This document shows positions 1-49,281 of a stretch of DNA of 49,281 nt, in pieces. The notes beneath the pieces were generated by a model, which ran no database searches, had not been told where the DNA came from, and was given only the letters and a program-made list of their open reading frames with translations. The stretch comes from an uncultured Mucilaginibacter sp. (GTDB taxonomy: Bacteria > Bacteroidota > Bacteroidia > Sphingobacteriales > Sphingobacteriaceae): positions 1 through 49,281 of the forward strand of contig CAIYNX010000146.1 of NCBI GenBank assembly GCA_903927645.1. The letters are read 5' to 3'. The translations under genes and the position numbers were made by a program. Position 1 is the stretch's first letter; every line of letters begins with the position of its first letter.

Positions 1-114
1 AATAATTAATTATTTATATTTTATAAAAGTAAGAATTTTGATTCTTGGCATAGCAATTGCTTTTGTTTTAGAAAATTAAAATTGACTTTAGCTGGATGAG
101 CCATACTTTTCTAT

Positions 115-122
115 TATTTTTG
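115..122 (+). promoter_or_regulatory. candidate Bacteroidota -7 box (TATTTTTG) upstream of kup
   Basis: TATTTTTG matches TAnnTTTG about 80 bp upstream of the ATG at 201; no convincing -33 TTTG. Confidence 0.4.
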
Positions 123-200
123 CCCACCAAAATCCGGATGGACTACTTCTCTATTCACTTTTCCAAATTTAAAACATCTTTATTTATATTGAATTAATTT

Positions 201-2207
201 ATGAACTCACATATTAAGAACCTTTCATTTGCAGGTGCTTTAGTAACCCTTGGTATTATTTTTGGTGATATAGGTACCTCACCATTGTATGTATTTCAAA
301 CTTTGTTGGTTGAGGGAGGTAAGGTAAACGAAGGATTAGTACTAGGCTCAATTTCATGTATTTTTTGGACACTTACCTTACAAACAACTTTTAAATACAT
401 TTTTATAACCCTACAAGCTGATAACCATGGCGAGGGTGGGATTTTCTCGCTTTATGCATTGGTAAGACGTTATGGTAAATGGCTAGCCATTCCGGCAATA
501 ATAGGAGCCGGTACATTACTAGCCGATGGTATCATTACACCTCCTATTTCGGTAACTTCTGCTATTGAGGGACTAAATAATGTACCTGCCCTGAGTGATC
601 CTAAATTACACCCTGAGTTTTTGCCTGGCAGTACGCTCATTATTGGCTTGGTAATTGGCATAATTGTAGCATTGTTTTTCTTTCAACAATTTGGTACCAA
701 GGTTGTAGGTTCTGCTTTTGGTCCTATTATGTTACTTTGGTTTATAATGATTGGTACCCTGGGTTTACTTCAAATTTCGCATAATCCGGCTATTTTTAAA
801 GCTTTAAATCCATATTATGGGTATAAATTATTGATGGAACATAAAAACGGTTTCTGGTTATTAGGCGCAGTGTTTTTATGTACTACTGGTGCTGAAGCTT
901 TGTATTCTGACTTAGGCCATTGCGGTCGTAAAAATATTCAGGTAAGCTGGATTTTTGTTAAAACAACCTTAATATTAAGCTATTGCGGACAAGGTGCCTG
1001 GGTGCTATTACAGCCCAAAGGTACTAACTTTACCGGGGTAAATCCCTTTTACGCAATTGTACCAAATCCACATTTATTCATGATTCCTTGCGTTGCTTTG
1101 GCTACATTGGCAACAATCATCGCAAGTCAAGCGCTTATCAGTGGTTCATTTACCTTAATAAGCGAGGCTGTGAGTATGAATTTTTGGCCAAAAATAACAA
1201 TACGATATCCTTCTAATATTCGTGGTCAAATTTATATCCCCAGCATTAATTGGATTTTATGCATAGGCTGTATATTGGTTACGCTTTATTTCCAAAAGTC
1301 GGAACACATGACAGCTGCGTATGGCTTCTCCATTACCATTGCCATGCTCATGACCACCATTCTCATGTCGTACTTTATGCGTTATGTAAAACATTGGCCG
1401 GTTTGGTTGGTAGTAATCATATTATGTGTGTTTTTAACGGTTGAATTTTCATTTTTTATCACCAATGCTGCCAAATTATTAAAGCGGATATTCTTCGTAG
1501 TATTTGAAATAGCATTGATATTTACCATGTATATTTGGTTTAAAGCCAGAAAGATAAATAACCGATTCTTGAACTTTATCGACATAAAAGATAAAATACC
1601 TTTATTAAACGCCCTTAGTGCCGATTTATCAGTAAGTAAATATTGCACACACCTTATTTACTTAACCAAAGCCAACAATGCCAGGCAAATAGAAGAGAAA
1701 GTAATTTATTCAATATTAAGTCGTAAACCTAAACGTGCTGATACCTATTGGTTTATACATATTGAAACTACAAACGAGCCTTATACCATGGAATATGTGG
1801 TTGACCAGATTGAGCCCGGTAAAATTATCAGGGTTGAATTTAGGTTAGGTTTCCGTATACAACCAAGGGTAAATGTATTGTTCCGTAAAGTGGTAGAAGA
1901 TATGGTGGCTCGTAATGAAATTGACATTACCAGCCATTATGAATCTTTGCGTAAATTCAATATCACAGCCGATTTTAGATTTGTGATTATGGAAAAATTC
2001 CTTTCTTATAATAATTCATTCAGTGTTACGGAAGGATTTATTTTGAACAGCTATTTTGCTATTAAAAAGCTAGCCCAATCTGAAGCAAAAGCTTTTGGTT
2101 TAGATACTAGCGAGACTAATATTGAAAAGATACCTTTGGTGGTAAAACCAGTAGGCAATATAGTGCTTACGCGTATAGAAGAATCATCCCCATTTTATAT
2201 CCATTAA
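201..2207 (+). CDS. kup: KUP/HAK/KT family low-affinity potassium transporter
   Basis: 668 aa; N-terminus LVTLGIIFGDIGTSPLYVFQ is typical of Kup; multiple TM segments. Confidence 0.95.
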   Translation: MNSHIKNLSFAGALVTLGIIFGDIGTSPLYVFQTLLVEGGKVNEGLVLGSISCIFWTLTLQTTFKYIFITLQADNHGEGGIFSLYALVRRYGKWLAIPAIIGAGTLLADGIITPPISVTSAIEGLNNVPALSDPKLHPEFLPGSTLIIGLVIGIIVALFFFQQFGTKVVGSAFGPIMLLWFIMIGTLGLLQISHNPAIFKALNPYYGYKLLMEHKNGFWLLGAVFLCTTGAEALYSDLGHCGRKNIQVSWIFVKTTLILSYCGQGAWVLLQPKGTNFTGVNPFYAIVPNPHLFMIPCVALATLATIIASQALISGSFTLISEAVSMNFWPKITIRYPSNIRGQIYIPSINWILCIGCILVTLYFQKSEHMTAAYGFSITIAMLMTTILMSYFMRYVKHWPVWLVVIILCVFLTVEFSFFITNAAKLLKRIFFVVFEIALIFTMYIWFKARKINNRFLNFIDIKDKIPLLNALSADLSVSKYCTHLIYLTKANNARQIEEKVIYSILSRKPKRADTYWFIHIETTNEPYTMEYVVDQIEPGKIIRVEFRLGFRIQPRVNVLFRKVVEDMVARNEIDITSHYESLRKFNITADFRFVIMEKFLSYNNSFSVTEGFILNSYFAIKKLAQSEAKAFGLDTSETNIEKIPLVVKPVGNIVLTRIEESSPFYIH

Positions 2208-2208
2208 T

Positions 2209-2245
2209 AAAAAAGGGTGCCTGTAAAAAACAGGCACCCTTTTTT
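2209..2245. terminator. bidirectional intrinsic terminator between convergent kup and rsmA
   Basis: aaaaaagggtgcctgt-aaaaa-acaggcaccctttttt: perfect stem with A/T tracts on both sides. Confidence 0.9.
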
Positions 2246-2266
2246 ATTTACGGGGAATAACTAAAA

Positions 2267-3076
2267 TTATCTTGCGAATGTAATTTTATTTGTAAGGTTC
2301 ACAAAATCAGCAACTGATAAACGTTCTGCCCTGAGGTCAAGTATTGGTTCATCTGTTAGTTTTTCTTTATTTATAAGCGAAGAAACCGCATTGCGCAAAG
2401 TTTTTCGTCGTTGATTAAAGCCCGCTTTTACTACGAGCCAAAAAAGTTTCTCATCGCAATTTAAAGTGCTTACCTCATTGCGGGTAAGCCTTATTACCGC
2501 AGATAATACCTTGGGTGGCGGATTAAAAACCCCGGCTTTAACGGTAAACAAATATTCAACTTGATAGTAGGTTTGTAAAAAAACACTTAAAATTCCATAT
2601 TCCTTGCTACCAGGCTTGGCCGAACACCGTTCAGCTACTTCTTTCTGAAACATGCCAACAACTTCAACAACTTGATGCCTGTTTTCTAATATCTTGAATA
2701 AAATTTGCGAGGATATATTGTAAGGAAAATTTCCAATAATTCCCAAGGCGCCGCCAAAATAGGAAGTAAAATCCATTGCCAGAAAATCGGCATTGATCAA
2801 TCTATTTCCTAGTTGAGGGTATTTTTTTTGTAGGTACAGGTATGATTCCGTATCAATGTCAATCATAAAAACCTCCAATGCGGCATTGCCTAATAAAAAA
2901 TCAGACAGAATACCCATACCAGGACCAACTTCCAATACCTGATGGTACCGATTAGCGGGCTTTAAGCTGGCAACAATTTTTGCTGCAATATTTTTATCAG
3001 TTAAAAAATGTTGTCCTAAATACTTTTTTGCCCTTACTAAAGTCATCTCCAAATAAATATTGAGCAAATTATACAT
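2267..3076 (-). CDS. rsmA: 16S rRNA (adenine1518-N6/adenine1519-N6)-dimethyltransferase; true start may be internal (MTLVRAKKYLGQHFL)
   Basis: KKYLGQHFLTDKNIAAKIV, EVGPGMGILSDFLL, NFPYNISSQILFKIL motifs of KsgA/RsmA. Confidence 0.95.
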   Translation of the reverse strand: MYNLLNIYLEMTLVRAKKYLGQHFLTDKNIAAKIVASLKPANRYHQVLEVGPGMGILSDFLLGNAALEVFMIDIDTESYLYLQKKYPQLGNRLINADFLAMDFTSYFGGALGIIGNFPYNISSQILFKILENRHQVVEVVGMFQKEVAERCSAKPGSKEYGILSVFLQTYYQVEYLFTVKAGVFNPPPKVLSAVIRLTRNEVSTLNCDEKLFWLVVKAGFNQRRKTLRNAVSSLINKEKLTDEPILDLRAERLSVADFVNLTNKITFAR

Positions 3077-3229
3077 ATTTGTGCTTTAATTAGAACAAAT
3101 TTTTTAATTATTCATATAACCGGAATTTGGGACTGGTAAAATATTCCTTAATTGGTTAAATGAAAAATTTAAGCTTAAATTGCGGCCCAATACCCAAAAA
3201 GGAACCTAAATGGGCATTTAGTAAAAAAA

Positions 3230-4294
3230 ATGAGCGGAAAACTTAAAATTGGTATCAGTATTGGTGATGTTAATGGCATTGGATTAGAAATAATAATTAA
3301 AACCCTTGCTGAGAGTAAAATATATGATTATTGTGTGCCTATTGTTTATGGTCACACAAAAGTAGCTTCCTTTTATAAGCGTTCAGTTAATGTAAATGAG
3401 CTTAATTTTACGGTAATAAATCATGCATCAGAAACATATGGAAAAGATCATAAAAAGCCTTTTATGATTAATTGTTGGGAAAACGATGTTAAAATTGAGC
3501 CAGGTACCCCGAATGTTGAGGTTGGCAAATATGCCTTTCTTTCGCTTGAAAGGGCAACGGCAGATTTGATTAAGGGTGAGATAAGTGCTTTGGTTACCGC
3601 ACCAATAAATAAAGACACCATTCAAGGTGAGGATTTTAATTTTCCGGGGCATACCGAATACTTGCAAGACCGTGATGGTGCTTCTGGCTCATTGATGTTT
3701 ATGGTGAGTGATACCTTACGAATTGGTTTAGTAACCGGCCATATACCTATTGCCAAGGTAGCAGATCATATTACCTCCGAAAAAATAGTTGGCAAACTTA
3801 AATTAATGGATGCCAGTTTGCGCAATGATTTTTGGGTACGTAAACCTAAGATTGCCGTTTTGGGACTAAATCCGCATGCCGGAGATAATGGTTTGATTGG
3901 CGAAGAAGAAAAAGCCATCATTTCGCCTGCCATTGAGGAAGCCAAAAATCAAAACATAATGGCATTTGGTCCTTTTGCTGCTGATGGCTTTTTTGCCAAT
4001 GGTACTTACCATCAATTTGATGCTGTTTTGGCCATGTACCATGATCAGGGTTTGATCCCTTTTAAACAAATCGCTTTTGAATCGGGTGTAAACTTTACTG
4101 CTGGCCTTAACTTTGTACGAACTTCTCCCGACCACGGTACGGCCTATGATATTGCTGGAAAAAATCTTGCCTCAGAGGTTTCCTTTCGTGAAGCCATATT
4201 TACCGCGCTGCACATTGTTAAAAACCGCAATGAAAACTTGGAATTAAACGAAAACCCCTTAAAGTTTACCAAATTGAGTAGAGATAGGGATTGA
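3230..4294 (+). CDS. pdxA: 4-hydroxythreonine-4-phosphate dehydrogenase
   Basis: GISIGDVNGIGLEI, VTAPINKDTIQ, FPGHTEYL, YHDQGLIPFK, TSPDHGTAYDIAG motifs of PdxA. Confidence 0.95.
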   Translation: MSGKLKIGISIGDVNGIGLEIIIKTLAESKIYDYCVPIVYGHTKVASFYKRSVNVNELNFTVINHASETYGKDHKKPFMINCWENDVKIEPGTPNVEVGKYAFLSLERATADLIKGEISALVTAPINKDTIQGEDFNFPGHTEYLQDRDGASGSLMFMVSDTLRIGLVTGHIPIAKVADHITSEKIVGKLKLMDASLRNDFWVRKPKIAVLGLNPHAGDNGLIGEEEKAIISPAIEEAKNQNIMAFGPFAADGFFANGTYHQFDAVLAMYHDQGLIPFKQIAFESGVNFTAGLNFVRTSPDHGTAYDIAGKNLASEVSFREAIFTALHIVKNRNENLELNENPLKFTKLSRDRD

Positions 4295-4301
4295 TTTTAC
4301 C

Positions 4302-5507
4302 TTAGTTGTTTTTTAACTGCGTTTTTTGACGATTAAATAGATGGATAATAAGCGTAATAGTGGACAGTATTAATCCGATTGCGCAAACACCATTCCATTG
4401 GTAAGATTTCCAAAGCTGGGTTACCAAAAAAGTGCCTATTGAACCACCTATGAAATAACTTACCATATAAACCGTATTTATTCGGTTGCGTGCCGAAGGA
4501 TTTAAAGAAAAGATGATGGACTGGTTGGAAATATGTGTAGCCTGTACGCCCATATCCAGAACAATAACCCCAATAACAAGTCCAATTATACTATGTGCCG
4601 AAAAATAAAAGATGATAAAGGATACTATAATTAGTAAGATGCTGAAGCCTGATAACCTGTAAGCGTCCATTTTATCACTTAAACGGCCCATCAGTCCTGC
4701 AGCCAATGCCCCAAAAGCACCTACTAGGCCAAACTCGCCTGCAACACCACTTCCCATATTAAAATTTTGTTTTAGGAGGAATACAATGGTTGTCCAAAAT
4801 GCGCTGAAACATGCAAAGCAAAGTGCTCCACGCAATGCTGCTAATCTGAGTTTGGGTTCTGTTTTTACAAGGTTAAAAATGGAGGTCATAAGACTTTTAT
4901 AAGTGCCCTTATAATCAGGTGCTACCTCTGGCAAATACAAACCGATTAATATCCAAATAGCAATCATTAAGCCGGCCGCAGAATAAAATACCATTCGCCA
5001 GCCAAATAGTGCGCCAACATAACCACTAAAAGTGCGCGAAACTAAAATACCTATTAGTAGGCCACTCATTATTACGCCAATTTTTTTGCCACGCTCTTGT
5101 GGCTTGGCTAAATGTGCAGCCATGGGTACCAATAATTGTGGTACCATCGAGCTCGTTCCTAAAAGAAAGCTACCAATAACCAGCAAATTGATATTAGTAG
5201 CCGAAGCGGTAAGAATAGCCGATAGTACAATGAAAAAAAACAAAATCATCATAAGCCTTTTGCGTTTTACCATATCAGCTAAAGGTGCTAAAAGAAGCAT
5301 GCCAGTTGCATATCCAATTTGTGTAGCTATTGATACCTCTCCAGCTTTTGCTTTGCTGCAGTGAAAGGTAATGGAAATGTCATCCAGTAAAGGTTGGTTA
5401 TAGTATAGATTAGCAACCACCAAACCGGTGGCAACTGTCATAACCCAAAGTGTAAAGGTTGTTAATTCTGGATGTGGATGATTTGAATTATTTGCCGACA
5501 TATGCAA
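4302..5507 (-). CDS. MFS transporter
   Basis: about 12 TM segments; VANLYYNQPLLDDIS, ATQIGYATGMLLLAPLADMVKRKRLM loop motif. Confidence 0.85.
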   Translation of the reverse strand: MHMSANNSNHPHPELTTFTLWVMTVATGLVVANLYYNQPLLDDISITFHCSKAKAGEVSIATQIGYATGMLLLAPLADMVKRKRLMMILFFFIVLSAILTASATNINLLVIGSFLLGTSSMVPQLLVPMAAHLAKPQERGKKIGVIMSGLLIGILVSRTFSGYVGALFGWRMVFYSAAGLMIAIWILIGLYLPEVAPDYKGTYKSLMTSIFNLVKTEPKLRLAALRGALCFACFSAFWTTIVFLLKQNFNMGSGVAGEFGLVGAFGALAAGLMGRLSDKMDAYRLSGFSILLIIVSFIIFYFSAHSIIGLVIGVIVLDMGVQATHISNQSIIFSLNPSARNRINTVYMVSYFIGGSIGTFLVTQLWKSYQWNGVCAIGLILSTITLIIHLFNRQKTQLKNN

Positions 5508-5985
5508 TTATAAAAAAATACTAACAATGAATTGAAAAGATTGGCCCAATTAAAAAGAATAGGATCAATTATTTAAAATTTGGATAATGCCTAAATAACA
5601 ATGAAAAATTTGACATAAATTTCACTTGATCCAAAATTCAAAAAAGTCGCTATTATTTTATTTTTTTAAAGAAAAAATCAAAAAAATGTCTGTTTTTTCG
5701 GTTAAATTATATTTTATGCATTAAAATAAGCGTCAAAAACATGAAATAGCTGTTTTTTTCATTGATTTTAAACTAAAATTTTGGTGTTTTTGAAAAATAT
5801 TTAAAAAATCAGGAAAATAATTCAAAAAAAAGCTAGTAAACCGCTTGTTTTAAAAATTTACGATTTTTTTAAAAAAATTATTAAATTTTTAATAAAATGT
5901 TTGTATTTTTGAAAATCGAATAGGAACAAATAGGTTTATTGCAAAATTATTACAATAAAAGCTGCAAAGATTTAAAAGTTTATGT

Positions 5986-6080
5986 TATATTTGCAGTGTA
6001 ATTTTTAATTAGTCTTCTCATAATTTAGGTTTATAATTGGTTAGTAAAGGCCCCTGCCCATCAGGGGCTTTACTTTTTTA
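5986..6080 (+). ncRNA. candidate small transcript: TATATTTG -7 box, then about 75 nt ending in a GC-rich hairpin and T-run
   Basis: TATATTTG at 5986-5993; hairpin aaagGcccctg-ccca(t)-caggggcttt at 6046-6070, then acttttttat; no ORF seen. No clear -33 box. Confidence 0.35.
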
Positions 6081-6135
6081 TAATAATTTGTTAATATTTT
6101 ATTAATCTTAATAAAATTCAATAATGAAAATACAC

Positions 6136-6165
6136 TTTGCGATTATTTAAATTTTACTATTTTTG
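6136..6165 (+). promoter_or_regulatory. promoter of tRNA-Ala: -33 TTTG, 18-nt spacer, -7 TATTTTTG
   Basis: TTTG at 6136-6139 and TATTTTTG at 6158-6165 match the Bacteroidota sigma consensus TTTG-N(about 19)-TAnnTTTG. Confidence 0.75.
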
Positions 6166-6217
6166 CCGTCCCTGAAAAGTGTAAAAACAAAACAGGTAAC
6201 AATAATAATTTCAAAAG

Positions 6218-6291
<74 letters not shown>

Positions 6292-6300
6292 CCTGATAAT

Positions 6301-6340
6301 AAGGCTTTTGGCTTAATAGCTTAAAGCCTTTTTTATTTTT
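6301..6340 (+). terminator. intrinsic terminator after tRNA-Ala
   Basis: AAGGCTTT...AAAGCCTT stem followed by ttttattttt. Confidence 0.75.
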
Positions 6341-6628
6341 TGAAGGTAAGGGTTTATACCTAAATACAGGTCAATTTAAGGTTGATCAATTTAGTAGATG
6401 AAATTAATTAATTCAGCAATTACCACTTAAAAGTATGACTTAGCCTTTTATTTAGTAAATAAAAGAACCACCAGATGGATAAATGGTCTTAAATTAAACT
6501 TAAGTAATTCGATAATATCGTTAAAACAGCTTTAAACAGCGGTAGTTATGAACCCAATTAAATTGAAACACTAATTGTTGTAATTTTCTAAGATTATTTC
6601 TTAGTAAATTAAACTGGCTTAAATTGTT

Positions 6629-7414
6629 TTACCGTTCAACCATTTCTTCAAATTTTAATTCTAGTATTGCTACCATTGCGGCAGATAGGATCAATTTAAA
6701 CTTAGGGTCGAGGCGCTTATCGAGCCAAATAATATTGCGATTCATAGGGAAAAAACCCCCACCATAAAATTGGATAGCTGAATAGGAACGGCCGTTTTCA
6801 ACCAATTCATATCCTAGTGCCGGAGGCACCATGCTATTGCCTTTATTTTCACCGGTAACCATAAAAATTTGAATACGTCTTTTACCATCTGTTAAAAACG
6901 CATCGTATTTGTTTTGTGTTTTTGTACCTGACTCGTCCTTCATAACCAAAGCCCATGATTCGCTGGTATCGCCATTAAGCGAAATAAGTGCCGAAAAGTT
7001 CATTGATTGCCTCAGTGTTTCATCATCGCCCCAACTAAAATTATTAAATATGCGCAGCGAGTTTTGCTGTTGTAGCTGTATGTTTTTTGCAGCATTTACC
7101 TTAGCGGTATCAGTGCCACCACCTGCCAATACAAATGAAAATTTTTGAGATGATTTGCTCTCTGTTTTGGTTTCTAAAAAATTGCTCGAACTGCTTGACC
7201 TTGTCCAACCTACCTTGCCCGATACCACAGCATAATCACCAAATTTGAATTTTTGCATTTTCCCAAAAAATGAGGAGCCTAACTTTACCTTTAACATATC
7301 CGCATTGGCACTCAAACTGTCGCTAATGGCTATGTTTTTTTGTGCAAAAGCATTTATGCTAACACACAAAACTGTTAAAACAATAAAATAGGTTTTTATT
7401 AACTGAGGCTTCAT
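6629..7414 (-). CDS. hypothetical secreted/periplasmic protein
   Basis: 261 aa with N-terminal signal peptide (LTVLCVSINAFAQ); no family recognised. Confidence 0.7.
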   Translation of the reverse strand: MKPQLIKTYFIVLTVLCVSINAFAQKNIAISDSLSANADMLKVKLGSSFFGKMQKFKFGDYAVVSGKVGWTRSSSSSNFLETKTESKSSQKFSFVLAGGGTDTAKVNAAKNIQLQQQNSLRIFNNFSWGDDETLRQSMNFSALISLNGDTSESWALVMKDESGTKTQNKYDAFLTDGKRRIQIFMVTGENKGNSMVPPALGYELVENGRSYSAIQFYGGGFFPMNRNIIWLDKRLDPKFKLILSAAMVAILELKFEEMVER

Positions 7415-7849
7415 ATTGTTGGATTTTAAGGGTAAATACTAAAATTTAAATAATGATATATTTTAAAAAGAAGACATTTTTAGTTTTTTATTAGCTCATA
7501 ATTAACTGGTTAGCTATTGGAAAATCGCATTTTTGGAAATTCATTATAAATGTAATTATATTTTTTATTATCGAAGTTTTTTTTTCTAGCTAAAAACATA
7601 ATAATTCAGGCAGGGATTTGGTGGGTTTTCAGGTATTAATTTTCGATATCCATTGATGTAGTTTGCCAATAACAGATTATTAAAACGTATTAATTTTTTG
7701 AAATTCGAATAAAATTGCCCAATCAATTTTTATAAGCCATCTTTTTAAATTTATTTTCAAAGATCATTTAAAACAATTTCATCTTAGTACTATAGTTTAT
7801 TCTTTTCATTATTTACTATATTAGCTATTCAATTATAAAACCAATAATT

Positions 7850-9571
7850 ATGACTTCCCAAGAGTTTAACTACCAGCCAAAGGCTAACTTTGTTTATGAC
7901 GCTATAGTAATAGGATCGGGTATAAGCGGTGGTTGGGCAGCGAAAGAGCTTTGCGAGGGCGGTCTGAAAACGCTGGTGATTGAACGTGGCAAAAAAGTTG
8001 AGCATTTGAAGGATTATCCTACTGCTACCAAAAACCCATGGGAGTTTGAGCACCGCGGTGAATCGACCTTAAAAATTAAGGAAGAAAATCCTATTGTGAG
8101 CAGGTGTTACGCATTTGGAGAAAGTACCCACCATTTTTTTGTGAAAGATCAGGAACATCCCTATGTGCAGGACAAGCCTTTTGCCTGGATTCGCGGTTAT
8201 CAGGTGGGTGGTAAATCGCTTTTATGGGCGCGGCAAACCCAACGTTGGAGCAAATATGATTTTGAAGGTCCTGCCCGTGATAATTTTGCGGTTGACTGGC
8301 CAATACGATATGATGACCTGGCACCTTGGTACAGTCATGTAGAACTTTTTGCAGGAATAAGTGGTAACCGCGATGGTTTAGATACGTTACCCGATAGCGA
8401 ATTTTTACCCGCTTGGGAAATGAACGAGGTAGAAAAAGTGATTCAAAAACGCATTATGGATAACTATACCGATCGACATGTTATTATTGGCCGATGCGCG
8501 CACCTTACTAAACCAAAGCAAGTTCACCTTGACCAAGGCAGGGGGCAATGCCAAGCCCGCAATATGTGCGAAAGGGGTTGCCCCTTCGGAGGCTATTTTA
8601 GCTCCAATTCGGCAACGCTGCCAACTGCCAATAAAACCGGTAATTTAACTATCCTAACCGATTCGGTGGTACACTCCATTATATACGATGAAGCAAAAGG
8701 TAAGGCTACAGGAGTTAGCGTGGTAAATGCGCATACCAAAGAAACAACCGTTTACCATGCCAAAATTATTTTTGTTAATGCAGCCTGTTTAAACACCAAT
8801 TTAATACTACTTAATTCAACTTCTAAACGCTTCCCGAATGGTTTAGGGAACGATAATGGTTTGCTTGGAAAGTTTATTGCATTTCAAAACTACAGGGGGG
8901 CCATTAACGCACGCATGGAAGGTTATGAGGATAAATACTATTATGGCAGGCGTCCTACGGCAGTGATGATGCCCAACTTTCGCAATGTGCATAAACAGGA
9001 AACTGACTTTAAACGTGGTTATATGGTATTTTATACCGCAACCCGGATAGGTTGGGGGCATGATACCACCGGTCCGCAAATTGGAGCCGAATACAAAGAA
9101 AATATTTCCGAACCGGGTTATTGGAGTATATACATGATGATGCAGGGCGAAACTATACCCAAAGAAAGCAACCGTGTATTCCTAAGTAAAACCGAAAAGG
9201 ACCAATGGGGTATACCATTATTACATACTGATGTAGCTTATGACGATAACGATTTAAAAATACTCAAGGACTTTTTACAACAAGGCACCGAAATGCTTGA
9301 AAAGGCAGGTTGTAAAGACATTACCCCCGAAGATATACACTGGCCACCAGGCCTCGACATCCACGAGGTAGGCGGCGTACGCATGGGGCGCGACCCCAAA
9401 ACATCCTTGCTAAACCAGTGGAACCAACTGCACAGCTGCCAAAACGTATTTGTAACCGATGGCGCCTGCATGACCTCCACCAGCACCCAAAACCCTTCTC
9501 TTACCTTTATGGCCATCACCGCACGCGCGGCAAATTATGCCGTGCAACAGTTTAAGTTGGGAGTTTTTTAA
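7850..9571 (+). CDS. GMC-family FAD-dependent oxidoreductase
   Basis: DAIVIGSGISGGWAAKELCEGG FAD-binding motif; C-terminal DIHEVGGVRMGRDPKTSLLNQWNQLHSCQNVFVTDGACMTSTSTQNPSLTFMAITARAA; CQARNMCERGCPFGG Cys cluster. Confidence 0.9.
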   Translation: MTSQEFNYQPKANFVYDAIVIGSGISGGWAAKELCEGGLKTLVIERGKKVEHLKDYPTATKNPWEFEHRGESTLKIKEENPIVSRCYAFGESTHHFFVKDQEHPYVQDKPFAWIRGYQVGGKSLLWARQTQRWSKYDFEGPARDNFAVDWPIRYDDLAPWYSHVELFAGISGNRDGLDTLPDSEFLPAWEMNEVEKVIQKRIMDNYTDRHVIIGRCAHLTKPKQVHLDQGRGQCQARNMCERGCPFGGYFSSNSATLPTANKTGNLTILTDSVVHSIIYDEAKGKATGVSVVNAHTKETTVYHAKIIFVNAACLNTNLILLNSTSKRFPNGLGNDNGLLGKFIAFQNYRGAINARMEGYEDKYYYGRRPTAVMMPNFRNVHKQETDFKRGYMVFYTATRIGWGHDTTGPQIGAEYKENISEPGYWSIYMMMQGETIPKESNRVFLSKTEKDQWGIPLLHTDVAYDDNDLKILKDFLQQGTEMLEKAGCKDITPEDIHWPPGLDIHEVGGVRMGRDPKTSLLNQWNQLHSCQNVFVTDGACMTSTSTQNPSLTFMAITARAANYAVQQFKLGVF

Positions 9572-9977
9572 TGGGTTGAATGTTGTAGGTGATTTTGGGT
9601 TACCTGTAAGGGAGATGGGTCTTTGAAGGTCTATTTAATTGGGGTGGCATACTTAACGGTTAGGATTAAAGGAAAAAGAAAGTAAATTAAAACTAATAAA
9701 TAGCAATTAAAAGCATATAATTATTGTTTAAATTTTTAATCTTTTAAATTTATTATAGAATATTAATATTTAATTTTAATAGCTCGCATCATTATCCACC
9801 ACGCAAAATCTTCATTATAATTTAAAAAAGTATATACAAATTGCTATATTTTTTAATCCAATCATCAACAATGACTAGGTCATTTTGTTAGTGTAAGTTT
9901 TTTTTAAAAAACATTATCATAATTTTGCACCCACAAATGACGTTCAATATCTTTAATACAAAAGGCTTTTGCAGTTA

Positions 9978-10709
9978 ATGAAAAAATTAGGGATGCTGTA
10001 TTTGGCGGGAATGTTTGGAATTCTGCAGGCAAATGCCCAAATGTACAAAAGCGATATTTTTTTGGGTGGCAGCATTGGCAGCACCGTTTATAATATAGGC
10101 ACCAGCACTTACAACTATGATGCCGGCAACACACGCACCAACCAAATAAAAAACTACAATCTTAGCCTATCGCCTACAGTTGGTTTTTTTGTAAATAATA
10201 GCTTGGTGGTGGGCACCATCCTTAATTTGAGTTACAGTATCAATACCAATAATACCCGCAACACAACGCTCGACCCATTAATAAACTATAATACGGTAAA
10301 CAGCAACACGTTTTCGCTGGTGCCATTTTTACGCTATTATTTTTATACCACCGGGCACAACAATACTTTTCTATTTGCCCAATTGGAGGCAGGTGGTGGC
10401 GTAGGCGGAGGAAACAATACACAATCTGTTTATTATAAAAATAACTCAGGCTACCAAACTAACGGCAATACCAATAGTTTGTTTGTTATAAAATCGGCCA
10501 CTCGTTTAGGCATTACCCATTTGGTACAGCCCAATATTGGCTTTGATTTAAGCCTTGGCATTTCGCACGATTACCAAAAATCAAACTTTACCCAATATAC
10601 CGAGAGCATTAGTACCTCCGGTAAGTTAAGCAACTCTACTATCAACTACAAATCAAACGAACCCCAAACAGGCTTCACGCTTTCCGCAGGATTCCATTTT
10701 TTTTATTAG
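9978..10709 (+). CDS. outer-membrane beta-barrel family protein, PorT/OmpW-like in character (start taken at ATG 9978; the ORF track starts at TTG 9969)
   Basis: signal peptide MKKLGMLYLAGMFGILQANAQ; alternating beta-strand pattern; terminal aromatic FTLSAGFHFFY. Confidence 0.7.
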   Translation: MKKLGMLYLAGMFGILQANAQMYKSDIFLGGSIGSTVYNIGTSTYNYDAGNTRTNQIKNYNLSLSPTVGFFVNNSLVVGTILNLSYSINTNNTRNTTLDPLINYNTVNSNTFSLVPFLRYYFYTTGHNNTFLFAQLEAGGGVGGGNNTQSVYYKNNSGYQTNGNTNSLFVIKSATRLGITHLVQPNIGFDLSLGISHDYQKSNFTQYTESISTSGKLSNSTINYKSNEPQTGFTLSAGFHFFY

Positions 10710-10805
10710 GTTTTTTTAGGATCCAGTAGTTAGCTTCAAGTATCTAAATAGTTGATTTTAGCATTTGGCATTTAGAATGAATAATTACTAAAGCAATAAC
10801 ATATG

Positions 10806-10837
10806 TTCTCTTTTTTGGAGAGGGTTGGGGCGAGGCC
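10806..10837. repeat. short intergenic repeat-like element of the 'ctctcc..ggagagggttggggcgaggc' type
   Basis: ttctcttttttggagagggttggggcgaggcc; GC-rich hairpin-like tract in AT-rich intergenic DNA, resembling motifs I recall as common between genes in Bacteroidota. Confidence 0.5.
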
Positions 10838-10904
10838 TTTTTTTAAATTAGTATCCCAATTAACTGCCCATTTAAATAGCACAAACCTCTTAAAAAGCCT
10901 ATAA

Positions 10905-10930
10905 AAAAGCCATCAAAAACTTTGATGGCT
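10905..10930 (-). terminator. intrinsic terminator of pfkA
   Basis: agccatcaaa-aac-tttgatggct stem; T-run on the minus strand (ggcttttttat). Confidence 0.8.
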
Positions 10931-10956
10931 ACAAATATTTAAAAAATAGTATATAA

Positions 10957-11934
10957 TTAAATTGATAAAATTTCTACTATTTTCAAAAAATTGGGGTTTA
11001 CTTCCGTATGGTGCTTGGTAGCTTTTTCAAACGGGGTATAGGCAATTTCGTTATGTATTAAACCTATCATTTCGCCTTTTCTGCCATTTCTTAAGGCTTC
11101 CACCCCAGCCACGCCTACTCGGCTTGCCAGTACCCTGTCCATGCAACTTGGCTTGCCACCACGCTGTATATGTCCTAAAATAGATACTCTGGTATCATAA
11201 TTCGGGAATTTTTCTTTTATCTGTCTACCTACTTCAAAGGCGCCACCAACTTCACCATCCTCTGCCAGCATTACAATCTTTGAAGCTTTATCTTTCCGCC
11301 CCTTCTCCAAACGCTCAAATACCGAATTTAAATCGCTGTTTGTTTCCGGTATTAAAATGGCTTCGGCTCCTGCTGCTATGCCCGTGCGCAAAGCAATCAT
11401 GCCAGAATCTTTACCCATTACCTCTACAATAAATAATCGGTCGTGCGATTCGGCTGTATCTCTTATTTTGTCAACCGCATCTACAACTGTATTTATGGCA
11501 GTGTCATAACCAATGGTAAAGTCAGTGCCACACAAGTCATTATCTATTGTACCTGGCAGTCCGATCACAGGTATATCAAATTCTTCACCAAAAATTTTAG
11601 CTCCTTTAAATGTACCATCCCCACCTATGGCAATCAAGGCATCAATATTGAATTTCTTAACCTGTTCAAATGCTTCCTTACGACCTTCGGGGGTTTTAAA
11701 TTCTTCGCTTCGGGCAGTTTTTAAGATGGTACCCCCACGTTGAATAATATTTGAAACCGACTTCCGGTTCATTGTAAACATATCGCCTTTTATCAAACCT
11801 TCAAATCCACGGCGAATACCGGTAACTTCAAGGTCGTAAAAAATAGCAGTACGTACCACAGCCCTGATGGCTGCATTCATGCCAGGCGAATCGCCTCCGG
11901 AGGTAAATATTCCAATATTTTTAATTTGGGCCAT
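10957..11934 (-). CDS. pfkA: 6-phosphofructokinase
   Basis: GIFTSGGDSPGMNAAIRAVVR, AIGGDGTFKGA, PGTIDNDLCGTDFTIGYDTAINT, ILGHIQRGG motifs. Confidence 0.95.
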   Translation of the reverse strand: MAQIKNIGIFTSGGDSPGMNAAIRAVVRTAIFYDLEVTGIRRGFEGLIKGDMFTMNRKSVSNIIQRGGTILKTARSEEFKTPEGRKEAFEQVKKFNIDALIAIGGDGTFKGAKIFGEEFDIPVIGLPGTIDNDLCGTDFTIGYDTAINTVVDAVDKIRDTAESHDRLFIVEVMGKDSGMIALRTGIAAGAEAILIPETNSDLNSVFERLEKGRKDKASKIVMLAEDGEVGGAFEVGRQIKEKFPNYDTRVSILGHIQRGGKPSCMDRVLASRVGVAGVEALRNGRKGEMIGLIHNEIAYTPFEKATKHHTEVNPNFLKIVEILSI

Positions 11935-12051
11935 TTCTATAAAAAAGACGGATTTCCGCCAATAAAAAATAAGTATTCAGCTAAAAAAAATCAATTAAGG
12001 TGTAAATAAATACCACCCGCCTTAAATTTGTCGCAAAAATACACTTTTTTA

Positions 12052-13788
12052 CTAAAGCTTACTATGAAAAGCTTCAATTCCATCCTCTAAAAATTTCAAA
12101 TAGCTAGGAATATTAATGTTATAAGGGGATGGATTAATTGTTTTCCCATTTTTATCTGTCAAAAGGTTACCATCGCTATCTAAAATTACATAATAAGGCT
12201 GAGAATTGGAGCCAAACCGATTTGCCTCAAATTCACTCCATTTACCCCCCAATGTGGTTATTTTTCTATCGGTAAGCTTAGAAACAAATTGTTCCTTTGC
12301 ATCAAGTTCTGTTTTATCATCAACTACTAGCTGCAGCAATACAAAATCATCCCTTAAATGCGCAAAAACTTTAGAGTCTGTCCAAACCTGAGCTTCCATA
12401 TTCCTGCAATTTGCGCAGTTAAAGCCTGTAAAGTCAATAAAAACAGGTTTATGTAATTCTTTGGATACTTGCAGCGCTTGGTCATAATCATACCAAGCGT
12501 CCAAGCCTTTTGTTTTTATGCGGTCGTAATTTCCATGCTCATTATACTTTTTAACTTTAATGGATACTTGCTTCGCGTTCTGACTTGAAGGTACACTTGG
12601 CACCTGACTTAAATCAAATTCCTGTGTGGCAAGCGGTGGAAGCAAGCCACTTAGAGGTTTTAGTGGTGCACCCCACAAACCAGGGATTAAGTAAACAACA
12701 AATGCGAAAACGATGATAGCAAAGAAGGTACGTGGGATTGATAAGTGAGTTAACTCACTATCATGCGAGAATTTTATTTTACCTATTAAGTATAAACCTA
12801 ATAAAAGGCCTATGGCAATCCAAAGAGATAAATAAATATCACGATTAAACCAGTTCCAATGATAAGCTAAATCTACATTCGATAAGAATTTTAAAGCGAA
12901 GGCTAATTCGAGTAAGCCTAAAACTACTTTTACACTATTTAACCATCCACCCGATTTTGGTAAACTTTTTAACGCCGATGGGAAAATGGCAAAAATTGTA
13001 AAAGGAAGAGCCAAGGCTAAAGAAAAACCAAACATCCCAATGGCTGGACCTAAACGGGCGCCATTTGCTGCAGTATCAACAAGAAGATCCCCTATAATTG
13101 GGCCAGTGCACGAAAATGAAACTACAACCAAAGTTGCTGCCATAAAAAATATGCCAGCCAAACCACCTTTATCAGAGTTCTCATCAAGTTTATTGGCAAG
13201 TGAGCTAGGAAGTGTGATTTCAAAGGCACCTAAAAAGGAAATACCAAATACCACTAGCAATAAAAAGAAAAATATATTAAAAATTCCATTAGTGGCTAGC
13301 GCATTTAAAGCTGAAGAGCCAAAAAGAATGGTAATAAGTAAGCCGAGAGTTACATAAATGACAATGATTGAAATTCCGTATAAAAACGATTGTGCTATTC
13401 CCTTAGATCTGGAACTATTTTTTTTTGTAAAAAAGCTAACCGTTAAAGGCAATAAAGGGTAAATACATGGCATTACAATTGCCAAAAAACCACCCAATAA
13501 ACCATGTATGAAAATTTCCCATAATGATTTTGATTTCTCTGCATCAGTAGCTTTAACGGTAACAACCGGCTTGGCTTTTTGAATTTCGGTTTCTTGCTTT
13601 TTTTTTGCGGCTATTTTCTCGGCAGTGGTAGGGATGTCGGTAAATTGCACATCGTTTGAAGATACCGTATCATGTGCCTTAGTTTGTATAGCAAAGGTAG
13701 ATTTAGTGGTGAAAATTAAAAAAGCCGACAGAACTAATAAAAGCGATAAACAGTATTTAACAAAACCTGTTTTAGGGAGTAATTTCAT
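12052..13788 (-). CDS. DsbD-like thiol:disulfide interchange protein (membrane domain plus C-terminal thioredoxin-like domain with CANC)
   Basis: IMPCIYPLLPLTVSFF, SFSCTGPIIGDLL, FTGFNCANCRNMEAQVW. Confidence 0.9.
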   Translation of the reverse strand: MKLLPKTGFVKYCLSLLLVLSAFLIFTTKSTFAIQTKAHDTVSSNDVQFTDIPTTAEKIAAKKKQETEIQKAKPVVTVKATDAEKSKSLWEIFIHGLLGGFLAIVMPCIYPLLPLTVSFFTKKNSSRSKGIAQSFLYGISIIVIYVTLGLLITILFGSSALNALATNGIFNIFFFLLLVVFGISFLGAFEITLPSSLANKLDENSDKGGLAGIFFMAATLVVVSFSCTGPIIGDLLVDTAANGARLGPAIGMFGFSLALALPFTIFAIFPSALKSLPKSGGWLNSVKVVLGLLELAFALKFLSNVDLAYHWNWFNRDIYLSLWIAIGLLLGLYLIGKIKFSHDSELTHLSIPRTFFAIIVFAFVVYLIPGLWGAPLKPLSGLLPPLATQEFDLSQVPSVPSSQNAKQVSIKVKKYNEHGNYDRIKTKGLDAWYDYDQALQVSKELHKPVFIDFTGFNCANCRNMEAQVWTDSKVFAHLRDDFVLLQLVVDDKTELDAKEQFVSKLTDRKITTLGGKWSEFEANRFGSNSQPYYVILDSDGNLLTDKNGKTINPSPYNINIPSYLKFLEDGIEAFHSKL

Positions 13789-13802
13789 GGGATATTGTTA
13801 AA

Positions 13803-14252
13803 TTATTTTATTGGGATTGAGAAGTCAACATCATCAGGAGGAAGGCATTTCATATCGTTACAGGTCATGAATTCAAGTTTGCCACTTACCACCACGTCGC
13901 TAGCTGATTTTAATTTTACCTTTTGTTGAAAAATTACCGATTTTTCAAAATAGCTTACATCCATTTTAAACGATTTTTCAAATTTAGTTATAGGAGTTGG
14001 TTCTGATGGGTTACCAGTAATGCTATATTTTTTTGAAGGATTAAAGGTAAATGAGGTTTTAATTGGCCCTCCGTCCTTAACATTTAATGAGTAAATATGC
14101 CAACCATCCTGAATGGTTGCCTTGATAAAAACTACCGCCTCGGTACTACTAATTTTTTTTGCCGCGTACGACCATTTTACCGGCGATTCAATTTGTGCAA
14201 ATGCGCTGCTGGCTGCTATTAACAAGCCTATAATTACGAATATTTTTTTCAT
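13803..14252 (-). CDS. DsbD N-terminal-domain-like secreted protein
   Basis: signal peptide; GWHIYSLN, FMTCNDMKCLPPDDVDFSIPI with paired Cys; immediately upstream of the DsbD membrane gene. Confidence 0.85.
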   Translation of the reverse strand: MKKIFVIIGLLIAASSAFAQIESPVKWSYAAKKISSTEAVVFIKATIQDGWHIYSLNVKDGGPIKTSFTFNPSKKYSITGNPSEPTPITKFEKSFKMDVSYFEKSVIFQQKVKLKSASDVVVSGKLEFMTCNDMKCLPPDDVDFSIPIK

Positions 14253-14377
14253 AATAAATATATATTTCTGTATAAATCTGAAGTTTGTTTATGCTTTATT
14301 TTTAACTGCTAAATTAGTACTTGTTTCTGTTTAAAAATTGAACTTGAATTGTTAATTATCCTTAAAAAATTCATCAT

Positions 14378-15145
14378 TTAACTTATAAATTCAATTTCTT
14401 TAAAACTAAACTCTAAATCTTCGCCATTATTGTTTACAACTAATAAGCCGTTTTCTCTTACTGTTTTAATGGTGGCTTGTAATAAACCTGTTGTGGTTTT
14501 AAAAACTCTTGGTTCATTTTTCCAATATAGTCGTTCAAGGTATTGTTTCCTTACAATATTTATGTGCCCCGTTTTTAGCTGTAAATATTGTATTTCAATT
14601 TTATTGCAAATGTGTGCCAATATTGTTTTTAAATCATAATCCTGCCGTAATATTTGCTTTATTGAAACGGCATTTGGCAAGTAATCCGGAAATATTTCTT
14701 GATTAATATTTAAGCCTATACCAACAATGGTACTTTTAATTTCGCTGCCCTGTACCATGTTTTCAATTAAAATACCACCTAATTTACGTTCATGGTAGTA
14801 AATATCATTTGGCCATTTTATTTTTAAGCCTTCACCAAGCAGCGGATATAATGCCTCATAAACGCCCAGACTTACAGTCATGGTCAAGCCAAATTGATCA
14901 GTTAAAGGTAAAAATTCAGGTTTTAGGTAAATGCTAAAAGTTAAATTTTTACCTTGCTCTGTAAACCATTTGTTTTGTTGCTGACCGCGACCAGCAAATT
15001 GGTTTTCTGCCATAATGACCGTGCCATTTACCAATGGCGTGGAATTTGACAGAAGTTTTTTAATATAATTATTTGTGGAGTCAACTTCTTTTAATGTAAA
15101 AAAAAATTGTCCTATAAATAAGCCCGAAAATATGTTATTTTGCAA
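14378..15145 (-). CDS. birA: biotin--[acetyl-CoA-carboxylase] ligase (no N-terminal HTH)
   Basis: VDSTNNYIKKLL, AENQFAGRGQQQNKWFTEQGKNLTFSIYL, IKWPNDIYYHERKLGGILIEN motifs. Confidence 0.93.
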   Translation of the reverse strand: MQNNIFSGLFIGQFFFTLKEVDSTNNYIKKLLSNSTPLVNGTVIMAENQFAGRGQQQNKWFTEQGKNLTFSIYLKPEFLPLTDQFGLTMTVSLGVYEALYPLLGEGLKIKWPNDIYYHERKLGGILIENMVQGSEIKSTIVGIGLNINQEIFPDYLPNAVSIKQILRQDYDLKTILAHICNKIEIQYLQLKTGHINIVRKQYLERLYWKNEPRVFKTTTGLLQATIKTVRENGLLVVNNNGEDLEFSFKEIEFIS

Positions 15146-15187
15146 AGTGTTTTATTGAAACCCAAAATTGTCCAAAACTAATTCTTT

Positions 15188-15565
15188 TTGATGGTAAAAA
15201 ACAAGACCTCCAACGAATCTGCCTACATTTCAGAACTTGCCATTTTTGGCATACAAGAGAAAAAGGGAAATGATATAATTAGGTTAGATCTTAGAAACAT
15301 TTTTAGTTCAGTTGCTGATTATTTTGTAGTCTGTCATGCTGAATCATCCACTCAGGTAAAAGCAATAGCAAATAGCATAGAAGACGAAATTTATAAGGCA
15401 ACAAATCAGGAACCCTACAGAAAAGAAGGGTTACAGTTTGGTGAATGGATATTGCTTGATTATATTGATGTTGTGGTGCATGTTTTTAGAACCGATAAAC
15501 GCGAATTTTATGGAATGGAAGAATTGTGGGGCGATGCTGAAATAAAATATTTCAAAAGCGCGTAG
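15188..15565 (+). CDS. rsfS: ribosome silencing factor
   Basis: ADYFVVCHAESSTQVKAIANSIEDEI, WILLDYIDVVVHVFRTDKREFYGMEELWGDA. Confidence 0.93.
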   Translation: MMVKNKTSNESAYISELAIFGIQEKKGNDIIRLDLRNIFSSVADYFVVCHAESSTQVKAIANSIEDEIYKATNQEPYRKEGLQFGEWILLDYIDVVVHVFRTDKREFYGMEELWGDAEIKYFKSA

Positions 15566-15617
15566 TAATGATTGGGGATTAAAAAACCCGGATTTAAATT
15601 AACAAAATTGTTAAACA

Positions 15618-15637
15618 GAGATCAATTGTTTGATCTC
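15618..15637 (+). promoter_or_regulatory. 20-nt inverted repeat (8-bp stem, 4-nt loop) just upstream of the ftsH ATG
   Basis: GAGATCAA-TTGT-TTGATCTC, 7 nt before ATG at 15645. Confidence 0.5.
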
Positions 15638-15644
15638 AATTAAA

Positions 15645-17750
15645 ATGAAAGATAAGAAATTGGAAAATCCAAAACCTATACGGAAAATACCGAATAAAAA
15701 ACCTAATCCTAAAGCACCTAAACCTACTATTATGTGGTTTTATGCTGTATTAGTGGCAGTTATATTAGGAGTTGCTACATTGGTAAATGCAGGAGGTATA
15801 CCTCAAATAACCTCTCAACAGTTTACCGAAACCATGCTAAAACAGCATGATGTTGAAAAGATAGTAGCCTATAAAAATGGTGACTTAGTGGTTGCTCAGG
15901 TTTTTATAAAAAAGGAAAGTCTTAAAAAACCACAATACGCCAGTGTTAGAAGAGAAAAAGGTTCATTTAGCATGAATCCTTCTGAGCCTACTCCGCAATA
16001 TGAATTTACTGATGCTACCTTTGAAAGTTTAAAACAATCAATAACCGCAGCCGAAAAGGACTTTTCTGATGCCGATAAGATTTCTATCAGTTATGAACAA
16101 AGTCATGAAAGCTTTTTTTCGGGCTGGTTATTTCAAATGATCATGATGGCATTATTGCTGGTAGGCGTTTGGATGTTTATCATGCGAAGAATGTCTGGAG
16201 GTTCAGGTGGTGGGCCCGGAGGTCAAATATTTAATATTGGCAAATCAAAAGCTACATTGTTTGACAAAGAAGCGCAAGTTTCAGTTACATTTAATGATGT
16301 TGCCGGCTTGGAGGAAGCTAAACAAGAAGTAATGGAAATTGTTGACTTCTTAAAAAATCCTAAAAAGTATACCAATCTTGGAGGTAAAATACCTAAAGGT
16401 GCATTGTTAATTGGTGCGCCGGGTACTGGTAAAACTTTACTTGCCAAAGCCGTTGCAGGTGAGGCGCATGTACCTTTCTTTTCTTTGTCGGGTTCTGATT
16501 TTGTGGAGATGTTTGTAGGCGTAGGAGCCAGTCGGGTACGTGATTTATTCCGTCAGGCTAAAGATAAGGCACCTTGTATCATATTTATTGACGAGATTGA
16601 TGCAATAGGACGTGCAAGGGGTAAAAACAACATTGTAGGTGGTAATGACGAACGAGAAAATACACTAAACCAACTTTTGGTTGAAATGGATGGTTTTGGT
16701 ACCGACTCTGGTATCATAATACTTGCTGCTACCAACAGACCGGACGTTTTAGACTCAGCTTTGTTACGCCCCGGACGATTTGACAGACAAGTATCAATTG
16801 ATAAGCCAGATTTAATTGGCAGAGAGCAAATATTTAAGGTACACCTAAAACCAATTAAATTGGCCGAAGGAGTTGATCCGAAAAAGCTTTCAGCACAAAC
16901 TCCGGGTTTTGCAGGAGCTGAAATAGCCAATGTGTGCAACGAAGCTGCTTTAATAGCCGCCAGGCATAATAAAGAGGCTGTTGATATGAAAGATTTTCAA
17001 GATGCAATTGACCGTGTAATTGGAGGACTTGAAAAGAAAAACACGCTCATTACTCCTGAAGAAAAACGTGTAGTAGCTTACCATGAAGCCGGGCATGCTA
17101 TTGCAGGTTGGTTTTTAGAACATACCGATCCTTTGGTTAAGGTATCAATTGTGCCACGCGGCGTTGCTGCTTTGGGTTATGCTCAATATTTACCTAACGA
17201 ACGTTTCTTAGTGGCTAAAGACGAGCTTTTTGATGATATGGTATTGTCAATGGGTGGTAGAGTAGCCGAAGATATTGTATTCGGAAAGATTACAACCGGT
17301 GCCTTAAGCGATTTAGAGCGAATTACTCGTTTAGCTTATGGTATGGTAAAAATTTATGGAATGAATGATAAAATTGGAAATATCTCATTCTATGATCCGC
17401 ATGGCGAAAACCAATTTAATAAACCATACTCTGATACCACTGCCGAATTAATTGATGCAGAGGTTCGTAATTTAGTTGATTCAGTTTATAAAAGGACAAC
17501 AGATTTAATAAATGAACATAGGGATGGTTTGGAGAACGTAGCAAAAAAACTTCTCGAAAAAGAAGTATTGTTTCAGTCTGATTTAGAAGAAATATTAGGG
17601 AAACGTCCGTTTGAACACCGAACTGCTTATGATAAATTTGTTAACGGGCCAGATGTAGCTGAAGAAACAAAGGGCATTGAACTCGAGCCCAGCGGTGATA
17701 GTGAACCAGTAGAAATAAATGTTTCTGATTTAAATGATCCTAATATTTAA
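15645..17750 (+). CDS. ftsH: ATP-dependent zinc metalloprotease FtsH (start taken at ATG 15645; the ORF track starts at TTG 15630)
   Basis: [18 protein letters not shown] Walker [46 protein letters not shown] zinc site. Confidence 0.97.
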
Positions 17751-17824
17751 GGATTTATAAATTTATTATGATATTATTTGGGCAAAAACTATAAAATGTT
17801 TTTGCCCAAATACTTTAAGCAAAC

Positions 17825-18463
17825 ATGAGGGATATTACAACTTCTAAAGAAAAGCTGCTAAAAAAAATTCGAAAGGCACTGCTCGAAAAGCGGGATAACC
17901 CATATCCAAATCTTGAAGATTTACCTCATTATGCCCCAACAACAGAATCATTGGATGAATTATTTGCGAAGCAATTAATAGCTATATCAGGTAATTTTGT
18001 TTTTTGCGAAAACCATGTACAGTTTATTGAAAACCTGTTGGGTCTTGCCGAAGAGAGGAAATGGCGCAAAATTTATTGCTGGGAACCCAATCTTCAAAAA
18101 ATATTTGAAGATTTTGAATTTCCTTACTTCGAAACTGATAAAAATTTTGAAAATGCCGAAGTTGGCTTTACCCTTTGCGAAGCATTGATAGCGCGAAATG
18201 GCAGTATATTACTTTCCAACGCAAATATGTCAGGCAGGCGGTTAAGCATTTATCCTCCGGTACATATTGTATTGGCTTATGCCTCTCAACTTGTTTTAGA
18301 TTTAAAGGATGGGTTTAATCTTATTAAAGAAAAATACCAAAAAGATTATCCTTCCATGATTTGTACAGTAACCGGCCCCAGCCGTACTGCTGACATAGAA
18401 AAGACGCTGGTTCTTGGCGCACATGGCCCCAAAGAGCTCTTTGTTTTTTTATTAGATGGTTAG
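17825..18463 (+). CDS. LUD domain (LutC/YkgG-like) protein
   Basis: GFTLCEALIARNGSILLSNANMSGRRLSIYPPVHIV, TGPSRTADIEKTLVLGAHGPKELFVFLLD. Confidence 0.85.
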   Translation: MRDITTSKEKLLKKIRKALLEKRDNPYPNLEDLPHYAPTTESLDELFAKQLIAISGNFVFCENHVQFIENLLGLAEERKWRKIYCWEPNLQKIFEDFEFPYFETDKNFENAEVGFTLCEALIARNGSILLSNANMSGRRLSIYPPVHIVLAYASQLVLDLKDGFNLIKEKYQKDYPSMICTVTGPSRTADIEKTLVLGAHGPKELFVFLLDG

Positions 18464-18553
18464 GGTAATTAAAAATAAATCAAAAGATTACCCCAATTTT
18501 ATGCCAATCCTCATTAAATAATTTAATTCAAAAATAAGATTTCAACTTGCAAT

Positions 18554-18572
18554 ATGCTAAAAAAATTAGCAT
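18554..18572. promoter_or_regulatory. inverted repeat ATGCTAA-aaaaa-TTAGCAT upstream of the radical SAM gene
   Basis: perfect 7-bp arms, 9 bp before the ATG at 18582. Confidence 0.35.
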
Positions 18573-18581
18573 TTTTGTAGT

Positions 18582-19652
18582 ATGCTCAATGAATTAAATG
18601 CCGATTTTTTTAAAGGGCGGGGTGCCCAGGTAAATACGCAAAACAAATTTTTAAAAAACAAATATGTACCAGAACATATTGAGGGGCTGGATATCCCTTT
18701 TATTGAAAATTCAAAAACACTTTTTTTTGAAGAATCACCAAAAAAAATTGTAAGCGAAAGCAATAGTCCCGATTTACCTCATATATATTCTATTAACCCT
18801 TATCAGGGTTGTGAGCATGGATGTGTTTATTGCTACGCCCGGAATTCGCATGAGTATTATGGCTTTAGTGCAGGGCTTGATTTTGAACGTAATATTGTAG
18901 TAAAACGAAATGCACCTGTTTTATTAGAGCAGTATTTTAATAAAAAAAATTATAAACCGGTATGCATTATGCTTTCAGGCAATACAGACTGTTACCAGCC
19001 TGTTGAGCGCCAATTAAAAATTACCAGATCATTATTGCAGTTATTTTTGAGGTATCGTAATCCGGTAAGCATCATCACTAAAAACAATATTATTTTGCGC
19101 GATATTGATGTACTAACTGAATTAGCTGCTATGGGCCTGGTACACGTAAATTTATCTATTACAACCTTAGATGAGCAGTTGCGTCAAAAGTTAGAACCAC
19201 GTACAGTAACTGCATCGGGTAGGTTATCAGTAATTGAGAAGTTGGCAGAAAATGGAATTCCGGTAAGGGTGATGGTGGCTCCAATTATTCCCGGATTAAA
19301 TAGTAATGAAATTCCGGTTATTATTGAGGCTGCTGCCAATAGGGGAGCACTGGATGCCGCTTTTACCATCGTAAGGCTCAATGGTAGCATTGCTGAACTA
19401 TTTACCGACTGGATAATAAAAGCTTTCCCAAACAAGGCTGATAAGGTATTGAACATGATTAGAGCCTGCCATGATGGTGAATTAAATGATAGTAAATTTG
19501 GCAGGCGTATTGCAGGAGAGGGTAAGGTTGCCGAATCTATTCATCAGTTGTATAAAATGGCAACTAACAAATTTTTAATAAACAGAGAAATGCCTGCTAT
19601 GAATTATAATTTATTTGTTCCAAAAGGAGGCAGACAAACCACCCTTTTCTAA
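18582..19652 (+). CDS. PA0069-family (spore photoproduct lyase-related) radical SAM protein
   Basis: INPYQGCEHGCVYCYARNSHEYYGFSAGLDFERNIVVK: CxxxCxxC and the family motif. Confidence 0.9.
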   Translation: MLNELNADFFKGRGAQVNTQNKFLKNKYVPEHIEGLDIPFIENSKTLFFEESPKKIVSESNSPDLPHIYSINPYQGCEHGCVYCYARNSHEYYGFSAGLDFERNIVVKRNAPVLLEQYFNKKNYKPVCIMLSGNTDCYQPVERQLKITRSLLQLFLRYRNPVSIITKNNIILRDIDVLTELAAMGLVHVNLSITTLDEQLRQKLEPRTVTASGRLSVIEKLAENGIPVRVMVAPIIPGLNSNEIPVIIEAAANRGALDAAFTIVRLNGSIAELFTDWIIKAFPNKADKVLNMIRACHDGELNDSKFGRRIAGEGKVAESIHQLYKMATNKFLINREMPAMNYNLFVPKGGRQTTLF

Positions 19653-19654
19653 AC

Positions 19655-19690
19655 AAAAAAACCGATTAATTATAATTAATCGGTTTTTTT
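19655..19690. terminator. bidirectional intrinsic terminator
   Basis: aaaaaaaccgattaat-tata-attaatcggttttttt, perfect 16-bp stem between convergent genes. Confidence 0.92.
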
Positions 19691-19696
19691 AGAAAC

Positions 19697-20671
19697 TTAG
19701 TTTTTCTTCACTATTTTTTTCTTAACCGGCGTTGCAATATGGTTAACCGGTTTTGGTGCCAAAGTAACTGGATGCCTAATGGGTTTTATTTTTACCAATT
19801 CTACATCAAAAATTAAAGTACTAAATGGTTTAATGCCATCTCCCATACCTTGCTGGCCATATCCCAAACCAGAGGGTATAATAAATGTTGCTTTTGATCC
19901 TTCATTTAAAAGCAATAAACCTTCATCCCAACCAGCTATTACTTTACCCATACCAACATTTAATTGCAAAGGTTCATAAGGGCGTGCCTCATTGAAAATT
20001 CCTGCACTTTTTGCAACATCAGGCAGACTGGTATCAAACACTTTATCATCAATAGTACGCCCCGCATAATTTACCAATAAAGTATCTCCTTTTAATGGCT
20101 TTGGTTTTGTTGAAGCCTTGGTTATAAAATATTTTAAGCCAGATGCAGTTGTATTTACTACCCATTTATGTTCTGTAATATATTTTGCCGCATTTGCATT
20201 TTCATCAGCTATAATTTTTGCCACCTGAGCATCTCTTTCTGCAATTGCTTCCTGTAAAGTTTGTACCTTCAATATCTTGATTACCATAACAAGATTACTT
20301 CCCTTCGGAAAAAAGGCTGGTCTAACCTCATCATGCCCCTTAAAAATAGTGTCTGTAGGAACTTTTATAATAGCACTATCTCCAACCGTAAAAAGTGGTA
20401 ATACTTCCATTAAGTCGGCAATGTTTTGTGAAGGCTGAATTTGAGCTTGAACCGGCCTTCCCATTTGGTAAGTACTTCTCAAAACCGAATCCTTATCTGT
20501 TTTTTCGATAAAATTAAATGTAATTACATCATTTAATTTAAGCTTTTGGCCAATATTGGGCGTATAAATATGGTATAGGGCGCCTTTGGGAGTTGTTTGA
20601 AAATCATTTTGAGCCTTTGCCTGTATAAACAATAAAACCCCTATAAATGGTAGTATATATCTCATAATCAA
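19697..20671 (-). CDS. FKBP-type peptidyl-prolyl cis-trans isomerase, secreted, degenerate N-terminal FKBP-like half
   Basis: signal peptide; C-terminal GDTLLVNYAGRTIDDKVFDTS...VIAGWDEGLLLLNEGSKATFIIPSGLGYG. Confidence 0.88.
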   Translation of the reverse strand: MIMRYILPFIGVLLFIQAKAQNDFQTTPKGALYHIYTPNIGQKLKLNDVITFNFIEKTDKDSVLRSTYQMGRPVQAQIQPSQNIADLMEVLPLFTVGDSAIIKVPTDTIFKGHDEVRPAFFPKGSNLVMVIKILKVQTLQEAIAERDAQVAKIIADENANAAKYITEHKWVVNTTASGLKYFITKASTKPKPLKGDTLLVNYAGRTIDDKVFDTSLPDVAKSAGIFNEARPYEPLQLNVGMGKVIAGWDEGLLLLNEGSKATFIIPSGLGYGQQGMGDGIKPFSTLIFDVELVKIKPIRHPVTLAPKPVNHIATPVKKKIVKKN

Positions 20672-20678
20672 AAAAAAG

Positions 20679-20700
20679 CCTTCCGGTTTTAGCCGGAAGG
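20679..20700 (-). terminator. intrinsic terminator between the two tandem FKBP genes
   Basis: CCTTCCGG-ttttag-CCGGAAGG stem; minus-strand GC TTTTTTT tail. Confidence 0.8.
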
Positions 20701-20720
20701 TATAAATTTCTTTTACTTAT

Positions 20721-21686
20721 TTATTTATGGTTTGGTTGCGCCAACATTTGAATTGATGTAGGTTTTGGCGCATTTGGGTTAGGATGAATAATATCAACCA
20801 ATTCAACATCAAATACCAATGGGGTAAAGCCAGGTACTTGCTGATAACCTTGATCGCCATAGCCTAAATTTGATGGAAGTATAAAGGTTGCCTTGGCGCC
20901 TTTTGATAATAATGGCATAGCCTCGTTCCATCCTTTAATCATTCCTTGTAAACCAACGGCAAACTTAATAGGCTTATAAGCAGCCATAGGGTTAATTGGC
21001 ATTTTAGCCTTTTGCAAGTCGGCCTTTACATTTGAGTCGAAAATCTTTCCGTTTAAAAATCTACCTGTATAAAAAACAGCAACAGTATCACCATTAGCCA
21101 CCTTTTCACCAACGCCTTCTTTATTAATTACATATTGTAATCCTGATGCAGTTGTTGTTAATTTTAAGTTTTTCTCGGCAACATATTTTTTAATTTTTGC
21201 AGGTTCCTGACTTCTTATTAAATCAGTTTCTGTTTTTACATAGGCATCAATTCGCCCTCTAAATATTTGATCGCTCAAATTACCCTTTGCAATAACCTTT
21301 TCAATCTTAATATAATAACTCACATATTTACCTTTAAATGGAGGTCTCGGAGCTCCTTTAGCAAGGTTCGAGTCGATATTGGTTTTTATAACAGCACTAT
21401 CGCTCTCAGCAAGATATTTTAAGGCACTTAAAACATCTCCCTTTCCTTGAGGTTTTGATATAACCAAAAATGATGGATGACCTAATTCATAGGTGCTGAA
21501 TAAAACTGAATCGGCATCAGTTTTTGCAACAACGTTTACACTTACAAAATCACCTTCTTTTAAAGTTGGTGCACCTTTGCCAGCAACTATTTTGTATTGT
21601 AAACCACCATCGGCATTTTTAAAACCACCATTGCAACTCGCTAATCCAATAGCAGCAAGTGCTAAAAACATTATTTTTCTTTTCAT
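20721..21686 (-). CDS. FKBP-type peptidyl-prolyl cis-trans isomerase, predicted lipoprotein
   Basis: lipobox LASC; GDTVAVFYTGRFLNGKIFDSN...GMIKGWNEAMPLLSKGAKATFILPSNLGYG. Confidence 0.9.
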   Translation of the reverse strand: MKRKIMFLALAAIGLASCNGGFKNADGGLQYKIVAGKGAPTLKEGDFVSVNVVAKTDADSVLFSTYELGHPSFLVISKPQGKGDVLSALKYLAESDSAVIKTNIDSNLAKGAPRPPFKGKYVSYYIKIEKVIAKGNLSDQIFRGRIDAYVKTETDLIRSQEPAKIKKYVAEKNLKLTTTASGLQYVINKEGVGEKVANGDTVAVFYTGRFLNGKIFDSNVKADLQKAKMPINPMAAYKPIKFAVGLQGMIKGWNEAMPLLSKGAKATFILPSNLGYGDQGYQQVPGFTPLVFDVELVDIIHPNPNAPKPTSIQMLAQPNHK

Positions 21687-21687
21687 T

Positions 21688-22698
21688 TTATTGTGTTAAC
21701 AGATTTTTATATTTGGGTAATATTAATTTAAATTGATTTACGGCTTCAGATAGTGATGCATCAGAAACACCACCTGCCGCATTTCTATGTCCGCCGCCAC
21801 TAAAATAATTCTTACAAATCTCATTAGCAGGAAATGTTCCTTTTGATCGTAAGGAGAGCTTCACAATTTCAGGTCGTTCAACAAAAAAAGCTGCCAGATT
21901 TACACCAGCAATTGAAAGACCATAGTTAACGATGCCTTCAGTATCTCCGGTATTTATGTCAAATTTTGCTAACTCTTCTTTTGTAACGGTAATAATGGCG
22001 GTATTATAATCATACAATACTTCTAATTTATTATATAAGCAATTACCTAAAAACCTTAACCTGTTTTCGGAAGTATTGTCATATATTAAATCGTAAATAG
22101 TGTAATTAACCGCACCTGCATCAATGAGGTCGGCTGTTATTCTGTGTACAGCCGAAGTGGTATTTGGCAAACAAAATGAGGCCGAATCTGTAAGAATGCC
22201 GGCGTATAAACAAGTTGCCACCTCTTTATTTATTTGGTTTTTTCCTTCAAGTACTTCTACAATAAATGTATAAATAAGTTGGGCGGTTGCACAAGCCTTG
22301 GTATCCCAGTATCTGAAATCATCAAAGCTTTCAGGTTCTAAATGATGGTCGATCATTATTTTCTTTGCCTTGCTTTCAGCAACAAGAGGGCCCATTTTAT
22401 TAATTCGGCTTAAGGCATTAAAATCAAGGCAAAAAATAACATCAGCTTCGGCAATTAAGTTTGTTGCTTTTTCAATATAATCGGTAAAAACAATTACCTG
22501 TTCATTCCCCGGCATCCAACTTAAGTTTGCCGGATAATCGGTTGGGGTAATTACAGTAACAAGATGACCGGTTTGTATTAGATAATTGTATAAGCCTAAA
22601 GACGAGCCCATAGCATCGCCATCAGGTTTATGATGGGTAGTAATTATAATTTTTAAGGGCTGCGCTAAAAATTCAATAAGCGAGGCTTTATCTAACAT
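21688..22698 (-). CDS. DHH/DHHA1 phosphoesterase (NrnA-like oligoribonuclease/pAp phosphatase)
   Basis: TTHHKPDGDAMGSSLGLY, MIDHHLEPE, GGGHRNAAGG motifs. Confidence 0.9.
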   Translation of the reverse strand: MLDKASLIEFLAQPLKIIITTHHKPDGDAMGSSLGLYNYLIQTGHLVTVITPTDYPANLSWMPGNEQVIVFTDYIEKATNLIAEADVIFCLDFNALSRINKMGPLVAESKAKKIMIDHHLEPESFDDFRYWDTKACATAQLIYTFIVEVLEGKNQINKEVATCLYAGILTDSASFCLPNTTSAVHRITADLIDAGAVNYTIYDLIYDNTSENRLRFLGNCLYNKLEVLYDYNTAIITVTKEELAKFDINTGDTEGIVNYGLSIAGVNLAAFFVERPEIVKLSLRSKGTFPANEICKNYFSGGGHRNAAGGVSDASLSEAVNQFKLILPKYKNLLTQ

Positions 22699-22791
22699 CG
22701 ATTTTTAAAAGAAATGCAAAGCTAAATAAATTAATTAAATAAGGTAAACTAAATTAATACCTAAAACTTTTAGGTTTTAAATGTAAAAAGC

Positions 22792-22799
22792 TACTTTTG
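22792..22799 (+). promoter_or_regulatory. candidate -7 box (TACTTTTG) for ndk
   Basis: matches TAnnTTTG; weak TTTT at the -33 position; about 84 bp before ATG. Confidence 0.45.
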
Positions 22800-22882
22800 C
22801 GCCCAAATTAAGTATCAGAGGTTTTTCCCATACATAACTTCAAAAAAATACTTCGTTTAAAAATTAAAAAATTCTTAGGATT

Positions 22883-23299
22883 ATGAGCAACAAAACATTT
22901 ACCATGATTAAGCCCGATGCGGTAGCAAACGGCCATATTGGTGCAATTTTAGACCATATTATTAAAGGTGGATTTAAAATTACCGCAATGAAATACACTT
23001 ATTTAACCGCACAAAAGGCCGGTGAATTTTATGAAGTGCATAAGGCACGTCCGTTTTACGGAGAGTTGGTTGATTTCATGTCATCAGGTCCTATTGTTGC
23101 AGCTATTTTAGAAAAGGACAATGCAGTAGAAGATTTTAGGAAACTAATTGGTGCAACAGATCCGGCTAAGGCCGATAAGGGTACTATCCGTAACCTTTTT
23201 GCAGAATCAATCAGTGCCAACGCGATTCACGGTTCTGATTCTGATGAAAATGCTTCCATCGAAGGTAGTTTCTTTTTCTCCTCTCTCGAAAAATTCTAA
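22883..23299 (+). CDS. ndk: nucleoside diphosphate kinase
   Basis: [38 protein letters not shown] active-site His motif. Confidence 0.97.
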
Positions 23300-23306
23300 G
23301 CCCATA

Positions 23307-23346
23307 CAGGTCAAATAACAATAGAGTTGTTTGACCTGTATTTTTT
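23307..23346 (+). terminator. intrinsic terminator of ndk
   Basis: caggtcaaa...tttgacctg stem followed by tatttttt. Confidence 0.8.
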
Positions 23347-23404
23347 AAAATTAGGAATGATTGCTTTTAAATAATTACCTTTAATTGGTATACTACCATC
23401 TCAG

Positions 23405-24514
23405 CTAATTTAATTCCAGATCACTCCTAATGGGATAATGGTCTGACAGCTTTTTTTCAATAATTTGATAATTTAGTATATTAAATTCCGGACTTGTTAA
23501 AATATAGTCTATTTGATAGTTGGGGAAATTACCATTATAAGTCTTACCCAAACCAATGCCTTTTTGTTCAAAGGCATTCTTTAAGCCCTTTCCCATTTCA
23601 TTTACGGCGAAGGAGGTTGGAGTATCATTAAAATCGCCCGAAATAATATATGGGTAAGGGCAATTCTTTGCATGCTCTTTAATTAATTTAACCTGCCTGC
23701 TTCTTTTTATAAATGCGCTTTTTAATTTTAAGCCCATACGCTTAGCCGGCGAAATATTGGTTGTAAGCTGATTGCTTATGTCTTTTATGTATTTGTAATC
23801 AGGGCCTTCAAAACCAATTGATTGCAAATGAACATTATAAATTCTAAATATTTTCTTGCCTTTTTTAACATCAATAAATATGCATGAGTTTTCGCTACCC
23901 TTATCTGCAATGGTTATAAATCCCTTACCAATAATCTGATACTTAGAAAATATGGCGATTCCTATTGATTCTCTTTCGTTAAAAATAATTGGCACAAAAA
24001 AATAATGTTGATGCCCAATTATTTTTGTTAACGAGTCTTTCATATCATATTGGCCATTTGGCCGGGTATAAAATTCTTGTAAGCCAATAATATCGGGTTT
24101 TTGTTCTTTTATAATACTTAAAATTTCATGTTTGGTTGAGATATCATTATTAGCTCCATACCGTTTAAAATTATGAACGTTATAGGTCATTATTCTGATG
24201 GCATTGGCATCCTTAATTAATAATACACCATTGCTTTTGTGTAAACCAAAATTTTTATTAAAAATACCCCAGCCAAGCGCTATGCAAGCTATAGGCAACA
24301 GCGCATTCCAGCGTTTACGGAATAACCAAAATAAGGTAATTAAAATATTTGCCAGTAAAATAAAGGGATATGATAAGCCAAAGAAAGATATAAGCCACAA
24401 TTTTTCCGGGTCGCATGTAGGAGCGAGGTAGCTCAATAACAAAGCCAAGCAAAAAATATAGGTAATCCAAACAAAAAACCAATGAAGAAAGGGCAAGCTA
24501 CTTTTCACCTTCAT
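23405..24514 (-). CDS. endonuclease/exonuclease/phosphatase (EEP) family protein with N-terminal TM helices
   Basis: RIMTYNVHNF, PDIIGLQEFYTR, IISGDFNDTPTS, YQIDYILTSP, SDHYPIRSDLEL. Confidence 0.9.
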   Translation of the reverse strand: MKVKSSLPFLHWFFVWITYIFCLALLLSYLAPTCDPEKLWLISFFGLSYPFILLANILITLFWLFRKRWNALLPIACIALGWGIFNKNFGLHKSNGVLLIKDANAIRIMTYNVHNFKRYGANNDISTKHEILSIIKEQKPDIIGLQEFYTRPNGQYDMKDSLTKIIGHQHYFFVPIIFNERESIGIAIFSKYQIIGKGFITIADKGSENSCIFIDVKKGKKIFRIYNVHLQSIGFEGPDYKYIKDISNQLTTNISPAKRMGLKLKSAFIKRSRQVKLIKEHAKNCPYPYIISGDFNDTPTSFAVNEMGKGLKNAFEQKGIGLGKTYNGNFPNYQIDYILTSPEFNILNYQIIEKKLSDHYPIRSDLELN

Positions 24515-25409
24515 TTTTACTTGCCCTAAATAATATTTCCTTTTCGTGTTTACTAAGGCTGTCGTAACCTGATTTTGATATTTTGTCTAATATAAAATCA
24601 ATATCTTCCTGCCTTGGGTGGCCAACTGATGATTTTGATAAATTGGTTGAAACTACCTTCAAATTAGGTTTCGGTTTAAACCAGCCGCCAATTATGTTGA
24701 TCCAGTCGTTTCCACTTTGCAATTGTTTTATATAAACAAAGCCCAATAAGGCCCCACCCAGATGGGCTAATTCCTCCCCATTAGCATATGGGTCAAGCCC
24801 TAAAAAATCAATAATAACATAAAAAAGGGCTATCCATTTAAGTTTAACAGGGCCTATTAGTATGAATGATAATGTATAATTAGGCAACAAAGTTGCTGTA
24901 CCAACAACAACAGCCATAACAGCAGCAGTTGCCCCTGTTATAGGGTTACCAAGTGCAGTATGTGCACTCACAAATAATGGAATGGTGTTTACCCCTAAAA
25001 TAAACATTAAGGCTCCAGCAAAACCACCTAGCATGTACAAACCAAAAATACGTTTGTTACCCAAATACTCTTCAAAAATTTGCCCAAACCAATAAAACCA
25101 AAGCATGTTAAACAGCATATGGAATATACCATGATGCATAAACATGTAAGTAAAAGGTGTCCAAAATCCACGTAATAAGTAGGGGAAGTAGCCAGAAAGG
25201 TTTAGAAATTTATCTGTATAAAGCAGAATATAGTTCGATTTAAAAAAAAGAGATTCAAAAGTTGCAGGTATGTTAATAAGCAAATAAACCAGAATATTTA
25301 TCCATATTAAGGTGGTTAATTTGCTTCCTGAACGTAGTATTTTATATTGAAAGTTTTGCCAAAGCGTAGCCATAAATCTGGTATTATACTGATGAGAACA
25401 ATTACTCAA
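24498..25409 (-). CDS. rhomboid-family intramembrane serine protease-like protein (likely start at internal MATLWQNF, 25373)
   Basis: FTYMFMHHGIFHMLFNMLWFYWFGQIFEEYLG, TGATAAVMAVV (Thr at the usual Ser position), ELAHLGGALLGFVYIKQLQSG. Confidence 0.88.
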   Translation of the reverse strand: MSNCSHQYNTRFMATLWQNFQYKILRSGSKLTTLIWINILVYLLINIPATFESLFFKSNYILLYTDKFLNLSGYFPYLLRGFWTPFTYMFMHHGIFHMLFNMLWFYWFGQIFEEYLGNKRIFGLYMLGGFAGALMFILGVNTIPLFVSAHTALGNPITGATAAVMAVVVGTATLLPNYTLSFILIGPVKLKWIALFYVIIDFLGLDPYANGEELAHLGGALLGFVYIKQLQSGNDWINIIGGWFKPKPNLKVVSTNLSKSSVGHPRQEDIDFILDKISKSGYDSLSKHEKEILFRASKNEGEK

Positions 25410-25700
25410 TTAATAAAGTGTTGTAACAACCTAATTTTACATTTTCAAAACAATATCTATAATTTAAATTAGCAAGCTAATAGGATAATTGTTCCTTGTT
25501 TTTTAAAGATCATCTTTATCTCAATCCTATCAAATTTACTAAAATTTTAATAATAATTGTTTAAAGCTTTAAAAATTGTAAACCCTATTTTTTGTTTCGA
25601 AAAAATAATTTCTAGCTAAAAAGTAATATAAAAAACATATTTTGGAGTTATGTTAAGCCTGATGAAAACTTTAGTAATTTTGTAGAAAATAAGTATAAAT

Positions 25701-26243
25701 ATGAGCGATCAAATAACATTTGGTAACGGTTGTTTTTGGTGTACTGAAGCAGTGTTTCAATCGTTAAATGGGGTTTCGAAGGTTACTCCGGGTTATATGG
25801 GCGGCCATGTAGCTTACCCAACTTATAAGGATGTTTGTACAGGCAACACCGGTCATGCCGAAGTAATACAATTGGAGTATGACCCAACTATAATTAGCAT
25901 TGATGAGTTATTGTTGATTTTTTTTAGAACGCATAACCCTACTACCCTTAACCGCCAGGGGGCCGATGTTGGAACCCAATACCGTTCAGCCATTTTTTAC
26001 CAAACAGAGGAGCAAAAAATAGCTGCTGAGACAATGATTAAAAGATTAACCGATGAAAAGATATTTGACAATAAAATTGTAACAGAGGTTACCCCGGCCA
26101 CCGAATTTTACAGAGCGGAGGATTATCATCAAAATTATTTCAATAATAACCCTGGTAACCCTTATTGCGCTGCCGTTATACAACCCAAACTATATAAATT
26201 TGCCAAGGAGTTTACCGAAAAAATAAAACCAGAGCTACTTTAA
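25701..26243 (+). CDS. msrA: peptide-methionine (S)-S-oxide reductase
   Basis: FGNGCFWCTEAVFQ, GYMGG, NTGHAEVIQLEYDP, AEDYHQNYF. Confidence 0.97.
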   Translation: MSDQITFGNGCFWCTEAVFQSLNGVSKVTPGYMGGHVAYPTYKDVCTGNTGHAEVIQLEYDPTIISIDELLLIFFRTHNPTTLNRQGADVGTQYRSAIFYQTEEQKIAAETMIKRLTDEKIFDNKIVTEVTPATEFYRAEDYHQNYFNNNPGNPYCAAVIQPKLYKFAKEFTEKIKPELL

Positions 26244-26262
26244 GTAAAGTGACTCTGGTTTT
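26225..26262 (+). terminator. intrinsic terminator overlapping the msrA 3' end
   Basis: aaaaccagag...ctctggtttt. Confidence 0.65.
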
Positions 26263-26467
26263 AAGTGAACAATATTAAATAGGCTTCCAAAGTAAAAGTT
26301 CTAATTCAAGCCATTTAGGGGAGACCGTTTTAAAAATAGCCTATCTTATTTGTTTTTTTTCTTTTTGGATTTTAGTAATATTTAAACTGAATTTAAGCGG
26401 TTTAAAAAAAGCAACCATTACCATCTTTTAATTGTGAATATTAAAAGAACTTCAGTCTTAAAATATG

Positions 26468-27187
26468 CTATTGCTTTTTAAACTTCTTATATTCATCTAT
26501 TATGGTTCCTAAATCGCCAAATCGATATTTTTTTGTATTTATTTTTTCCAATAAATCCTGGTCGTCCGAAAAAGCGGCAAATAATAGTCCCATAAAATTG
26601 CCACGGTGCAATTCAAACACTTTGCCACTTATTTCGCACATATAATAGGTTTTAATATACGAATAAGAAAGACCTACTGAAACAAATCCTGTCCCAACCC
26701 CACCTGTTTGTGAAGCAGTAAATTGATCATCACGTGAATAAATTTTACCTTGAGCTCCTTCAACAAGAAATTTGCCTAATTGAATTTCAATGGGATAATC
26801 TGGATTATCAACAGTTACATTTAATACCACGAAGCTGTCGGCTACCATTTTTGGTTGTTCTATGGGAGTGGTCTCTTTTACAGCATTTGGATTTATTTGG
26901 TTAGCTGTATCTTTTTCTGATTTTTTATTTTTAACAGATCGATATATTACCAATGATTTAAAGGTCTTGATGTCAACATTTTGGTGATCTCTACTTAGGC
27001 TATCTATCTTAAATCTTATTTTTTTTTCGCCATAGTTATAATTTATAAAGCCGGCATGCTTTATACCGTCTGCATAATAACATTGGCCACGACTATATAC
27101 ATTATCGTCGGTTTGCGCAAAAATTTGATTCACTGAAAAAATAATAAAAAGAAACAGGGTTAATTTTTTTAAGGATAAGGTTTTCAT
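26468..27187 (-). CDS. hypothetical secreted protein
   Basis: 239 aa, signal peptide (LFLFIIFSVNQIFAQ); no family recognised. Confidence 0.7.
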   Translation of the reverse strand: MKTLSLKKLTLFLFIIFSVNQIFAQTDDNVYSRGQCYYADGIKHAGFINYNYGEKKIRFKIDSLSRDHQNVDIKTFKSLVIYRSVKNKKSEKDTANQINPNAVKETTPIEQPKMVADSFVVLNVTVDNPDYPIEIQLGKFLVEGAQGKIYSRDDQFTASQTGGVGTGFVSVGLSYSYIKTYYMCEISGKVFELHRGNFMGLLFAAFSDDQDLLEKINTKKYRFGDLGTIIDEYKKFKKQ

Positions 27188-27265
27188 TGTTCAAGTTTTT
27201 GTTGTTTGGGATTATTTACATTTAAAGGTAAGGATTTTTTCAAAAAAAGAAATTCACAAATAAAA

Positions 27266-27299
27266 AACAAGCTAAACATAATGAATGTTTGGCTTGTTT
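27266..27299 (-). terminator. intrinsic terminator at the end of the pentose-phosphate operon
   Basis: AAACAAGCtAAACAT-aatg-AATGTTTgGCTTGTTT; T-run on the minus strand. Confidence 0.8.
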
Positions 27300-27325
27300 A
27301 AATGCCTTTAAATAGAAGATAAATT

Positions 27326-28048
27326 TTATTTCTTAATCATCGCCGCAGCCGGATCATCCAAAAACCATTCAATTTCCCCAACAATTGGTTCAATCAATTG
27401 AGCCGGATATTCCTCTATATCCTCATCATCTTCTAAAATATGGTGTACCGCTATGGCCTTGCCCGCACCATAAACCAAAAAGGCAATGTGGCTAGCCTCG
27501 TTAATTAATGGGGCATTGAGTGTTATCCTAAAAACTTGCTGATCTTGTAAAAAAACTTCTTTTACACCGGGGACACGATCATGCAATACCGGAGTATGAG
27601 GGAATAGGGAAGCAGTGTGCGAATTATCGCCCAAGCCTAATAATACCAAATCAAAACTTAATTCGTTTTCATCAAAAAATTCAACTATTTCTTCTTCATA
27701 CTTAGCTGCCGCTTCATTTGGAGGGAGCTCGGTATCCACAGGATAGATATGGTTAAAAGGAATATTTAATGGTGCAAAAAGTGCATTTTGCACCATTAAA
27801 AAATTACTATCAGGGTTATCATGCGGAACGTTTCTTTCGTCGCCAAAAAAGAAAAATACCTTATCCCAGTCTATTTTATCCTTATATCCTGCCGCCAGCA
27901 ATTCATACAGTTTTTTTGGTGAGCTACCGCCTGATAGGGCAACGGTAAATTTGCCATTATTTTTGATGTAGCTATTAGCCAAGGTTGCAAAATATTCTGC
28001 CAGGGCAGCCAATACTTCATCGGGGGTGTTATATATATTAAGTTTCAT
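27326..28048 (-). CDS. pgl: 6-phosphogluconolactonase
   Basis: FTVALSGGSSPKKLYELLA, FFFGDERNVPHDNPDSNFLM, LLGLGDNSHTASLFPHTP. Confidence 0.95.
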   Translation of the reverse strand: MKLNIYNTPDEVLAALAEYFATLANSYIKNNGKFTVALSGGSSPKKLYELLAAGYKDKIDWDKVFFFFGDERNVPHDNPDSNFLMVQNALFAPLNIPFNHIYPVDTELPPNEAAAKYEEEIVEFFDENELSFDLVLLGLGDNSHTASLFPHTPVLHDRVPGVKEVFLQDQQVFRITLNAPLINEASHIAFLVYGAGKAIAVHHILEDDEDIEEYPAQLIEPIVGEIEWFLDDPAAAMIKK

Positions 28049-28101
28049 GCTTAATGCTATCAGTGGTGGTAATAAACACCCAATAATGTATTCTTACTTT
28101 T

Positions 28102-29619
28102 TTATTTCTTTTTATTGTTTGATGGTAAGGAGAACCAATGGTAACCATCACGTGCTATTAGTGCTTCTGCAACTTCAGGTCCCCATGAATCGGCCGAATA
28201 ATTCGGGAAGTTCAAGCTTTTTTTGCTTTCCCAGGTTTCTAAAATCGGCATTAATAATTCCCAAGCTTCCTCAACCTGATCGCCACGCATAAATAAGGTT
28301 TGGTCGCCAAGCATGGTATCAAGTAATAAGGTTTCATAGGCCTCAGGTGCCTGACTATCGTATGTTCCTTTATAATCAAAAACCATATCAACGGTGTTTA
28401 AAACCATGTCTAACCCCGGTCGTTTTGCTTGCACTTGTAAACGAATACTCATTTCTGGTTGGATACTGATTACCAACCTATTTTGTTGCCAACTCTCAGT
28501 AGCCGAAGCAGGGAAAACAAAATGTGGTACATCTTTAAATTGGATAGAAATTACAGAGGCACTTTGGTGCATTCGTTTACCGGTGCGCATATAAAATGGT
28601 ACACCGTGCCACCGCCAATTGTCAACAAAGAATTTTATGGCAGCAAAAGTTTCTGTATTTGAATCAGGATTTACTTTAGGTTCTTCACGGTAACCAGGTA
28701 CTTCTTTACCTTGCATCCATCCTTTGCCATATTGCCCCCTTACTGCCGACATTCTTACATCCTCAGGAGTAAACCTGCGCATGGCTCTTAAAACATCCAC
28801 TTTGCGGTTTCGCACCTCATCGGCATTAAAACTTATAGGGGTTTCCATGGCCACAAAACATAATAGTTGCAGCAGGTGGTTTTGTATCATATCACGTAAA
28901 GCACCTGCACCGTCATAATAATCGCCACGTTCTTCAACGCCCAATTGTTCAGTTACTGATATTTGCACGTGTTCTATATAATTGCGGTTCCATATTGGCT
29001 CCAAAATAGAGTTAGCGAAGCGGAAGGCCATGATATTTTGAACAGTTTCTTTACCTAAATAATGGTCAATGCGGTAAATCTGGCATTCATCAAAAATGCC
29101 TGATAACAACTTGTTCAAATCTTTAGCTGTTTCTAAATCATGCCCAAATGGTTTTTCAATTACGATTCTGGTAGTTTTAGGATCATCAGCCAGTTTAGCT
29201 TTTGAAATATTTGAAGCTATGATAGGGAAGAAGTTTGGCGAAACAGCCAAATAATAAATTACATTGGCCTTTGTTTTCCAATCAGCATTGTGTTTGTCAA
29301 TTCGTTTACCAAACTCTTTGTAGGTATCAGCATTTTTTATATCAGATACTTGATAATAAATATTATCAGAAAACTCTGCCCATTTTTCTGCCTCAGCTTT
29401 TCCACTGCGCGAAAACTGGTTAATATCATTTAAAAGATTCTCCCTAAATTGTTCATCACTCAATGGGGTACGCCCGGTGCCAATGATGGAGAATTGTTTA
29501 GGCATCCAGCCATCTAAAAATAAATTATAAAGTGCCGGTGCAAGTTTCCTCGAGGCTAAGTCGCCCGTGCCTCCAAAAATTACAAATATGGTTGGTGAGG
29601 TTTTTATGTTTGAGCTCAT
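28102..29619 (-). CDS. zwf: glucose-6-phosphate 1-dehydrogenase
   Basis: FGGTGDLASRKLAPALYNL, RIDHYLGKETVQNIMAFRFAN. Confidence 0.97.
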   Translation of the reverse strand: MSSNIKTSPTIFVIFGGTGDLASRKLAPALYNLFLDGWMPKQFSIIGTGRTPLSDEQFRENLLNDINQFSRSGKAEAEKWAEFSDNIYYQVSDIKNADTYKEFGKRIDKHNADWKTKANVIYYLAVSPNFFPIIASNISKAKLADDPKTTRIVIEKPFGHDLETAKDLNKLLSGIFDECQIYRIDHYLGKETVQNIMAFRFANSILEPIWNRNYIEHVQISVTEQLGVEERGDYYDGAGALRDMIQNHLLQLLCFVAMETPISFNADEVRNRKVDVLRAMRRFTPEDVRMSAVRGQYGKGWMQGKEVPGYREEPKVNPDSNTETFAAIKFFVDNWRWHGVPFYMRTGKRMHQSASVISIQFKDVPHFVFPASATESWQQNRLVISIQPEMSIRLQVQAKRPGLDMVLNTVDMVFDYKGTYDSQAPEAYETLLLDTMLGDQTLFMRGDQVEEAWELLMPILETWESKKSLNFPNYSADSWGPEVAEALIARDGYHWFSLPSNNKKK

Positions 29620-29650
29620 TGTTGTTTCAAATATTATTTAAATGGAATGA

Positions 29651-31078
29651 TTAATGTTTTTTTTCAACCCATTGGGTATGGAATACGCCTTCTTTGCCAA
29701 TCAACTCATAAGTATGCGCACCAAAATAGTCGCGCTGCGCTTGTGTAAGATTTGATGGCATGCGGGCACTGGTAAAGGCATCAAAATAACTTAAAGAAGC
29801 TGCGTATGCCGGAGTGGCAATACCTGCCGCAATGGTGGCTGATAAAACTGTTCTGGCACCTTTTACAGCTTCCGCAACTAAATGATGTATGCCATTGTCT
29901 AACAATAAATGATTTAATTCCTTATTATTGTCATAGGCATTAAATATATCATTCAAAAACTCTGAACGTATAATGCAACCACCGCGCCAAATTTTGGCAA
30001 TTTCACCTAATTTTAAATCATATTTATAATCTTCAGATGCACGCGCCAACAAGTGCATTCCCTGGGCATAGCTAATAATCATGTTGAAATAAAAGGCTTG
30101 CTCTAAACTGGCAATAAAGGCTGTTTTATCAACATTTAAAGGGGCAATTTCGGTATTATACAGAGCAGCCGCCTGTACCCTTAATTGCTTGTATTTTGAT
30201 AAATCGCGCATGGATACTGCTGTATCAATTGCAGGGATAGGTGCCTGCAAATCCATCGCTACTTGTGATGTCCATTTGCCTGTTCCTTTTGCCCTTGCCT
30301 CATCTTTAATATCATCCAGCAATAGATGGTCAGTTCCCGGAGCCTTATAAGCAAAAATATCTTTGGTAATTTCAAGTAAAAAAGATTTTAGTCGGCCTTC
30401 GTTCCAATCAGAAAATATTTGGCCTATTTCGGCATTATCCAATTGTAAGCCTTTTTTCAAAATTTCGTAAGTCTCGGCCAATAATTGCATAATGGCATAT
30501 TCAATACCATTATGTACCATTTTTACAAAATGGCCAGATGCTCCCGGACCAATATAAGTTACGCATGGTGCCCCATCAACCTTGGCGGCAATTGATTCAA
30601 GGATGGGCTTCATTACATTATAAGCCTCCTTGTCGCCACCCGGCATCATACTTGGACCAAACCTTGCACCTTCTTCACCACCCGAAATTCCCATGCCAAA
30701 AAAATGGAATCCTTTTGCTTCCAATTCCTCTACACGACGGTTTGTATCGGTAAAGTGCGAATTACCGCCATCAATCAAAATATCGCCTTTATCAAGGTAG
30801 GGCAATAAGCTGGCTATTACATCGTCCACAATTTTACCCGCCGGCACCAACATCATGATGGCTTTCGGACTGGTTAAGCTGGCGGTAAATGCCTGTATAT
30901 CGCTAAATCCCTTTAGGTTATTATTGGTACTTTCTTTTTCAAGCAATGCGCCTTTTGAGGCATCGGTATCAAAACCTGCACCGGCAACGCCGTGGTCGCC
31001 CATGTTTAACAACAGATTACGGCCCATGGTTCCAAGGCCTATCATCCCGAAATTGTATTTATCTGGTGTGTTGCTCAT
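29651..31078 (-). CDS. gnd: 6-phosphogluconate dehydrogenase, decarboxylating
   Basis: GMIGLGTMGRNLLLNM, GMGISGGEEGARFGPSMMPGG, GHFVKMVHNGIEYAIMQLLAE. Confidence 0.97.
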   Translation of the reverse strand: MSNTPDKYNFGMIGLGTMGRNLLLNMGDHGVAGAGFDTDASKGALLEKESTNNNLKGFSDIQAFTASLTSPKAIMMLVPAGKIVDDVIASLLPYLDKGDILIDGGNSHFTDTNRRVEELEAKGFHFFGMGISGGEEGARFGPSMMPGGDKEAYNVMKPILESIAAKVDGAPCVTYIGPGASGHFVKMVHNGIEYAIMQLLAETYEILKKGLQLDNAEIGQIFSDWNEGRLKSFLLEITKDIFAYKAPGTDHLLLDDIKDEARAKGTGKWTSQVAMDLQAPIPAIDTAVSMRDLSKYKQLRVQAAALYNTEIAPLNVDKTAFIASLEQAFYFNMIISYAQGMHLLARASEDYKYDLKLGEIAKIWRGGCIIRSEFLNDIFNAYDNNKELNHLLLDNGIHHLVAEAVKGARTVLSATIAAGIATPAYAASLSYFDAFTSARMPSNLTQAQRDYFGAHTYELIGKEGVFHTQWVEKKH

Positions 31079-31707
31079 TTTAAATTTGATTGATTTTCTT
31101 TTTTTAAGTTTTCCAGTATGTTTTTGGTAGTTTCAAAATCAGTATGGTGAAAGGCCTTGATGCCTATTTTTTGCGCAGCATTGGCAAACATGGGTCTGTC
31201 GTCAAAATAAACACACTGACTAGGTTTTGCCAAAGCTACACCCAAGGCAAGGTTAAATATAGCAGGATCGGGTTTACGCAATTTTACCTCGCAAGAGGAT
31301 ATGAAAGCATCAAAACAATCATGCAATTTGAATTTTTTTACCCGATAATCATTCAGTTCCTTTCCTTCGTTATTGATGGCAATGATCCTGAAACCACAGT
31401 CTTTTTTCCAAGCCTTTAGCCATTGCAGCATATCGGGCAATTCCTGACTTTGCCTAAAGATAAATTCTTTAAAGTCTTCGCGGGCAAAATCGCGGGGGCG
31501 GTTAAATACTACGGTATCAAGGTATTCGTCCAAGTTTATACTGCCCATTTCATACACATTAAAAATAAATGTATGAAGCTCCGTCACTTCGGCATAATCC
31601 AAGCCAAACAATTCGCAAGCTTCCATGCGCGAGCGGTGACCCCAGCCGTTGGTAAGTAAAACCCCACCAATATCAAAAAACAATATTTTTACCGATGTAG
31701 CTTCCAA
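31075..31707 (-). CDS. HAD-family hydrolase (YihX-like class) overlapping gnd by 4 bp
   Basis: motif I FFDIGGVLL, IIAINNEGKELND at motif II, CEVKLRKPDPAIF, VYFDDRPMF. Confidence 0.85.
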   Translation of the reverse strand: MEATSVKILFFDIGGVLLTNGWGHRSRMEACELFGLDYAEVTELHTFIFNVYEMGSINLDEYLDTVVFNRPRDFAREDFKEFIFRQSQELPDMLQWLKAWKKDCGFRIIAINNEGKELNDYRVKKFKLHDCFDAFISSCEVKLRKPDPAIFNLALGVALAKPSQCVYFDDRPMFANAAQKIGIKAFHHTDFETTKNILENLKKENQSNLK

Positions 31708-31711
31708 GGCT

Positions 31712-32806
31712 TTAAACTTTAGCTTTTTGGGTTTCTATAGCATTCAATAATTTTTCGAATGGCTTGTTGAATTTTTCAATACCTTCATCTTCCAATTGTT
31801 GGGTAAGGGCATCTAAATCAATACCAGCAGCTTTTACTTTTGCCAAAATTTCGGTAGCGGTTTCTAAGCCTGTTTCGAGGGTATTTGCTGCGACACCATG
31901 ATCGCGGAAAGCAACGATGGTTTCTAAAGGCACGGTATCAACAGTATCAGGACCAATAAGCGCCTCAACATATTTGGTATCTTTAAATGCAGAGTTTTTG
32001 CTGCTAGTACTTGCCCAAAGCAAACGTTGCGGTTGAGCGCCTTGTGCGGCTAGTTTTTCCCAACGAGCACCACTAAACTTGTGTTTATAAATTTCGTAAG
32101 CTTTTTTGGCAGATGCAATGGCTACTTCGCCTTTTAGGTCGCCTAGTCCTTTTTCATCCAAAATAGGGTCAATCAATACATCAATACGGCTCAAAAAGAA
32201 GCTTGCTACCGATGAGATATGTGCAATAGCATGTCCTGCTGCTAAATGTTCTTCTAAGCCTGCAATATAAGCATCGGCAACCTCGGCATAACGATCCAGA
32301 CCAAATAAAAGTGTCACGTTGATATTGATGCCTTTAGCAATTGATTTACGAATAGCTGATAAACCAGGTTTGGTCCCCGGAATTTTTATCATAACATTTT
32401 TACGATCCACCGCTTTCCATAATTCTTCGGCTTGTTTGGTAGTACCTTCATCATCCAAAGCTAAAAAAGGCGAAACCTCCAAACTTACATATCCATCAAC
32501 TGCTTTTGATTCCTCGTATAATGGTTTAAATATATCGGTGGCATGTTTTATATCGCTAATAGCCAAGGCAAAGAAAATTTCTTCGTTGCTTAAATTTCCG
32601 GTTGCATTGGCACGGATATCTGCATCATAATCAGAACTGCTGGTAATTGCTTTTTCAAATATGGCAGGGTTTGAGGTTACCCCCCTTACGCCATCCTCAT
32701 CAATCAGTTTCTGCAAATTGCCTGATTTTATGATTTCGCGGTCAATAAAATCTAGCCATATGCTCTGCCCGAAGCTGTGTATTTGTTTTACTTTATTTAT
32801 TTCCAT
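31712..32806 (-). CDS. tal: transaldolase
   Basis: SIWLDFIDREI, GVTSNPAIFEKAI, NVMIKIPGTKPGLSAI, NINVTLLF. Confidence 0.95.
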   Translation of the reverse strand: MEINKVKQIHSFGQSIWLDFIDREIIKSGNLQKLIDEDGVRGVTSNPAIFEKAITSSSDYDADIRANATGNLSNEEIFFALAISDIKHATDIFKPLYEESKAVDGYVSLEVSPFLALDDEGTTKQAEELWKAVDRKNVMIKIPGTKPGLSAIRKSIAKGININVTLLFGLDRYAEVADAYIAGLEEHLAAGHAIAHISSVASFFLSRIDVLIDPILDEKGLGDLKGEVAIASAKKAYEIYKHKFSGARWEKLAAQGAQPQRLLWASTSSKNSAFKDTKYVEALIGPDTVDTVPLETIVAFRDHGVAANTLETGLETATEILAKVKAAGIDLDALTQQLEDEGIEKFNKPFEKLLNAIETQKAKV

Positions 32807-32900
32807 TTCAGTATTGTTTTAATTTTTATGTGTTATTGGTAATTATTGTTGCGCTTTATTTGTTTGTCGGTTCACTACTCCAAAACCTTACATCATCACC

Positions 32901-33599
32901 TTAGGCCATTAAAATTTCGACATTGTAATTGATAAACAAGCCACTCTCAATTACTCCGGTAATGGCTTTAATGTTTAATTCTAAATCAGAAGGTACCTCG
33001 TTAAACATGGCATCTAAAATAAGGTTTCCACTTTCTGATATTATTGGTCCATCTTTTCCTTTGGCTGGCCTTAATGTTATACTAGTTGCCCCTAGTTTTT
33101 GTAATTGCTTTTCAACATGCAACAGCGCAGTTGGAAAAACCTCTATTGGTATTGGAAAATGAGTACATAATTTATTAACCAATTTAGTTTCGTCAATAAT
33201 AATATAATTAATAGGGCTTGATGCAATTGATAATTTTTCCTTAAACATGGCACCTCCACGACCTTTTATCAAACTATTATTCGGATCAACCTCGTCAGCT
33301 CCATCGAACGACCAATCGGGTCGGCTCTCTAAAATGTTGGTTAATGGTACTTCCAAGCTATTACAAACCATTCCTAATTCGATAGAAGTAGCAATGGCTT
33401 TAATATTCAGCTTCTCAGCTTTCATTTTTTGGGCAATAGCAACCAATGCCAAATAGGAAGTTGATCCTGAACCTACCCCTATAACATCACCGTCTTTCAC
33501 CTTAGCGGCAATTTTATCAGCCACCTTTTGCTTTGCATCAAGGTTACTGATAGTGCCATTCCAGGCTAAATTTTTTATGATATCACTGTCCCAAATCAT
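32901..33599 (-). CDS. rpiA: ribose-5-phosphate isomerase A
   Basis: DVIGVGSGSTSYLALVAI, SFDGADEVDPNNSLIKGRGGAMFKEK. Confidence 0.95.
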   Translation of the reverse strand: MIWDSDIIKNLAWNGTISNLDAKQKVADKIAAKVKDGDVIGVGSGSTSYLALVAIAQKMKAEKLNIKAIATSIELGMVCNSLEVPLTNILESRPDWSFDGADEVDPNNSLIKGRGGAMFKEKLSIASSPINYIIIDETKLVNKLCTHFPIPIEVFPTALLHVEKQLQKLGATSITLRPAKGKDGPIISESGNLILDAMFNEVPSDLELNIKAITGVIESGLFINYNVEILMA

Positions 33600-33603
33600 C
33601 TCA

Positions 33604-33739
33604 TTGTGAGTTGTATGTTGTACGTTGTGGGTTGTATGTTTCCTATAGGTTGTAAGTTTTGTTATTTGTTCAATGTTATTGTTTTAAGTCATACTTCAAC
33701 TTACAACACAATGGCCACTTACAACCTTAAACTCACAAC
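33604..33739. repeat. imperfect inverted repeat array of GTTGT(A/G)NG / CNTACAAC units in the rpiA-tkt gap
   Basis: left arm ttgtgagttgtatgttgtacgttgtgggttgtatg...ggttgtaag; right arm cttcaacttacaacaca..cacttacaacc..actcacaac. Confidence 0.75.
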
Positions 33740-33742
33740 AAA

Positions 33743-35749
33743 TTATAAAAGCGCTTTCGCCTTATTCACCACATTTTCAACTGTAAAACCAAACAGCTTG
33801 TAAAGTTCATCTGCCGGAGCCGATTCGCCAAAGGTGTTGATCCCTAATATATCACCTTCATCAGTGGTATATTTATGCCATCCCATAGCCAAGGCCATTT
33901 CAACAGCCAAACGCTTTTTAAGGTTTTTAGGAAACACGCTTTCTTTATATTCCGCGCTTTGTTTCTCAAACAACTCCCAAGATGGCATACTAACCACCCT
34001 TGCAGCAATACCTTCTTCTTGTAGTTTTGCCTGAGCTTGCATAACCAAGGCAACTTCTGAACCTGTTGCAATTAATATTAGCTGAGGCGCGGTAGCTGGT
34101 TCTGAAAGTATATATGCACCTTTTTCAAGGTTACTGGCACTCGCATATTTTTCCTGATCAAGTATTGGTAAGCCCTGACGAGTTAATACCAATGCTACCG
34201 GACCATCTTTATGTTCTAAGGCAACACGCCATGCATGTGCAGTTTCATTTGCATCGGCAGGGCGAATCAAGGTGATATTAGGTATAGCCCTTAGTGCAGC
34301 TAATTGTTCAATTGGTTGGTGTGTAGTGCCATCTTCGCCCAATCCTATACTATCATGGGTATAAACCAAAATAGGACGAATCTTCATAATAGCGGCCAAC
34401 CTAATAGGAGGGCGCATATATTCAGAAAACATCAAGAATGTGGCGCCATAAGGAATCAACCCTTTGGTTAAGGCCATACCATTTAATATAGACCCCATTG
34501 CATGTTCTCTGATACCGAAGTGGAAATTACGTCCATCACGTTGTTCAGGGGTAAATGAAGTATATTTTTTCAGATTGGTTTCGGTTGATGGGGCAAGATC
34601 GGCAGAGCCACCTATTAAATTTGGTAGGCTATCAGCAATGGCATTCAAAACTTTGCCTGATGCTTGGCGGGTAGCCATTTTAGGGTCTGATCCTTTAAAT
34701 ACTGGTAGGGAACCTGCCCAACCTTCTGGTAAATTTCCAGATGCAGCAGTTTCATATTCGGCCGCTAATTCAGGGAATTCTTTCTTGTAGGATTGGAATA
34801 ATGCGTTCCATTTAGCTTCCAACTCGATGCCTCTGGCGCCTTTTTCGTGGTAATATTTCAATACCTCGTCTGGCACATAAAATGATTTTTCTGGATCAAA
34901 ACCAAAAAACTCTTTTACCAATTTAATTTCATCAGCCCCAAGCGGTGCTCCGTGTGCGCCAGCTGTATTTACTTTATTTGGACTGCCGTAGCCAATTTGT
35001 GTACGTACATTGATAATTGATGGCTTGTTGATAACGCCTTTAGCATTGCGAATAGCTTGTGCCAAGGCTGCAATATCATTGCCATCGGCAACGGTTTGAA
35101 CATGCCAACCGTATGATTCAAAGCGTTTTGCAACATCTTCAGTAAAGGTAATATCTGTATCACCTTCTATAGATATATGGTTATCATCATACAAATATAT
35201 TAGGTTACCCAATTCGAGATGACCTGCTAAGGAAGCCGCTTCAGAGGTTACACCTTCCATCAAATCGCCATCGCTTACTATCGCGTAAACATGGTAATCA
35301 AACAGGTCGAAACCTGGTTTGTTATATCGAGCCGCCAGATGCTTCTGCGCAATGGCAAAGCCAACACCATTTGCAAATCCCTGACCAAGGGGGCCAGTCG
35401 TTACATCAACGCCGGGAGCCAAACCATATTCGGGGTGACCAGCGGTTTTGCTGTGCAACTGACGGAAATTTTTTATATCATCTAAACTTAAATCATATCC
35501 GGTTAAATAAAGAAAACTGTATTGCAACATACAGGCATGTCCGTTTGATAGGATAAATCGGTCGCGATTTGCCCAATTAGGGTTTTTAGGATTGTACTTC
35601 ATGTAATCGGCCCAAAGCACATGGCCAATTGGGGCAAGTGCCATGGGGGTACCTGGGTGCCCTGAATTTGCTTTTTGTACTGCCTCTGCCGAAATGATCC
35701 TAACGGTATTTATGCCTAAATTTTCTAATTTGCTGTTGTCTAAATCCAT
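33743..35749 (-). CDS. tkt: transketolase
   Basis: AVQKANSGHPGTPMALAPIGHVLW, GPLGQGFANGVGFAIAQ, THDSIGLGEDGTTHQPIEQLAALRAIPN. Confidence 0.97.
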   Translation of the reverse strand: MDLDNSKLENLGINTVRIISAEAVQKANSGHPGTPMALAPIGHVLWADYMKYNPKNPNWANRDRFILSNGHACMLQYSFLYLTGYDLSLDDIKNFRQLHSKTAGHPEYGLAPGVDVTTGPLGQGFANGVGFAIAQKHLAARYNKPGFDLFDYHVYAIVSDGDLMEGVTSEAASLAGHLELGNLIYLYDDNHISIEGDTDITFTEDVAKRFESYGWHVQTVADGNDIAALAQAIRNAKGVINKPSIINVRTQIGYGSPNKVNTAGAHGAPLGADEIKLVKEFFGFDPEKSFYVPDEVLKYYHEKGARGIELEAKWNALFQSYKKEFPELAAEYETAASGNLPEGWAGSLPVFKGSDPKMATRQASGKVLNAIADSLPNLIGGSADLAPSTETNLKKYTSFTPEQRDGRNFHFGIREHAMGSILNGMALTKGLIPYGATFLMFSEYMRPPIRLAAIMKIRPILVYTHDSIGLGEDGTTHQPIEQLAALRAIPNITLIRPADANETAHAWRVALEHKDGPVALVLTRQGLPILDQEKYASASNLEKGAYILSEPATAPQLILIATGSEVALVMQAQAKLQEEGIAARVVSMPSWELFEKQSAEYKESVFPKNLKKRLAVEMALAMGWHKYTTDEGDILGINTFGESAPADELYKLFGFTVENVVNKAKALL

Positions 35750-35780
35750 CTTATTTAAATTTTGTAATCTTTACCTACTA

Positions 35781-36527
35781 TTAAGCTATTACTTCGGTTG
35801 TTGTTTCAACTGTTTTGTTTTTTACCCATAGGCGAGCGCCACCTTTAATGCCATCAGCATTGGTTACTATTTTCATATTGGCATCAAGCTTAAAATTCAA
35901 TTTGCTCGAGTTGCCGCCACCTATGTATAGATAATCATAATTGAAAACGGTTTTTAAAACTTCAAAAACATTTTGAATTCTTAAGTTCCATTTTTTTACG
36001 CCTTCTTTAGCGAGTGCTTTATCGCCTATGTATTTATCATAGGAGCTGTATTTATCAAACGGTTGGTGCGAAAACTCCATATGGGGCAATAGTTCGCCAT
36101 CTTGAAGCCAGGCAGTGCCAAAGCCCGTGCCAAGGGTAATCACAAATTCCAAGCCTTTGCCGGTTACAACTCCCAACCCCTGCATGTCAGCATCGTTTAC
36201 TACTTTGGCTGGCTTGCCTAATACTTCTTCCAGGTTTTTAGCAAAATCAAAGTCGGCCCAAAGTGTGGTATCAAGGTTCGGGGCTGTTTTTACTACTCCA
36301 TTTTTTATATACCCCGGAAAGCCAACAGAAATATAATCATATTCTGGGAAATCTTTTACCAAAAGTTTTATTGAATTCAGCACATTTTCTGGGCTTGCCG
36401 GAAAAGGTGTAGGGGTTTTTTCGTATTGTTTGGTAAGGTCGCCTTTACTGTTTAGTATAGTGCCTTTAATATTGGAACCACCAATATCAATTGAAAGGAT
36501 TTTTAAGTCTGCTGAAGGTTTTGCCAT
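35781..36527 (-). CDS. ROK-family sugar kinase resembling polyphosphate glucokinase (PPGK)
   Basis: ILSIDIGGSNIKGTILN, VGFPGYIKNGVVKTAPNLDTTLW, VNDADMQGLGVV, ITLGTGFGTAWLQDGELLPHMEFSHQ; no ROK CxCGxxGC zinc motif. Confidence 0.85.
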   Translation of the reverse strand: MAKPSADLKILSIDIGGSNIKGTILNSKGDLTKQYEKTPTPFPASPENVLNSIKLLVKDFPEYDYISVGFPGYIKNGVVKTAPNLDTTLWADFDFAKNLEEVLGKPAKVVNDADMQGLGVVTGKGLEFVITLGTGFGTAWLQDGELLPHMEFSHQPFDKYSSYDKYIGDKALAKEGVKKWNLRIQNVFEVLKTVFNYDYLYIGGGNSSKLNFKLDANMKIVTNADGIKGGARLWVKNKTVETTTEVIA

Positions 36528-36573
36528 TAATCTATCTACAAGGAATCAAAAACAAATAATTAATTAAAGATAA

Positions 36574-36587
36574 TTTACAGCTGTAAA
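36574..36587. promoter_or_regulatory. 14-bp perfect palindrome TTTACAGCTGTAAA upstream of the pentose-phosphate operon; candidate operator
   Basis: perfect palindrome 46 bp upstream of the first gene's ATG (36527). Confidence 0.5.
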
Positions 36588-36733
36588 CATGACAAAATAC
36601 CTATAACATACTTGTCTTTTTCAGCACATAATATTTAGGCTAATTAAGTAAATATTAAACAATATCCGATAATAAATTTAAGTTATTTTTCTTTGTTTCA
36701 ATACCTTTTATATCACTATTGTGCAAAACCAAA

Positions 36734-39136
36734 TTATAAACTGAAATTATTGTCTCCGGCAACCAAGTTATATGATTTACCTTTCCAAATAAATATACCT
36801 GAGGTATTTTGCGGTATGCTTATTTTTATTTCCCAAAAGGTACCAACCAATTTGTAATCAGCTTTTATTTTGCCTTTGGGATGTGGAATTTCGCCGCTTA
36901 GGTTGTTTAGTTTTCCAAGGTGTGGCTCTATCTTTATCGAATTAAAACCTGGTGAGTAACTGTCTATTCCCAAAACTGTACGGTAAAATTCAATATTTGG
37001 GCTCGAACCCCAAGCATGGCAATCAGAACGGTTATGCTCAAGGTCTGAAATTTCGGCCCAAGTGGTTAATCCATACGACATATTTTTTTTCCAAATGTCA
37101 AGCCATTCTATATAATCATTCCCCAATCCACTCTTTACCAAAGCTTGGTGTAAATAATATTTAAAGTAGATGGTACATTGTGTAAGTGTGCTTTCTATAA
37201 GTAGTTTTTTCCCAAGTGTTTTTGCATCTTGGTCGCTTAGCATCCCAGTTAAAATAGCCAGCGAGTTTGTATGTTGAGAGTAAACATCCTTATTTTCTGT
37301 ATCAGCATACAGTTGTTTAAACTGATCCCAATATTTATTCTGTATGGTACGTTTTAGCTGTAAAGCATTTGCAGTGTATAATCGTTCTAAATCGGGTAAA
37401 CCCATACTCGCTTCCATTTTGGCAGCTTGTTGGTAAGCCCATAAAAGTTGTAAATCCAAGATGGCAGAATTTCCGTTACTCCCTTTTGGCGGCATGCCAC
37501 TTTTCCAACCGGGATTATCAACCCAATCAACAAATGTCCAATACGGTGTGTTTTTTAACGAACCATCTTCTTGTTGATATTTGGCAAAAAATCGTAAAAT
37601 TTCTCGCACAGCCGATAATTTTTCTTTAACCAAAGTGCTATCAGGTCTGTACATCCAATAATCATGTAGCATGCCGATATACCAAAGTGAAAAGGTTGAA
37701 ATAATTTGAGGACTATAAGAAGGATGCCTGCTCAAGGTAAGCCCTTCCGAAATCCGAGAATGGTCCATCAGGTTTATGGCATTACGCGCTAAACGATCAT
37801 CGCCGCTGTTATAGTACGATACAAGTGCCTGTATCCTGGTGTCGCCAATATACTCCAATTGCTCGTAATAGGGGCAATCCATGTAAGTTTCTACGGCATC
37901 GAGCCTGGCCGTACGCCATCCTATATCCAGTATTTTCTGAAATTCAGTATTCCCGGTTTGGAATTTTGAAATTACCTTGAATGGATAACCGGTAAATGTG
38001 CCATAAATATCATCAATAATTAAAGGAAATGAGCCGGTATGAATGGTGATTAAAATATACCTGAAAGTGCGCCAGTTCAAGGTGGTGTAAGTTTGTGCGT
38101 TGCTGCCATCGCAAATAATACTATCTTTTCTTCCGGCAATTATGGTGCCATCCACATCGTTGCGGTTGCCTTTTAGGGTGCCATTGGCGATACTAATAAA
38201 GGGAGATTCGGCATAAGTAAGGGATATGCCGGCTCCTAAACCTTCGCTAAATTTTAATGTTAAATAGGCATTTGTTAAGTAGGTTTGGTCAACCAATAAA
38301 GTTGCATTGGTATTGGCTGGCACAGTAAAACTTGTTTGTGTTGCAGGGAAGGAGGATGGAACCCGCACCCCAACAGCCCTTCGCAAAACAGGAATTCTTT
38401 CGGTTGATAGCTCCATTTGCGGAATGGTAGAAGGTACCAGCATCCAGCCAAAAGCATCAGCTAAGCCTTTGGGTTTTCCCCTGTCTATTGTTATCGCGTC
38501 GGGCCAGGTAAAATCATTATAATAAGTTTCTTGCCAACCCTTTATGTTTTTTAAAACATTTACAAGCTCCCCCGGTCCGGCAACATAATAAGTAGGGTAT
38601 CCAATGCCTGTTAAAGGTTGGTAGGCATCATTCCGTTTACATTTCCAAGTATTATTGGTATTAATTATTTCTTCAACTTGTGTTTTTCCTTGTAATATAA
38701 AGCCAGTGCGTAAACTTATTTGAGCTTCGGGGCGATATTGTGCCTCATTCCAAACCAAGGCAGCTATGGTATTACGGCCATAATTTAAATACGGAGCCAG
38801 GTCAACCGTTTCATAATTCCAATAATAGGTATCGCCACGTGCCGGGCCTAAGGAAATAAGATGACCGTTTATGTATAATTTATATCTGTTATCAGCCGAT
38901 ACTTTTACCAAAAAAGTATTTGGTCTAACTTCCAAATCAAAATTTTTCCGGAAGCAATAAACACCATATTCACTGCCCTGTACATTGGCTGGGGCTATCC
39001 AATAGGCATTCCATTGTTGGTAGGGGTTTATGGGTGAGGAGGTTTGGGCAACTATTGGTTTAGGGGTAAAAAAAAGAATCTGGAATGCAGCCAATAATAA
39101 AATGCCATTTAAATGCTGTTTTATCTTTAAAGTCAT
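36734..39136 (-). CDS. alpha-L-rhamnosidase-like glycoside hydrolase (GH78-like), secreted
   Basis: signal peptide; WNAYWIAPANVQGSEYGVYCFRKNF, YMDCPYYEQLEYIGDTRIQALVSYYNSGD, TTWAEISDLEHNRSDCHAWGSSPNIEFYRTVLGI. Confidence 0.88.
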   Translation of the reverse strand: MTLKIKQHLNGILLLAAFQILFFTPKPIVAQTSSPINPYQQWNAYWIAPANVQGSEYGVYCFRKNFDLEVRPNTFLVKVSADNRYKLYINGHLISLGPARGDTYYWNYETVDLAPYLNYGRNTIAALVWNEAQYRPEAQISLRTGFILQGKTQVEEIINTNNTWKCKRNDAYQPLTGIGYPTYYVAGPGELVNVLKNIKGWQETYYNDFTWPDAITIDRGKPKGLADAFGWMLVPSTIPQMELSTERIPVLRRAVGVRVPSSFPATQTSFTVPANTNATLLVDQTYLTNAYLTLKFSEGLGAGISLTYAESPFISIANGTLKGNRNDVDGTIIAGRKDSIICDGSNAQTYTTLNWRTFRYILITIHTGSFPLIIDDIYGTFTGYPFKVISKFQTGNTEFQKILDIGWRTARLDAVETYMDCPYYEQLEYIGDTRIQALVSYYNSGDDRLARNAINLMDHSRISEGLTLSRHPSYSPQIISTFSLWYIGMLHDYWMYRPDSTLVKEKLSAVREILRFFAKYQQEDGSLKNTPYWTFVDWVDNPGWKSGMPPKGSNGNSAILDLQLLWAYQQAAKMEASMGLPDLERLYTANALQLKRTIQNKYWDQFKQLYADTENKDVYSQHTNSLAILTGMLSDQDAKTLGKKLLIESTLTQCTIYFKYYLHQALVKSGLGNDYIEWLDIWKKNMSYGLTTWAEISDLEHNRSDCHAWGSSPNIEFYRTVLGIDSYSPGFNSIKIEPHLGKLNNLSGEIPHPKGKIKADYKLVGTFWEIKISIPQNTSGIFIWKGKSYNLVAGDNNFSL

Positions 39137-39162
39137 TACCTTTATTTTGAAAACCTAGAGCT

Positions 39163-41562
39163 ATGGAATTTGTAACAATTTTATTACTAATAATTATTAT
39201 TACTTTAGTAATAATTCTCAAATCAAATGTAAGAGAAAAGTTTGATGATGTTGAAGATAATATTGCCCAAATAAGGCAATTATTGGAAAAAATTGAAATA
39301 CAAGGTAAAATTTCTATTACAGAAGAAAAGATAGGTAATGTAGCACCTTTAAAACCAATTATAACTCCACCTGTGCCTAAAGTAGAGAAGGAAAAGCCAG
39401 AAACAATTGTAGAGCAGCATCAGGAAGTAATTGCAGATAACTTTTCGAAAATTAAAACCAAAGAGGAAGTATTTGCCGATAGTTTATCCCAAATTAGGAA
39501 GCCTATTAAAACGTGGTCACCACCAGTTTTTGAGGAAGAACAACCAAAGCCTACATTTTTTGAGCGAAATCCTGACCTTGAAAAATTTATAGGCGAAAAC
39601 CTATTTAATAAAATTGGTATTGCTATTTTGGTTTTAGCAATAGGTTTCTTTGTTAAATACGCAATTGATAATAATTGGATAGGACCAATTGGTCGGGTAG
39701 GGATAGGCTTTATTTGTGGTGGTATTTTAATTGGCTTTGCCCATAAACTCCGCATTACTTACAAGGCATTTAGTTCGGTTTTAACTGGCGGCGGGTTGGC
39801 TATTTTTTATTTCACCATAACATTGGCCTTTCAGGAATTTCATTTGTTTAGTCAACTTGTTGCATTATTTTTATTGATAGTAATTACCATATTCTCGGTG
39901 TTATTATCATTATTATACAATAAGCAAGAACTTGCCATAATAGCTTTAATTGGTGGCTTTTCGAGTCCTTTTTTGATAAGTAACGGTAGCGCCAATTACA
40001 ACGGACTATTTATTTATCTGCTTATCTTAAATATTGGTTTGTTAAGTATTGCCTATTTTAAAGCTTGGCGAATACTTAATATATTGGCTTATGCCTTTAG
40101 CCTTATTATATTGATCACCATTGTTTTAACTATGCCTTTTAAGGCTTACTCAGGAGCTTTTGCCTTTTTAACAATTTTCTATCTGTTGTTTTTTGCTATA
40201 AACATTATAAACAATGTACGTGAAAATAAAAAGTTTTTAGCGATTGATTTTACCATTTTATTAACCAATACAGCATTTTACTTTTCGGCAGGACTATTTT
40301 TATTGTCGGAAATGGAATTAAACCAATACAATGGATTTTTTAGTGCAGGATTGGCTGCTATCAATCTGGTCCTATCCTATTTTTTATTCAAAAACAGGAA
40401 AGTTGATACAAACATACTTTACTTATTAATAGGTATTACTTTTACCTTTATCTCATTAACCGCCCCTTTGCAATTACATGGTCATTATATCACACTATTT
40501 TGGGCGTCAGAATGTGTATTGTTGTATTGGTTATCCCAAAAATCATCCATTTTATTGCTAAGAATTGCTTCTTACATAATATGGATAGCCATGATGGTTA
40601 GTTTAGTGATGGACTTAGATAGCGTTTATTTTGATAATAATCAAGCCATTACTATCATCTTCAATAAGGGATATATCACAACTGTTTATTCGGCCATTTG
40701 TACTTATCTATTATATGTTTTAATTAGTAAAGAAGTTATTGCCGAAGAGCCAACCGAATTTGACATGTTTAAGGGGATATTTAAGTACCTAGCATTTATT
40801 ATGTTTTTTTTAAGTGGCTTGTTTGAGATAAATTATCAGTTTTCCCTTTCATTCCCAAAAAGCAGCGTGAACATTTTGTATATCATGTTGTATATACCAG
40901 TATTTATTTTGTTGTTTAATTTTATTTATCAAAAAGTTGAAAATCAAAAATATAGATGGCAATTGGGACTGATTTTAATGTTTTTAAGTGTATCGATATA
41001 CTTGATTAGTACCCCTGTGGTTTTTTTATTATTGAACGATATTTTGGTAAAAGGCAATATTTCTATTTTCCATATTTATATACATTGGTTAAGCGATGGG
41101 ATGATAATTTTAGTATTTTATCAATTAGTTAGCCTAAGTAGAAAATACATTGCTGAAGAAAGCATCAATTTAATATCATGGGCAATATCAACCTTGGCTA
41201 TCATATTTTTAAGTACAGAATTTTCATTGCTTAGCAACCAATTATTTTATGGTAAGGGTGAACAAATAGGTATTATCGAAAACGTTTATATAAAGGCTGT
41301 TTTACCTGTTTTATGGGGGGTACTGTCATTTATACTTATGTGGTTAGGTATGCGTAAAAAGGTGCGTGTTTTCCGGATCATATCACTTACATTATTTTTT
41401 ATTACCCTTACTAAATTGTTTGTTTTTGACATTATTGATATACCTATTACCGGCAAAATAGCCGCGTTTTTCTGTTTGGGTGTATTATTGCTCATCGTAT
41501 CATTTATGTACCAAAAAGTTAAAAAAATTATAGTTGATGATAAACCTAAATCAAATGATTAA
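39163..41562 (+). CDS. DUF2339 domain-containing polytopic membrane protein
   Basis: N-terminal helix and coiled-coil/linker, then ENLFNKIGIAILVLAIGFFVKYAIDNNWIGPIGRVGIGFICGGILIGFAHKLR, many TM helices. Confidence 0.88.
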   Translation: MEFVTILLLIIIITLVIILKSNVREKFDDVEDNIAQIRQLLEKIEIQGKISITEEKIGNVAPLKPIITPPVPKVEKEKPETIVEQHQEVIADNFSKIKTKEEVFADSLSQIRKPIKTWSPPVFEEEQPKPTFFERNPDLEKFIGENLFNKIGIAILVLAIGFFVKYAIDNNWIGPIGRVGIGFICGGILIGFAHKLRITYKAFSSVLTGGGLAIFYFTITLAFQEFHLFSQLVALFLLIVITIFSVLLSLLYNKQELAIIALIGGFSSPFLISNGSANYNGLFIYLLILNIGLLSIAYFKAWRILNILAYAFSLIILITIVLTMPFKAYSGAFAFLTIFYLLFFAINIINNVRENKKFLAIDFTILLTNTAFYFSAGLFLLSEMELNQYNGFFSAGLAAINLVLSYFLFKNRKVDTNILYLLIGITFTFISLTAPLQLHGHYITLFWASECVLLYWLSQKSSILLLRIASYIIWIAMMVSLVMDLDSVYFDNNQAITIIFNKGYITTVYSAICTYLLYVLISKEVIAEEPTEFDMFKGIFKYLAFIMFFLSGLFEINYQFSLSFPKSSVNILYIMLYIPVFILLFNFIYQKVENQKYRWQLGLILMFLSVSIYLISTPVVFLLLNDILVKGNISIFHIYIHWLSDGMIILVFYQLVSLSRKYIAEESINLISWAISTLAIIFLSTEFSLLSNQLFYGKGEQIGIIENVYIKAVLPVLWGVLSFILMWLGMRKKVRVFRIISLTLFFITLTKLFVFDIIDIPITGKIAAFFCLGVLLLIVSFMYQKVKKIIVDDKPKSND

Positions 41563-42571
41563 AAATACGATACTGCTGATTTTTGGGTGTTTGCTAGTTA
41601 AAATTGCCTATGGGCAAAAATACCGTGCAAATATACAAACCATTGATTCGGCAGGTTTTTATAAAATATTATTACAACCCCAATTAATAGCCAAAACTGA
41701 ATCAGCGCTCATTGATTTACGGTTAATGGATAGTAAGGATCGGGAAATCCCTTACGTACCGCCTACTGGTTTACCTGTAAACGAAAAGCCTTTTTTTGTT
41801 GAATTTCCAAAAGTTGGTGCTATAGTTAAGGTTGATAGCCTAACCACCATAATTGCCGAAAATAACCTGGGTAAACCTGTTAGCAACTTATGGCTAAAGG
41901 TTAAAAATACAAATGTGATACGAACCATGAATTTAACAGGTAGCGACGACCTGAAACATTGGTTTGCTATTGAAGAAGGTGCGTTGCTTAATCAACCCGA
42001 TTTGGGTGAGGACGGCGAATATGTTATGACCATCAACTTTCCTGCTAGTAACTACCATTATTTAAGGATTTCTGTTAACGATAAAACCAGAGCTCCAATC
42101 AATTTTTTAGAAGTTGGTATTTATAATTCAAGCGCAGAACAAAAGGCTTATTTGCCAATTTTAACAGCAAGGTTTACACAAAGGGATAGTGGAAAAATAA
42201 CAATCATCAATGTTTGGCTAAATGATAAATATCAGGTTAATAAACTTCATTTTACAATTAAAGGGCCAAAATATTATAAACGAAACGTTCTGGTTTATAA
42301 TGTTTTAGGGAAAAAGCCTGAATTGGTTAGTGATGCTGAACTTAATTCGGTAATCCCAAGCGACCTGTTTTTAATGGAGAAAACCAGTCATTTAGAAATA
42401 AGGATTGATAATGCAGATAATTTGCCATTACAAATAAACAATGTTGAGGCGTTTCAAACTGCAAATTACGTGCTTAGCTATTTAGAAAAAGGTCAATATT
42501 GTTTTACAATTGGTAAACCTAATGCAGAACAACCCAATTACGATCTTAAATTTTTTAAAGATAGCCTTTGA
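41555..42571 (+). CDS. DUF3999-like secreted protein; ORF ends at an in-frame TGA followed by a same-frame TM-encoding extension to 42772 (ORF track start 41534; ATG 41555 more likely)
   Basis: signal peptide MIKNTILLIFGCLLVKIAYGQ; SLTTIIAENNLGKPVSNLWLKVKN, NFLEVGIYN; adjacent to DUF2339. Confidence 0.75.
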   Translation: MIKNTILLIFGCLLVKIAYGQKYRANIQTIDSAGFYKILLQPQLIAKTESALIDLRLMDSKDREIPYVPPTGLPVNEKPFFVEFPKVGAIVKVDSLTTIIAENNLGKPVSNLWLKVKNTNVIRTMNLTGSDDLKHWFAIEEGALLNQPDLGEDGEYVMTINFPASNYHYLRISVNDKTRAPINFLEVGIYNSSAEQKAYLPILTARFTQRDSGKITIINVWLNDKYQVNKLHFTIKGPKYYKRNVLVYNVLGKKPELVSDAELNSVIPSDLFLMEKTSHLEIRIDNADNLPLQINNVEAFQTANYVLSYLEKGQYCFTIGKPNAEQPNYDLKFFKDSL

Positions 42572-42772
42572 GGCCAAGTACCTATAATAACACATCAAGC
42601 AGTAATTCCAAATCCTGATTACCAAAACCCACCCACCAAAACTAAAAAAGAGTATACCGCTTTTATTTGGGCAGCAATTATTGCCGCACTTATATTACTG
42701 GGTTTCCTCGCCTATAAAATGGTTGCCGAAGTAAGAAATAAAGAAAATGGTGATGATTTCAATAAGGAATAA
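42572..42772 (+). pseudogene. in-frame 3' continuation of the DUF3999-like ORF beyond TGA: linker plus TM helix plus basic tail
   Basis: translation GQVPIITHQAVIPNPDYQNPPTKTKKEYTAFIWAAIIAALILLGFLAYKMVAEVRNKENGDDFNKE*, same frame, no early start codon of its own. Confidence 0.6.
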
Positions 42773-42874
42773 AAATGTGCTGTTTTAAACTTGCAAATTT
42801 TTTCAACTAGGTTAAATTGTAGAAGAATTTTTGACGGCAAATAAATTTTCTAATTGTATCTCCAATTAGTTATT

Positions 42875-43327
42875 TTATAATTTTGCAGATATCAATGAAT
42901 CTAAACTCCAACGGTAAGCAGGGATGGTTGCCAATAAAAAACTTGCAGCACTCAGGGTAAAAACAGAATAGCCGAGTGGTGAATCAATACCTGATGAAAT
43001 GGCCATTGAAACAGCAAAGCAAAACGCCAGTATTCCGCTACCTACAGCTGCATACCGAGTAAATAAACCTACAATCAGGAGTATTCCGAATGAGCCCTCT
43101 CCTAAGGTTGCCATTACTGCAAAAAAAGGTGCCCAGCTAAGCGGTATAAAATGCATTACCTGTGCTGTTGCGGCAACAAAATGCGACCAATCGCCCCAGC
43201 CAACATGGGGTTCGCCATTCTTTCCTAAAAGGCCTAAACGGTCGGCCACTTCCCATAAATAGCTACTTCCTATAGCTAATCTTAAATATAGGGAGGGCAA
43301 GTTGAATTTTTGCATTGGGTATTTCAA
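42875..43327 (-). CDS. DoxX-family membrane protein
   Basis: about 4 TM; LYLRLAIGSSYLWEVADRLGLLG, GSFGILLIVGLFTRYAAVGSGILAF. Confidence 0.85.
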   Translation of the reverse strand: MKYPMQKFNLPSLYLRLAIGSSYLWEVADRLGLLGKNGEPHVGWGDWSHFVAATAQVMHFIPLSWAPFFAVMATLGEGSFGILLIVGLFTRYAAVGSGILAFCFAVSMAISSGIDSPLGYSVFTLSAASFLLATIPAYRWSLDSLISAKL

Positions 43328-43442
43328 TATTTGCTTTACAATATTAATTATTTTTATTTTAAAGTGCTTTTTAACAAAAAGGAATATTGAATAAATAAGT
43401 TAAGCGTATTTTTTGGTGAGGTTGACATCCCATTTACAACTT

Positions 43443-45920
43443 CTAACCAAAATTCTTTACCATTTTAGCTATCCGCTCTTCGAGCGTTTCGGTAGTAAGT
43501 CGTTCCCTGCCTAAACTATCCACCATTATAGGGAATGCAAATGGTGTAGGCTTTTCGATGGTTTTTAGGATGATGTTTTGAGTACCTATACGCCTCAATG
43601 CCTCCCGCATCCTAAATTCTTCCAGTTGAAATGATAAGGCTTCGTTATAGGCTTGCCTTATCAGGATATTATCAGGTTCGTACTCGCTAAAAACATCGAA
43701 AAGCAGGGAGGTGGAGGCTTGCAAATGTTTGTTTTTTATGGGTTGGCCAGGGTAGCCTGTAAAAACCAATCCCCCAATATGCGCAATTTCCCTGAACCGC
43801 CTACGTGCCATCTCATTGGCGTTTAAGCTCAATAAAATATCATCCAATAAGTTATCGGCAGATAAAAAGGAGGCATCCTCCAAAAAATCTTCAATGGGTA
43901 TATCTTGGTCTGTTAGCAATTCAAATCCATAATCGTTCATAGCGATGGAGAATGTGGCCGATTTTACCTTACTGATGCGATAAGCTAGTAAGGAGGCCAT
44001 TCCCTCATGCACCAACCTGCCTTCGAATGGATAAAATAATAAATGATGACCTTCACGGGATTTGAACGATTCAATCAAAAATTCATTGCTTTGTGGCAGA
44101 TGCGATAGGGATGCCTGTAGATTAAATAAAGGTTTTAACGCGATCACCTCTTCATCAACCTCTAAACCATGTGCCACCTCATCCAATTTATCACGAAACA
44201 CGGCTGATAATTGGGATGACAAAGGCATACGCCCACCCATCCAGCTAGGTATTAATCCTTTTTTAGCGTTCGATTTTTTTACAAAGGCTGTCATTTCCTT
44301 TAAATGTATAAATTCAAGACTACGGCCAGCAAACCAAAAAACATCCCCAGCCTCTAGTTTTGATACAAAGGATTCCTCGATGGTACCTAAACTGCCCCCG
44401 CTTAACCACTTTATCCGAATACTCATCTCGCTCGTAATGGTGCCTATGCTTAACCGGTGCCGCATAGCTACCCTGCGGTTGTTTACTTTAAATACTCCGT
44501 TAAGCACCTCTACCTTTAAAAATTCGTCGTACTGAGCCAGGGTTTTACCACCAGTGGTAATAAAATCGAGCAAACTGTTAAATTCTTTTTGGGTTAAGTC
44601 GGCAAAGGCATAAGTTCCGATTATTTCTGTAAATAATTCATCCGGCCTAAAACCTTCGGAAACGGCTAGGGTTACCATATATTGTACCAATACATCCATC
44701 GCCAGTAAAAGCGGGTCTCGGCTTTCAAAAATTCCATCTTTAATGCCCTGTTTAAGGGCGGCGCCCTCCAATAATTCGAGCGAATGGGTAGGCACAAAAT
44801 ATGCTTTTGATACGGCACCCGGGTGGTGTCCGCTACGCCCGGCACGTTGCATAAATCGGGCTACGCCTTTGGGGCTGCCAACTTGTATAACCGTATCAAC
44901 CGGTCTAAAATCAACGCCTAAGTCCAAACTTGAGGTACATACTACCAGTTTTAAAGCTTGTGCGTGTAAAGCTTGTTCCACCCAGTTTCGTAAATCATTG
45001 TCTAATGAGCCATGGTGCATAGCCATAATACCGGCATATTCCGGATAATTATCCAAAATAGCATGGTACCATATTTCTGATTGAGCTCTGGTATTGGTAA
45101 AAATTAACGTAGTAACGCTATTAGCCACTAATTCCATTACCTGTGGTAATAGTTTTAAACCAATATGACCTGACCAGCTATAACTTTCAATATTTTCGGG
45201 AATGATTGATTTGATAAGGAGTTTTTTTTCTGTATGAGCTCGAATCATTTTTATCTTGTTTTTCGGGAAATTATTACCCAATAAAACATCGGAAGCTTGT
45301 TCTAAATTTCCTATTGTGGCACTTATACCCCATAATTTCAAGCCCAATTTTTGTTGATTGAATGCTACAATGGCTTTTAATTTTGATAAGCCTAACTCCA
45401 CCTGTACACCGCGTTTAGTGCCCAAAAGTTCGTGCCATTCATCAATCACCACCACCTCCAGCTTTTCGAACATTTTTGGGTATTCCTTTTGGGCTAGCAT
45501 CAGGTGCAAGCTTTCGGGCGTGGTGAGCAGTACTTCGGGTAGTTTCTTTTTGAGGGCTTGTTTTTCGGCTGCGGAGGTATCGCCCGTACGCGCACCAATT
45601 TTCCAGGGGAGCCCTAATTCGTCGCAAACCTCCTGCATGGCCTTTTTTATATCATTGGTTAGTGCTCGCAATGGGGTAATCCACAGCATGAGCAAACCAT
45701 TGTTTTTTTGTTGCTGATAACTATCGGGATGTTGATTGATATACCCTGCCAAAAACGGCAGAAACAAAGCCATGGTTTTACCACTGCCGGTAGGCGCGTT
45801 CAACAAGCCCGAAAAACCGCCCAAATAAGCGGACTCCATCTCCTGCTGAAAGGTAAATTGTTCCCAGTTTTTTTGCTGGTACCAGTTTGCTATTACCTGT
45901 TGCCCTGTTGTTTTTACCAT
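43443..45920 (-). CDS. Lhr-type, ligase-associated DNA damage response DEXH-box helicase
   Basis: LNAPTGSGKTMALFLPF, VVIDEWHELLGTKRGVQVEL, WGISATIGN, DLGVDFRPVDTVIQVGSPKGVARFMQRAGRSGHHPG. Confidence 0.9.
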   Translation of the reverse strand: MVKTTGQQVIANWYQQKNWEQFTFQQEMESAYLGGFSGLLNAPTGSGKTMALFLPFLAGYINQHPDSYQQQKNNGLLMLWITPLRALTNDIKKAMQEVCDELGLPWKIGARTGDTSAAEKQALKKKLPEVLLTTPESLHLMLAQKEYPKMFEKLEVVVIDEWHELLGTKRGVQVELGLSKLKAIVAFNQQKLGLKLWGISATIGNLEQASDVLLGNNFPKNKIKMIRAHTEKKLLIKSIIPENIESYSWSGHIGLKLLPQVMELVANSVTTLIFTNTRAQSEIWYHAILDNYPEYAGIMAMHHGSLDNDLRNWVEQALHAQALKLVVCTSSLDLGVDFRPVDTVIQVGSPKGVARFMQRAGRSGHHPGAVSKAYFVPTHSLELLEGAALKQGIKDGIFESRDPLLLAMDVLVQYMVTLAVSEGFRPDELFTEIIGTYAFADLTQKEFNSLLDFITTGGKTLAQYDEFLKVEVLNGVFKVNNRRVAMRHRLSIGTITSEMSIRIKWLSGGSLGTIEESFVSKLEAGDVFWFAGRSLEFIHLKEMTAFVKKSNAKKGLIPSWMGGRMPLSSQLSAVFRDKLDEVAHGLEVDEEVIALKPLFNLQASLSHLPQSNEFLIESFKSREGHHLLFYPFEGRLVHEGMASLLAYRISKVKSATFSIAMNDYGFELLTDQDIPIEDFLEDASFLSADNLLDDILLSLNANEMARRRFREIAHIGGLVFTGYPGQPIKNKHLQASTSLLFDVFSEYEPDNILIRQAYNEALSFQLEEFRMREALRRIGTQNIILKTIEKPTPFAFPIMVDSLGRERLTTETLEERIAKMVKNFG

Positions 45921-45959
45921 TTAAGTTTTTCAGCTATCCTTTTAAAACAACATCCATAT

Positions 45960-47009
45960 TTATATTACCTCAATGCTAAGTTCACCAACTTTGGGTTGTA
46001 AAGTACCTATGGCAATAATACATTTTGGGTCGATTTGGTTCTCTTTTAAAATATGCTCAAATGACGCGATGCCATCTTCCTCCACAGCAATCAATAAGCC
46101 GCCGCTTGTTTGTGGGTCGGCCAGGATATGTTTTTGTTGCTCGGTAATTGAGCCAATTTTTTGTCCGTAGCTTTTCCAATTGCGTACTGTACCACCCGGT
46201 ATACAACCTTGCTCCAGGTAACTGGTGATGGATTCAATTTTTGGAACTTTATCAAACTCAATAACCGCTTGCAGGTTACTGCCCTCGCACATTTCGCTGA
46301 GGTGCCCAAGTAGTCCGAAGCCAGTAACATCGGTCATGGCTTTTACTTGTGGCAAATTGCCCAATACCTCGCCAATTTTATTGAGTTTGCACATGCTATT
46401 TAAGGCAATCAGCGCGTCTTCCGTTTTTAAAACTCCTTTTTTTTGCGCCGTGCTGAGTATGCCCACACCAAGGGCTTTGGTTAGGTATAGTTTACAGCCT
46501 GCGGTAGCGGTGGAGTTTTTTTTGAGATTATTAACCGCTACCATACCATTTACCGACAAGCCAAAAACCGGTTCGGGGCAGTCAATGCTATGCCCGCCGG
46601 CAAGGGTAATACCCGCTTCGGCACAAATTGCACGGGAGCCTTCCAATACTTTTTGGGCAATTTCGGCAGGTATTTTATCAATGGGCCATCCTAAAATAGC
46701 GATTGCTAATACTGGTTTCCCACCCATGGCATACACATCGCTAATGGCATTGGCCGATGCTATCCGCCCAAAATCATAGGCATCGTCAACTATGGGCATA
46801 AAGAAATCGGTGGTCGAAATTAAGGCCATGCCATTGCCTAAATCAAGCACCGCGGCATCATCCCGGGTATCGTTACCCACCAATAAGTTTGGGTCGGCCT
46901 GATGCTTAATGGGGCTATGCAAAATGGTATCCAATACTGCCGGACTAATCTTACAGCCACATCCCGCTCCGTGCGAATATTGGGTGAGTTTTATATCGTT
47001 TATATTCAT
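45960..47009 (-). CDS. selD: selenide, water dikinase (selenophosphate synthetase), Cys form
   Basis: [78 protein letters not shown]. Confidence 0.97.
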
Positions 47010-47029
47010 GGTTTTTATACCTGCTTGTT

Positions 47030-48055
47030 TTAGTCTTGTTTATATTTTGTAATTAATAAATCGGCAATTGCTTCGTTGCTTTTGTTTGCGCAATCAACTA
47101 ATATAATATTTCCCTCACCACGTTTATTCAAGCCGTTTCTATAGGTCTTATCATAGTAAGTTAAAACCAAACGGATAAAATCGTCCATCCTATCTTCATC
47201 AATGGCAATCAGCGCATTTTTGGTTTGCAACGGACCAAGCCGTTTACCTATTTTAAGGGTACATTCTTTTAAAAAGCCCTTGTCCAATACACCATATTCC
47301 TTCACCAAAAAAGCTACCCTTACCTCCAATGGAACATCAATGGCGATAACCTTACAGTCGCGCATTTGTCGCCATAAGGTATTAGGGATAATCATTTTGC
47401 CAATGGTAATGCTTTCATCCTCTATCCAAATTACCTTATCTTGCTTTAATTGTGCTAATTGCGTACCCAGGTTATTTTCAAACTGCTCTTGCGTTGGTTG
47501 TACTAAATAATTCATGGAGCCGAAAGTAGAACCTTGATGCTGGGCAATATCCTCCAAATCAACCACTTGTTCGCCCTTTTGTTTTAGCAATTGTAAAATC
47601 TTGGTTTTGCCCGAGCCAGTTAATCCTCCTAATATTTGTAATCTGTAATTTTTTACAAAATGAGCTCTTATCCATTCCCGGTATTTTTTGTAGCCGCCTT
47701 GTAGTAGGTAAACATCAAAGCCATATAAGTTTAATGCCCAAGCCATGGCGCCACTACGCATGCCTCCACGCCAGCAGTGTACCGCTATTTTTTTATCAGG
47801 TGCAATTTGGAGGGCTTGCCTAATAAAGCCCGACCATTTATTGCCTGTTAAATCAAAACCCAATAAAATAGCTTGCTCCCTACCTATTTGTTTATAAGTA
47901 GTACCTACCTGCACCCGCTCCTCATTGCTAAACAAAGGAATATTGAAGGCACCGCAAATATGGCCCTGCTCAAACTCGGCCGGGGTGCGCACATCAACTA
48001 CCGGGATAGTTTTATCTAACTCAATAAGGGCACTTACATCAATGTTTTTTATCAT
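47030..48055 (-). CDS. mnmH: tRNA 2-selenouridine synthase (rhodanese plus P-loop)
   Basis: [72 protein letters not shown]. Confidence 0.97.
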
Positions 48056-48071
48056 GGCTCAATACGGTTGC

Positions 48072-48079
48072 CAAAAGTA
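48072..48079 (-). promoter_or_regulatory. candidate -7 box (TACTTTTG on the minus strand) for mnmH-selD
   Basis: caaaagta on + = TACTTTTG on -, 17 bp upstream of the mnmH start. Confidence 0.4.
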
Positions 48080-48157
48080 CATGTTTAATGATAGCAAATG
48101 CAAAATGATGGTTTAAACCACAAATTTTCATAACTTGCAGCCCCAAACAACAATAGT

Positions 48158-49281
48158 TTGACATTTCAGGATTTTCAGTTTAACGAACATTTAGCCGAGG
48201 GCATTTCAAGTATGGGGTACACCACCCCAACACCCATTCAGGAAATGGCTATCCCCATAATTTTAGAGGGCAATGATATTATTGCCTGCGCCCAAACCGG
48301 CACTGGTAAAACAGGCGCTTATTTATTGCCAGTACTTGATTTTATCAGCAAAAATAAAAAACACCATACTAGCGCGCTGGTTTTAGCACCCACCCGTGAG
48401 CTTGCCCAGCAAATTGACCAACAGGTAGAAGGACTGGCCTATTTTACAGGCATTAGCTCGATAGCAGTTTTTGGTGGTGGCGATGGCATTGCCTACGAGC
48501 AACAACGCCGAGGCATACAAAACAATGTTGATATTATTATTGCTACTCCGGGCAGATTAATCGCGCATTTAACCTCCGGCGTATTAAAGCTGAACCATTT
48601 AACCCATTTGATATTGGACGAAGCCGACCGCATGCTCGACATGGGTTTTTCGGACGATATCATGAAAATAATCAGCTATCTGCCAAAGACGCGTCAGACC
48701 TTGCTTTTCTCAGCTACCATGCCAGGGCGTATCCGTACTTTGGCCAAAACGGTTTTAAATAACCCTAAACAAGTAAATATTGCCATATCACAACCAGCGG
48801 TAGGTATCGACCAGCAGATATACCGCGCGCACGACCAGCAAAAAACACCTTTATTATTGTATTTGCTTAAAAACGGTGCTTACGCAAGTACCATTATATT
48901 TGCTTCGCGAAAAGAAATAGTAAAGGATTTGGCAAGGGAGTTAAAAGCCGCCAAAGTAAATGTTAGCGCTTTCCATTCGGATTTGGAACAAAAGGAGCGG
49001 GAAGAAATTCTGCTCAACTTTAAAAACAAACAACTACCCGTAATTATTGGTACCGACGCATTATCAAGGGGAATTGATGTGGAAGGCATTGATTTGGTAA
49101 TTAATTACGATGTACCCGGCGATCCGGAAGATTATATCCACCGTATTGGCCGTACTGCGCGTGCCGCTACAACAGGTACCGCCATTACTTTTGTTAACCA
49201 CCGCGACGAGCGAAAGCTAAAAAGTATAGAAGAACTCATCAGCAAACCAATTCGCCTAATTGCTATTCCTGATGAATTGGC
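48158..49281 (+). CDS. DEAD/DEAH-box RNA helicase (RhlE-like), 3' truncated by the window edge; probable TTG start
   Basis: TTG start then TFQDFQFNEHLAEGISSMGYTTPTPIQEMAIPIIL; AQTGTGKT, APTRELAQQ, LDEADRMLDMGF, SATMPG, HRIGRTARA. Absent from the ORF track because it is incomplete. Confidence 0.92.
   Translation, partial: MTFQDFQFNEHLAEGISSMGYTTPTPIQEMAIPIILEGNDIIACAQTGTGKTGAYLLPVLDFISKNKKHHTSALVLAPTRELAQQIDQQVEGLAYFTGISSIAVFGGGDGIAYEQQRRGIQNNVDIIIATPGRLIAHLTSGVLKLNHLTHLILDEADRMLDMGFSDDIMKIISYLPKTRQTLLFSATMPGRIRTLAKTVLNNPKQVNIAISQPAVGIDQQIYRAHDQQKTPLLLYLLKNGAYASTIIFASRKEIVKDLARELKAAKVNVSAFHSDLEQKEREEILLNFKNKQLPVIIGTDALSRGIDVEGIDLVINYDVPGDPEDYIHRIGRTARAATTGTAITFVNHRDERKLKSIEELISKPIRLIAIPDEL

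Follow-up and report, generated by a model that had tools for sequence, protein, structure and literature searches.

A premature TGA ahead of the membrane anchor in the DUF3999 gene of an Arc3A-Arc3B-type operon from a Mucilaginibacter-related draft genome

A stop codon inside an otherwise well-formed gene can be a mutation, a mistake in the sequence, or a codon that the cell reads in an unusual manner, and such a case is met in a contig from an uncultured Mucilaginibacter sp. (CAIYNX010000146.1, 49,281 nucleotides, analysed over its whole length and hereafter called the window). An initial annotation proposed that an in-frame TGA at 42569-42571 splits a DUF3999-like gene, with the same frame remaining open to a TAA at 42770-42772, and the sequence bears this out (...GAT AGC CTT TGA GGC CAA GTA..., with the gene body ending in ...DLKFFKDSL). 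What, then, is this TGA, and does the protein still obtain the segment encoded behind it?

The locus itself is an ordinary two-gene DUF2339-DUF3999 operon of the Arc3A-Arc3B type. Its first gene (39163-41562, plus strand) is intact and encodes a polytopic membrane protein of the DUF2339 (Arc3A-type) family of 799 amino acids, matching PF10101 with 278.5 bits over residues 144-785. The body of the second, DUF3999 (Arc3B-type) gene occupies 41555-42571 on the same strand and is ended by the TGA. Its probable start is the ATG at 41555 (MIKNTILLIFGCLLVKIAYGQ..., resembling a signal peptide), which falls within the last codons of the DUF2339 gene, whose stop (41560-41562) thus overlaps the start of DUF3999; the mechanically called open reading frame begins instead at a TTG at 41534. 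The protein obtained by reading through the TGA matches PF13163 over residues 108-205 with 45.6 bits, above the Pfam gathering cut-off of 30, and a DUF2339 homologue adjoins the DUF3999 homologue in all 56 loci tested. The C-terminal transmembrane (TM) helix, which other members carry in the same open reading frame, lies beyond the TGA in the window, and by sequence the gene is therefore a truncated member of the DUF3999 (Arc3B) family, for which a fused TM helix is typical.

Behind the TGA the frame continues as GQVPIITHQAVIPNPDYQNPPTKTKKEYTAFIWAAIIAALILLGFLAYKMVAEVRNKENGDDFNKE, open for 66 codons until the TAA. This separated C-terminal tail (42572-42772, plus strand) comprises a linker, one TM helix (about TAFIWAAIIAALILLGFLA) and a charged cytoplasmic end, an arrangement that had been recognized from the outset and that matches the fused C-terminus of the homologues. 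The segment TAFIWAAIIAALILLGFLA is also the hydrophobic maximum of the entire protein, with a Kyte-Doolittle mean of 2.5 over 19-residue stretches. The early remark that no ATG precedes the TM segment holds on direct reading of the sequence, and neither GTG nor TTG is found there. Such a long open continuation is unusual in this DNA: past the ends of 36 other genes of the window the frame is closed again within 0-60 codons, mostly fewer than 15, and the lone case of 60 codons comes after a TAG that is common to the sister genome and is a genuine gene end. In every homologue the 66-codon extension can be aligned with the C-terminus fused there, and on these grounds of homology it is real coding sequence.

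A survey of the genus returned a match in 61 of 151 genomes, and 61 distinct sequences, the window's included, were aligned. In each of the 60 distinct homologues besides the window's, the frame runs on across the site, and the protein ends in a 55-69-residue tail that contains the TM helix seen in the window. Homologues that stop here without a TM tail would have removed the anomaly; they were looked for, and a stop at the equivalent codon occurs in none of the 60, so the anomaly stands. The residue opposite the TGA varies widely (K14, R9, H9, Q6, G5, I4, S3, L3, D2, T2, N1, Y1 and P1 among the 60 homologues), with neither cysteine nor tryptophan at the site in any of them, and a GGA codon is present there in three. 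Judged from this alignment, the tail is the normal fused C-terminus of DUF3999 proteins and a fixed part of them in the genus, the site itself is unconserved, and the TGA is private to the window's genome among the genomes compared. Stops inside the gene had also been flagged in six further genomes (G005, G012, G040, G054, G077 and G204, TAA) as a possible recurrence of the TGA; upon re-alignment these turned out to be normal terminal stops or to lie at other codons, and the candidates were rejected.

The closest comparison is provided by a sister species, a Mucilaginibacter metagenome-assembled genome (MAG), whose contig CAITEP010000029.1 carries an intact DUF3999 gene behind DUF2339, with the same tail and 77% protein identity; this genome is syntenic with most of the window. 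At the position of the TGA it has AAA (Lys), preceded by 24 bases that are identical to the window. As a separate matter, DNA similarity between the two ends just past the DUF3999 gene, at window positions 42746-43446, and resumes at 43447. A DoxX/DoxD-like gene (42875-43327, minus strand) lies within this gap, which measures about 700 bases in the window and about 260 in the sister, and the two genomes thus differ here by a small insertion or deletion.

If the stop were old, the tail behind it might be expected to decay. No second stop or frameshift was found in the tail. Measured against the sister, the body has a dN of 0.128 and the tail one of 0.194; the tail-to-body ratio of 1.5 lies within the range of about 0.7-3.2 among the intact family pairs listed, with the reservation that synonymous sites are near saturation and dN therefore permits only a coarse comparison. 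Set against the majority residue, the tail differs at 3 positions in the window lineage and at 6 in the sister. Thus the sequences carry no trace of relaxed evolution, the tail having evolved no faster than family tails elsewhere, and because it is neither faster-evolving nor marked by a second lesion, the stop should be either very recent or an error.

The frequency of comparable lesions was gauged from 118 orthologous genes (41,446 amino acids), taken from parts of the window's genome, an 88.85% complete draft in 354 contigs, and compared with the sister genome. Among them, no clean nonsense codon in mid-gene was seen apart from the window TGA; the further lesions consist of one one-base frameshift and one gene stopping six codons early, and in the reverse direction differences occur only near gene starts. 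An apparent internal TGA at a tryptophan position (L146) was rejected as belonging to a spurious antisense open reading frame. The one-base frameshift (L154; G000 C16, about 760-1960) is a deletion in a T run that breaks the homologue of a 383-residue sister protein, and this gene is either a pseudogene or the site of another base error in the draft. The window TGA is an isolated event, which fits the low background of lesions or errors in such a draft.

Taken together, it is highly probable that the TGA is a private premature stop in the second gene of an ordinary operon, being either a very recent nonsense mutation or a base-call or assembly error. Four explanations had been offered in the initial annotation, of which these two survive while UGA readthrough and selenocysteine fall away. 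The locus shares with ordinary recent nonsense alleles and draft-assembly errors a private, unconserved stop followed by an intact downstream frame, and no feature was found that distinguishes it from them; a literature search on stop-codon errors in metagenome assemblies gave nothing useful. The observation is confirmed, and the phenomenon is an ordinary one. On the one genome of the species that was compared, taken as assembled sequence, mutation and error fit alike, and we infer, rather than observe, both the recency of the stop as against an error and the fate of a truncated protein.

Functional readthrough of the UGA, giving a soluble isoform as the main product and a membrane-anchored one in smaller amount, is very unlikely, even though the tail is intact and evolving no faster than normal, and though the stop is a TGA followed by G: in Escherichia coli no stop is leakier than TGA, and termination is less accurate when a G comes next (PMC11126739). 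A very recent mutation predicts an equally intact tail, and while an undecayed tail would be compatible with continued translation, this reading is unnecessary because the stop is absent elsewhere. A programmed event would be expected to show a stop conserved in relatives together with the conserved downstream frame, and this combination is seen in none of the homologues, the stop being found in one genome and missing from the other 60 sequences. Neither a stable RNA structure 3′ of the TGA (z = 0.65, 0.43 and -0.44) nor an Rfam match after it was detected, and a limited scan for an opal-suppressor tRNA, using one pattern with 43 matches of which 30 were checked with ARAGORN, gave no candidate with a UCA anticodon among those 30. 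Accordingly the sequence offers no positive evidence of programmed or regulated readthrough. A related version, that a recent TGA in the leaky TGA-G context has been kept because low-level readthrough usefully provides both free periplasmic and membrane-anchored Arc3B-type forms, is less likely still. If the TGA is real, traces of full-length protein would be expected without any programme, given the leakiness of TGA and the unfavourable effect of a following G on termination in E. coli (PMC11126739).

It is even harder to credit a settled truncation, in which the anchor was lost adaptively in favour of a soluble form: the partner of this type is only auxiliary in Pseudomonas aeruginosa, so that its loss may be tolerated (PMC8926400), but the cut-off tail has not decayed and none of the relatives (60 homologues) has the truncated form.

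Selenocysteine, raised earlier as a remote option, deserves almost no credence. An in-frame UGA with an open continuation recalls bacterial selenoproteins, and selD lies about 3.4 kb away. However, selD stands side by side with mnmH, which encodes a tRNA 2-selenouridine synthase (window 45960-48055), and this pairing is sufficient to explain its presence, as had already been suggested. In the genome, at 88.85% completeness, selA gave no match, every selB match fell under the family cut-off, and all tRNA-Sec matches scored below the gathering score, the best being tRNA-Ser(UGA). Furthermore, none of the 60 homologues has cysteine at the site, and no bSECIS-like hairpin follows the TGA (minimum free energy -2.5 kcal/mol, z = 0.65). 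With selD-mnmH present and the selenoprotein machinery not found in the genome, selenium is apparently used for tRNA modification only. Least probable of all is a genome-wide reassignment of TGA to a sense codon, for which the 118-gene comparison gave no support: TGA ends the intact window genes at 3230-4294 and 31075-31707, no other real gene among the 118 has an internal TGA, and the anticodon of tRNA-Trp is CCA.

We return to the preferred reading, a very recent nonsense mutation or an error. In the event of a true mutation, translation would end at Leu345 (numbered from the TTG at 41534), and the protein would be exported without its single inner-membrane anchor; it would either be set free into the periplasm or be unstable there. 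Full-length protein would arise from nothing more than background misreading of UGA, and the upstream DUF2339 protein would stay intact. Two counterpoints should be mentioned. A change from the sister's AAA to TGA requires two substitutions unless an intermediate (e.g., Arg or Gly) existed, and the site does vary. Also, by analogy with E. coli, where TGA-G is leaky, some anchored product would probably still be made.

The wider meaning of the locus comes from the Arc3A-Arc3B pair of P. aeruginosa antagonism resistance cluster 3, which is DUF2339-DUF3999 (PA5114-PA5113). There, protection from the phospholipase toxin Tle3 comes mainly from Arc3A, with Arc3B in an auxiliary role (PMC8926400). 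As in P. aeruginosa, the DUF2339 gene of the window is directly followed by its DUF3999 (PF13163) partner, and the N-terminal export signal and C-terminal TM helix of the homologues match the periplasm-spanning architecture described for Arc3 (PMC8926400); the window locus differs in the premature TGA ahead of the TM helix. The Tle3-defence phenotype is experimentally known only from P. aeruginosa and its relatives (PMC8926400), and by analogy defence against phospholipase toxins may carry over to this genus. The comparison links this operon with the antagonism-resistance pair of Arc3. Annotators should record the gene as interrupted or as a pseudogene candidate, or have it checked for a base error, and beyond this the stop has little importance. 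Were the TGA real, the organism would have an exported, unanchored Arc3B-type protein beside an intact Arc3A-type protein, and the loss of the auxiliary partner could be tolerated.
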